IMG/VR virus record: IMGVR_UViG_3300046167_000986
Span: 1 to 36,994 of that record
Direction: 5' to 3' (one strand)
Source of the DNA: a virus
Length of the DNA: 36,994 nucleotides
The translations under genes and the position numbers were made by a program. Below the pieces are notes generated by a model that had not been told where the DNA came from, searched no databases, and saw nothing but the letters and a program-made list of their open reading frames with translations. The number at the start of each line of letters is the position of its first letter. Positions within the stretch are counted from its first letter, which is position 1. This document shows positions 1-36,994 of the stretch, one piece after another.

Positions 1-234
1 TTCTTCCGGCAGCGTCTCTAATCCAGAGTAGGCTCTGAGCAGCGATTGCTCTTCGGCCTTCGTCTCGCAGAGATACTTCATCAGGCGGGTGAGCGTGACC
101 TGACGGGGACGCGTCTGGCCGTTGAGCAAACGGCTAATCGATGTCGTGGTCAGCCCCGTCTCAGCGGATAACTGGACGCCCGTCACTCCTTTCAGCTCCA
201 TTAAATGGCGCAAGGTATCTCCAAATCTCTTCAT
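1..234 (-). CDS. XRE-family HTH transcriptional regulator (partial)
   Basis: The gene runs leftward off the window edge, so only its first 78 codons are visible, starting at the ATG complement at 232-234. Residues 1-60 form a typical XRE/Cro-CI helix-turn-helix: a first helix FGDTLRHLMELKG, then QLSAETGLTTTSISRLLNGQ as the turn and recognition helix, then a third helix ending LMKYLCET. It is divergent from the gene at 329, with 94 bases between the starts. That layout is usual for a phage or prophage repressor controlling an early promoter. A role as lysogeny repressor is inference, because the C-terminal part is missing and a host regulator is possible. Confidence 0.8.
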   Translation of the reverse strand, partial: MKRFGDTLRHLMELKGVTGVQLSAETGLTTTSISRLLNGQTRPRQVTLTRLMKYLCETKAEEQSLLRAYSGLETLPEE

Positions 235-258
235 GTGGCGACAGAATCTAAAAATGTT

Positions 259-295
259 AATCGATTGACAAGCATTAAATCAAAAAGACAATAAT
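259..295 (+). promoter_or_regulatory. Putative promoter with overlapping operator-like palindrome
   Basis: TTGACA at 265-270 and AATAAT at 290-295 are separated by 19 bases, slightly longer than the ideal 17. An 8-base palindrome AATCGATT (259-266) overlaps the -35 box and could be a repressor site. On the other strand TTGTCA (267-272) may be part of the promoter of the divergent XRE gene. The region is clearly AT-richer than its surroundings. The expected transcript start is about 302, some 27 bases before the ATG at 329. Confidence 0.5.
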
Positions 296-328
296 CCACA
301 TTTAAGTCAAAACCTTTAGAACCCATAC

Positions 329-1462
329 ATGGCCCAGATCAAACACCGTCCCTTTAATGCCGATCGCTTCCTTGATAAGTTCAGGGGAAACGAGGCTGCC
401 CTGACGGCATACCTTGGGCTCTGGGACGGCCTGATTCCGGGCCTGCCCGAGCCATTCGAAGTCGATGCCTTCAAGGATTTTCTAAAAACGCCGCCCGAAG
501 ACTGCCGCCCCTTTGAGGAAATGGTCGAAGGCCTCTACCAAGCTTACGACCTATGCACGCCGCAGGGCGACGAGCTGATGCACGAGGCCGCCGAAACCAA
601 TCGCTCGCCACTGGCCGCTGTCCACGATGTGCCCCGCGAAATCTTCGCGCTCCGGCTTCGGACGGAAGACTACGTCACTTTCGAACTCGCCAGTAACCTC
701 CTAACCGTTCTGCACGTCGACCAGTTTGCCACTTTCAAGGGCAAGGAAGCACGAGCCGTCGAAGACGTGGATGCGGTCGTCGAAGCACTCAAGACCGAGC
801 TTCAATCACTCTTCAGCGACCGCAAAGGCAGTGACAAGGTCTTGGTCAAATACTTCGCCGATGGCGACATCCTGAACTTTATCATCTATCACGAAGAACG
901 GGTGAAGGCGGAGATCCAGCTACAGGAAGACGGCACGACGCTGACCGTCCAACCACTGATCTTCCGCCCCGCACGCCAGGATTTTATCTCTTACTTCCCG
1001 GACGAGGGTAAAATCCAGATCGACAACCCCAGCGAGAAGGAGCGCGAATCGATGCGCAAAGCCTTTGGCGAAGTCTGTTTGGGCGATGCCGAGTTCTTTG
1101 AGGAAGAAGGCTCCGATGCCACAGTCGATCTCTCTGCGCTGGCCAGTCCTGACTTTGATTTCCAGCTCGATGATGGTGATACGGCGAAACTCACGGAAAT
1201 CATCTATAAGCTGCCGCAACAGCACGCACCGACATTCTCGATTCGCTCCAAGGATGCATTCGCAACACTGGAAATGAATGGCATGCGTGCCGCCCTCGAA
1301 GACGCCGACATCCAGTCTGCAAAAATCAAACTGGTGCTGCCCGGCAACAGACGAGGCAAAACAATAACACTGAAGCCGCCCAACCGGCTGAGCTTTAACC
1401 GCTCGACTCAGGCCGACCGAGTCATGGACTACCTGAGTCGCTGGAATCTGGTCGAAGAGTGA
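329..1462 (+). CDS. Hypothetical protein, first gene of early unit
   Basis: This 377-residue soluble, acidic protein belongs to no family I recognise. It has no signal peptide or membrane segment. The middle (about residues 165-225) looks like alternating strands, with FIIYHEERVKAEIQLQEDG, and an acidic stretch FFEEEGSDATVDLSAL follows near 255-270. It lies right after the divergent promoter and overlaps the next gene by four bases, so the two are probably co-translated. There is no clear ribosome binding site before the ATG. Position suggests an early phage function such as lysogeny control, host takeover or immunity, but nothing in the sequence proves it. Confidence 0.65.
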   Translation: MAQIKHRPFNADRFLDKFRGNEAALTAYLGLWDGLIPGLPEPFEVDAFKDFLKTPPEDCRPFEEMVEGLYQAYDLCTPQGDELMHEAAETNRSPLAAVHDVPREIFALRLRTEDYVTFELASNLLTVLHVDQFATFKGKEARAVEDVDAVVEALKTELQSLFSDRKGSDKVLVKYFADGDILNFIIYHEERVKAEIQLQEDGTTLTVQPLIFRPARQDFISYFPDEGKIQIDNPSEKERESMRKAFGEVCLGDAEFFEEEGSDATVDLSALASPDFDFQLDDGDTAKLTEIIYKLPQQHAPTFSIRSKDAFATLEMNGMRAALEDADIQSAKIKLVLPGNRRGKTITLKPPNRLSFNRSTQADRVMDYLSRWNLVEE

Positions 1463-2571
1463 GCGACTTCTGGCAGTTCTTCTACGGGCGACTGGCTACG
1501 GTAAAGCAGTCCCTTTTCAGGCTTCGCGAGCTGGAGACTTTTCCTGAAGAATCATGGCAACCCTTGCTCGATGCCAAGATTCTCATGCGTGCCGGTGATC
1601 CGGAAAGCATTGTCGATGCAAGGGGCGTCGAACTGACCCTTCGCCGAAGCGGCGAGAGTATTTTTGGCATCGACGAATCCGAAGAAGTGCCCGCCATTTA
1701 TCCGCTGGAAGCCGCCGATGTCGTTCACTACGGTGTGAGCGTCTCGGCGCTGCTGAAGAAGCTGCGTCAGGCAAATTCCATCAAAGGCAGCGGGAGCGAA
1801 GAAGAGAACGGGCTGTATTACATCGGCAACAAAAGCTCCGCCGAGACCGGCGACTGCCGAGTTTATCTGGCTCTTGGATGCAGCTCGCCTGAAACGGTGG
1901 AAGCGCGGCTTCATGCTTTGGTTGATCCAACATCGGCGGCGGTGGTCGTTTTGCCTCAAGACATCGGCATGGGACACAGTGCGAAGCTCTCAAGCCTCGG
2001 AGTGTTCGTCGCAACATTGGATGCCGACCTTGAAATTCATTGGCCGCAGAACATTCAGCTCAGCCCGCAAATGCAGAACACCCTTAATCGCGAGCTGGTT
2101 GGCAAAGTAGATGCAGGTTTGAAGCAAGTGGGCGTAAACATATCAGAACTCAAGGGAGAGAACGATCTGCTGAAATCAGCACTGGCCGACAAGATGACGC
2201 ATTTGGCGAATGAAGTGGAGCCGGAGTATTACACATGGATGATGCATGTGCTGGCAACGGGATCGGTCAGCGGTGCCGCAAAGTTGGTCGGCATGGCCAA
2301 TTCGACATTCACTGATAAACTGAAAGCTTACCGTGCCCGAGGCGGTGTCTACGAAACCTTGTTCCAGATCCATGAAGTGCGCCGTCGCACCATGGGCACC
2401 AAGAAAGTAGAGCGTTACAATGATATGTATGCCGCACACCAGCAGAGCGAATCAGCCAACGACAGCGATTTGCTTCGCGATGTGTTCGAGGCCTTCCGCG
2501 ATCAGAACAGCGCAAACTGGGATGCGATCCGAAATGAGATGCTGGAAGTCTTGCAGGACGTCGTTCCGTAA
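1459..2571 (+). CDS. HTH-containing protein of unknown function
   Basis: The gene starts with GTG overlapping the previous stop (GTGA). The product has 370 residues. About residues 260-295 read as a helix-turn-helix of the Fis/HTH_8 kind: VLATGSVSGAAKLVGMANS followed by TFTDKLKAYRARGG. The N-terminal 240 residues are not recognisable, and a segment near 155-180 (TSAAVVVLPQDIGMGHS) looks like a Rossmann-type strand-turn. It is likely a DNA-binding regulator working with the protein encoded immediately upstream. A phage early regulator or a two-gene defence or exclusion unit are both possible; the sequence does not decide. Confidence 0.65.
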   Translation: MSDFWQFFYGRLATVKQSLFRLRELETFPEESWQPLLDAKILMRAGDPESIVDARGVELTLRRSGESIFGIDESEEVPAIYPLEAADVVHYGVSVSALLKKLRQANSIKGSGSEEENGLYYIGNKSSAETGDCRVYLALGCSSPETVEARLHALVDPTSAAVVVLPQDIGMGHSAKLSSLGVFVATLDADLEIHWPQNIQLSPQMQNTLNRELVGKVDAGLKQVGVNISELKGENDLLKSALADKMTHLANEVEPEYYTWMMHVLATGSVSGAAKLVGMANSTFTDKLKAYRARGGVYETLFQIHEVRRRTMGTKKVERYNDMYAAHQQSESANDSDLLRDVFEAFRDQNSANWDAIRNEMLEVLQDVVP

Positions 2572-2611
2572 AAATCGCCGTAAGCCATTTAATTTTTACA
2601 AGTCACCGATT

Positions 2612-2692
2612 GAGAGGAGGTTGCCAATGCGCCTTCTCTTTTTTTGGGCGTATTTCCGGAAGCCCACGGCGGTTGTTGAACGCAATTCAACA
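2612..2692 (+). promoter_or_regulatory. Leader region: strong SD, short ORF start and inverted repeat
   Basis: The strongest Shine-Dalgarno sequence in this part of the window, GAGAGGAGG (2612-2620), is six bases before an ATG at 2627. That ATG opens a 73-codon frame (2627-2848) which runs into the next gene out of frame. The frame looks like a leader or shadow rather than a folded protein. A run of seven T (2639-2645) follows a weak imperfect stem. A perfect 7-bp inverted repeat TGTTGAA/TTCAACA (2674-2680, 2686-2692) sits six bases before the ATG at 2698 and could be an operator. Function is inferred only from arrangement. Confidence 0.3.
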
Positions 2693-2697
2693 CCACC

Positions 2698-2991
2698 ATG
2701 GAAATCTCAGAAACAACCACAGCCGAGCGAAGAGTCGCCGAGAGCATTACCGGGCCAAAGTTGCCTGCTCCCGCCGTCAAAGCCTGTTTCTTCGTCGGCG
2801 AACTTGCTGATCGCTGGCAAGTCCATCCCGAGAGCATCCGGCGGCTGATTCGAGAGAAGAAGCTGAAGACGCTCTCTGGCTTCCGCCCATACCGGATCAC
2901 TTTTGACGAAGTGCGCCGCTATGAGTGCCTCGATGAGGCCGAGGCAATGCGAAACGAATACCTCGCTCGCCGGAAGGGAGGCCGCCGATGA
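2698..2991 (+). CDS. Excisionase/MerR-like HTH DNA-binding protein
   Basis: This small protein has 97 residues. Residues 32-75 match the helix-turn-helix typical of excisionases and helix-turn-helix 17 proteins: FFVGELADRWQVHPESIRRL, then a basic loop and YRITFDEVRRY. The short N-terminal tail is disordered-looking. The gene overlaps the next one by four bases, and an inverted repeat lies just upstream of its start. It could regulate the early operon or act as an excisionase, but no integrase is present in the window, so the regulator role is favoured. Confidence 0.75.
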   Translation: MEISETTTAERRVAESITGPKLPAPAVKACFFVGELADRWQVHPESIRRLIREKKLKTLSGFRPYRITFDEVRRYECLDEAEAMRNEYLARRKGGRR

Positions 2992-3452
2992 GCCGCCGCA
3001 ACGACGAACACCGCATTCAGGCGGCTCTGTTCAAATGGGCGAAGTGTGCCTCGGCGAAGCACCCCGGACTCAAACTGATGTTCGCTATCCCGAATGGCGG
3101 TGCCCGTGACGCGATCACCGGCGCGATGCTAAAGCGCGAAGGCGTAAAGCCTGGCGTGCCCGACATCTTCCTGCCGCTGCCAGTCGGCAACTACCACGGG
3201 CTCTTCATCGAACTGAAGACTGCGAAAGGCAGCCCCTCCCCAGAGCAACGCGAGTGGCTGATGCGCCTACGCAATCGCGGCTACGCCGCCGTGCTCTGCC
3301 GGGGCTTCGATGAGGCTATTGACACAATTTCCCGCTACGTCGCGGGGCAGGCAGTGCCTGCTTCCAAGAAGGGGCAAGACCCTAAGCCGCGATGCGGCAA
3401 CCCCATTTCGCCCGACGACACCGGGCTCAACTCGAAATCCAAGCGCAAATAA
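2988..3452 (+). CDS. VRR-NUC domain nuclease
   Basis: This 154-residue protein carries the compact PD-(D/E)XK fold of VRR-NUC nucleases. GVPDIF has the metal-binding Asp59, FIELKT gives Glu75 and Lys77, and the family signature PEQREWL follows. Proteins of this family are common in phage replication modules and in FAN1, where they cleave branched or flapped DNA. The C-terminal 35 residues are basic and probably flexible. It is translationally linked to the gene before it (ATGA overlap) and separated by two bases from the ATPase after it, fitting a role in recombination or replication intermediates. Confidence 0.88.
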   Translation: MSRRNDEHRIQAALFKWAKCASAKHPGLKLMFAIPNGGARDAITGAMLKREGVKPGVPDIFLPLPVGNYHGLFIELKTAKGSPSPEQREWLMRLRNRGYAAVLCRGFDEAIDTISRYVAGQAVPASKKGQDPKPRCGNPISPDDTGLNSKSKRK

Positions 3453-3454
3453 TT

Positions 3455-4456
3455 ATGCAAGACGACAAGACAACCGGCCTCCCACTGATCTGTGGCAAGG
3501 TCTCAAAACCACAGCGGGTCGTAATCTATGGCCCGGAAGGCATCGGCAAGAGCACGCTCTCCGCCGCCTTCCCTGAACCGGTCTTCCTCGATACCGAGGG
3601 CGGCACTATCCACCTCAACGTCACCCGCTTTCCAAAGCCTGAGACTTGGGAAGACGTGTTGAGCTTCATCAGTCAGCTCAGCCAGACCAAAAACGACTTC
3701 AAAACACTCGTCGTCGATACGGTCGACTGGCTGGAGCGCCTCTTGGTCGAGCACATCTGCCGAAAATCGCACAAGGACGGCATTGAGGATTTCGGCTACG
3801 GCAAGGGCTATACCTATCTCGCTGAAGAGTTCTCACGATTCCTTCAGAGTCTCGAAGCACTTCGTGAGCGCGGCATGAATCTGGTGATGGTGGCTCACTC
3901 GACCATTCGGAAGTTCGAGCAGCCTGATGCTGCCGGCGCTTATGATCGCTACGAGCTGAAGCTCTCCAAGCAATGTGCTCCCCTACTCAAGGAATGGTGC
4001 GATCTGCTTCTGTTCGTGAACTATTTCACCAAGGTCACGGAGAAAGACGGCAAGCAGAAGGCTGTCGGCGGCAAGGAACGACGTATCTACACCTCCCACT
4101 GCGCGGCCTTCGATGCGAAGAACCGCCACGAACTGGATGATGTGCTGCCGATGGAGTTTAAGTCCATAGCCCACGTCATCCCGGCAACTGTTTCCAAAAC
4201 GGAAAAGGTTCAACCTGCGAAGACGCCCCCCGCGAAACCAGCCGACTCAGGCAAGCCCGTAACAGCCCAACAGATCGAGAACATCCAATCGCTCTGGAAG
4301 CGACTCAACTACGGTCCCGAGCAGATGACCAAGCTCTTTGCGTGGCTCGATGCCGAGGCCCTCGAAGGTGCGGAGCACTGGAAAGACCTCACGATGGATC
4401 AGGCCGCTCGCGCCATTGGTTTTCTCTCCAAGAAAGCCAGAAAGGAGGCCACATGA
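3455..4456 (+). CDS. Sak4-like RecA-fold AAA ATPase (phage nucleotide-binding protein)
   Basis: The product has 333 residues when started at ATG 3455, two bases after the previous stop. The frame is open further upstream but that part overlaps the nuclease. Walker A is GPEGIGKS (26-33) and Walker B is TLVVDT with Asp88; VMVAHS near residue 149 looks like the sensor strand. This is the AAA_24/Sak4 group, phage single-strand annealing and RecA-like ATPases that usually work with an SSB. An SSB-like DUF669 protein is encoded two genes downstream, which supports this role. The last 70 residues form a separate small helical domain after a Pro/Ala linker. Confidence 0.85.
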   Translation: MQDDKTTGLPLICGKVSKPQRVVIYGPEGIGKSTLSAAFPEPVFLDTEGGTIHLNVTRFPKPETWEDVLSFISQLSQTKNDFKTLVVDTVDWLERLLVEHICRKSHKDGIEDFGYGKGYTYLAEEFSRFLQSLEALRERGMNLVMVAHSTIRKFEQPDAAGAYDRYELKLSKQCAPLLKEWCDLLLFVNYFTKVTEKDGKQKAVGGKERRIYTSHCAAFDAKNRHELDDVLPMEFKSIAHVIPATVSKTEKVQPAKTPPAKPADSGKPVTAQQIENIQSLWKRLNYGPEQMTKLFAWLDAEALEGAEHWKDLTMDQAARAIGFLSKKARKEAT

Positions 4457-4977
4457 AGCTCTACGAAGCCTATTTTGAAATCGAGCAGCTGTGGATGCAG
4501 GTCGAGGACATCCTGACGGGCGATACTACCGAAGGTCCTGACGGTCTGCCAGTCGACGCCAACATGGCACTGGACTGGATCGAGGAAGCACTCAGCAAAA
4601 TCGAAGACGAGCGGGACGAAAAGGCCATCCGCATCGCCTGCCTGATTAAGAACTTCCGCGCCGAAGCTGCCGCGCTCAAAGCAGAGAAGCTCCGTCTACA
4701 GAAGCGCCAACAGGCTGCGGACAAGACCGTCCAGCGCCTCACTCACTACCTGGAGCAGTTCCTCGAACCGGGCACCAAGATTAAGGACGCCCGTGCTGTG
4801 ATCGGCTGGCGTAAGTCGGAGTCGGTCCACTGCTGGAGCGATCCGCAGATGCTCCCCGCGGCCTTCCAGCGCGTGAAGGTCGAGGCAGATATTTCAGCCA
4901 TCAAGACGGCCCTCAAATCCGGTCAGGACGTGGCCGGCACCGAACTTCAAACCAAGCAAAACATTCAGATCAAGTAA
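4453..4977 (+). CDS. Siphovirus Gp157-like protein
   Basis: This 174-residue protein has a central coiled coil (about 55-110) rich in Glu, Lys and Ala and a C-terminal small beta domain, VIGWRKSESVHCW followed by VEADISAIKTALKSG. This is the layout of the Siphovirus Gp157 family, found in phage replication blocks and linked in Streptococcus to phage resistance. Its biochemical role is not established. The start at 4453 is chosen because AAAGGAGG (4441-4448) is well spaced before it and ATG overlaps the previous stop. Confidence 0.8.
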   Translation: MKLYEAYFEIEQLWMQVEDILTGDTTEGPDGLPVDANMALDWIEEALSKIEDERDEKAIRIACLIKNFRAEAAALKAEKLRLQKRQQAADKTVQRLTHYLEQFLEPGTKIKDARAVIGWRKSESVHCWSDPQMLPAAFQRVKVEADISAIKTALKSGQDVAGTELQTKQNIQIK

Positions 4978-4979
4978 CC

Positions 4980-5408
4980 ATGAAATACACTTCGCAAAAC
5001 GCAGACAACTTCCCACGCTTCGTCCAACCGGGCGACTACCTAGTCACGGTCATCGAGGCCTCCGAGACGTTCTCGAAGGCCGGTGACGAGATGATCAAGC
5101 TCAAGCTCGAAGTCGAGGAACACGGGGTCCATCTCTTCGACTACCTCGTCGCAACCGAATCCAGCTTCTGGAAGATCGATACCTTTCGCAAGGCCATCGG
5201 TGAATCCGTCGTCGAGGGCGAGGAAGTGGAACTGAGCGCCTCCGAAATCGAAGGCCGACAAGGCTACGCCCGACTCAAGGTCGAGGAGTATCAGGGCAAG
5301 AAAAATAACAAGGTGGAACTCTGGCTCACCGACCGTGCGCCGAAAACCACTGCCAAGAAAACCCCGCCAGCCGAGGCAGCAGAGGAGGATGACAATGAGC
5401 CATTTTAA
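4980..5408 (+). CDS. DUF669 protein, probable phage single-stranded DNA-binding protein
   Basis: The product has 142 residues. The body (1-110) matches DUF669 phage proteins: FVQPGDYLVTVIEASET, KLEVEEHGVHLFDYLV, then FRKAIGESVVEGEEV. The tail is disordered and acidic, ending DDNEPF, which closely resembles the DDDIPF tip by which bacterial SSB recruits partner enzymes. With a Sak4-like ATPase, a helicase and a primase encoded nearby, this is most likely the phage SSB. DNA binding is inferred from family and tail rather than shown. It overlaps the helicase gene by 14 bases. Confidence 0.82.
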   Translation: MKYTSQNADNFPRFVQPGDYLVTVIEASETFSKAGDEMIKLKLEVEEHGVHLFDYLVATESSFWKIDTFRKAIGESVVEGEEVELSASEIEGRQGYARLKVEEYQGKKNNKVELWLTDRAPKTTAKKTPPAEAAEEDDNEPF

Positions 5409-6903
5409 TCTGCGCCCCTATCAGACGGAGTTCCTCGATGCAGTGCGACGTGACTTCCGGGAGCATGACCATGTTCTCGGGGTTGCGGCCACCGGTGCGG
5501 GCAAGACGATCTTGGCCTCTGAACTCATGCGTGGCTGGAAAGGCAATTGCCTCTTTCTGGCCGATGCTCAAGAGCTGGTTCGCCAGAACGCCGATAAGTT
5601 CTTCCGCTACGCCGGTGAATTCGCGGGCGTCGAAATGGCTGACTCCAAGGCCTTGCTCGGTGACCGTGTGGTGATTGCCACGACACAGAGCATCAGTCGC
5701 CGACTCGATAAATGGCCGCGGGATTACTTCAGCCTGATCGTCGTTGACGAAGCTCATCGCAACACGCTCGGCGCGATGGCCGCTCAAGTGCTGCTTCATT
5801 TCGAATCGGCCAAGGTGCTTGGCGTGACCGCGACACCGTTTCGCTCCGACCGTCGTCAACTCGGCAGTTTCTACGAGAAGATTTCCGTGGAGATTGGACT
5901 GGCCCGGCTCATCAAAGAAAACTGGCTCTCGCGCATCGTGATCAAGAGCGTGCCGCTGCCCGTTGACTTATCCGCAGTTCGGACGACCGCAGGCGATTAC
6001 AACGAAGGCGATCTCGGGCATGCCATTGAGCCCCACCTACGGGAAGCTGCGAAGCTTATCGCCGAACATGCCGCTGGGCGTCGCACCGTTGCTTTTCTTC
6101 CACTCATTGCTACGAGCAAGAAGTTTGTCGAGGCGTGCAACGAGGAAGGCATCCGGGCGGTGCATGTCGATGGTAACGACCGTGAAGGCCTCCGTGCTTA
6201 CGAGCGCGGCGAGTTTCAACTCGTATCCAATGCGTCACTACTGAGCACAGGATGGGATCATCCGCAAACCGACTGCGTCTTTATCCTGCGTCCGACCAAG
6301 AGCCTGTCACTGTTCCAGCAAATGGTGGGACGCGGCACCCGCATTGCCGACGGAAAAGACAATTTGCTTCTGCTAGATCCGCTTTTCCTGACCGACGACC
6401 ATTCGCTCATCAAGCCAGCACGCCTCTTGGCGCACTCGGAAGATGAAGCCGAGGAACTGAACGAGCTACTGGAATGCGGCGGCGAAATCGACCTGCTTGA
6501 CGCCGAGGAAGAAGCACAGGAGGTGCGCCAATCTAAGCTGGAAGAAAAGCTCAAGCTGGCCGCCAAGCGCAAGGCCCGCACCATCGACGCGATTGAATTC
6601 TGTCTCAGCCTCCGTGCCGTCGAACTGGCTGATTACGAACCGGAGCTCTCATGGGAAGGCAAGCCACCCAGCGACCGTCAACTCGAAGCACTGGAAAAAG
6701 CAGGCTTTGATACCGATTGCGTCAGCTGCCGTGGGCATGCCTCCAAGATCCTCGACCTGCTCTTCACTCGTCGCGAGCACGGCCTAGCCACACCGAAACA
6801 GCTCAGCTGGCTGCGTAAGCTCCGGTATCCTAAAGCCGAACTGGCGACCTTCGAGGAAGCGCAATCCTTCCTCAATCAACAATTCAACCGAAAGGCTGGC
6901 TGA
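5395..6903 (+). CDS. Superfamily 2 DEAD/DEAH-type DNA helicase
   Basis: The start at 5395 is preferred because AGAGGAGG (5381-5388) is six bases before it, giving 502 residues. SF2 motifs are in order: Q-like LRPYQ (6-10), motif I AATGAGKT (31-38), motif II DEAH (118-121), motif III TATP (145-148) and motif VI QMVGRGTRI near 315-323. The C-terminal 110 residues add a charged coiled region and a small helical domain, as in phage RecG/UvsW-like helicases. It probably unwinds or remodels DNA at replication or recombination intermediates. It ends on the first base of the next start codon. Confidence 0.9.
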   Translation: MSHFNLRPYQTEFLDAVRRDFREHDHVLGVAATGAGKTILASELMRGWKGNCLFLADAQELVRQNADKFFRYAGEFAGVEMADSKALLGDRVVIATTQSISRRLDKWPRDYFSLIVVDEAHRNTLGAMAAQVLLHFESAKVLGVTATPFRSDRRQLGSFYEKISVEIGLARLIKENWLSRIVIKSVPLPVDLSAVRTTAGDYNEGDLGHAIEPHLREAAKLIAEHAAGRRTVAFLPLIATSKKFVEACNEEGIRAVHVDGNDREGLRAYERGEFQLVSNASLLSTGWDHPQTDCVFILRPTKSLSLFQQMVGRGTRIADGKDNLLLLDPLFLTDDHSLIKPARLLAHSEDEAEELNELLECGGEIDLLDAEEEAQEVRQSKLEEKLKLAAKRKARTIDAIEFCLSLRAVELADYEPELSWEGKPPSDRQLEALEKAGFDTDCVSCRGHASKILDLLFTRREHGLATPKQLSWLRKLRYPKAELATFEEAQSFLNQQFNRKAG

Positions 6904-8897
6904 TGCCCTTGCGCTACAAATCAAAGGGCGTTCCAGAGCTGCCATCCGATTTCCGACAGGTTGCCGAGGACTTGCTCGGCCCCGTCGACTGGCAGGACGC
7001 GCATTCGGGATTCTGCAAATGTCCTGGCGAGCACCTGCATACACGTTCGACGGGCCATCGAGATTGCAAGGTCTTCATCGATGACGGCGTGCCGACCATT
7101 CACTGCTTCCATGACAGTTGTAAGGACGAGGTGATTGCAGCCAACTTCAGGCTGCGGTCGACCATCGGCAAGATGACCTATCGCATGAACGGGCATACTG
7201 GCAACATGGAGCGGCCGAATCGTAGTGCCATCGAACAACGTCCCTTCGAAACCTTTCTCAAAGCCTGTTTCCAGCCAGACGACATTTTGTCCTTTGCGCC
7301 CGGAACGATCCTCGAAGGTGAGACCCGTGCGATTCCCGAACACAGCGGCATCAACGTCTTCACCCGCGATCAATGGCTGGAACGCGCCGACGCCAAAGGA
7401 GGTATTGGACGTCTCTTCTCGACAAGGCATGGCCTTTACCTGCGCATCAATCCGGTCACGCTCAAATCCAATGGCAGTGACAAAGATGTGGCGGCCTATC
7501 GCCATACGCTCATCGAGAGCGACAAGATTCCGAAAGAAGATCAGGAGCGAATCCTCCGCGACTCAGGATTGCCGATTGCGGCACTGATTGATTCCGGTGG
7601 CGAGAGCATCCACGCATGGGTGCGGGTCGAAGCAAAGACGAAGGAAGAGTTCCACGAAAGACGGGAGCGCCTCTGGGAATCACTCCCTGAAGGCTTCATC
7701 ATCGACGGCCAGAACAAGAACCCGTCTCGCTTCTCTCGCTGTCCGGGTGCAAGGCGTGGCAAGGCGTTCCAGAAGCTGCTCGATGTAAACCTCGGACCAA
7801 CCTCATTCGAGGAGTGGGAACAGGAAGCCGATAGCCTTGGGCTGGGCCCTCCCCTGCGCATCTCTCAACTCGGCGAATACGATACCGAGAACGACCCGAA
7901 CACGGTGCTGGGAAACCGCTGGCTCTGCCGTGGCGGTAGCCTTGTGGTGGTTGGTCAGTCAGGAATCGGCAAATCCTCGTTCTCGATGCAGCTCTCCGTC
8001 CTATGGGCGCTTGGGCAGCCAGCCTTCAACATCAAGCCAGTGCGACCGCTCAAGAGCCTGATTATTCAGGCCGAGAATGACATTGGTGATTTGGCTGAAA
8101 TGTTTCAGGGCGTGCGTGTTGGCATGGGCCTCAGCCCGGAGCACAACGCCTTGCTCGAAGAGAACCTGATTTTCTATCGCGACACCATTCACAGCGGTGC
8201 CGAGTTCGCCCGCACTGCGGAAATTCTGATCAAACGGCACCAGCCCGACCTCGTATGGGGCGACCCGCTGCTCAACTACATTGGCGACGATGCCAGCCAG
8301 CAGAAGGTCGTCAGTGAATTCTGTGGAAGGCTCCTCAATCCGATTTCGGAGCGAACTGGTATCATCTGGTGCTTCATGCACCACACCGGCAAACCCAGCC
8401 AGGACGCGAAGGCGAAGCAACACTGGACCGGCTCTGACTTTGCCTACAGTGGTCTCGGTTCATCGGCCCTTACGAACTGGGCGCGCGAAGTGGCCGTGCT
8501 CATGCGCACGAAGACGCCCGAAGGTCAGGCCCCAACTTTTCGCTTTGAACTCTGCAAACGTCGCAAGCGCGCAGGCATGACCGATACAGCGGGTAATCCT
8601 TCCGAGGCAATCTTCGTCCGACATGGCGAACGTGGCATCTGCTGGCAGCAATGTGAACAGCCGGTTGAGGCCCAAAAGGAAAAGGGCAGCCGTTATAAGG
8701 TCGGCAAACGCGACAAGCCCGGACGCCCCAAAGTGATGGATGAGGCCATCCCTGAATTCAAAGCACTCAAGCATCTGACCAAGGAAACTGCATCCGAACT
8801 TTCGGCGCAGTATGGCGTGTCCATTCGCACCATTAATCGCCGCTGGAAAGCCTACCGCGACGAACAGGAACAAGCCGCAAATTCATCTTCAAAATAG
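6903..8897 (+). CDS. Zinc finger, AEP primase-like and RepA-type AAA_25 helicase fusion
   Basis: The product has 664 residues in four parts. Residues 38-73 hold a Cys/His cluster (C38, C40, H44, H46, C55, H67, C68, H70, C73) like a zinc-binding primase segment. About 178-290 resembles archaeo-eukaryotic primases, with YRHTLIESDKIP, ALIDSGGESIHAWVRV and NPSRFSRCPGARRG. Residues 345-560 are a RecA-fold ATPase: Walker A GQSGIGKSS (351-359), Walker B LVWGDPLL near 450, and MHHTGK as sensor. The C-terminus (about 610-655) is an HTH with VSIRTINRRWKAY. It is the likely replication initiator/primase-helicase. It lies directly before a repeat cluster that could be its binding site. Confidence 0.85.
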   Translation: MPLRYKSKGVPELPSDFRQVAEDLLGPVDWQDAHSGFCKCPGEHLHTRSTGHRDCKVFIDDGVPTIHCFHDSCKDEVIAANFRLRSTIGKMTYRMNGHTGNMERPNRSAIEQRPFETFLKACFQPDDILSFAPGTILEGETRAIPEHSGINVFTRDQWLERADAKGGIGRLFSTRHGLYLRINPVTLKSNGSDKDVAAYRHTLIESDKIPKEDQERILRDSGLPIAALIDSGGESIHAWVRVEAKTKEEFHERRERLWESLPEGFIIDGQNKNPSRFSRCPGARRGKAFQKLLDVNLGPTSFEEWEQEADSLGLGPPLRISQLGEYDTENDPNTVLGNRWLCRGGSLVVVGQSGIGKSSFSMQLSVLWALGQPAFNIKPVRPLKSLIIQAENDIGDLAEMFQGVRVGMGLSPEHNALLEENLIFYRDTIHSGAEFARTAEILIKRHQPDLVWGDPLLNYIGDDASQQKVVSEFCGRLLNPISERTGIIWCFMHHTGKPSQDAKAKQHWTGSDFAYSGLGSSALTNWAREVAVLMRTKTPEGQAPTFRFELCKRRKRAGMTDTAGNPSEAIFVRHGERGICWQQCEQPVEAQKEKGSRYKVGKRDKPGRPKVMDEAIPEFKALKHLTKETASELSAQYGVSIRTINRRWKAYRDEQEQAANSSSK

Positions 8898-8901
8898 CCA
8901 A

Positions 8902-9055
8902 TGCCAAAATGACAAAACTCCTCATTGCCAAAATCTTTTTTCGACCTCAGTGCCATTGCCAAAATACCGTTTCCCCCTTAGGGGGGAAACGGGTGTTATT
9001 TTTGGCACTAGGCACACCCCATACCCCTAAACGCCGCCTGCTGACAGTTTTGGCA
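8902..9055. repeat. Cluster of five TGCCAAAA boxes (iteron-like)
   Basis: The gap between the primase-helicase gene and 9076 holds five exact copies of TGCCAAAA. Three are on the + strand (8902-8909, 8926-8933, 8957-8964) and two are inverted (9000-9007, 9048-9055). Most are preceded by AAT or ATT and the three direct copies are followed by T. Spacing is 24 and 31 bases for the direct copies and 48 for the inverted ones. Such arrays next to a replication initiator gene are typical of origins or initiator autoregulation. The binding protein is unknown; the HTH at the end of the upstream product or the downstream HTH protein are candidates. Confidence 0.6.
8967..8992 (+). other. Perfect 11-bp GC hairpin inside the repeat cluster
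   Basis: CCGTTTCCCCC (8967-8977) pairs perfectly with GGGGGAAACGG (8982-8992) across a four-base loop. It stands between the three direct and two inverted TGCCAAAA boxes. No T run follows directly, though GTGTTATTTTT begins at 8994. It could be a terminator for the replication operon or a structural part of an origin. The location between oppositely oriented boxes favours the origin idea slightly. Confidence 0.55.
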
Positions 9056-9075
9056 TTGCCGAAGGGAGGCCCGGC

Positions 9076-9639
9076 ATGAGCCAAGACAATTACGCGAATC
9101 GGCAGCGTGAGCATAATGCCGCCTACAGTCAGGCCTACGCGGATTGGGTGGCGAAGCTCAGTCCGAAGAAGCGACGCGAACTGCAGGAGCGTGGCCTACT
9201 CGAAGCACAGGTCGATGCCTTCGAGACGGGCAAGCCTATCGACGTGAGCGAACTGCCCTTTGCCGACGAAACAGCGAAGCCTGAGCCAGAGGACGAGCCG
9301 CAGCCCGAATCTGATGCCGAAGACGTATGGGCTGCACTGCGTCGACTCATCGCCGAGCTACTGGCCGACCGCGATCCCGGCCTCGCACTCGACTGCCTCG
9401 CGCTCGTGAGTGGCGTCGGCTTCATGGGCGATTCGATGACTGCCATCGCCAAACGCCACAAGGTCACACGAGCCGCCGTATCCAAAAGATGCATACACTT
9501 GACCGAACAGCTCGATCTCTTGCCGTCGCGATCCATGAAGTCGTTGACAGCGCGCACCTCATATCGAACCGCACAAACCAAGAACCATGACAATCGAGAA
9601 CGCTTTGACGATGGACGGGGCTCCCGTTCGAGTAACTGA
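9076..9639 (+). CDS. HTH protein, sigma-like DNA-binding fold
   Basis: The product has 187 residues and is preceded by a good ribosome binding site AAGGGAGG (9062-9069). The N-terminal half is charged and probably disordered, with a Pro/Glu-rich acidic linker (about 65-90). Residues 95-165 form a helical domain with a helix-turn-helix, MTAIAKRHKVTRAAVSKRC, then LTEQLDLLPSRSMKSL, as in phage proteins with sigma-70 region 4-like folds. It may bind DNA at the repeat cluster just upstream or regulate transcription. Its last 53 bases overlap the next gene in another frame, so the final residues may not be important. Confidence 0.68.
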   Translation: MSQDNYANRQREHNAAYSQAYADWVAKLSPKKRRELQERGLLEAQVDAFETGKPIDVSELPFADETAKPEPEDEPQPESDAEDVWAALRRLIAELLADRDPGLALDCLALVSGVGFMGDSMTAIAKRHKVTRAAVSKRCIHLTEQLDLLPSRSMKSLTARTSYRTAQTKNHDNRERFDDGRGSRSSN

Positions 9640-10276
9640 AACCGGTCTCTGCATCGACGCAGAACTGACCTTCGAGCAATGGTGCGATGTCGGCCGCAAA
9701 GTCGGTCGCGTGGCTCGCACTTCGCTCTTCCTTGTTGGCGATTGGCTGACCTACGGCCAAGACCGCTGGAACAGCGGCCAGCGATTCGAGAAGATGGATG
9801 AGAATCAGAAGGAACGCTACCTCGATGCGATGAAGGACACCGGCCTCGAACTGCGCACGTTGCAGGATGCCGCCTACGTCGCCCGCAATGTGCCGTATGC
9901 CCAGCGCAGACCTGAGCTTACCTTCGAACACCACAAGACCGTGGCTAAGGTCAAGGACGAGCATGAGCGCGAGGAGTGGCTCAAGAAAGCCGACAAGCAT
10001 GGCCTGTCCACCCGTCGCCTGCGCAAGTCGATCATGCTCGGCCACGTCGCCCGCGACCATGAGCTGCGCGGCAGCACTCACGAACCGCGTGAAACGCATA
10101 TCCTCTGGATTCAGCGCATGGTGCAGTGGTGGGCCAAGGTGAAAGACGATCCCATTCACGCCGACATGACCCGCGAACAGTTGGAAACCGTAGTCTTGGA
10201 CTTTAAGCCCGTCCTCGAAATCGTGGAGGAAATCCAGAAGCGAGCTGACAAGGCCGAAGCCTACCTCGACGTGTAG
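9587..10276 (+). CDS. LmbU-like/phage protein with ParB-C-like helical domain
   Basis: The product has 229 residues. Its core (about 28-135) has a pattern I know from a phage and actinobacterial family related to LmbU regulators: FEQWCDVGRKVGRVARTS, LVGDWLTYGQDRW, GLELRTLQDAAYVARNVP, HHKTVAKV and WLKKADKHGLSTRRLR. These proteins are helical and probably bind DNA. The C-terminal 90 residues look helical and charged. It starts inside the previous gene and is followed by a long palindrome. A role in transcription or replication control is inferred; the exact function is unknown. Confidence 0.65.
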   Translation: MTIENALTMDGAPVRVTETGLCIDAELTFEQWCDVGRKVGRVARTSLFLVGDWLTYGQDRWNSGQRFEKMDENQKERYLDAMKDTGLELRTLQDAAYVARNVPYAQRRPELTFEHHKTVAKVKDEHEREEWLKKADKHGLSTRRLRKSIMLGHVARDHELRGSTHEPRETHILWIQRMVQWWAKVKDDPIHADMTREQLETVVLDFKPVLEIVEEIQKRADKAEAYLDV

Positions 10277-10292
10277 TTGCATCCAGTGGCAT

Positions 10293-10341
10293 TGAGTCGC
10301 GTCCCGTCGACTCGTGGCGCCACGAGTCGATCAGACTCAAC
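10293..10341. repeat. 24-bp perfect palindrome with flanking inverted heptamers
   Basis: Bases 10308-10331 form a perfect palindrome of 24 bases with no loop; each half reads as TCGACTCGTGGC and its complement. It is flanked symmetrically by TTGAGTC (10293-10299) and GACTCAA (10335-10341), which pair with each other, so the whole region can fold as a long cruciform. There is no T run after it. It could be a dimeric protein binding site, a resolution site or a factor-dependent terminator. Confidence 0.65.
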
Positions 10342-10374
10342 TGTGTGCTACTCGAGACAACAGAACCAAAGGCT

Positions 10375-10396
10375 TTGACACCAGCCCCTGCGCATG
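10375..10396 (+). promoter_or_regulatory. TTGACA-N13-ATG start element
   Basis: TTGACA (10375-10380) lies 13 bases before the ATG at 10394. The same arrangement occurs before 17025, 24603 and 36360, and with 14 bases before 14422. No -10 box fits in the gap. Confidence 0.4.
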
Positions 10397-11200
10397 AGCA
10401 GGCGCATCTACACAGAGAAAGTCCGACGGAAAGTCATCCAACTGCATACCGTTGAGAAGCTCGGAATCAAAGCGATTTCCAAATGGTTTAACGGGAGGCC
10501 CGGCAAAACGACAATCGAACGTATCTTGCGCGATGCGGGAGTTTATGAAGGGCCGCAAAGGATTCGCGAACAGCAGAAACAACGAGCAGATCGGCAACAG
10601 CGTGTTATTGAACAAGAGAAGAAGTGGCGGCATCGGATGGCTGTCTGCCTCTGGAATCTGCGAAAAGGCATCGGCGTGGAAACGACCTGCCACCAGAACG
10701 GATGGCCCGCGAAAACAATCTGGAACCACTTGAAGGAAAGGCCGAGTTATCGTAAAGCCAGATCCAAGCTTGAAGTGAAATCGTCATCAGTTCGGCCACG
10801 ACAGAAGAAGTTTGGATGGGTCAGCAAGCAGTATCCCCGTGAAACCATGTTCCTTGAAGCCCTTGCAAGCAGGTTCGAAGAACATGGCATAGGTTACGAA
10901 AAAGAACCGAGAATTGGTGCAACCCGATACCGTGCGGATTTTAGCGCACTTGGTCACCTCATCGAATGCAAAGTTGATCTTTCGCATACCGCGATCAAAT
11001 CCTGTCTCGGGCAGTGTTGGATTTACCGCATCCTTCAGGAGTTACCAATCGTCATCATAATCCCTGACGACGTTGATACGAAGCACCCTTTCCCTGAAGC
11101 CTTGAACATGATGAACATTCAACTGCTTCGAGAATCAGAATTACAAAAATGGAGCCAGAAGGCCATTCAGGAGTCTTCTTGCGCGCTCCACCCACGGTAG
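10394..11200 (+). CDS. HTH protein with C-terminal PD-(D/E)XK nuclease domain
   Basis: The product has 268 basic residues. The N-terminal 120 residues contain two HTH-like units, LGIKAISKWFNGRPGKTTIERIL and a second around GVETTCHQNGWPAKTIWNHL. Residues 147-225 read as a PD-(D/E)XK nuclease: a helix with Glu150/Glu153, YRADF with Asp182, LIECKVD with Glu191 and Lys193, and a following helix with Gln207 and Tyr211 (GQCWIY). The nearest analogy is a Vsr/homing-type or transposon-type nuclease. Base use looks more AT-rich than in neighbours, and it is framed by a palindrome and a terminator, so it may be a recent insert. The substrate is unknown. Confidence 0.68.
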   Translation: MSRRIYTEKVRRKVIQLHTVEKLGIKAISKWFNGRPGKTTIERILRDAGVYEGPQRIREQQKQRADRQQRVIEQEKKWRHRMAVCLWNLRKGIGVETTCHQNGWPAKTIWNHLKERPSYRKARSKLEVKSSSVRPRQKKFGWVSKQYPRETMFLEALASRFEEHGIGYEKEPRIGATRYRADFSALGHLIECKVDLSHTAIKSCLGQCWIYRILQELPIVIIIPDDVDTKHPFPEALNMMNIQLLRESELQKWSQKAIQESSCALHPR

Positions 11201-11223
11201 GGTCCCTCAGCAGACCGGTGGGT
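11190..11223 (+). other. Imperfect hairpin over the stop codon
   Basis: ACCCACGGT (11190-11198) pairs with ACCGGTGGGT (11214-11223) with one bulge, and the stop codon of the nuclease gene lies inside. CCGGTGGGT recurs at 11371-11379. No T run follows, so this is more likely an RNA-stabilising structure than a terminator. Confidence 0.35.
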
Positions 11224-11283
11224 TTGAGAGACACCTTCAATTTTCAACTTCCCACTAAATTAAGATCAGAATGATTCGCGAAG

Positions 11284-11310
11284 CCCGCTAAACAGCGGGT
11301 TTTGTTGTTT
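11284..11310 (+). terminator. Rho-independent terminator
   Basis: CCCGCT (11284-11289) and AGCGGG (11294-11299) form a perfect 6-bp stem with loop AAAC, followed by TTTTGTTGTTTT. This is a textbook intrinsic terminator on the + strand. It closes the early/replication unit 84 bases after the last stop codon. Confidence 0.82.
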
Positions 11311-11381
11311 TGGGAGGCAGGAAATCTGAGGGGGAAACTACCGATGGAAAATCTGTCCTGTTTTTTCCTCCCGGTGGGTAA

Positions 11382-11400
11382 GTCGTTCTGAGCGAACGAC
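11382..11400. repeat. 7-bp mini-hairpin
   Basis: GTCGTTC (11382-11388) and GAACGAC (11394-11400) form a perfect 7-bp stem with a 5-base loop. It has the same design (7-bp stem, tiny loop) as the hairpins at 17730-17766 and 21949-22022 but a different sequence. There is no T run. Confidence 0.5.
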
Positions 11401-11429
11401 CGAAGAATCACGATTACCCTAGACGTAAG

Positions 11430-11458
11430 TTGTCACCATGTCAGATTACTTATAGAAT
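11430..11458 (+). promoter_or_regulatory. Sigma70-like promoter for the second transcription unit
   Basis: TTGTCA (11430-11435) and TAGAAT (11453-11458) are each one base off consensus and are exactly 17 bases apart. The expected start is about 11465, giving a leader of about 13 bases before the ATG at 11478. It follows the terminator at 11284, so a new unit appears to begin here, reading through the nuclease/methyltransferase block toward the packaging genes. Confidence 0.72.
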
Positions 11459-11477
11459 CCGAAACCCATGACATGCA

Positions 11478-11714
11478 ATGACTAACAAATCTTCAACCGA
11501 ACTGAATGCCGCCCTGAATGTGGTTCAGGCCATCGCGGAAACGATCCGGGAACTCGGCGAAGTTCCCTCGGGCGAACTCTACGCCCGCCTGATGAGAAAG
11601 CTCGACCATCACCAATACGACCAGGTGATCGGGATTTTGAAACGGACTGGACTGGTGACTGAAACACCCGGACACCTGCTCCGCTGGAACGAACCCGAAA
11701 CCAACGCGCAATGA
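11478..11714 (+). CDS. Small winged-helix-like protein
   Basis: The product has 78 residues. Residues 10-70 have the spacing of a small winged helix: a long first helix, then GEVPSGELYARLMRKLDHHQ as helix two and the recognition helix, then YDQVIGILKRTGLVTETPGHLLRW ending in a wing. Such proteins are often phage regulators. It is the first gene after the best promoter in the window and overlaps the next start by four bases (ATGA). Confidence 0.65.
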   Translation: MTNKSSTELNAALNVVQAIAETIRELGEVPSGELYARLMRKLDHHQYDQVIGILKRTGLVTETPGHLLRWNEPETNAQ

Positions 11715-11878
11715 AGATCGACCTGAGCACCATACCCGAACACGCGCTCGAAGCCGTTCGCGACATCGCTGCCGAGCAAGGCGAGACGCTCATGATGCCG
11801 GAGGATTTCATCCGCTATCTTCAAGAGGACGAGGAAGCACTCGAACTGGTCCTACCCTACATTGAAGCCAACTTTTAG
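11711..11878 (+). CDS. Small acidic hypothetical protein
   Basis: A 55-residue product begins MKIDLSTIPEHALEAVRDIA and ends LPYIEANF. It is predicted all-helical and acidic. The start overlaps the previous stop as ATGA, which supports it as a real coupled gene. I do not recognise the family; by size and position it may partner the small winged-helix protein. Confidence 0.6.
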   Translation: MKIDLSTIPEHALEAVRDIAAEQGETLMMPEDFIRYLQEDEEALELVLPYIEANF

Positions 11879-11913
11879 TCGAATGAACCATAACCAAGAA
11901 CCAATACCGAACC

Positions 11914-12441
11914 ATGAATAAACTATACTGGATCGTCTGCGAGGAGAACGACCGAACCTTATACGAAGGTCGCTTCCTCGGAAGAACACGAGGCGCAGCC
12001 CTCAAACACCTGAAAGAGCAGTTAGGCCGGTCGTCATTGACCGGCCTTGTTTTTTCCATCACGGAGATACCCGTCCCACTCATTCGCGAGATCGTCCAAG
12101 AGGTCATGGCTGGCAACACCAGCGATGCCCCGATGAGCGAGACACGTCCACCGGCACCGGTCGAACCGGAAGCTGACAATGTCGTTCGCTACGCCGCCTT
12201 TGGACAGGATGGCGACCAAGAACCCGAGCCTGCTCCACAGTCCGATGTTGAGGACGACGATCCGCCGCCGTCGGGAGCCACGACCCGCAACCGCACCGAC
12301 TACGATTGGGAAGCAATTAAGACCTGCTACATGGAGGGACGCGGCCCCAAGGATGTAGCCGCCATGATGGACGTTCCGATCAACACTCTCCGCAAACGTA
12401 TCACCCGCGAAGGCTGGGCAAAGCAAAGGAGGGAAGCATGA
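11914..12441 (+). CDS. Two-domain protein with C-terminal HTH
   Basis: The product has 175 residues. Residues 1-65 form a small alpha/beta domain (LYWIVCEENDRTLYEGRFLG, then a basic helix and LTGLVFSITEIPV) of unknown family. An acidic, proline-rich linker (about 75-125) follows. Residues 128-172 are an HTH of the kind found in terminase small subunits and recombinases: WEAIKTCYMEGRGPKDVAAM, then NTLRKRITREGW. An intrinsic-terminator sequence lies inside the first domain's coding sequence. No SD precedes the ATG. A regulatory role is inferred. Confidence 0.68.
   Translation: MNKLYWIVCEENDRTLYEGRFLGRTRGAALKHLKEQLGRSSLTGLVFSITEIPVPLIREIVQEVMAGNTSDAPMSETRPPAPVEPEADNVVRYAAFGQDGDQEPEPAPQSDVEDDDPPPSGATTRNRTDYDWEAIKTCYMEGRGPKDVAAMMDVPINTLRKRITREGWAKQRREA
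12024..12055 (+). terminator. Intragenic rho-independent terminator-like hairpin
   Basis: AGGCCGGTC (12024-12032) and GACCGGCCT (12039-12047) make a perfect 9-bp stem with a six-base loop, followed by TGTTTTTT to 12055. It looks like a stronger intrinsic terminator than the one at 11284, yet it lies in frame inside the gene 11914-12441 (codons 37-48). It may attenuate transcription from the promoter at 11430 until an antitermination mechanism or translation overrides it. Confidence 0.6.
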
Positions 12442-12890
12442 GAGTCTGGGAAGCAAAGCTCAGCTACAACCTGCTTCGTCTCGGAGAAGAGCCGACGCTC
12501 AATGAAGCCAAGGGTGTTGTGAGCTACCTACAAAACGCATTCGACGAAGACCCCACCGTCGAATGGTTCATCGCGATTCTGTTGAACCGGAAGAACCGCC
12601 CAATCGCTCGCCACATCGTGAGCAAAGGCACGGCAACCTCGTCACTGGTCCACCCTCGGGAAGTCTACAAAGCGGCAATTCTCTCGGGAGCCACCGGCAT
12701 CATCGTCGCACATAACCACCCAAGCGGAGACCCGGCACCCAGTCGCGCCGACATCCAAGTCACCCGGCAACTTCGTGAAGCCTCCAAAGTAGTCGGAATT
12801 GATCTGATCGACCACGTCGTGATCGGCACTGCCGAAGACGACCCGCTCGGGCTTGGCTTCTACTCCTTCAACGAAGCAGGACTCCTATGA
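12438..12890 (+). CDS. RadC-like JAB/JAMM domain protein
   Basis: The 150-residue product has the metal-binding JAMM signature HNHPSGDPAPSRAD, giving His92, His94 and Asp105 in the HxHx10D pattern. It matches the JAB domain of RadC without the HhH region, the usual short form in mobile elements and phages. JAB domains are metalloproteases or deubiquitinase-like enzymes; the RadC family's role is unsettled. It is the middle gene of a tightly overlapping set (ATGA to both sides), next to an AAA+ ATPase. Confidence 0.88.
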   Translation: MRVWEAKLSYNLLRLGEEPTLNEAKGVVSYLQNAFDEDPTVEWFIAILLNRKNRPIARHIVSKGTATSSLVHPREVYKAAILSGATGIIVAHNHPSGDPAPSRADIQVTRQLREASKVVGIDLIDHVVIGTAEDDPLGLGFYSFNEAGLL

Positions 12891-13525
12891 ACATGATCAA
12901 CAGCACCCACTCATCACCACTGGCATGGCGACCCTCCTGTCCCGAGGACATCGTCGGCCCAGCGAGACAGATCGCCTCGAAACTTATCCAGAAAGTAAGC
13001 AAAGCCAAGAACGACGGTCGTGGACCAATCAAGATCCTGATTTATGGACCTCCGGGCGTGGGCAAGACCACCATCGCCGAGTTGCTTGCCGCCGAGCTGA
13101 CCGCCTCCCAATGGAGCGTTGAAGACGCAAACGGCAAACTCGTCACTATCGAAACCGTGAAAAGCTGGATGCGTGAACTAGCCTTTGGGAACCTGTTCAG
13201 TGACTGGTCCGTGAAGATCGTCAATGAACTCGACCGCAGTTCGCGTGACGCCCAAGACCTGATGCTGACCTATCTCGATAAGCTGCCGCCCGGCAGAGCC
13301 TTTATCGGGACGAGCAACCTCGACTTGGGTCAGCTCACCGAAAGGTTCCAGACCCGCTTCCAAGCGATCAAACTTGAAGCCCCGGCATCCGAAGAGATCC
13401 GGGGCTTTTTGATGCAACACTGGGAGGTGCCGGAATCGGTCGCCTCGATGATCTCTGTCGGATGCGGAGGAAATGTCCGCGCCGCTCTCGCTGACCTCGA
13501 AACGCACTTCGACGCCCATGAGTGA
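12887..13525 (+). CDS. Clamp-loader-like AAA+ ATPase
   Basis: The product has 212 residues. Walker A is GPPGVGKT (54-61). The Walker B strand is VKIVNELDRSS (109-119), with Asn at 113 where clamp loaders have Asp and Glu114 retained. Sensor 1 is TSN (142-144), and QTRFQ (about 155-159) looks like the SRC/arginine finger. This resembles the RFC/DnaX/RuvB-type AAA+ group. A small lid domain with sensor 2 follows (GGNVRAALADL). It may load a clamp or remodel DNA during replication; no sliding clamp is encoded in the window, so a host clamp or another partner is implied. Confidence 0.8.
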   Translation: MNMINSTHSSPLAWRPSCPEDIVGPARQIASKLIQKVSKAKNDGRGPIKILIYGPPGVGKTTIAELLAAELTASQWSVEDANGKLVTIETVKSWMRELAFGNLFSDWSVKIVNELDRSSRDAQDLMLTYLDKLPPGRAFIGTSNLDLGQLTERFQTRFQAIKLEAPASEEIRGFLMQHWEVPESVASMISVGCGGNVRAALADLETHFDAHE

Positions 13526-14405
13526 ACGCGAGCATTTCAGGAGGATACTCCAGCAGACGATTTCAGGAGCAGTAAATTGGCCGAAGAAGGCAGACCGCAG
13601 CATCAAGGTCGATGATCCCGGACACGGCTGGCTTCTCCCGATTCTTCTGGAAGTCGAGAGCCGATGCTGGGGCCGCTGGGATCACTGGATGCGAACTGCA
13701 GAGGCAGGCAAGATTCTGGATGAGCCGATTCCACAGATACACTTCTGCGGAACCGGCAATCCACATGTGCGGCGGATGCACGAGAAGTCCTTGGATTGCA
13801 TCGCGAACTATGGCGGCTGGCAGGGTTGGGATAGCTGGAGACTCTTCGACTACTATCTGGACTGGCTGCTCTATGGATTCGGAGACCCAAGACAGCCGAA
13901 GCCACCGGACGAACCGTCGCCCGGAGCATTCAGCCGCCTCTGGCAAGTCTTCTGCCTCGAAGCGATGATCGCATGGCCAACAGACATGTTTGGCGACCTC
14001 ATGGCAGAAAACCGATACGGACGCGGTGCTGGCTTCTTCCCTACTCCTGAACCCGTGGTCGAGATGATGGTTCGCATGACGATGGGCGACGGTGACTGCC
14101 GACTCAAAACGGTGATGGATCCCTGTGTGGGCACCGGGCGCATGATTCTACATGCGAGCAACTACTCCTACCGGCTCTACGCGCAGGACATCAATCCGAC
14201 GGTGATCAAAGCCTGTCTGGTAAATGCCTACTGCTTCGCCCCCTGGCTGGTTCGTCCATTCCCATTTCTCAAAGAAATGCCCGTGGAGCAAGTGAGCCAG
14301 CCGGTAACGCCTCCAAAACCGAAGCCGATCTCAGAACCTGCACCAATCCAAATCAACGGTCATGCGCCAGCGAACGCGCAAATGCTCTTATTCGATGAGA
14401 TTTGA
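13518..14405 (+). CDS. N6-DNA-methylase-like SAM-binding protein lacking motif IV
   Basis: The start at 13518 overlaps the previous stop and gives 295 residues. About 172-240 is the SAM-binding part of a HsdM-type fold: FFPTP (173-177), motif I DPCVGTGR (201-208), and YAQDINP (221-227) as the acidic loop. The catalytic (N/D)PP(Y/F) motif expected further on is not there, and after about residue 250 the chain becomes a proline-rich tail. It therefore keeps cofactor binding but probably does not methylate adenine by the usual route. Related phage proteins with the same short form exist, so it is unlikely to be a recent truncation. It opens the methyltransferase/ParB block. Confidence 0.75.
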   Translation: MSEREHFRRILQQTISGAVNWPKKADRSIKVDDPGHGWLLPILLEVESRCWGRWDHWMRTAEAGKILDEPIPQIHFCGTGNPHVRRMHEKSLDCIANYGGWQGWDSWRLFDYYLDWLLYGFGDPRQPKPPDEPSPGAFSRLWQVFCLEAMIAWPTDMFGDLMAENRYGRGAGFFPTPEPVVEMMVRMTMGDGDCRLKTVMDPCVGTGRMILHASNYSYRLYAQDINPTVIKACLVNAYCFAPWLVRPFPFLKEMPVEQVSQPVTPPKPKPISEPAPIQINGHAPANAQMLLFDEI

Positions 14406-14424
14406 CACTTGAATCGAGAGCATG
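14402..14424 (+). promoter_or_regulatory. TTGACA-N14-ATG start element
   Basis: TTGACA (14402-14407) contains the stop codon of the previous gene and lies 14 bases before the ATG at 14422. It fills almost the whole 16-base gap. Confidence 0.4.
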
Positions 14425-15078
14425 AGTAAAGCGGCAACTCCGAAAGCAAAAGGACTGGCAGACGGGATCGAGGTATGGTGCAGCTTCGATAAGCTGGTGC
14501 CCATCGAGGAATTGAAGCCCAATCCTCGCAACCCGAATACGCACCCGGTGCGCCAGATCGAACTTCTGGCCAAGAACATTCGCTACTTTGGATGGCGCCA
14601 TCCGATTACCGTCTCGAAACGCTCCGGCTGTATCGTCGCCGGACATGGCCGACTGGCAGCCGCTCAGGAACTGGGCATTCAACTTGTGCCAGTCGACTAT
14701 CAGGACTTCGCCAGTGACAGCGATGAAATGGCTGTGCTCGTGGCAGACAACCGCCTCGCAGAGTTGGCATCCATCGACCTCAATTCCCTTGAAGGGATCA
14801 TGAACGACCTGAACGTCGAGGGCTTCGATACGCTTCTTACCGGATTCGATGAAGCCGACCTCGAAAGCCTATTGCAGGGAGAGGATGCACCAAGCGATGA
14901 AGGCGACGAAGTTGAGGACGAAGAGCTCGACAAAGGCGACGTCACTATCGCGCTTGGGCTCTACCGCTTCAAAATCAGTCAGGAAGACTATCTCAGTTGG
15001 ATCGATGGCGTGAAGCAAGACGTGGGCTTCGACAAAGATGCCGTCACCAAGGAACTCCGTAAGCGACTCGGATTATGA
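14422..15078 (+). CDS. ParB/Srx-fold N-terminal domain protein
   Basis: The product has 218 residues. Residues 23-110 form a ParB N-terminal/Srx domain: LKPNPRNPNTHP (31-42), FGWRHPITV, the nucleotide-binding motif GHGRLAAA (74-81), then ADNRLAELAS. The linker (about 145-172) is very acidic. The last 45 residues, YRFKISQEDYLSWIDGVKQ and LRKRLGL, form a small C-terminal module I have seen paired with phage ParB proteins. ParB domains bind CTP or ATP and act in DNA sliding, nuclease or kinase-type reactions. There is no ParB HTH, so a partition role is unlikely. Confidence 0.82.
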   Translation: MSKAATPKAKGLADGIEVWCSFDKLVPIEELKPNPRNPNTHPVRQIELLAKNIRYFGWRHPITVSKRSGCIVAGHGRLAAAQELGIQLVPVDYQDFASDSDEMAVLVADNRLAELASIDLNSLEGIMNDLNVEGFDTLLTGFDEADLESLLQGEDAPSDEGDEVEDEELDKGDVTIALGLYRFKISQEDYLSWIDGVKQDVGFDKDAVTKELRKRLGL

Positions 15079-16586
15079 TCCAACTCGAAGCTATCGATGG
15101 CATCCAGCCATCCACCTACAATCCGCGAAGTGCTGATCCGGAGCGGCTCGACCTGATTGAGCTATCACTGCGTAAGCTCGGTTTCCTCGCGCCCATTTTT
15201 GCCGACAGCAACGGCGAGATTCTTTCCGGCCACCAGCGACACCTCGTTGCCTCCCGTATGGGAGCAAAACAGTTGCCAGTCTTTCGGACGAAGCCAATGG
15301 ATCTCGCACAGCGCAAGGCTCTGAACATCGTCTTCAATCGCGCTACCAATGACTTTGATTGGAACAGCACACCGGAGAAAGTCACTCGCGAGCTGGCAGC
15401 TCTCGATGTGCAAAAGCTCGCTGCTGCCATCCCTAACAAAGACGTCGATTCACCGGAATTCATTCGCTGCCTGCATCCGAATCAGGTCAGCGTGAAAGAG
15501 CTATGCCGGGCGAACTCGAACCGCTGGATGCAGTATGCACGCAACCTTGCTCGCACCCTTCACCGGCACGGTATCCTGATGCCAATCGTCTGCCGAAAAG
15601 ACGGCACCGTGGTAAATGGCATTGGCCGCTTGGAGATGCTGGCCGAAAAGAAGATCGAGACAGCTCCGGTGGTCTATGTCTCCGACGAAGAGGCAAACTT
15701 CGCTCAGGCCATGATGAACCTGCTTTCGATGGATTTCGATGTGCATACGCGCTATGCCGATCTCCTCCGGCACAACTCCTTCCGCAGAGCACGTCGTGTT
15801 CGCGAAGAACTGGGCAATGGATTCATCTTCGCCGTGCATGGCTCGAAGCCCTGCCATACATTCGACATCTTTAATTCGAAGCAGAAGGCGGCATGGGTGC
15901 GCGAACACGGCACGACGATTCTCGACTTCGGTGCTGGGCACCTGACCGAGACTAAGATGCTTCGACGCGCTGGCTTCAAAGTCACGCCCTTTGAGCCTTA
16001 CCATATTTCACGTTCGGAGATCGACCGCGAGAAGAGCTTGGAACTGGTCCGTGAATTCCTTGATGCCGTTGCAAGTGGCACGGAATGGACGTCCATATTT
16101 CTGGCCAGTGTGCTCAACTCGGTGCCTTTTCAATCGGACAGAGAGCACATAGCGACTCTGCTCGCTGCACTCTGCCGTCCCGAAACAAAGGTCTACGCTT
16201 GCGCTTCGAGTATCAGCGAAACCGGCTGGCGTCAGGTCAATGGTAAGGCCTTCCTCAACAAATCAAACTCCGGTAACATCGCCTTCCGCCTCGACTACGA
16301 AAAAGGCATTCGGATTGGGGATTTTCAGGACAAGCCAAAGGTCCAGAAATACCACACGCAAAAAGAATTCCATCAGCTATGGACTCACTCATTCCGCTCC
16401 GTTAAAGTCCGGGAGTTGAGTAATAATATTACCGCAGAGTGTGCCCATGCACGCCCTGTCGATGCCGAGAGGCTCCGGGCGGCGATTGAGTTTGAGTTCA
16501 ATTTACCATATCCCGACGGCACACGCATGGGCATGGCGGAACAGGCAAAGGAAGCCTTCAGCAAACGATTGGGAATTGCATTATGA
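15075..16586 (+). CDS. Double ParB-like domain fused to a class I methyltransferase
   Basis: The product has 503 residues in three parts. Part one (1-95) is a ParB/Srx domain: YNPRSADPERLDLIELSL and GHQRHLVASRMG (52-63). Part two (about 145-230) is a second, degenerate ParB-like domain, where NGIGRLEML (181-189) replaces the GHxR motif. Part three (about 278-470) is a Rossmann methyltransferase: TILDFGAGHLTETKML (281-296), a strand ending FEPY with Glu307, then TSIFLASVLNSVPF (about 338-351). No DPPY motif is visible. Coupling of ParB-fold and SAM domains suggests a nucleic-acid-directed enzyme. It overlaps its neighbours by four bases on both sides. Confidence 0.78.
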   Translation: MIQLEAIDGIQPSTYNPRSADPERLDLIELSLRKLGFLAPIFADSNGEILSGHQRHLVASRMGAKQLPVFRTKPMDLAQRKALNIVFNRATNDFDWNSTPEKVTRELAALDVQKLAAAIPNKDVDSPEFIRCLHPNQVSVKELCRANSNRWMQYARNLARTLHRHGILMPIVCRKDGTVVNGIGRLEMLAEKKIETAPVVYVSDEEANFAQAMMNLLSMDFDVHTRYADLLRHNSFRRARRVREELGNGFIFAVHGSKPCHTFDIFNSKQKAAWVREHGTTILDFGAGHLTETKMLRRAGFKVTPFEPYHISRSEIDREKSLELVREFLDAVASGTEWTSIFLASVLNSVPFQSDREHIATLLAALCRPETKVYACASSISETGWRQVNGKAFLNKSNSGNIAFRLDYEKGIRIGDFQDKPKVQKYHTQKEFHQLWTHSFRSVKVRELSNNITAECAHARPVDAERLRAAIEFEFNLPYPDGTRMGMAEQAKEAFSKRLGIAL

Positions 16587-17005
16587 TCTACCTACTTGAC
16601 CTGAACTACACACTGGTTGCAAATTCACCAAAGCGCGGAGATTCTCCGATTCGTCCGTTCATCCGGCAAATCGAACAAGAGGAATATCGCCAGTGGCTCA
16701 TCGAACTGCTCAGGCCGCATAAAGTCATCCTTATCACGGCGAGACCGAACCGTTATCAGGACGTGACACTTGCCCGCATCAAGGATAAGTGCGGATGGGA
16801 ACCGATAGATGCCTACTTTGCTGAAATCAATTCACGTCCGCACATGATCAAAGAACATCTGCTCAAGACCCACATCTTGCCGAAATATGGCGAGGCCGGA
16901 AGCAGCTACTTCGGACTGGAGAGCAACCCTCATACCCGCGCTATGTATGGCCGCTACGGGATTAACGCTATCCGGGTAACGGATCAGGAATTGATGATGC
17001 TCTAA
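16583..17005 (+). CDS. HAD-like hydrolase with atypical nucleophile motif
   Basis: The product has 140 residues. The first strand MIYLLDLNYTLVA corresponds to HAD motif I with Asp6, but the second aspartate of DxD is Asn8. Motif II is LITARP with Thr52, the motif III lysine may be Lys90 (MIKEHLL), and YFGLESNPHT (109-118) would be motif IV with Glu113. Loss of the acid/base Asp occurs in HAD enzymes that are not simple phosphomonoesterases. It is locked into the block by an ATGA overlap with the ParB fusion gene. The substrate is unknown; action on a nucleotide or sugar intermediate of modification is a guess. Confidence 0.65.
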   Translation: MIYLLDLNYTLVANSPKRGDSPIRPFIRQIEQEEYRQWLIELLRPHKVILITARPNRYQDVTLARIKDKCGWEPIDAYFAEINSRPHMIKEHLLKTHILPKYGEAGSSYFGLESNPHTRAMYGRYGINAIRVTDQELMML

Positions 17006-17032
17006 TTGACATCGCTGCGCTCACATGAGCGC
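17006..17032 (+). promoter_or_regulatory. TTGACA-N13-ATG element with start codon in a hairpin loop
   Basis: TTGACA (17006-17011) directly follows the previous stop and lies 13 bases before the ATG at 17025. GCGCTC (17017-17022) pairs with GAGCGC (17027-17032), which places the start codon in and beside the loop. This could limit initiation. Confidence 0.4.
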
Positions 17033-17729
17033 CAATATCGAGGCCGACGACGGCATCACCACAGAAGCGAGCAACTGGGTCTTTGACGAACACGTCGCTC
17101 CACATTTCGACGAGCACGTTCGCAAGAGCGTTCCCGAGTATGACCGGGTGCAGGATTTGGCTGTTAAATTCTCGGACTGGTTTACCTATTCCGACAGCAC
17201 TGTTCTCGACTTTGGGGCGGCCACCGGTGAAACGATGCTCCGCATCCGCGAAAAGCATTCGAAGCCGTTCAACCTGATTGGCTACGACAACTCGCAGGCC
17301 ATGATTGAGCAAGCAGCCCTCAAGGGCGTTGAGGTCGCATTCAGGGACTTGGAGCGTTTTACAGATATTCCGACCTTCGCCTATGGTGTCGCGCTCTACA
17401 CCTTCCAGTTTTTGCGGCCACAGGCACGGCAGAGACTCATCTACCAAATCGCTAAAGCCATTGAGCCGGAAGGTGGTCTCTTCGTTGTCGAGAAGGTGCT
17501 TGGAACGTATCCGACTACTCAGGACATCATCCAACAGCTTTATTGGGATATGAAAATCGCCAACGGCCTGACCCCGGCACAAGTGCTCAACAAGGCCCAC
17601 GCTTTGCGAGGTTGCATGTTCCCAAAGACGATTGCGGAGAATGAGGCCGAATTCAGAGCTGCAGGATTCTCTCAAGTGGAACTGGTCTTCAAGGATCTTC
17701 AGTTCTGTGGCTGGCTCCTGATCCGTTGA
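17025..17729 (+). CDS. CmoA-like SAM-dependent enzyme
   Basis: The product has 234 residues and resembles CmoA, the carboxy-SAM synthase of tRNA wobble uridine modification, along its whole length. Shared landmarks with E. coli CmoA as I remember it are WVFDEHVAPHF (18-28), the KSVPEYD segment, motif I LDFGAATGE (61-69), GYDNSQAMIE (86-95), YTFQFLRPQARQ (125-136), VVEKV (154-158) and ANGLTPAQV (179-187). The arginine I recall in E. coli CmoA as contacting the carboxyl of carboxy-SAM would align near NKAHALRGCM (189-198) and appears replaced by Ala. It may therefore be a plain methyltransferase of this fold. It ends the block and is followed at once by hairpins. Confidence 0.78.
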   Translation: MSANIEADDGITTEASNWVFDEHVAPHFDEHVRKSVPEYDRVQDLAVKFSDWFTYSDSTVLDFGAATGETMLRIREKHSKPFNLIGYDNSQAMIEQAALKGVEVAFRDLERFTDIPTFAYGVALYTFQFLRPQARQRLIYQIAKAIEPEGGLFVVEKVLGTYPTTQDIIQQLYWDMKIANGLTPAQVLNKAHALRGCMFPKTIAENEAEFRAAGFSQVELVFKDLQFCGWLLIR

Positions 17730-17766
17730 GCAGGGCTCGCCCTGCACCCGAGAAACTTCGTTTCTC
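17730..17766. repeat. Two tandem 7-bp mini-hairpins (copy A of an inverted element)
   Basis: GCAGGGC-TC-GCCCTGC (17730-17745) begins on the base after the stop codon. ACCC then separates it from GAGAAAC-TTC-GTTTCTC (17750-17766). The same pair of hairpins with the same ACCC spacer (GGGT on the + strand) recurs in the opposite orientation at 21985-22022, with only the loops changed. No T run follows, so it is not a classic terminator. Confidence 0.75.
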
Positions 17767-17792
17767 ATGGTTGACGACACAGTGACGAATGA

Positions 17793-18476
17793 ATGCGAGA
17801 TAGCGAACAACGTGAGCGTAAGGGAAGAGCGCAGCGAGGGGAAAACCCTTCAATGGGGGCAGCCTCAGGCAACTTTGACGAACAAGCGGCAAAGAAGGTT
17901 CTCGACAAGGAGTTCGAGAACCTGATCCGCAAAGTCGCGTCCGGGAAAACCCTGACGGCTGCTGAACGTGCCCGCATTGAATCTCGTGCTGCGGGAAGCC
18001 AGGACTCGACCGCTTACGCGAAGAACCTTGTTGAGCTGGCTCAGTTGCTTGGCGTCACCCGGCGCACGCTGACGACATGGCGCAAGCAGGCAGGTGCGCC
18101 GAAACCCGAAGCGAATGGACAGCACGATGTCGCAGCATGGCGAGAGTTTGTTCGTTCGCGTGGCCTCAAGGGCGGTGGCGAATCCGTCCACAATCAGGAA
18201 GCCCTGAAGGCGCGAAAGCTACTCGCTGAAATCGAAGAACGTGAGCTGCGACTGGCCATTCGCCGGGGTGACTATCTCCACAAGGAAGATGTGCGCAAAG
18301 CGGTGCTCGAAGGATTGGCACGGCTCTTTGCGATTCTCCACAAGCGACTGGAAGACGAACTGCCGCCACTGTCCTGCGGCAAGGATGCGGTCGGCATACG
18401 AGAGGACAACGCCAAGGCACTCGATGAAGCCAGGCGCGAAGCCTATGAATTCTTTCAAGGGTGGACGGCATCATGA
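17793..18476 (+). CDS. Terminase small subunit (Nu1-like)
   Basis: The longest form has 227 residues from ATG 17793. Its first 20 residues are low-complexity and come from a GAGCG-rich stretch, so ATG 17853 (207 residues, MGAASGNFDEQ) is an equal or better start; neither has an SD. About residues 75-120 are a MerR/Nu1-like HTH: LVELAQLLGVTRRTLTTW, RKQAGAPKPE, then VAAWREFVRSR. A long charged helix (about 135-175) and a C-terminal helical part follow, as in phage small terminases. It should bind the packaging site and recruit the large subunit encoded immediately downstream (ATGA overlap). Confidence 0.78.
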   Translation: MRDSEQRERKGRAQRGENPSMGAASGNFDEQAAKKVLDKEFENLIRKVASGKTLTAAERARIESRAAGSQDSTAYAKNLVELAQLLGVTRRTLTTWRKQAGAPKPEANGQHDVAAWREFVRSRGLKGGGESVHNQEALKARKLLAEIEERELRLAIRRGDYLHKEDVRKAVLEGLARLFAILHKRLEDELPPLSCGKDAVGIREDNAKALDEARREAYEFFQGWTAS

Positions 18477-19807
18477 ACGAGGATGTCGCCAGCATGTTTG
18501 CCGAGGCGGTGCGCCCACCGGACCGTCGTCCTCCTTGGCAATGGTGTGAGGATCACATCGCATCGATCCCATACTCACCGATGCCTGGCCGCTTTCGCTC
18601 GGACAACTCGCCTTGGGTCCGTGAAGTCATGGAGGCGATTGTCGATCCCCGCGTAAAGCTCGTCTCCATTCTCGCCAGTGTTCAATCCTCCAAGACGACG
18701 ATTCCGGAGCTTACACTATGCTACCTTATCAAGAATCTGCCGGGACCATGCCTATGGCTTGACCAAACGGATGAGGATGCGAAAGACCAATCCGAAAGCC
18801 GCCTTCAGAAGCTCTTCGATGAGTGCGAACCGGTGAAAGACCTCTTTCCGAAAGACCGCCACAAGAAGCGTAATCATACGATTCACTTCTCCAATGGCAT
18901 GATGCTCTGGATTCTCGGTGCGCACAACAAAACCAACCTTCAGCGTCGTTCTATCCGCTGGCTATTCGGTGATGAAACCTGGAGGTGGCCGCAGGGAAAC
19001 ATGGCCGAAGCCGAAGCTCGCGTGACGGCTTTTGGCTGGCTTGGCAAATGTGTCTTCATGAGTCAGGGTGGCGAAGAAAACGACGACACTCACCGCAAGT
19101 TTGAGACGACCGACATGCGAGAGTGGACCTTCGCCTGTCCTTCCTGTGGCAAGCGGCAACCCTTTGAATGGGAAAACGTCGAGTGGTCGAAATCCGCCCG
19201 TGATGCCGAAGGCAACTGGAACTTTACGGCAGTACAGGATTCAACCATCCTGCGCTGCTCACATTGCAACCACTACTTCCCGGATTCCGATGCAACGCGC
19301 AGGCAATTGAACGCCACTGGCAAATTTATCCGCACGAACACCAATGCCGCTCCCGAAAATGTTGGTTTCCACTGGAACGCTCTGTGTGCGATGAGCTGGG
19401 GCAAGCTCGCTGAGCTTTACTTGCGAGCCAAGGCAGCGGCCAAACAAGGCGACACGACTTTGCTCCAGCAGTTCTATCAGAAGCGCCTCGCTCTTCCGTG
19501 GCGCGAATACGTCGAAGACTACAAGATGGAGATCGCAAACTGCGGCTACCGCAAGGGCGAGAGCTGGGAAGAGGAAGGCGGAATCAATCGTTTCGGTAAA
19601 GTCGTTGCGCCTCCATTCGAGGAATCGCTCATTCCGCTTCGCATTCTGACGGTAGACTGCCAGATGGATCACCTCTTCGCGGTCGTTCGCTCGTGGAGTG
19701 CGGATGGCTCTTCGCGTTTGGTCTGGAATGAAACGCTTGCTGACTTTCGACGACATCGAAGTGCTTCAGGAGCGTTTCGAGATTCACCCGAACCTTGTCT
19801 TCCTTGA
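18473..19807 (+). CDS. Terminase large subunit, N-terminal part (GpA family, frame broken)
   Basis: From ATG 18473 the frame gives 444 residues. It has the lambda GpA layout: ATPase with Walker A-like ASVQSSKTT (68-76) and Walker B WLFGDET (Asp167, Glu168), then a zinc-binding insert with Cys222, Cys225, Cys262 and Cys265. The nuclease domain starts at ILTVDCQMDHLFAVV. After NETL (codon 19736-19738) the frame goes wrong: the last 22 residues are shadow sequence, and the true continuation is one base ahead. The joined protein would be about 601 residues, close to the family size. The DNA motor packages the genome into the prohead at the portal. Confidence 0.88.
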   Translation: MNEDVASMFAEAVRPPDRRPPWQWCEDHIASIPYSPMPGRFRSDNSPWVREVMEAIVDPRVKLVSILASVQSSKTTIPELTLCYLIKNLPGPCLWLDQTDEDAKDQSESRLQKLFDECEPVKDLFPKDRHKKRNHTIHFSNGMMLWILGAHNKTNLQRRSIRWLFGDETWRWPQGNMAEAEARVTAFGWLGKCVFMSQGGEENDDTHRKFETTDMREWTFACPSCGKRQPFEWENVEWSKSARDAEGNWNFTAVQDSTILRCSHCNHYFPDSDATRRQLNATGKFIRTNTNAAPENVGFHWNALCAMSWGKLAELYLRAKAAAKQGDTTLLQQFYQKRLALPWREYVEDYKMEIANCGYRKGESWEEEGGINRFGKVVAPPFEESLIPLRILTVDCQMDHLFAVVRSWSADGSSRLVWNETLADFRRHRSASGAFRDSPEPCLP

Positions 19808-20279
19808 TGCCGGTCACGCCACCTACGACGTTTACCGTCAGTGCTCGAAGAAAGGTTGGGTCGCACTCATTGGCGACCGGAGGCTGACCTTCCCGCACAA
19901 AACGAAGGAGAAAGGAAGTATCCAGCGGTTCTATTCGCCACGGCGAAAGGTCGTTCTGACTAACCGGCAATTCTGCTACGTCCACTACTGGTCGAACCTG
20001 AACATCAAAGACACGCTTGCTCGGCTACGTCGCAACCAAGACCCCTCACGGGGTGCGACGTGGGAAGTTCCCGACGACATCGACGAGGATTACCTGTCCC
20101 AGATGGAGAGCGAGCACCGCACCAAGGAGAAAAATACCTGGATGTGGAAACAGATCGGCAAACGGGCCAATCACTATTGGGACTGCGAGTCGATGCAGGC
20201 CGCTGCAGCCACCATGCTGAAGATCATTGGAGCCGAGAGCGTTGACATGAGCACATCCTCCGATGGCGAACGTAGTTGA
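19698..20279 (+). CDS. Terminase large subunit, C-terminal nuclease part (+1 frame)
   Basis: This frame carries the rest of the GpA nuclease domain: LTFDDIEVLQERFEIHPNLV from about 19740, then the metal-binding strand FLDAGHATYDVYRQC, and the late family signature NHYWDCESMQAAAATML. It has no start codon of its own at the right place; the residues before 19740 overlap the upstream frame and are meaningless. Removing one base near 19739 (CTT-G-CTG) joins the two halves smoothly. A sequencing indel, a real mutation or programmed +1 frameshifting would all produce this. It overlaps the connector gene by 17 bases. Confidence 0.82.
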   Translation: MRMALRVWSGMKRLLTFDDIEVLQERFEIHPNLVFLDAGHATYDVYRQCSKKGWVALIGDRRLTFPHKTKEKGSIQRFYSPRRKVVLTNRQFCYVHYWSNLNIKDTLARLRRNQDPSRGATWEVPDDIDEDYLSQMESEHRTKEKNTWMWKQIGKRANHYWDCESMQAAAATMLKIIGAESVDMSTSSDGERS

Positions 20280-20523
20280 CTACAGCATCGGGTTTACGGT
20301 CCCGGAAATTGAAGAAATTCTCTCGGCTCAGAAAGCGGAGCTAAAGAAGACGCAGGCCGCTTATGCAAATGACGGCTCCAGTGTGAGCAAGCGACGCCTT
20401 GATGAAATTCATGCGATCATTCGCGCTTGCCAGGACGCACTCGTAAAACTGGCTCCCGATACCTACGCGAAGCCAAAACGAACCGCCATGCAATCCGCTG
20501 TCGTCGGACACCTCGCGAAGTGA
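20263..20523 (+). CDS. gpW-like head-to-tail connector
   Basis: The product has 86 residues: two helices (FTVPEIEEILSAQKAELKKT and SKRRLDEIHAIIRACQDALVKL) around a short turn AYANDGSSVS. This pattern and size, between terminase and portal, match gpW of lambda-like phages, which closes the filled head and joins the tail. The C-terminal tail is basic. It overlaps the terminase end and shares one base with the portal start (TGATG). Confidence 0.75.
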   Translation: MANVVDYSIGFTVPEIEEILSAQKAELKKTQAAYANDGSSVSKRRLDEIHAIIRACQDALVKLAPDTYAKPKRTAMQSAVVGHLAK

Positions 20524-21938
20524 TGCTCAAGCGATTCTTCAAGTTTCTTGGGCTTTCTCCCTACGAGGCGGCCAATCCCTCAAACCGGCGCGGACGTGTT
20601 CCGGGTGCTGCTCCGACTGATGCGAAGAAGGAATTGAGTTCTGCCGCACGTCGCGAGCTGATTCGTAAGAGTCGCTACCTGCACAAGAATTCAGGCTTTG
20701 CCCGAGAGGTCGTCGGAGACATGGCGATCTACTCCGTTGGCGACGGCATCAAGCCGCAGGCCCAGACTGCCGATCCTGACTGGAACCGTGCCGCCGAGGA
20801 ATACTTCACGCGGTGGTGCCAGCGGGCCGACATCACTGGACGATTTAGCTTTGAGCAATGCCAGAGCCTCGTCTGCCGTGGTATCGACGTAGACGGCGAA
20901 TACTTCATTGTGAAGGTTCGTGATCGTTTCGGGCGTCCGCGCATTCAGCTTGTTGAAAGCCACCGTATCAGCGACGCCGCTTCGAGTGTAGAGACCGTTG
21001 ATGGGATTGGCTTCGACCGCTTCGGAGCACCCGCATTCTACCGTGTGCAGCAGGACGACGAATCTTATCGCGACATCCCTTCTGGCGCAGTGATGCACGT
21101 CTTTGAACCAGAGTCTGCAAGCGGTGCCCGCTGTGCGCCGACGCTTCAGCATTCGATCAACCATCTGCTCGACGAGATTGAACTGCTGGCATTGGAGAAG
21201 CACGCCGTCAAAGACAACGCCGACATTTCCAGAGTGCTCAAAAGCGAGAGCGGCGAGATTGACGATACCGGCGACTTCGTCGTGCAAACTGGCAGCGTAA
21301 CGGAGGAAGGCAGTGATCCGCAGCAGGTGCAGAAAATCGTCGGAGGGAAAGTCGTCGCCATTAAAACCAATGAGTCGCTGGAAAGCTACCAATCGAACCG
21401 GCCAAGTCCGGTCTTCACGGGCTTCCTTGAGCACCTCAAGCGCGACAGCAGCGCAGGTATTCTGCCTTATGAATTCGTGATCGACTCTGCCAAGATTGGC
21501 GGTGCGGGTGTCCGTCTTGTCGTCGCCAAAGCCGACCGTCGCTTCAGCTATCGCAAGCTCATCCTTATTCAGCGATTCCTCAAACCAACTTGGGGCTATG
21601 TGATCGGCGATGCCATCGACCGGGGCGAACTCGAAGCAGTGAAGCAATGGAACCGTGTGCGTTTCGTCACCCCACGCCGGATCACGGTCGATGCCGGACG
21701 CGAAGCTCAACAGAACCGCGCCGATGTCGAGACGGGCCTCAAGACCCTTGAAGAACACTTCGCCGAACTCGGACAGGACTTTGACGAGCAATTGGAGATC
21801 CGCGCCCAAAACGCAAAGCGCATCATCGATGCAGCCGCTAAATACGGTGTGCCGGTTGAAATGATCTATAAGCCACAGGGCACACAGTTGAGCAGCCCGG
21901 TTGACACAGGCACGAAGACATCGAGCGACCAAGGCTAG
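20523..21938 (+). CDS. Portal protein (lambda gpB family)
   Basis: The ATG at 20523 overlaps the previous stop and gives 471 residues. The sequence has typical gpB landmarks: LIRKSRYLHKNSGFAREVVG near 45-64, the FEQCQSLVCRGIDVDGEYFI segment, LVESHRISD, the IPSGAVMHVFEPES strand-turn, and the stem/crown part with RDSSAGILPYEFVID and YRKLILIQRFLKPTW. The portal forms the dodecameric channel for DNA entry and exit. The stop codon lies within a 16-base palindrome that starts the hairpin cluster behind the gene. Confidence 0.9.
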   Translation: MLKRFFKFLGLSPYEAANPSNRRGRVPGAAPTDAKKELSSAARRELIRKSRYLHKNSGFAREVVGDMAIYSVGDGIKPQAQTADPDWNRAAEEYFTRWCQRADITGRFSFEQCQSLVCRGIDVDGEYFIVKVRDRFGRPRIQLVESHRISDAASSVETVDGIGFDRFGAPAFYRVQQDDESYRDIPSGAVMHVFEPESASGARCAPTLQHSINHLLDEIELLALEKHAVKDNADISRVLKSESGEIDDTGDFVVQTGSVTEEGSDPQQVQKIVGGKVVAIKTNESLESYQSNRPSPVFTGFLEHLKRDSSAGILPYEFVIDSAKIGGAGVRLVVAKADRRFSYRKLILIQRFLKPTWGYVIGDAIDRGELEAVKQWNRVRFVTPRRITVDAGREAQQNRADVETGLKTLEEHFAELGQDFDEQLEIRAQNAKRIIDAAAKYGVPVEMIYKPQGTQLSSPVDTGTKTSSDQG

Positions 21939-22022
21939 CCTTGGAACCGAGATGCTCCGCATCTCATTGCCCAGTGCTTTAACAGAGAAACGAAAGTTTC
22001 TCGGGTGCAGGGCTCGCCCTGC
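21929..22022. repeat. Array of four mini-hairpins (copy B, inverted relative to 17730)
   Basis: Four perfect hairpins stand in a row: CCAAGGCTAGCCTTGG (21929-21944, containing the portal stop), GAGATGC-TCC-GCATCTC (21949-21965), GAGAAAC-GAAA-GTTTCTC (21985-22002) and GCAGGGC-TC-GCCCTGC (22007-22022). The last two, with their GGGT spacer, are the reverse complement of 17730-17766 except in the loops. The array ends five bases before the ATG at 22028. Confidence 0.75.
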
Positions 22023-22027
22023 TTGTT

Positions 22028-22675
22028 ATGCGATTCGCACACATCACCAACGCCGTCTACCGCCAGCCATGGAACATTACGCCCGGAGGCTGGCTTTCTG
22101 TTCACGAGCTACTTCAAAGTCGCCTTGCGGTTGATGCGGAGAATCTCGACTTATCAGCCTTCGTAAATCCAAGGCCCGATCTTGAAGTCGATTCGAATGG
22201 TATCGCGCATATCCACGTCACGGGTGTGCTGGGCAAGAATCTAAGCCAGATCGAACGCTCATGTGGCAATACTGGCTACGAGCAACTTGAAGCCGAGGTC
22301 GCAGATGCGGTTAAGGCTAATGCTCAGGGAATTCTGCTGCATGTTAATTCGCCGGGTGGAGCCGCAACAGGAAATGTCGAGACATCGCGCATGGTTGCCG
22401 GAAGCGGATTACCCACCGTCGCATGGGTGGACGAGCTGGCCGCGTCGGCAGCGTATGCGATTGCCTCCGGAGCAACGTTGATTGTGGCTTCTCCGTCAGC
22501 ACAAGTTGGCAGTATCGGAACCATTCCTCCCTCTGGTGGATACTTCCGGGCAATGGGAACAGCGTGGACTGAAGCCCGCTTACATCACCCACACCGGAGG
22601 CGACTTAAAGGACGCCACATGGCCACCGAGTTTTTCCGAGGCTCACCGCGAACACCTTCAGGAAATGGTCGATGA
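22028..22675 (+). CDS. S49-family prohead protease, N-terminal part (frame broken)
   Basis: The frame gives 215 residues, of which about the first 166 belong to a lambda gpC/SppA-type S49 peptidase: the oxyanion-side motif NSPGG (107-111), VDELAASAAYAIASGA with nucleophile Ser140, and VASPSAQVGSIGTI. The residues after GTI (from 22526) are shadow sequence, and the real continuation is in the +1 frame. The protease trims the scaffold and other head proteins during maturation. It starts five bases after a hairpin array with no SD. Confidence 0.85.
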   Translation: MRFAHITNAVYRQPWNITPGGWLSVHELLQSRLAVDAENLDLSAFVNPRPDLEVDSNGIAHIHVTGVLGKNLSQIERSCGNTGYEQLEAEVADAVKANAQGILLHVNSPGGAATGNVETSRMVAGSGLPTVAWVDELAASAAYAIASGATLIVASPSAQVGSIGTIPPSGGYFRAMGTAWTEARLHHPHRRRLKGRHMATEFFRGSPRTPSGNGR

Positions 22676-22859
22676 TTTCTTCGGTCAGTTTCGGGATCAC
22701 GTCCTGACGCACCGAGATGTTCCGGCTTCCGCAATGCGTGGCCAGACGCTTCTCGGAACGCGGGCTAAAGATGCAAATCTCGTAGACCGCATTGGATCCT
22801 ACTCCGAAGCCTACGAAGAACTCCTCGCGAAAGTTGACACCACTGGTTCAGGCAAATGA
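22482..22859 (+). CDS. S49-family prohead protease, C-terminal part (+1 frame)
   Basis: From about 22527 this frame continues the S49 domain: LPLVDTSGQWEQRGLKPAYI, HREHLQEMVDDFFGQFRDHV, and the family-typical GQTLLGTRAKDANLVDRIGS. Joining at ATT-C-CTC (extra C at 22526) gives a normal 276-residue protease. The frame has no sensible start of its own. The break has the same sense as in the terminase (one base too many). Its end overlaps the scaffold start by four bases. Confidence 0.8.
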   Translation: MWLLRQHKLAVSEPFLPLVDTSGQWEQRGLKPAYITHTGGDLKDATWPPSFSEAHREHLQEMVDDFFGQFRDHVLTHRDVPASAMRGQTLLGTRAKDANLVDRIGSYSEAYEELLAKVDTTGSGK

Positions 22860-23329
22860 ACGACTTTCCGGCACCTGAATCCCTTAACACACTTGCGGTG
22901 GCTCGTGAAGCCTACGGCAAATTGCTCGCCGCTTTCCATGAGAAGGACGGCGCAACGACTCAACTCAATGCTGACCTGGAAGCGGCCAATGATCTGATCG
23001 ACGAGAATGCCGACACACTTTCCAAGCTACAGGAAGACTTCAAATCGAAGACTACTGAACTGCAACAAAGTCAGCGCGACCTCGGCACCGCAAAGCAAAC
23101 GATCAAGACGCTTGAAGGCAAGGTCGAGCAGCTCGAATCAGAGGCCAAGAGCGCAGAAGCCAAGGCCGCCGAAATCTGCGCCTCTGTTGGCGTTGACCCA
23201 CTCACCATCACTCCGGACGCCGAAGGCAAGCATCGCGACATCCACGCCGAGTTCGAGGCCATCACCGATCCGGCCAGACAAATGGCATTTTTCCGCAAAC
23301 ACAAAGAACAACTCCTTTCCCGAAAATAA
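22856..23329 (+). CDS. Scaffold-like coiled-coil head protein
   Basis: The product has 157 residues, mostly coiled coil (about 30-110: ADLEAANDLIDENADTL, LEGKVEQLESEAKSAEAKA). A short C-terminal part contains DPARQMAFFRKHKEQLLSRK. A coiled-coil protein between the prohead protease and the capsid gene is the usual place and form of a scaffold, removed by the protease during head assembly. Sequence identity alone would not show this; the call rests on structure and context. TTGACA (22834-22839) occurs 16 bases before its start, within coding sequence. Confidence 0.7.
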   Translation: MNDFPAPESLNTLAVAREAYGKLLAAFHEKDGATTQLNADLEAANDLIDENADTLSKLQEDFKSKTTELQQSQRDLGTAKQTIKTLEGKVEQLESEAKSAEAKAAEICASVGVDPLTITPDAEGKHRDIHAEFEAITDPARQMAFFRKHKEQLLSRK

Positions 23330-23335
23330 TCTACC

Positions 23336-24232
23336 ATGTCCAATACGCTTAACAACATTCAGGACATCCGCATCGCGGACGTATTTCTCGAAACCTTCGT
23401 GGCAGCCTTAATGCCACTGCGCGCGTTCTCGATCGACTTCTCCAGCGAATTCGTCGAGCGCGGCAAGACCGTCCACGTCCCTGTGGTTGGTGCTGCAAAT
23501 GCGTCGTATGACTTCAAGGGCAGCTACGCCCAGAATGCTGACAGCAATGTCGATACAATTCCCGTCGAGCTGGCCAAGCACAAGGTTCAGTCGCTTCACC
23601 TGACCGACAAGGAGTATTCCGAGTCCAGCGTCATCAGTCTTGAACGTCTTGCGCGTAGCAAAGCACGTCAGCTTGCGCAGGATGTGCTTCAGGACATCTG
23701 GGGAGCGATCCTTTCCGCCGATTACGATCAAGCCATCCCTGCACTGGCTGCAACCGGCTTTGATGCCTCCAAGGTTCTCAAGATTCGTGAGGCCTGCGCG
23801 GCTAAGAACATGCCCGTCTCCGAGCGCTCGCTGATTCTCGATGACTCGTTTTATACGAACCTTCTTGGCGACGATAAGATCAGCCACAGCTACCTCACAC
23901 AGATGAGCCAGCCTTCGCTGATGGAAGCGCGCATCCCACGAGTCTATGGTTTCGACATCTACGAAACTACGATCCTACCGGAGAACGGCGAAAAGCTCGT
24001 CGGTTTCGCGGCTCACCCTCGTGGTCTGGCCATCGCCAACCGTTACCTGATGCCGCTACGTCCCGAGTCCTATCTCGAAGCAGGCCCTGTAACTGATCCG
24101 ACCACCGGCATCACTCTCGGTTATCGTCGTTACTATGACAACGACTCTGGCAAGGAAATCGCCGCATTCGAGTGTGTCTACGGCTTCAAGCCTGCCATCA
24201 AGGAAGGCATCCTTCGCATCGCTAAATCTTAA
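23336..24232 (+). CDS. Major capsid protein
   Basis: The product has 298 residues and is the third gene after the portal, counting the rejoined protease as one. Features fit an HK97-fold coat protein: an N-terminal arm, a strand-rich E-loop-like part (ERGKTVHVPVVGAANASYDF), the LERLARSKARQLAQDVLQDI spine helix, and a C-terminal beta part containing GFAAHPRGLAIANRY and SGKEIAAFECVYGFKPAIKEGI. It lacks a long N-terminal delta domain, consistent with the separate scaffold gene. It forms the icosahedral shell. No SD precedes the ATG, seven bases after the scaffold stop. Confidence 0.85.
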   Translation: MSNTLNNIQDIRIADVFLETFVAALMPLRAFSIDFSSEFVERGKTVHVPVVGAANASYDFKGSYAQNADSNVDTIPVELAKHKVQSLHLTDKEYSESSVISLERLARSKARQLAQDVLQDIWGAILSADYDQAIPALAATGFDASKVLKIREACAAKNMPVSERSLILDDSFYTNLLGDDKISHSYLTQMSQPSLMEARIPRVYGFDIYETTILPENGEKLVGFAAHPRGLAIANRYLMPLRPESYLEAGPVTDPTTGITLGYRRYYDNDSGKEIAAFECVYGFKPAIKEGILRIAKS

Positions 24233-24246
24233 TCCACAAAACGATC

Positions 24247-24519
24247 ATGACTGACGCAGAACTTCAAACTCTTGGTGCCAAAGCGGCTGCTTTGCCCGAT
24301 GGTCGCAATGAACTTTCACCCAAGCCACTTTGTTCGGTGACGGCAGAAACCCTCGTCGATCCGCAAGGACGTATCCGGGTCTACAACTCCGATGCCGACG
24401 AAGTGGTGACGATCCAGCAAGCCGACGGCGATCCCATCGCTGCGGCCAATGATGTCGCAACCCTCAAGGCAGCTCTTCAGACGGTTCTTTCCAACGCCGG
24501 TATCGCAACTTTCAGTTAG
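24247..24519 (+). CDS. Small head-region protein of unknown function
   Basis: The product has 90 residues, with no membrane segment or recognisable domain. A strand-rich centre (LCSVTAETLVDPQGRIRVYN) is followed by a helix (AANDVATLKAALQTVLSNAG). It follows the capsid gene by 14 bases and precedes a strong terminator, a position often used by head decoration or stabilisation proteins. That role is inferred from place alone. Confidence 0.6.
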   Translation: MTDAELQTLGAKAAALPDGRNELSPKPLCSVTAETLVDPQGRIRVYNSDADEVVTIQQADGDPIAAANDVATLKAALQTVLSNAGIATFS

Positions 24520-24550
24520 GTAGTGTCTGTGGTTTGTTTGGTTGGCTTCG

Positions 24551-24585
24551 CAAGCTCCGGTGGAAACGCCGGAGCTTGTTTTTTT
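24551..24585 (+). terminator. Strong rho-independent terminator after the capsid genes
   Basis: CAAGCTCCGG (24551-24560) and CCGGAGCTTG (24569-24578) form a perfect 10-bp stem with an 8-base loop, followed by seven T (24579-24585). GCTT at 24545-24548 can alternatively pair with AAGC at 24552-24555, so a weaker competing hairpin exists. It separates head genes from tail genes and may reduce tail-gene expression relative to the abundant capsid. Confidence 0.88.
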
Positions 24586-24605
24586 GACAATAGCAAGATG
24601 ACATG
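24584..24605 (+). promoter_or_regulatory. TTGACA-N13-ATG start element
   Basis: TTGACA (24584-24589) begins in the T run of the terminator and lies 13 bases before the ATG at 24603. No -10 box is present at the right distance. Confidence 0.4.
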
Positions 24606-24917
24606 AGCCTCCACACCGATGATGCCCTTGAAGGATTTGCCGAACTGCTGGAAGCGGTCGGTATAGATCTCCGTTTTGGAGGTGAGTCATTCCCTGCTGT
24701 TCTATCCACCGAGCAGCCGAGTAGTGAGCCCTACGATCTGACGCCAGGAGATGATCAGGCTGTCCAGATCGCCGCATTCGCATCGGATTTTACCACTAGA
24801 CCAGCAATTGGCGACTACTTCGAAGATGATGCAGGCAATCAATACCGCATCAAGAGCCGCCGCCTGCGTCCCGGCCAATCCATCATCCGATTTTCCTGTG
24901 AAGTATCTGAGCTATGA
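24603..24917 (+). CDS. Head-tail joining protein (gpFII-like)
   Basis: The product has 104 residues. It has the pattern of small beta-rich joining proteins: LRFGGESFPAVLS, then a disordered loop, then RPAIGDYFEDDAGNQYRIKSRRLRPGQ and a closing strand IIRFSCEVSEL. The order gpW-like, portal, capsid, then this gene is as in lambda, where gpFII provides the tail attachment surface. It is the first gene after the terminator and overlaps the next by four bases. Confidence 0.68.
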   Translation: MSLHTDDALEGFAELLEAVGIDLRFGGESFPAVLSTEQPSSEPYDLTPGDDQAVQIAAFASDFTTRPAIGDYFEDDAGNQYRIKSRRLRPGQSIIRFSCEVSEL

Positions 24918-25147
24918 GTGAATCCGAGCATTCTGAAATCTTCGAGCGCCTGCGTAAAACTGAAGATCGTCTAACCCGCCTTGAAACAGTCCTTTGGGGC
25001 ACCGATGGCAACAATGGCCTACGCTCCGACATTCGGGAACTGAAGCGCAAGATGGATATGCTGCTGCGCTTCTTCTGGGTGGCGACAGCCATCCCGCCGT
25101 TGGCCGTTTCCATTCTGGCCGTGCTCAAATTCTTCGGAAAGCTCTAA
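24914..25147 (+). CDS. Coiled-coil, single-membrane-segment protein (XhlA-like)
   Basis: The product has 77 residues. The first 50 form a coiled coil (IFERLRKTEDRLTRLETVLW, IRELKRKMDMLLRFF), followed by one membrane segment (about 54-73: WVATAIPPLAVSILAVLKFF). This is the form of XhlA/hemolysin-like holin accessory proteins in phages. It sits among tail-joining genes, not in an evident lysis cassette, so lysis is possible but unproven. Its stop shares a base with the next start (TAATG). Confidence 0.65.
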   Translation: MSESEHSEIFERLRKTEDRLTRLETVLWGTDGNNGLRSDIRELKRKMDMLLRFFWVATAIPPLAVSILAVLKFFGKL

Positions 25148-25725
25148 TGGCCGATGGTGTTTCCAGTAAGTCGTTACGCAACTTCGACCGGGCTCTCAAA
25201 GAGTATCTTCGCTACAACAAGCGCGAGACTGGACCTCTGATCGAGAACCGCGCCAAGCGCGTGCAGTGGGAGCTTTACAGGCAGTTCAAGGCGATTGCTC
25301 CGACTCGGGACAAAATCGAACAGGAAGCTGCGTCCCGAGGCTATGCCATTCGCCGACGCATGGGGCCGGATGGCAAACGACTATCCGTTAAGAAAGAGCT
25401 AGCTCTGCGGAAGCGATCCATTCGTTACCTTTCGGTGAGCTATCTGTTCCGAGCATGGCGAGCCAATCGTGACGGGCAGAACACTCAATTCTCAGCAAAA
25501 TCGCGACGCAATAAGCAGATCGGCGAAGCGCTGATTCGAACGGCCAAGGGCAAGCGCCGTCCGTTCGTTCGGCTTACGAGCTTCCTTGAAGGCGTGGTCG
25601 CACAAAACCGCAAGCGCAACCTCGTTGACAAGGCACTCCGGGCACAGACCGCGGACATGAAGACCTATGTCGGGCGCAAGCAACAACAGGCAATAAAGCG
25701 AAGCATCACTCGCATCTTCACATGA
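25147..25725 (+). CDS. Basic phage protein, probable tail completion region
   Basis: Started at ATG 25147 (overlapping the previous stop), the product has 192 residues. It is very basic and helical: KRVQWELYRQFKAIAPTRDK, a basic RRRMGPDG loop, VKKELALRKRSIRYLSVSYLFRAW, and a Lys/Arg-rich C-terminus ending KRSITRIFT. I do not recognise the family. Its place between the joining protein and the tail terminator is where head-tail or tail completion proteins are found in lambda-like phages. Confidence 0.65.
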   Translation: MADGVSSKSLRNFDRALKEYLRYNKRETGPLIENRAKRVQWELYRQFKAIAPTRDKIEQEAASRGYAIRRRMGPDGKRLSVKKELALRKRSIRYLSVSYLFRAWRANRDGQNTQFSAKSRRNKQIGEALIRTAKGKRRPFVRLTSFLEGVVAQNRKRNLVDKALRAQTADMKTYVGRKQQQAIKRSITRIFT

Positions 25726-26156
25726 AACTTTCGGAAGTCATCACCCATGTCACCAATCACCTTCATTCTGATTCGTTTCTGGCTGGCTTGGAGATCATTC
25801 CAAACATCGCGCCTGACCATAACCAGCGTCTTGAAACAGCGGTAAAGAATACAGGGCTGGCTATAGTTATTGTGCAGTCATCCGGCACGGCACCCAAAGC
25901 CGATGCGCCCAAACTGCTCCTGCACAACGAAGTGGTTGTTTCCATTCTGGAAAACCCCAGAACGAACGAAACGGGCAAAGGTGCGCTTGAAGTTTCCGAG
26001 CATGTCCTCGAATCCCTACATCAGGCAAGCTGGGCCACCGAGCGCGGCCTGAGGCACGTTCTGCAAGTTGACACTCCTGCGTATGAATCAGGGCCCCTTG
26101 ATAGTGGGCTGATCGTTTATTTCTGTAACTTCCAGATCAAATCCATCCAGCCGTAA
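25722..26156 (+). CDS. Tail terminator-like protein (gpU-like position)
   Basis: The product has 144 residues with mixed alpha/beta character: an N-terminal helix, GLAIVIVQSSGTAPK, LLLHNEVVVSILENPRTNET, a helix VSEHVLESLHQASW, and a closing strand GLIVYFCNFQIKSI. The strand-helix order and the position right before the major tail protein are as in gpU-type tail terminators, which end tail tube growth. Identification rests on fold pattern and order. It overlaps the upstream gene by four bases. Confidence 0.62.
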   Translation: MKLSEVITHVTNHLHSDSFLAGLEIIPNIAPDHNQRLETAVKNTGLAIVIVQSSGTAPKADAPKLLLHNEVVVSILENPRTNETGKGALEVSEHVLESLHQASWATERGLRHVLQVDTPAYESGPLDSGLIVYFCNFQIKSIQP

Positions 26157-26159
26157 TCT

Positions 26160-26702
26160 ATGTCCAACCCGAATCTACTTCTCATCGGCAGCGGTGATTT
26201 CTCCATCATCACGGGGATCTCAGTGGTTCCAGCCAACGAATCCGACTACGATGCCGCTGACGCAATGTTTGGGAACCTGAAGGCATTCTCGTTCCAGAAT
26301 CAGGCGGAGACGAAAGAACACTTCGGAAGCTATCGAGGTGTTCGCATTCTGGATAAGGTTTTCACGACTCAATTGCGCCTCGGATACATGCTGCAATTAG
26401 AAGAAGTGAATGACCGCATCGTTGAAACACTTTTCTACGGTTCATCGGGTAATCTAACCGGTGGCAATCCTGACTACCGCGAGATCAATCCCTTGCAACA
26501 ACCACAAAGCTTAAACGGCTTCGCTCGACTGCGGGTATGGGATGACAAAGACGCGCAGAATCCACGACTCATGCATAAAGACTTCCGCTGCAATGTGCGC
26601 ATCAATAATCAGCCAGAACTCGGGGATGACTGGTTCGGCTATGAACTCAAAGTCGATGTTCTTTCACCCGTTGGAACGGTATTTCTGAGACAGGACGCAT
26701 AA
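26160..26702 (+). CDS. Major tail (tube) protein candidate
   Basis: The product has 180 residues, strand-rich, beginning SNPNLLLIGSGDFSIITGIS and ending VDVLSPVGTVFLRQDA, with repeated amphipathic strands (YRGVRILDKVFTTQLRLGYM, FRCNVRINNQPEL). It sits between the gpU-like gene and the tail assembly block, where the tube protein is expected. The next gene encodes a repeat protein that may decorate the tube. I rely on size, strand content and order. Confidence 0.65.
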   Translation: MSNPNLLLIGSGDFSIITGISVVPANESDYDAADAMFGNLKAFSFQNQAETKEHFGSYRGVRILDKVFTTQLRLGYMLQLEEVNDRIVETLFYGSSGNLTGGNPDYREINPLQQPQSLNGFARLRVWDDKDAQNPRLMHKDFRCNVRINNQPELGDDWFGYELKVDVLSPVGTVFLRQDA

Positions 26703-26705
26703 GCT

Positions 26706-27710
26706 ATGAGTGATTTGAATCAACTGTTTGGCCCCGCCAATACCTTGCCATCCACAGCGCCACGGCATCTCGATGAAATCATTGATGATATTGCGTCGCT
26801 GCCCGATGGTGAACGCTCTCCGAATATTCGTATTTGGGGAGACCCAGCTACTAGCTACGTCTATATCGACTCACTGCAAATGCGTGAACTGCACTGGGAA
26901 GGCATGCCGAATGTCACGTCATTGGATATTTATTACACTCAGTTGGAACGCTTTCCTTCCATTCTCCACATGACCGGGCTGACTTATCTGGGCTTGTATG
27001 GAAATCAGTTTCGCAGTGTTCCCGATCTAAGTGCATTAGAAAGCCTCCAATCCCTGTATCTCAATGACGGGGAGATTGTGGATATTCAGGGGCTGATGGG
27101 GCTGGTCAATCTTCGCTATCTCGACCTTGGATATAATCAAATTGCAGCGTTGCCTGAACTGGGAGCGATGACGGAACTGCGCGGCCTCTATGTCTCGAAC
27201 AATCAACTCTCTGAGCTGCCAGACCTTTCCGGTCTTACCAATCTCGACAACCTTCAGGTTCGAGGCAATCAGCTTGCCGCGCTTCCCGAATTGAGCGGGC
27301 TGACTTTGCTTCGCAATCTGTATTGTGAGCAGAATCAACTCACCGAGATTCCAAGTCTGACGGGCTTGTCAGAACTTCGATACCTTTACTGCTACGAGAA
27401 TCAGCTCACATCCCTGCCAAGTTTCTCAGGGCTATCGGAACTCTATTATCTTCGCTGCTACGACAATCAACTGACGGAGCTACCGGACATGACCGGATTG
27501 ACGAAGCTTCGCTATCTCCATGCACAGAACAATCTGATGGATGCTGCGGCGATTGATGCCGCACTGATTCAATTGGCAAGTTCCGGCATGGCGTCCAATG
27601 GTCAGTTCAATTACTCCGGCAATCCCGGCGCATCGAACGATCAGCGTTCCTCGGCAGCATCGACCGCAAAATCCACCCTGACCAGTCGCGGCTGGTCCAT
27701 AACTGTCTAA
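26706..27710 (+). CDS. Leucine-rich repeat protein in the tail block
   Basis: The product has 334 residues. Residues 67-286 are ten tandem 22-residue leucine-rich repeats of the form LxxLxxLYxxNNQLxxLPxLSG, for example LTNLDNLQVRGNQLAALPELSG's neighbours with NQL in each turn. The N-terminal 66 residues form a separate acidic cap. The C-terminus is a Ser/Ala/Asn-rich tail ending STAKSTLTSRGWSITV. It lies four bases after the tube gene, so it is probably structural. LRRs bind proteins or glycans, suggesting host-surface adhesion along the tail. No signal peptide is present. Confidence 0.82.
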   Translation: MSDLNQLFGPANTLPSTAPRHLDEIIDDIASLPDGERSPNIRIWGDPATSYVYIDSLQMRELHWEGMPNVTSLDIYYTQLERFPSILHMTGLTYLGLYGNQFRSVPDLSALESLQSLYLNDGEIVDIQGLMGLVNLRYLDLGYNQIAALPELGAMTELRGLYVSNNQLSELPDLSGLTNLDNLQVRGNQLAALPELSGLTLLRNLYCEQNQLTEIPSLTGLSELRYLYCYENQLTSLPSFSGLSELYYLRCYDNQLTELPDMTGLTKLRYLHAQNNLMDAAAIDAALIQLASSGMASNGQFNYSGNPGASNDQRSSAASTAKSTLTSRGWSITV

Positions 27711-27712
27711 CC

Positions 27713-28072
27713 ATGATTGAAGAAATACAGGAAAACGGGTTGAGCTTCAAGCGAGCCAAACGTCCTAAGAAGGGAAAGAAAGTCTGGCGATGCATTCACG
27801 ATGGAAACCGCGTGCTCGGATCTTTCGAGACCGATGGGGAAACAGATACGATTCATGAAATCGTAGATTTTGACACCGAAGCAGATCTGGAAACAGGCAT
27901 CGAAAGTCTCGGCCTAGTGGATCCAATCGAAGAATATGAACCCGAACCGGAGGCACCCCTTCATGAGCGAAACCCAAGAACAGGCAATTCTAACAGGCGG
28001 CGCGAGCGTCGCCTTAAGAAAGAACGACGGAAGCAGCGAAAGCGTAAACGTAAGGCTTCTAAAGATTCGTGA
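27713..28072 (+). CDS. Small conserved-looking protein with basic tail
   Basis: The product has 119 residues. The first 80 residues look like a real domain: VWRCIHDGNRVLGSFETDGE, then TIHEIVDFDTEADLETGIES and an acidic stretch EEYEPEPEAP. The last 36 are highly basic (RRRERRLKKERRKQRKRKRK) and encoded within the next gene in another frame for 110 bases, so they may be incidental. I do not know its function. It follows the LRR gene by two bases and may be its partner. Confidence 0.6.
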   Translation: MIEEIQENGLSFKRAKRPKKGKKVWRCIHDGNRVLGSFETDGETDTIHEIVDFDTEADLETGIESLGLVDPIEEYEPEPEAPLHERNPRTGNSNRRRERRLKKERRKQRKRKRKASKDS

Positions 28073-28349
28073 GTTTCCGGACTACCTGCGACTCGTAGAT
28101 GACGAGGAAAAGCTGGCGGAATTCCTTTGCGACAAGCCCAACGGCTGGGCCGAGTCGCTTGAGGTCGATTCACTGCTGGATATTTGCGACAAGGGACATG
28201 AGTTAAATTTCACCAATGCCTGCCGCTGGGGCCAGCGTCGGGCGAAGCTCAACGAAGCTCTGCTTCCCATCGCCACAAGCGGTCAGGCGATTCAATCAGC
28301 CTTCCCGAACTCTGTGCCGACTGCGCGTGCATCCTCGGAAGAAGCGTAG
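27963..28349 (+). CDS. Tail assembly chaperone (gpG-like), short form
   Basis: The ATG at 27963 gives 128 residues; an upstream in-frame start at 27936 is less likely. The sequence VALRKNDGSSESVNVRLLKI, EFPDYLRLVDDEEKLAEFLC and LNEALLPIATSGQAIQSA fits small chaperones encoded just before the tape measure. In lambda-like phages a fraction of ribosomes slip -1 to make a longer gpGT product. Here the -1 frame is open from 28202 to 28612 and carries sensible protein, which strongly suggests the same arrangement. Confidence 0.75.
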   Translation: MSETQEQAILTGGASVALRKNDGSSESVNVRLLKIREFPDYLRLVDDEEKLAEFLCDKPNGWAESLEVDSLLDICDKGHELNFTNACRWGQRRAKLNEALLPIATSGQAIQSAFPNSVPTARASSEEA

Positions 28350-28612
28350 CGGAAATAGCCTCGTCGCTATCCTTGCCCGAGGCCGCTTTGATTATCCGTC
28401 AGGATCAAGCAAGGCGCCTTGAAGAGCTTCACTGGCATACGCAGTCCCGGGCATTGGCCACCTCATCCGTCTGGAGCAAATCTGCTGCTCAGGCACTCAG
28501 TCGATTTGAGCAATCACTCCGTGTTGACACAGGGGATGCACACGAAGGCAAGCCCGTAGACTATGGACGACTCTACCGGACTGCGGGCGTGCCGGTTCAA
28601 CCCTTGCAATAA
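28202..28612 (+). CDS. Tail assembly chaperone extension, -1 frame (gpT-like)
   Basis: This frame has no usable ATG or GTG at its beginning, the first conventional alternative being TTG at 28373. It reads as coherent protein from about 28297: SLPELCADCACILGRSVAEI, ASSLSLPEAALIIRQDQARR and LEELHWHTQSRALATSSVWS. It ends two bases before the tape-measure start. It is best read as the C-terminal extension made by -1 frameshifting from the chaperone gene. The slip point is uncertain, because translated sequence between 28211 and about 28295 in this frame looks like shadow sequence. Confidence 0.65.
   Translation, partial: VKFHQCLPLGPASGEAQRSSASHRHKRSGDSISLPELCADCACILGRSVAEIASSLSLPEAALIIRQDQARRLEELHWHTQSRALATSSVWSKSAAQALSRFEQSLRVDTGDAHEGKPVDYGRLYRTAGVPVQPLQ
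28205..28211 (+). promoter_or_regulatory. Candidate -1 slippery heptamer AAATTTC
   Basis: In the chaperone frame the codons are TTA-AAT-TTC, which gives the canonical X-XXY-YYZ heptamer A-AAT-TTC. It is placed just after the first base at which the -1 frame becomes open (stop at 28199-28201). It is the only canonical heptamer I find in the shared region, but it lies about 140 bases before the zero-frame stop, further upstream than usual. Confidence 0.4.
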
Positions 28613-28614
28613 CC

Positions 28615-30936
28615 ATGGCAGATTCCCGCGTTAGTGTCCTGATTGATATTCGTTCCAAGCTTGCTGGTCTTGAACAAGCCTCAGCAGGCTTTGGCAAGTT
28701 GATCAAAGGAGTCGCCGGTTTTACCGCCGCTTATCTATCTGCGCGTTCGGTCATTTCCGGTGCACGCGATATTGTCGGGCTCGGAGCGGATCTGGATCAC
28801 ATGTCTGCCCGCACCGGCATAGCCGTTTCGTCGCTATCTGTGCTTCGCCAAGCGTTCGACGATAATGGCTCCAGTGGAGACCGTGTCGGTAAGACCATCA
28901 ACGACATGCAGAAGCGTATCTCGGAAGCGGCGCAGGGCATGGGTGAAGGCAAGCAGGCATTGGATCAACTTGGACTCAGTGCAGAAACGCTGATCGCGCT
29001 CTCACCAGAGCAGCAGTTTGAAATCCTCTCGCAAAAAATTGCTGCACTGGAGAATCCAGCCGACCGCGCATCGGTGGCCATGCGTATTTTCGGCGAATCC
29101 GGCGCAGAACTCATGCCCCTGTTTCGGAGCGGTGGCGCTCTCGATGATGCGCGAGCTTCACTCGGTGCCATGCCGGAAGTCTTGGAGCGTAACAGTGTCG
29201 CCTTCGAACGCATCGACACATTGCTTGGCCGCATGCCAAACAAGTCACGTCAGGTCTTTGCGGGCATTGGCGACATGCTCTCTGATGAGCTACTGAAGCC
29301 ACTCGAAGCGATCAATCAGATAGACTTCACAGGGTTCGGCCAACGCATCGGTTCCTATATTGATTTGGCGATTGATGCCTTTCAAGATGGCACGCTGGCT
29401 CAGTTTATAGGACTGACTATCGAAGCCGGATTCGAACAAGGCACCAATGCCGCCCGTCGAATGATCGATGAGTCCCTGGCATGGCTGGGGGCTGGAGGCC
29501 AAGGCTGGAAGGTAGTTCTGAATGGTGTAATGACCTTCGGCACTGAAGCGGCCACCACATTGCTGAATGCACTTTCGACGCCGATCACATGGCTCTCAGC
29601 AGGCTTCCGTAAGATTGGTGACGAAGTTCGCGTCATTTTCCAGATTGCAAGCAACTTGTTGGCTCAAGCATTTTCGGCTGTCCTAAATACGATCACCGCA
29701 GGATTTGAGAACCTGCTCAATGGTGTGATTCGCAGGGTAAACGAAATCACCGCCGCATTGCCGTTTACCGATGGCACCCAGATTGGGCAGGTCAGTTTTG
29801 GAAGAGTTAATTGGGGCGATGCTGTGGTGCGTCCTGCACGTGAATTCAATGACTTGCTCGAAGAACAGCGTGAAGGGATCGAGGAGATCAGTTCGCTGGT
29901 TAAAGGACAGCTCAACGCAAATCTTGAAGCGAGCAGAGAAGTGCTTGGTCTGAATGCCAAAGAAGCCGAGCGCGAGTTATCTGCCACCGAACGTCTCAAT
30001 GATCTGATTGAGGAACGGATACGTCTTCGGGAACAAGATAGCACCTCCAATACATCCTCAGGCGCTGCCATTACCACATCAGGCAGCACGCGACCTAATG
30101 ATCCACAAAGCGCCTTGAATGCGTATGAATCCCTTCAGTCACGAGTTGCCGAAGTCTCAGCGGATACCGCCAGCCTCGCCGCAGCACCTTATGAAGGGAT
30201 GTTCTCGGGCCTTAGTTCAGGCATCGAAGGTCTGATTAACGGAACGATGCGCTGGGGCGATGCGCTTCGCTCGATTGGGAGCAGCGTTGTTTCCAGCCTG
30301 ATCAAGTCATTTTCAGACATGGCCGCAGCATGGATCGTCAGTCATCTACTTATGAAGAACACAGCCATTGGCTGGTCTGCCTTGAGTTCTACCCTGAGAA
30401 CCAAAGACACCGCTGAGACGATTGCCACTGAATCAGCAAAAACACCCATTCTCTCCACAAATGCCACGCTAGCCAGCATCGGTTCTTTTGGCTCGGCTGC
30501 CGTTATTGGGCTGGCCGCAGTGGCCGCTGCTCTGGCTGCCGCCGCAGCCTTTGGTGCATTCGCTGAAGGCGGATACACAGGGACGGGTGGAAAGTATGAA
30601 CCGGCAGGAATCGTTCACCGAGGCGAATATGTGATTCCGGCAAATATCGTCGCACGGCATGGCCCAGAGGCTATTGCGAGCTTCGTGTCGAGCCTGCGAG
30701 TGAATCGCCCCGGCATTCCACTACCGGGCTACGTGTCGGGCGGTGTGGTTGAGCCGGTGGCGGCAAGTGCCCTCAGTAATGATCGCCTTTCACAAAGTCA
30801 GGGTTCGAATCAAGAGGCTGCCACGGCACAAATCTTTGTCGTTCCCGATTTGGCCAGTGCCGAAGACCTCGCAGCCGACCTGAGTGGTAAAGTCGAAATC
30901 CGTATTCAAAACGCTATTCGTCGCTACCGATCATGA
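28615..30936 (+). CDS. Tail tape measure protein
   Basis: The product has 773 residues. The N-terminal part is helical with typical tape-measure text (FGKLIKGVAGFTAAYLSARS, LGADLDHMSARTGIAVSSLS, LRQAFDDNGSSGDR, ALDQLGLSAETLIAL). The middle is long-helical, and the C-terminus has an Ala-rich hydrophobic stretch (VIGLAAVAAALAAAAAFGAF near 620-645) followed by FAEGGYTGTGGKYEPAGIVHRG, a signature common at tape-measure ends. The length sets tail length, roughly 110-120 nm by the usual 0.15 nm per residue (inference). It follows the chaperone by two bases. Confidence 0.9.
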   Translation: MADSRVSVLIDIRSKLAGLEQASAGFGKLIKGVAGFTAAYLSARSVISGARDIVGLGADLDHMSARTGIAVSSLSVLRQAFDDNGSSGDRVGKTINDMQKRISEAAQGMGEGKQALDQLGLSAETLIALSPEQQFEILSQKIAALENPADRASVAMRIFGESGAELMPLFRSGGALDDARASLGAMPEVLERNSVAFERIDTLLGRMPNKSRQVFAGIGDMLSDELLKPLEAINQIDFTGFGQRIGSYIDLAIDAFQDGTLAQFIGLTIEAGFEQGTNAARRMIDESLAWLGAGGQGWKVVLNGVMTFGTEAATTLLNALSTPITWLSAGFRKIGDEVRVIFQIASNLLAQAFSAVLNTITAGFENLLNGVIRRVNEITAALPFTDGTQIGQVSFGRVNWGDAVVRPAREFNDLLEEQREGIEEISSLVKGQLNANLEASREVLGLNAKEAERELSATERLNDLIEERIRLREQDSTSNTSSGAAITTSGSTRPNDPQSALNAYESLQSRVAEVSADTASLAAAPYEGMFSGLSSGIEGLINGTMRWGDALRSIGSSVVSSLIKSFSDMAAAWIVSHLLMKNTAIGWSALSSTLRTKDTAETIATESAKTPILSTNATLASIGSFGSAAVIGLAAVAAALAAAAAFGAFAEGGYTGTGGKYEPAGIVHRGEYVIPANIVARHGPEAIASFVSSLRVNRPGIPLPGYVSGGVVEPVAASALSNDRLSQSQGSNQEAATAQIFVVPDLASAEDLAADLSGKVEIRIQNAIRRYRS

Positions 30937-33521
30937 TTCCGACTGAATACAAGGGTGAGTCGTTCTACCTATGGGTGAACATGCCCAATTGGGGGAATGG
31001 ACTGAGTGTCGAACTCGGCATGCCATCACGCACTGAAGCAGGATTATCCGACCGTGAATCGCGAAGAAGATTGGGTAATAGCCTGAGCGTGTTTCAGTAT
31101 CAGTTCGTCAGCCTGATTGAAGGCGATGCACTCCAAGAGCTGCGCGATGCGCTGAAGTCGAGGACGACTGAGCGGGTTATGATTCCTTTTTGGCCAGCCA
31201 TGCGTCATCCCGATGACTTTGCTTCACTTGGAATTGAAGCGGGTGTAAATCTGACCTTTGACCTGCACCCCGATGGCATGATGAACACGAGTTCCTTCGC
31301 GCTTCATGAAGGAGCGCTTGCTGAGGGTTGGCCGGTCTCTGAGCAGACTTGCACCGTTCCTTTGCTATTGGGACATTTGGATGACTTGGAGCCTGCGATT
31401 CTCGGCAAACCGGATCTTGCCGAGGTGCCTGTCCGGTTTGTGGAAGACTCCACGGCCAAAGAATCCTTGAGCATTACTCCGCAAGCATGGCAAAACGGAC
31501 TCGATTTGAATGGAACGGTTTTCTCCGTGTTTCCGCTCACACCGAACACTGCCAGCACGCCCAAAGCTGGAGGCACCAAGCTTGTCATTGAGCGCGACAT
31601 TCTCGGCCAGGGGCGTCGCACTCGGGAAGACTACCATAAGGCTACTTCCTATGAATCCATTTCCATGGATTACCAGTGTGCGACTGCCGAAGAATGGTTA
31701 AAGCTGCTGGCATTCTTCACTGAGAGAACTGACTGGCAGGCGTTTTGGCTACCAAGTCCGATTCAGACAACCCGGCTTGCTACGCAAACAGATGGTAGCA
31801 ATCAAATCACCGTCCTTGATGCGTCGTGGATTGAGCCCGGTGACTGCATCGCACTTTGCAGTGAAGGTGGCCATTCCGTCCGTCGCGTGCATTCCATTGC
31901 AGGTAAGGTTCTGACATTGGACAATCCGGTCGATCTACTTACAGCACACGACACCATGGTGACTCCGGCCATTTTGGGGCGGTTGGTGAAACGGAGAATG
32001 AAACTGTTTTGGTCAACGGATTCGGTGGCAGAGACTTCGCTTGAGTTTCGCGAGTTGCCGCCAGAAGCCGTCGAACCGGCAGTCGAGACTGCTGATAGTC
32101 TTGGGGCATTACCGACACTAGCCAGCCTCTACACCTTCACGAAACGTCCATCCTTTGACGCGCTCCTCGAAGTTTTGCAGGTCACATTCGTGATTGATAT
32201 TTCCGGCTCAATGGGGCCGGTGATCGACGCCACCGCTGCAGCCATCTCCGACATTATTCGAGAGGTGTCTCCAGTCGTTCAGATTCAATGGGCACTCGTG
32301 TCCTATGAGTCCTCTCCGCTTACAGTAAAAGAGTTCACGGCCATCGAAAGTGAGATCACTGCCGCATTGCAAAGCTTAGTAACAGGTGGCGGCACCGAGC
32401 GTGCCTATGATGCGATCACTCATGCTTCAAATGATCTGGGCTGGTCGCCGAGTGCCAAGAAACGGCTGATGATTCTACTAACCGATGAAGATAACGACAC
32501 GGGCTCAAACCCAGAAGCCAATGCACTGACCGCTCTTCAGTCCGAATCGGTATCTTTATCTTATGGCCTCAGTAGCTACCCGGGCGGTGGAGCTGCCTTG
32601 TCTGAATCTGAGGGTGCAGACTTTAGTAATCTCGCTGAATCGACGGGCGGCCGATTGCTAGCCAACGTCGATGAGTTGAGAGCCCTTATCGTCGGAGAAG
32701 CGAACGAAGGGATCGTCAGTCACTTCACCAGTTACGAGCAGGATCTTTCGACTGAAACCCTGAGTTGGGAAGCCATACCCATAACGCATGGTGCCGTTAA
32801 GCGAAGCATCGACTTGCAGGACGAATGCACCATTGAAGCCGAAATCACTCGATGCCCCGTTCTGTTGGCTCATTGGCGCAAGGAAACCGGCACCGTAGAT
32901 GTTGCCATCGAACGAGCTGAGGTGTCCGGCCAGACGGTCATCAATCGTCAGGTCGTCTTTGCCGGTGAAGTGCGAAAACTGACATCACGAGGAACCAAGG
33001 CGATGGTGAGTTGCGGCATTCCGAGAGTCTTTGATGCGGTCTTACCCCGCGCGCGCTTTGCTCCGGTTTGCCAATGGTCATTGTATTCGGTGCCGTGTGG
33101 TCTGGTGAGCGGTGACTGGACATTCGAAGCTCGGGTAGCCGACGTCGGCACGCCGGGATACCCATTCACCTTTGTGGTCGATTCGATCACTCGGCAAAAC
33201 GGTGAAGCTCTTCCAAGTGGATTCGGTTCAGCCAACTGGTTCGCATGGGGCGGGCTCAAGTCCGATGATGACACCGTGGCAATCCGGCAGAGCTCGGCGG
33301 TATCGGGCGGCTCGATGGCGCTGACGCTCGCTCGTGATCCCAACCCTATGCTCACGGTCGGCGAGATTGTGCAGCTTCGACCCGGCTGCGACGGATTGCC
33401 GGAAACCTGTGGCAGCAAATTTGACAATTTCCTGAACTGGGGAGGCGCACGAGTCGCCGCTGCCAACCTCTCCCTCGTCAAAGTGAATCTTCCCGGCGGC
33501 GACAGTGGAGGCAAAAAATGA
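30933..33521 (+). CDS. Tail/baseplate protein: DUF2163-like with inserted VWA domain
   Basis: The product has 862 residues. The N-terminal 400 residues are a phage tail domain (FYLWVNMPNWGNGLSVELGM, MIPFWPAMRHPDDF, two strand-rich subdomains). Residues 417-590 are a von Willebrand factor A domain with MIDAS DISGSMG (422-428), TGGGTERAYDAI near 480, and LMILLTDEDNDTG near 512-524. After about 600 a DUF2163-like region follows, ending with LRPGCDGLPETCGSKFDNFL, the cysteine signature of gene-transfer-agent and phage hub proteins. The VWA insertion would give metal-dependent protein binding at the tail tip. It overlaps its neighbours by four bases on both sides. Confidence 0.82.
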   Translation: MIPTEYKGESFYLWVNMPNWGNGLSVELGMPSRTEAGLSDRESRRRLGNSLSVFQYQFVSLIEGDALQELRDALKSRTTERVMIPFWPAMRHPDDFASLGIEAGVNLTFDLHPDGMMNTSSFALHEGALAEGWPVSEQTCTVPLLLGHLDDLEPAILGKPDLAEVPVRFVEDSTAKESLSITPQAWQNGLDLNGTVFSVFPLTPNTASTPKAGGTKLVIERDILGQGRRTREDYHKATSYESISMDYQCATAEEWLKLLAFFTERTDWQAFWLPSPIQTTRLATQTDGSNQITVLDASWIEPGDCIALCSEGGHSVRRVHSIAGKVLTLDNPVDLLTAHDTMVTPAILGRLVKRRMKLFWSTDSVAETSLEFRELPPEAVEPAVETADSLGALPTLASLYTFTKRPSFDALLEVLQVTFVIDISGSMGPVIDATAAAISDIIREVSPVVQIQWALVSYESSPLTVKEFTAIESEITAALQSLVTGGGTERAYDAITHASNDLGWSPSAKKRLMILLTDEDNDTGSNPEANALTALQSESVSLSYGLSSYPGGGAALSESEGADFSNLAESTGGRLLANVDELRALIVGEANEGIVSHFTSYEQDLSTETLSWEAIPITHGAVKRSIDLQDECTIEAEITRCPVLLAHWRKETGTVDVAIERAEVSGQTVINRQVVFAGEVRKLTSRGTKAMVSCGIPRVFDAVLPRARFAPVCQWSLYSVPCGLVSGDWTFEARVADVGTPGYPFTFVVDSITRQNGEALPSGFGSANWFAWGGLKSDDDTVAIRQSSAVSGGSMALTLARDPNPMLTVGEIVQLRPGCDGLPETCGSKFDNFLNWGGARVAAANLSLVKVNLPGGDSGGKK

Positions 33522-33991
33522 AGTCTTGGTATTCAACTCAGTATCGCATCAATCGGCTCATCACGGAGTCTCGCCTTTGGCTGGGCACACCGTTTCTTAC
33601 CAATGGGCACACCCGTGGAGAAGCAGTGGACTGCCATAATCTCGTCTATGCGTTGCATCGTGCGACAGGAGCCTTTCCTGAATTTGAAATTCCTCGCGGG
33701 CGTTCGGGTATCGCTGGCCAGATACAAGTTCGTCGCATGTCCGAGTTCTTTGCCCCGAAGTCCTTTATGACCAGTATCGAGGATGGCCAGCCAATGCCAG
33801 GAGACATTCTCACAGGCATGGTTCGGGGCGTTGAAGCTCACATGATTATCTACCTTGGCGAAGTCGATGGACAGCCCGAGACTTGCATCACAGCTCTCAA
33901 AGGTGGTGTGCGCTTCGTGAATTTGCTCGATCCAACATGGGCGGAGAAGCGCAGTGCCATCTGGCGTATCAAGCACGAGGATGATCGATGA
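33518..33991 (+). CDS. NlpC/P60-family tail peptidase
   Basis: The product has 157 residues. It has the NlpC/P60 core: WLGTPFLTNGHTRGEAVDCH with catalytic Cys39, PMPGDILTGMV, and EAHMIIYLGEV with His108. Phage proteins of this family sit at the tail tip and open peptidoglycan during DNA entry. The order VWA/DUF2163 protein, NlpC/P60, small protein, hub protein is as in gene-transfer-agent-like tails. Start ATGA overlaps the previous gene. Confidence 0.85.
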   Translation: MKSWYSTQYRINRLITESRLWLGTPFLTNGHTRGEAVDCHNLVYALHRATGAFPEFEIPRGRSGIAGQIQVRRMSEFFAPKSFMTSIEDGQPMPGDILTGMVRGVEAHMIIYLGEVDGQPETCITALKGGVRFVNLLDPTWAEKRSAIWRIKHEDDR

Positions 33992-34188
33992 TTCATGGCC
34001 CGGTTAATGAACCGGCTGCACAACGCTATACAGCGAACGTCGCGCCGGAGGATGTGTCCAGTAATGACCGTCAGCCGTATCCGCTGGTCATGGGCACTCA
34101 GCGCGTCCCGCTGATGTGGATTGGACAAATTTGGGATCAGCGCACCGTTGCAGTGAAACAGAAATCCGGAGGCAAAAAAGGCAAATAG
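33988..34188 (+). CDS. Small tail-tip protein
   Basis: The product has 66 residues, with PYPLVMGTQRVPLMWIGQIW in the middle and a basic Gly/Lys tail SGGKKGK. It lies between the peptidase and the hub, touching both (overlap of four bases upstream, none downstream). I do not recognise a family. It is probably a short hub-associated component; the Gly/Ser/Lys-rich end resembles the start of the next protein. Confidence 0.6.
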   Translation: MIHGPVNEPAAQRYTANVAPEDVSSNDRQPYPLVMGTQRVPLMWIGQIWDQRTVAVKQKSGGKKGK

Positions 34189-36339
34189 ATGAGTAGTGGT
34201 GGCAAAGGTGGTGGCGGCTCCACAATCATTGGTTACGACTACTACGCAAGCTTCGCGGGCGTGGCAGGCTATGGGCCGGTCGAAGCGTTGGTTGAGTTGG
34301 TTGTCGATGCCAAGAGCGTATGGAAGCCTGCGTCCCCGGTGCTGAGAACAACAGCATCAAACCCTTACGTGTTCGACGTTTCAGGACGAGGTCGCGTTTA
34401 CTTCTATTGGGGCACGCATGACCAAGTGCTCAGCGATCCTGTGCTCACAAAGGCAGGACGAAGCCAACCGCCATACCGGAGGCGTGTTCTCGTGGTCATG
34501 GAAGACTTCAAATGCGGCTTCGAGCGATTATCGGTTCCGGATATTCAGGTGGTTTACCGGCGAGCGGCCGACCAGAAGATTATCACTGGTTCCGTATCCG
34601 TTCTGGATGACGGACAGGTCAATCCCGTTGCTGCACTTGCCGAGGCCTTAACCAATCCAACGAGTGGTCTCGGAATCCCCAAGAGCCGATTGGACGAAGC
34701 AAGCTGGCAAACTGCCGCAACCGAATTGCATGGGGAGCGAGCGAACCAATATCTCTCAATTCTTTTGGATCAGAAGATGCGCGTTTCTGAATTGCTGGAG
34801 GAAATCAACGGCACGGCTGATACATGGTTTCGGATCAACGACTTTGGACAAATCGCGATTGGAAGGTTTTTATCCGGAGCAGCACCGCCTGACCTTCCGG
34901 TAATCAATCAACATGATTTAACCGACCCGCCGGACATCAATGCACATGGTTATGCCGAGCTGGATGACCGGGTGACCGTCAGTTATCGAGACCGCAATCA
35001 AGCCTATGCGGATGCACAGGTGCGCTTTGATACGCCGCTGAATCGTGGGATAGTTGAAGCTTCTCAGGATGCCGAAACCGGCAGGCCATGGATAACGCGG
35101 GCCGATCAAGCGGCGGCACAGGCTGTCAGCCTTGGCCTGCGTCAGTCCACACCGTGGGACAGTTTGAGGCTTTCCGTTCGAGAATCCCGCATACTTGCTC
35201 TTGGACTGAAGGTGGGAGATCAATTCATCTTCGACTATGAGCCTTTGGGCTATCAGGCAGTATGCCGTTTACTCTCGATGACGGGCTTTGCCGATGGTGG
35301 TGGCAGCGTCAAGCTGGATGCGGAAACAGAACGTGGTCTCGGACCAGCAGCATTCACTCCGGTAGTCAGCGATCCACCGGTTGAAGATGAAGAGCCCGTC
35401 GAACCGCTGGTTTACTTCGATGCCATACAGGCAACGCCCGAATTAGCCAATGGACAAACGTATCGTATCGTGCCTTTGGCCGGACGACACCAACCCACGG
35501 TTCGATCATCTGAAATCTGGTGGCGGCGTAATGATTCGGTCGAGTTCACGCTGCTCGGAGGTATCGCAGCTTTCGCAGTTCCCGTCGAATTGGCTGCCGC
35601 CTACTCAAGCACCGTTCCCGTTGAAGACACTTCAGGAGCGCTTCAAATAAGAGAGCGCACGATTGAGACGCCCATTGATCGCATCACAGATTTGGAAGCC
35701 GCTCAAAGTTCCGAGCAAATCGCTGACGACAATCTGCTTCTGGTCATCCTATCCGGAAGTGGATACGAGGTGCTCACGGTTCGCAGCATCGAGTCACCGA
35801 CTGGTGGTGTGTTTCCGTTGTATGTTAATCGCGCACGTTTCGCAACTTCGCGTCTCTCGCACTCAGCTGGTGCCCGAGGTTATATTTTGGAACGTGGTGA
35901 GTTGTCATTCCTGACTTCATCCGCCTTTGAAGGCGTCGCCCTATCGGGAACGACCGCGGAGCGAACGGCATGGTTCAAAGCTGCTCCAGCAAATACCAGC
36001 GAGACGCTCGAAGTCACCCAAGCACCCGAAATCAGTCTCGAACTCGAAGAGCAGGTCGTGCTGGCAGTAAACCAAGTCGCGACTCCAGTCCCATCCATCC
36101 CGGGTGGCGAACAAGCAAATGGCAGCTTTCCTCTGTCGGTTTCGATTAGTGTGGCAACTGCGGGGTCAGTGCTCCGCTGGAGTAAGTCTGGTGTGCCGAA
36201 CTCGGAGACGGAAGGTGCTGCCTACACGGGAGCAATCTCGGTGGGCGTTGGCGAAACCATCTATGCCAAGGCATTCAAATCCGGCATGCTCCCATCCAAT
36301 GCTCTCATCGCCACATACACAGAAGCGCCGCCTCCGTAA
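34189..36339 (+). CDS. Tail hub/host-specificity protein (gpJ-like)
   Basis: The product has 716 residues. It begins with SSGGKGGGGSTIIGYDYYAS, a Gly-rich start common in such hubs. A strand-rich tail domain follows: LTNPTSGLGIPKSRLDEASW (about 156-175) and INGTADTWFRINDFGQIAIG (about 205-225), features of gpJ and GTA tip proteins. The part after 400 is made of beta domains joined by acidic linkers. The last 75 residues (about 642-711: FPLSVSISVATAGSVLRWSK, GVGETIYAKAFKSGMLPSN) look like a CHB_HEX_C/Big-type carbohydrate-associated domain. It likely contacts the host surface. Confidence 0.82.
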   Translation: MSSGGKGGGGSTIIGYDYYASFAGVAGYGPVEALVELVVDAKSVWKPASPVLRTTASNPYVFDVSGRGRVYFYWGTHDQVLSDPVLTKAGRSQPPYRRRVLVVMEDFKCGFERLSVPDIQVVYRRAADQKIITGSVSVLDDGQVNPVAALAEALTNPTSGLGIPKSRLDEASWQTAATELHGERANQYLSILLDQKMRVSELLEEINGTADTWFRINDFGQIAIGRFLSGAAPPDLPVINQHDLTDPPDINAHGYAELDDRVTVSYRDRNQAYADAQVRFDTPLNRGIVEASQDAETGRPWITRADQAAAQAVSLGLRQSTPWDSLRLSVRESRILALGLKVGDQFIFDYEPLGYQAVCRLLSMTGFADGGGSVKLDAETERGLGPAAFTPVVSDPPVEDEEPVEPLVYFDAIQATPELANGQTYRIVPLAGRHQPTVRSSEIWWRRNDSVEFTLLGGIAAFAVPVELAAAYSSTVPVEDTSGALQIRERTIETPIDRITDLEAAQSSEQIADDNLLLVILSGSGYEVLTVRSIESPTGGVFPLYVNRARFATSRLSHSAGARGYILERGELSFLTSSAFEGVALSGTTAERTAWFKAAPANTSETLEVTQAPEISLELEEQVVLAVNQVATPVPSIPGGEQANGSFPLSVSISVATAGSVLRWSKSGVPNSETEGAAYTGAISVGVGETIYAKAFKSGMLPSNALIATYTEAPPP

Positions 36340-36340
36340 T

Positions 36341-36362
36341 TTGACAACGCGACTTCAGCATG
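36341..36362 (+). promoter_or_regulatory. TTGACA-N13-ATG start element
   Basis: TTGACA (36341-36346) begins one base after the hub stop codon and lies 13 bases before the ATG at 36360. Confidence 0.4.
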
Positions 36363-36533
36363 AAGCTCGCATTACTCATGCTGATTTTAATCGGACTGGC
36401 TGGGTGCCAAACCGCTCCGGCTGGGCGCATGACAGTGATCGAACCACAAGCGACCGAGGAAGCTCCTCGACCAACCGTGAAATGGGTAAAGCGGGACAAC
36501 GTCTTTTATCTCGAACTTCAACGGCCTGAATAA
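36360..36533 (+). CDS. Small lipoprotein (possible o-spanin)
   Basis: The product has 57 residues. Residues 1-16 are a lipoprotein signal, MKLALLMLILIGLAGC, with lipobox LAGC and lipid-carrying Cys16. The mature part is short, with Pro/Glu then VKWVKRDNVFYLEL. Between the hub and a membrane protein gene this could be an outer-membrane spanin (Rz1-like) or a superinfection-exclusion lipoprotein. Its presence would fit a Gram-negative host. The function is not decided by sequence. Confidence 0.68.
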   Translation: MKLALLMLILIGLAGCQTAPAGRMTVIEPQATEEAPRPTVKWVKRDNVFYLELQRPE

Positions 36534-36535
36534 TC

Positions 36536-36994
36536 ATGGGAACCTTCGAACTCATCAATGCTATCGGTAGCCTCGTCGGAGGCGGTCTACTCACTATCTG
36601 GGCTCAGTCCATGAAGGACCGATCCGAGCGCGAGAAACTTGCTCTCGAATCCGCACTCCAGCGCCATCAGGCAACCGATGCCTCGCAGACCGCCGCTCGC
36701 GAATTCAAAGGCGACAAGGGATTCCATTTTACCCGCCGTGCCATCGCTCTGATTGTGATCATCTCCGCGATCACGCTGCCGATTCTTCTGCCTGCCTTCA
36801 TCCCCGACATCACCATTGTCATCGGTTACTACGACACCGCACGAGGCTTCTGGCCATGGTCAAGCACCTACGAGACTATCAACTGGATCGCTATCGGCTC
36901 TGGCTTACGTCCCATCGTCATCAGCCCAGTCACGAACAACATCTTGATCACCATCATCGGCATGTTCTTCGGAAACCAGATTACCAAGCGGTAG
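36536..36994 (+). CDS. Holin-like small membrane protein
   Basis: The product has 152 residues and ends exactly at the window edge (TAG 36992-36994). Three membrane segments are likely: residues 5-22 (ELINAIGSLVGGGLLTIW), 69-90 (AIALIVIISAITLPILLPAF) and about 130-147 (PVTNNILITIIGMFFGN), with a charged coiled loop between the first two. Layout and place after a small lipoprotein suggest a holin of the 3TM type or another lysis-cassette protein. No endolysin is visible; it may lie beyond the edge. Confidence 0.65.
   Translation: MGTFELINAIGSLVGGGLLTIWAQSMKDRSEREKLALESALQRHQATDASQTAAREFKGDKGFHFTRRAIALIVIISAITLPILLPAFIPDITIVIGYYDTARGFWPWSSTYETINWIAIGSGLRPIVISPVTNNILITIIGMFFGNQITKR

Follow-up and report, generated by a model that had tools for sequence, protein, structure and literature searches.

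A ParB-linked gene block preceding the terminase genes in a siphophage as a candidate system for carboxy-SAM-dependent DNA carboxymethylation

A paper of December 2025 described CmoA-driven carboxymethylation of DNA in phages: the phage CmoA makes carboxy-SAM (Cx-SAM) for the cytosine-C5 carboxymethyltransferase CmoX, which acts on DNA (PMC12783734). A preliminary search described in the same paper revealed no CmoA-associated adenine-N6 or cytosine-N4 carboxymethyltransferase (PMC12783734), and this was the only publication found in the literature on CmoA together with ParB and phages. The gene block analysed here provides a concrete candidate for a carboxymethyltransferase that acts elsewhere than at C5; its loci in phages and prophages number well over a hundred. 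The first-pass annotation had proposed that the block represents a new modification system; as regards CmoA-driven carboxymethylation of phage DNA this is no longer true, whereas the putative transferase of the block, g3, belongs to a class not described in that paper.

The window, i.e., the whole stretch of DNA analysed (36,994 nucleotides of the IMG/VR record IMGVR_UViG_3300046167_000986), comes from a siphophage whose closest relatives are prophages of Puniceicoccales (Verrucomicrobiota). The block is located immediately upstream of the terminase genes, and this position is the same in the relatives (Table 1). All five ORFs, g1–g5, are present on the plus strand, and their consecutive order and types agree with the first-pass annotation. 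It had also been noted that several starts overlap the preceding stop. This holds for g1 (8 nt overlap with the preceding gene) and for g3 and g4, each of which starts within the preceding stop with an overlap of 4 nt, but not for g2 and g5, which are preceded by gaps of 16 and 19 nt. No tRNA genes were found in the window.

Table 1. Features of the block and its surroundings (positions in the window).
Feature	Position	Strand	Basis and remarks
g1, N6-methylase-like SAM-binding protein	13518..14405	+	partial PF02384 match, motif search; neighbour of the core
g2, ParB/Srx-fold protein, AGHGR / ADNRLAE type; core	14422..15078	+	phrog_498 5e-42, phrog_620 4e-38, PADLOC MTase_II ParB part
g3, ParB-ParB-transferase; core	15075..16586	+	PF02195 in two stretches, phrog_5475, fold matches
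g3, first ParB domain (aa 1-94)	15075..15356	+	Myxococcus ParB, Z 11.6, rmsd 1.5 over 92 residues
g3, second ParB-like domain (about aa 156-214)	15540..15716	+	TIGR04285 best stretch 156-211; second PF02195 stretch
g3, class I SAM-type transferase domain (aa 229-461)	15759..16457	+	VIA matches span 229-461
g3, K422-V-Q-K425, candidate Cx-SAM carboxylate-binding lysines	16338..16349	+	conservation pattern; inference
g4, HAD-fold protein, DxN and ESN motifs; core in most lineages	16583..17005	+	model, fold search, motif conservation
g5, CmoA-like carboxy-SAM synthase; core	17025..17729	+	TIGR00740, PDB 1im8
Terminase small and large subunit genes	17793..20279	+	phrog_57, phrog_15; directly downstream of the block (context)

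The five genes had been regarded as one unit. This was ruled out: g1 occurs only in the close relatives of the window phage, and because it lies outside the conserved set, the unit consists of four genes, g2, g3, g4, and g5, which form the conserved core. The match of g1 to Pfam N6_Mtase (PF02384) covers only residues 180–251, numbered from position 13473. An alternative in-frame ATG is located there; the relative L003 supports only the length starting at 13518. The motif search revealed motif I (DPCVGTG) in g1, while motif IV of N6-adenine DNA methyltransferases, (D/N/S)PP(Y/F/W), is absent, as the annotation had noted. The enzyme installing the modification is most likely g3 and not g1.

A neighbourhood search for the same gene set was carried out, since the annotation would have been contradicted if these genes never occurred together; the outcome favoured the annotation. 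A CmoA-like gene was found within 4 kb of g3 in 121 of the 127 distinct g3 loci, many of which are close relatives and not independent; a HAD gene is present in 113 and a ParB gene in 117 of the 127. The g2–g5 arrangement is far beyond chance. The loci span at least eight bacterial phyla; their hosts include Verrucomicrobiota, Bacillota, Vibrio/Photobacterium, Alphaproteobacteria, Chloroflexota, Desulfovibrionaceae, and a cyanobacterium, and g3 is also present in Gordonia, Pseudomonas, and Aeromonas phages. Four of the six loci without CmoA represent one distant Bacteroides clade, and the two others are truncated or degraded prophages. No CmoA was found near the distant g3-like branches of Bacteroides phages and E. 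coli phage-plasmids; dependence on Cx-SAM is therefore not a property of the g3 fold as such. Inserted genes that separate HAD from CmoA in relatives were considered as extra tailoring enzymes and rejected: in loci L014 and L015 they look, judged by eye, like a PIN-domain/AbrB-like toxin–antitoxin pair, and the other inserts are varied and non-recurring. The gut record MT835562, which contains CmoA only, was also set aside, as its neighbouring genes look bacterial by eye rather than phage.

In systems of the published type, the partner of CmoA is the C5-methyltransferase CmoX. CmoA accompanied by a C5-methyltransferase, with no g3, was found in S-B43, S-CRM01, TurkishDelight, PaBG, F1, and SPbeta-like genomes, and CmoA accompanied by g3, with no C5-methyltransferase, in the window, Evaa, HJ05, and PA_L9. 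A CmoX was not detected in any g3 operon; the C5-methyltransferases near g3 in loci L155 and L156 were examined as a possible hidden CmoX and ruled out, since the residues at the position of R350 are the usual GN. In the CmoA tree, CmoX and g3 replace each other as the partner at least four times on well-supported branches, and the CmoAs of TurkishDelight (partner CmoX) and Evaa (partner g3) form a sister pair at 100/99. Given its linkage to CmoA, g3 may therefore work like CmoX, without being a CmoX. In addition, a gene of the Asn_synthase type (PF00733, CmoY-like amide ligase) is located near g3 and CmoA in HJ05, Paracoccus, and the Rhizobium plasmid p7; no such ligase was found in the window record or its close relatives, and it is absent from most g3 systems.

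Alternatively, g3 might be a conventional DNA methyltransferase that uses SAM, with the CmoA-like protein draining SAM to counter SAM-dependent host defences or serving some other purpose. Depletion of SAM by CmoA has been suggested (PMC12783734), and the existence of CmoA-less g3-like branches makes an ancestral plain methyltransferase likely. However, the near-constant adjacency of g3 and CmoA, the repeated exchange with CmoX, and the CmoY-like ligases of three g3 genomes make this explanation unlikely. The residue pattern also argues against it. K422 and K425 are each Lys in 128 of the 130 g3 proteins outside the Bacteroides clade, where these positions are occupied by Y and H; R356 is likewise kept in the CmoA-linked branch and missing in the Bacteroides branch, while K425 is retained in the CmoA-less E. 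coli branch. Judging by this conservation, K422 and K425 are candidates for binding the carboxylate of Cx-SAM.

The CmoA-like nature of g5, proposed in the first-pass annotation, was borne out by matches to TIGR00740 (115.9–117 bits, E 1e-33) and to characterised CmoA (PDB 1im8, E 4e-23; 4gek, 2e-21). The score is under the TIGR00740 equivalog cut-off of 193.3 bits; since the proven SpCmoA scores only 115.6 bits, phage CmoAs generally fall outside this cut-off. In the CmoA tree, g5 belongs to the same starred half (95/88) as SpCmoA. Arg199 of E. coli CmoA has been named as the residue binding the Cx-SAM carboxylate (PMC3663124). Position 199 is occupied by Ala in the window g5 and by Glu in SpCmoA, and both proteins have Arg203, one helical turn further. 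Both arginines are absent from the CmoAs of Samunavirus and HJ05, as well as from the short CmoA-like Vibrio and Desulfovibrio proteins. The suggestion that g5 is not a CmoA because R199 is gone was ruled out: the active SpCmoA has Glu199, so that R199 cannot serve to define a phage CmoA. For the same reason, it is very improbable that some other SAM derivative is the product of the CmoA-like enzyme and the source of the group transferred by g3. The loss of R199 in the window g5, the low scores of the short Vibrio/Desulfovibrio version, and a SAM decarboxylase beside the cluster in a Rhizobium relative would fit such a scheme; however, SpCmoA makes Cx-SAM with no R199 (PMC12783734), and most g3-linked CmoAs keep this residue.

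The ParB type of g2 is that of ParB domains fused to DNA methyltransferases. Against PF02195 (Pfam gathering score 26.3), g2 scores 24.8 bits, just under the gathering score, and g3 scores 30.0 bits over two stretches, above it. Together with the class I SAM fold of its C-terminal part, these two stretches confirm the annotated ParB-ParB-methyltransferase fusion following a ParB-fold protein. The full-length g3 matches phrog_5475 (6e-108), and its structure was modelled with a pLDDT of 90.8. Its invariant residues are D284-x-G286-x-G288 of motif I, E307, and N348-S349. According to the fold search, the catalytic domain resembles small-molecule and tRNA methyltransferases and not classic DNA ones. 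The tRNA methyltransferase METTL6 (Z 13.8) is as close as any other match, and no classic DNA methyltransferases are among the top matches listed, kinship with them being still possible. No SPPC motif or R350 was detected in a motif search of g3 and the window ORFs, and PF00145 has no match in the window record. As g3 has no C5-type cysteine motif, a nitrogen is more likely than cytosine C5 to be the alkylated atom.

The model of g4 (pLDDT 93) is most similar to the 3'-phosphatase domain of T4 Pnkp (5uj0, TM 0.73, Z 15.8, rmsd 2.5 over 125 residues), the best non-Pnkp match being 12.6. Only the fold search gave matches; no solved relative of g4 was found by sequence search. The annotated replacement of DxD by DxN is present as D6-L-N8, and this motif, together with E113-S114-N115, is conserved in 34 homologues. 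Thus, unlike T4 polynucleotide kinase/phosphatase, with which it shares the fold, g4 has DxN for DxD, ESN for the acid pair of motif IV, and no kinase domain. The DxD pair and acidic motif IV of a Pnkp-type phosphatase were not found, and g4 is predicted to keep the Pnkp phosphatase fold with the acid-base Asp lost.

The likeness of the g3 transferase domain to methyltransferases of small molecules and tRNA means that its target may be something other than DNA. g3 and g5 might modify host or phage tRNA, aiding translation or evading tRNA-cutting defences, which would agree with the classical role of CmoA in tRNA cmo5U, with the METTL6 match, and with the similarity of g4 to a phosphatase known also from RNA repair complexes. 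We regard an RNA target as quite unlikely, given that the window has no tRNA genes, that the block abuts the terminase genes, that ParB domains of the g2/g3 type go with DNA methyltransferases, and that g3 and the DNA-acting CmoX (PMC12783734) replace one another.

We propose, with a probability of about two in three, that the block is a phage carboxymethylation system in which g5 makes Cx-SAM and g3 transfers the carboxymethyl group to phage DNA. The annotation had left open a methyl or carboxymethyl type of unusual base modification; the evidence for the carboxymethyl type comes from gene linkage, the exchange of partners with CmoX, and residue patterns. g5 would convert SAM to Cx-SAM with host prephenate, and the C-terminal class I domain of g3 would bind Cx-SAM and place the carboxymethyl group on bases of the phage DNA, with its two ParB domains and the separate ParB protein g2 holding the DNA and directing the transfer. 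g4 may be an accessory subunit, needed in most lineages but not in all. Carboxymethyl bases would make the virion DNA resistant to host nucleases. In the few distant relatives that have it, the amide ligase probably decorates the carboxylate further, a step that the ligase-less window phage would not perform. Cx-SAM is made natively by E. coli. The best reading of g3 is that it represents a second, unrelated class of DNA transferase, targeted by ParB and apparently dependent on Cx-SAM. The broader proposal is about as likely as not: g3 would found a new class of nucleic-acid carboxymethyltransferases, unrelated to CmoX and CmoB and aimed by tandem ParB domains, which modify positions other than cytosine C5 (e.g., adenine N6 or cytosine N4) in phage DNA across at least eight bacterial phyla. 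If true, this would add a modified base or modification site and a second enzyme family for placing a carboxylate handle on DNA, and ParB domains would be seen to serve modifying enzymes as modules for handling DNA. The literature search revealed no analysis of nucleosides from a g3 phage; Gordonia Evaa, Samunavirus, and Aeromonas HJ05 are cultured phages with g3.

Among the known systems, bacterial CmoA/CmoB (tRNA cmo5U34) is related to the block through the homology of g5 to CmoA; however, R199 is replaced in g5, its operon is a phage one beside the terminase genes, and no CmoB was identified. The phage ParB–DNA methyltransferase fusions (phrog_498, PADLOC MTase_II) share the ParB type with g2 and the first ParB domain of g3, whereas the catalytic domain of g3 is of the Methyltransf_11/23/25 kind, lacking (D/N/S)PP(Y/F). 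The engineered M.MpeI N374K carboxymethylates DNA with Cx-SAM, its basic residue being thought to hold the carboxylate (PMC12783734), as is proposed here for g3; unlike this engineered C5-methyltransferase, g3 would be a natural enzyme of another family. The CmoA-CmoX-CmoY system of Synechococcus phage S-B43 (5cxmC / 5gcxmC; PMC12783734) has, like the block, a CmoA-type gene beside a (here candidate) DNA transferase, ParB proteins are common near systems of this type, and its amidation of the carboxylate has a counterpart in the CmoY-like ligase genes of some relatives of the block. In contrast to this system, g3 is not a C5-methyltransferase and is fused to two ParB domains, and its block usually includes a HAD protein and no ligase.

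All five ORFs described in the first-pass annotation were found in the window and match its description (see the table). The annotation also had starts overlapping the preceding stops, which holds for g3 and g4; short gaps precede g2 and g5, and the g1 start overlaps its upstream neighbour gene by 8 nt.

Genes of the block in the window
Gene	Product	Positions	Strand	Type
g1	N6-methylase-like protein	13518-14405	+	ORF
g2	ParB protein	14422-15078	+	ORF
g3	ParB-ParB-transferase	15075-16586	+	ORF
g4	Pnkp-like HAD protein	16583-17005	+	ORF
g5	CmoA-like protein	17025-17729	+	ORF

The window is the genome of a siphophage: genes for replication (Sak4, helicase, primase) lie left of the block, and those for terminase, portal, protease, capsid, and tail lie to its right. 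Its closest kin outside virus collections reside in Puniceicoccales/Puniceicoccaceae genomes (Verrucomicrobiota). The terminase genes lie directly downstream of the block, as in relatives and in the Gordonia phage Evaa. The large terminase of the window is encoded in two overlapping frames (18461-20279), and relatives (e.g., loci L015, L004, and L006) have a single ORF of ~600 aa; the split is a frameshift or an assembly error.

The block is a real, widespread phage gene system. Relatives of g3 were drawn from annotated phages, IMG/VR, and GTDB genomes, and each locus was scanned with HMMs made for this analysis. Among 127 distinct g3 proteins, each with more than 1.2 kb of downstream DNA, a CmoA-like gene was found within 4 kb in 121 cases, an adjoining g2-type ParB gene in 117, and a HAD gene in 113. 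Four of the six loci lacking CmoA belong to one Bacteroides phage clade (~21% identity to g3), and the other two are truncated or degraded phage sequences. The five-gene unit proposed earlier is thus reduced to a conserved core of four genes, g2-g5. Since g1 occurs only among close relatives of the window and, as previously noted, lacks catalytic motif IV in a motif search, it was kept out of the mechanism. The HAD gene is placed upstream in Clostridia prophages and on the opposite strand in Evaa and Chloroflexi; the HMM scan did not detect it at the g3 loci of Samunavirus, Aeromonas phage HJ05, Vibrio/Photobacterium, Desulfovibrionaceae, and Paracoccus. Two Puniceicoccaceae prophages (L012, L013) carry a second HAD gene copy upstream of the ParB gene (8915-9334). 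In two close relatives, a minus-strand insert separates the HAD and CmoA genes (L014, 1384-2039; L015, 12018-12667); these inserts look like PIN-domain/AbrB-like toxin-antitoxin pairs.

The CmoA-like nature of g5 was borne out by matches to solved CmoA structures and phrog_4752. Its CmoA model score is 115.9 bits versus 115.6 bits for SpCmoA, a proven phage synthase of carboxy-SAM (Cx-SAM) (PMC12783734). Tyr39, motif I, and Glu164 are retained. In E. coli CmoA, Arg199 binds the Cx-SAM carboxylate (PMC3663124); the equivalent position is Glu in SpCmoA and Ala in g5, and position 203 is Arg in both. R203 may stand in for R199. Most g3-linked CmoAs have R199 itself. A short divergent CmoA-like subfamily, with E199 and with Asp replacing E164, provides the partner at L154, L161, L175, L177, and L052, which come from Vibrio, Photobacterium, Desulfovibrionaceae, and a single viral contig.

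Domain search and the structure model indicated that g3 joins a class I SAM fold to two ParB_N-like domains. The first ParB domain of the model resembles Myxococcus ParB (Z 11.6, rmsd 1.5), and the ParB type matches the kind fused to phage DNA methyltransferases (phrog_498; PADLOC MTase_II). In the fold search, METTL6, glycine N-methyltransferase, and similar enzymes gave tied best scores for the catalytic domain. A motif search of g3 revealed neither (D/N/S)PP(Y/F) nor PC(Q/N). Its single near-invariant cysteine, C367, is not at the C5 active-site position; therefore, C5 alkylation via a covalent Cys intermediate is unlikely, and direct N-alkylation appears to fit better. Leaving aside the CmoA-less Bacteroides clade, in which they are replaced, K422, K425, and R356 each occur in 128-129 of 130 g3 proteins. 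K422 and K425 lie in the beta-5 to beta-6 interval, the topological region of CmoA R199. By analogy with CmoB K91, which selects Cx-SAM (PMC4482062), they are candidate residues for Cx-SAM selection. In a CmoA-less relative from an E. coli phage-plasmid, K425 is retained and K422 is not (read by eye). More than 50 E. coli plasmid records contain a distant g3-like ParB-methyltransferase (22% identity); in phage-plasmid pECO-b75 (L192, 5234-9113), the one plasmid inspected, this gene and ParB genes are neighbours of the terminase, and no CmoA was found nearby. E. coli makes Cx-SAM itself.

The g4 model (pLDDT 93) matches the T4 Pnkp 3'-phosphatase domain by a clear margin over all other HADs (Z 15.8 versus 12.6 for the next HAD). 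The nucleophile D6, T52, R54, and K90 are retained. The reported replacement of DxD by DxN proved to be nearly family-wide, and motif IV is ESN in nearly all members, which casts doubt on a normal phosphatase cycle. Our guess is an accessory nucleic-acid-binding protein.

An Asn_synthase-domain protein of the class of the amide ligase CmoY is encoded in three distant g3 genomes (HJ05, Paracoccus MKU1, and Rhizobium plasmid p7), as expected if the g3 product bears a carboxylate for amidation. In p7, a phage-plasmid (L193), this protein and an S-adenosylmethionine decarboxylase are encoded (199-2111) some kilobases upstream of the ParB, g3, and CmoA genes, and the locus may involve another unusual SAM product.

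The published partner of phage CmoA is the C5-MTase CmoX, and in the phage studied there, Cx-SAM produced by CmoA is used on DNA (PMC12783734). Whole records were checked for co-occurrence of C5-MTase and g3. A C5-MTase without g3 was found in S-B43, S-CRM01, TurkishDelight, PaBG, F1, and SPbeta-like, and in Erwinia Y3, where the C5-MTase domain is distant from cmoA; g3 without a C5-MTase was found in the window, Evaa, HJ05, PA_L9, and most contigs. Contig G005 is the only one with both, at least 17 kb apart, and has two g3 copies. The C5-MTases near g3 at L155 and L156 were rejected as CmoX, being ordinary enzymes with Asn at the CmoX Arg350 position. F1 and SPbeta-like C5-MTases have Gly instead of R350, so not every CmoA-linked C5-MTase carries the published signature. 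CmoA-adjacent C5-MTases with this Gly, as in the Staphylococcus phages L033 and L042, may differ in donor recognition or may not be carboxymethyltransferases. Alcaligenes phage Afa-NA1 (L035) has a CmoA-like gene with R199, neither C5-MTase nor g3, and nearby genes annotated as DNA adenine methylases, possibly a third type of CmoA partner.

The CmoA tree contains at least four well-supported g3/CmoX partner switches, and the CmoAs of TurkishDelight (CmoX) and Evaa (g3) are sisters (support 100/99). Most simply, this would mean that g3 and CmoX both use Cx-SAM and can replace each other. We infer that Cx-SAM would be the donor and DNA the substrate of g3, and that the modification would shield against nucleases. 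Considering the conserved linkage, mutual exclusion with CmoX in the tested records, partner switching, folds, and residue patterns computed here, the block most likely represents a second branch of CmoA-driven DNA carboxymethylation, one that is structurally unrelated to the CmoX system.
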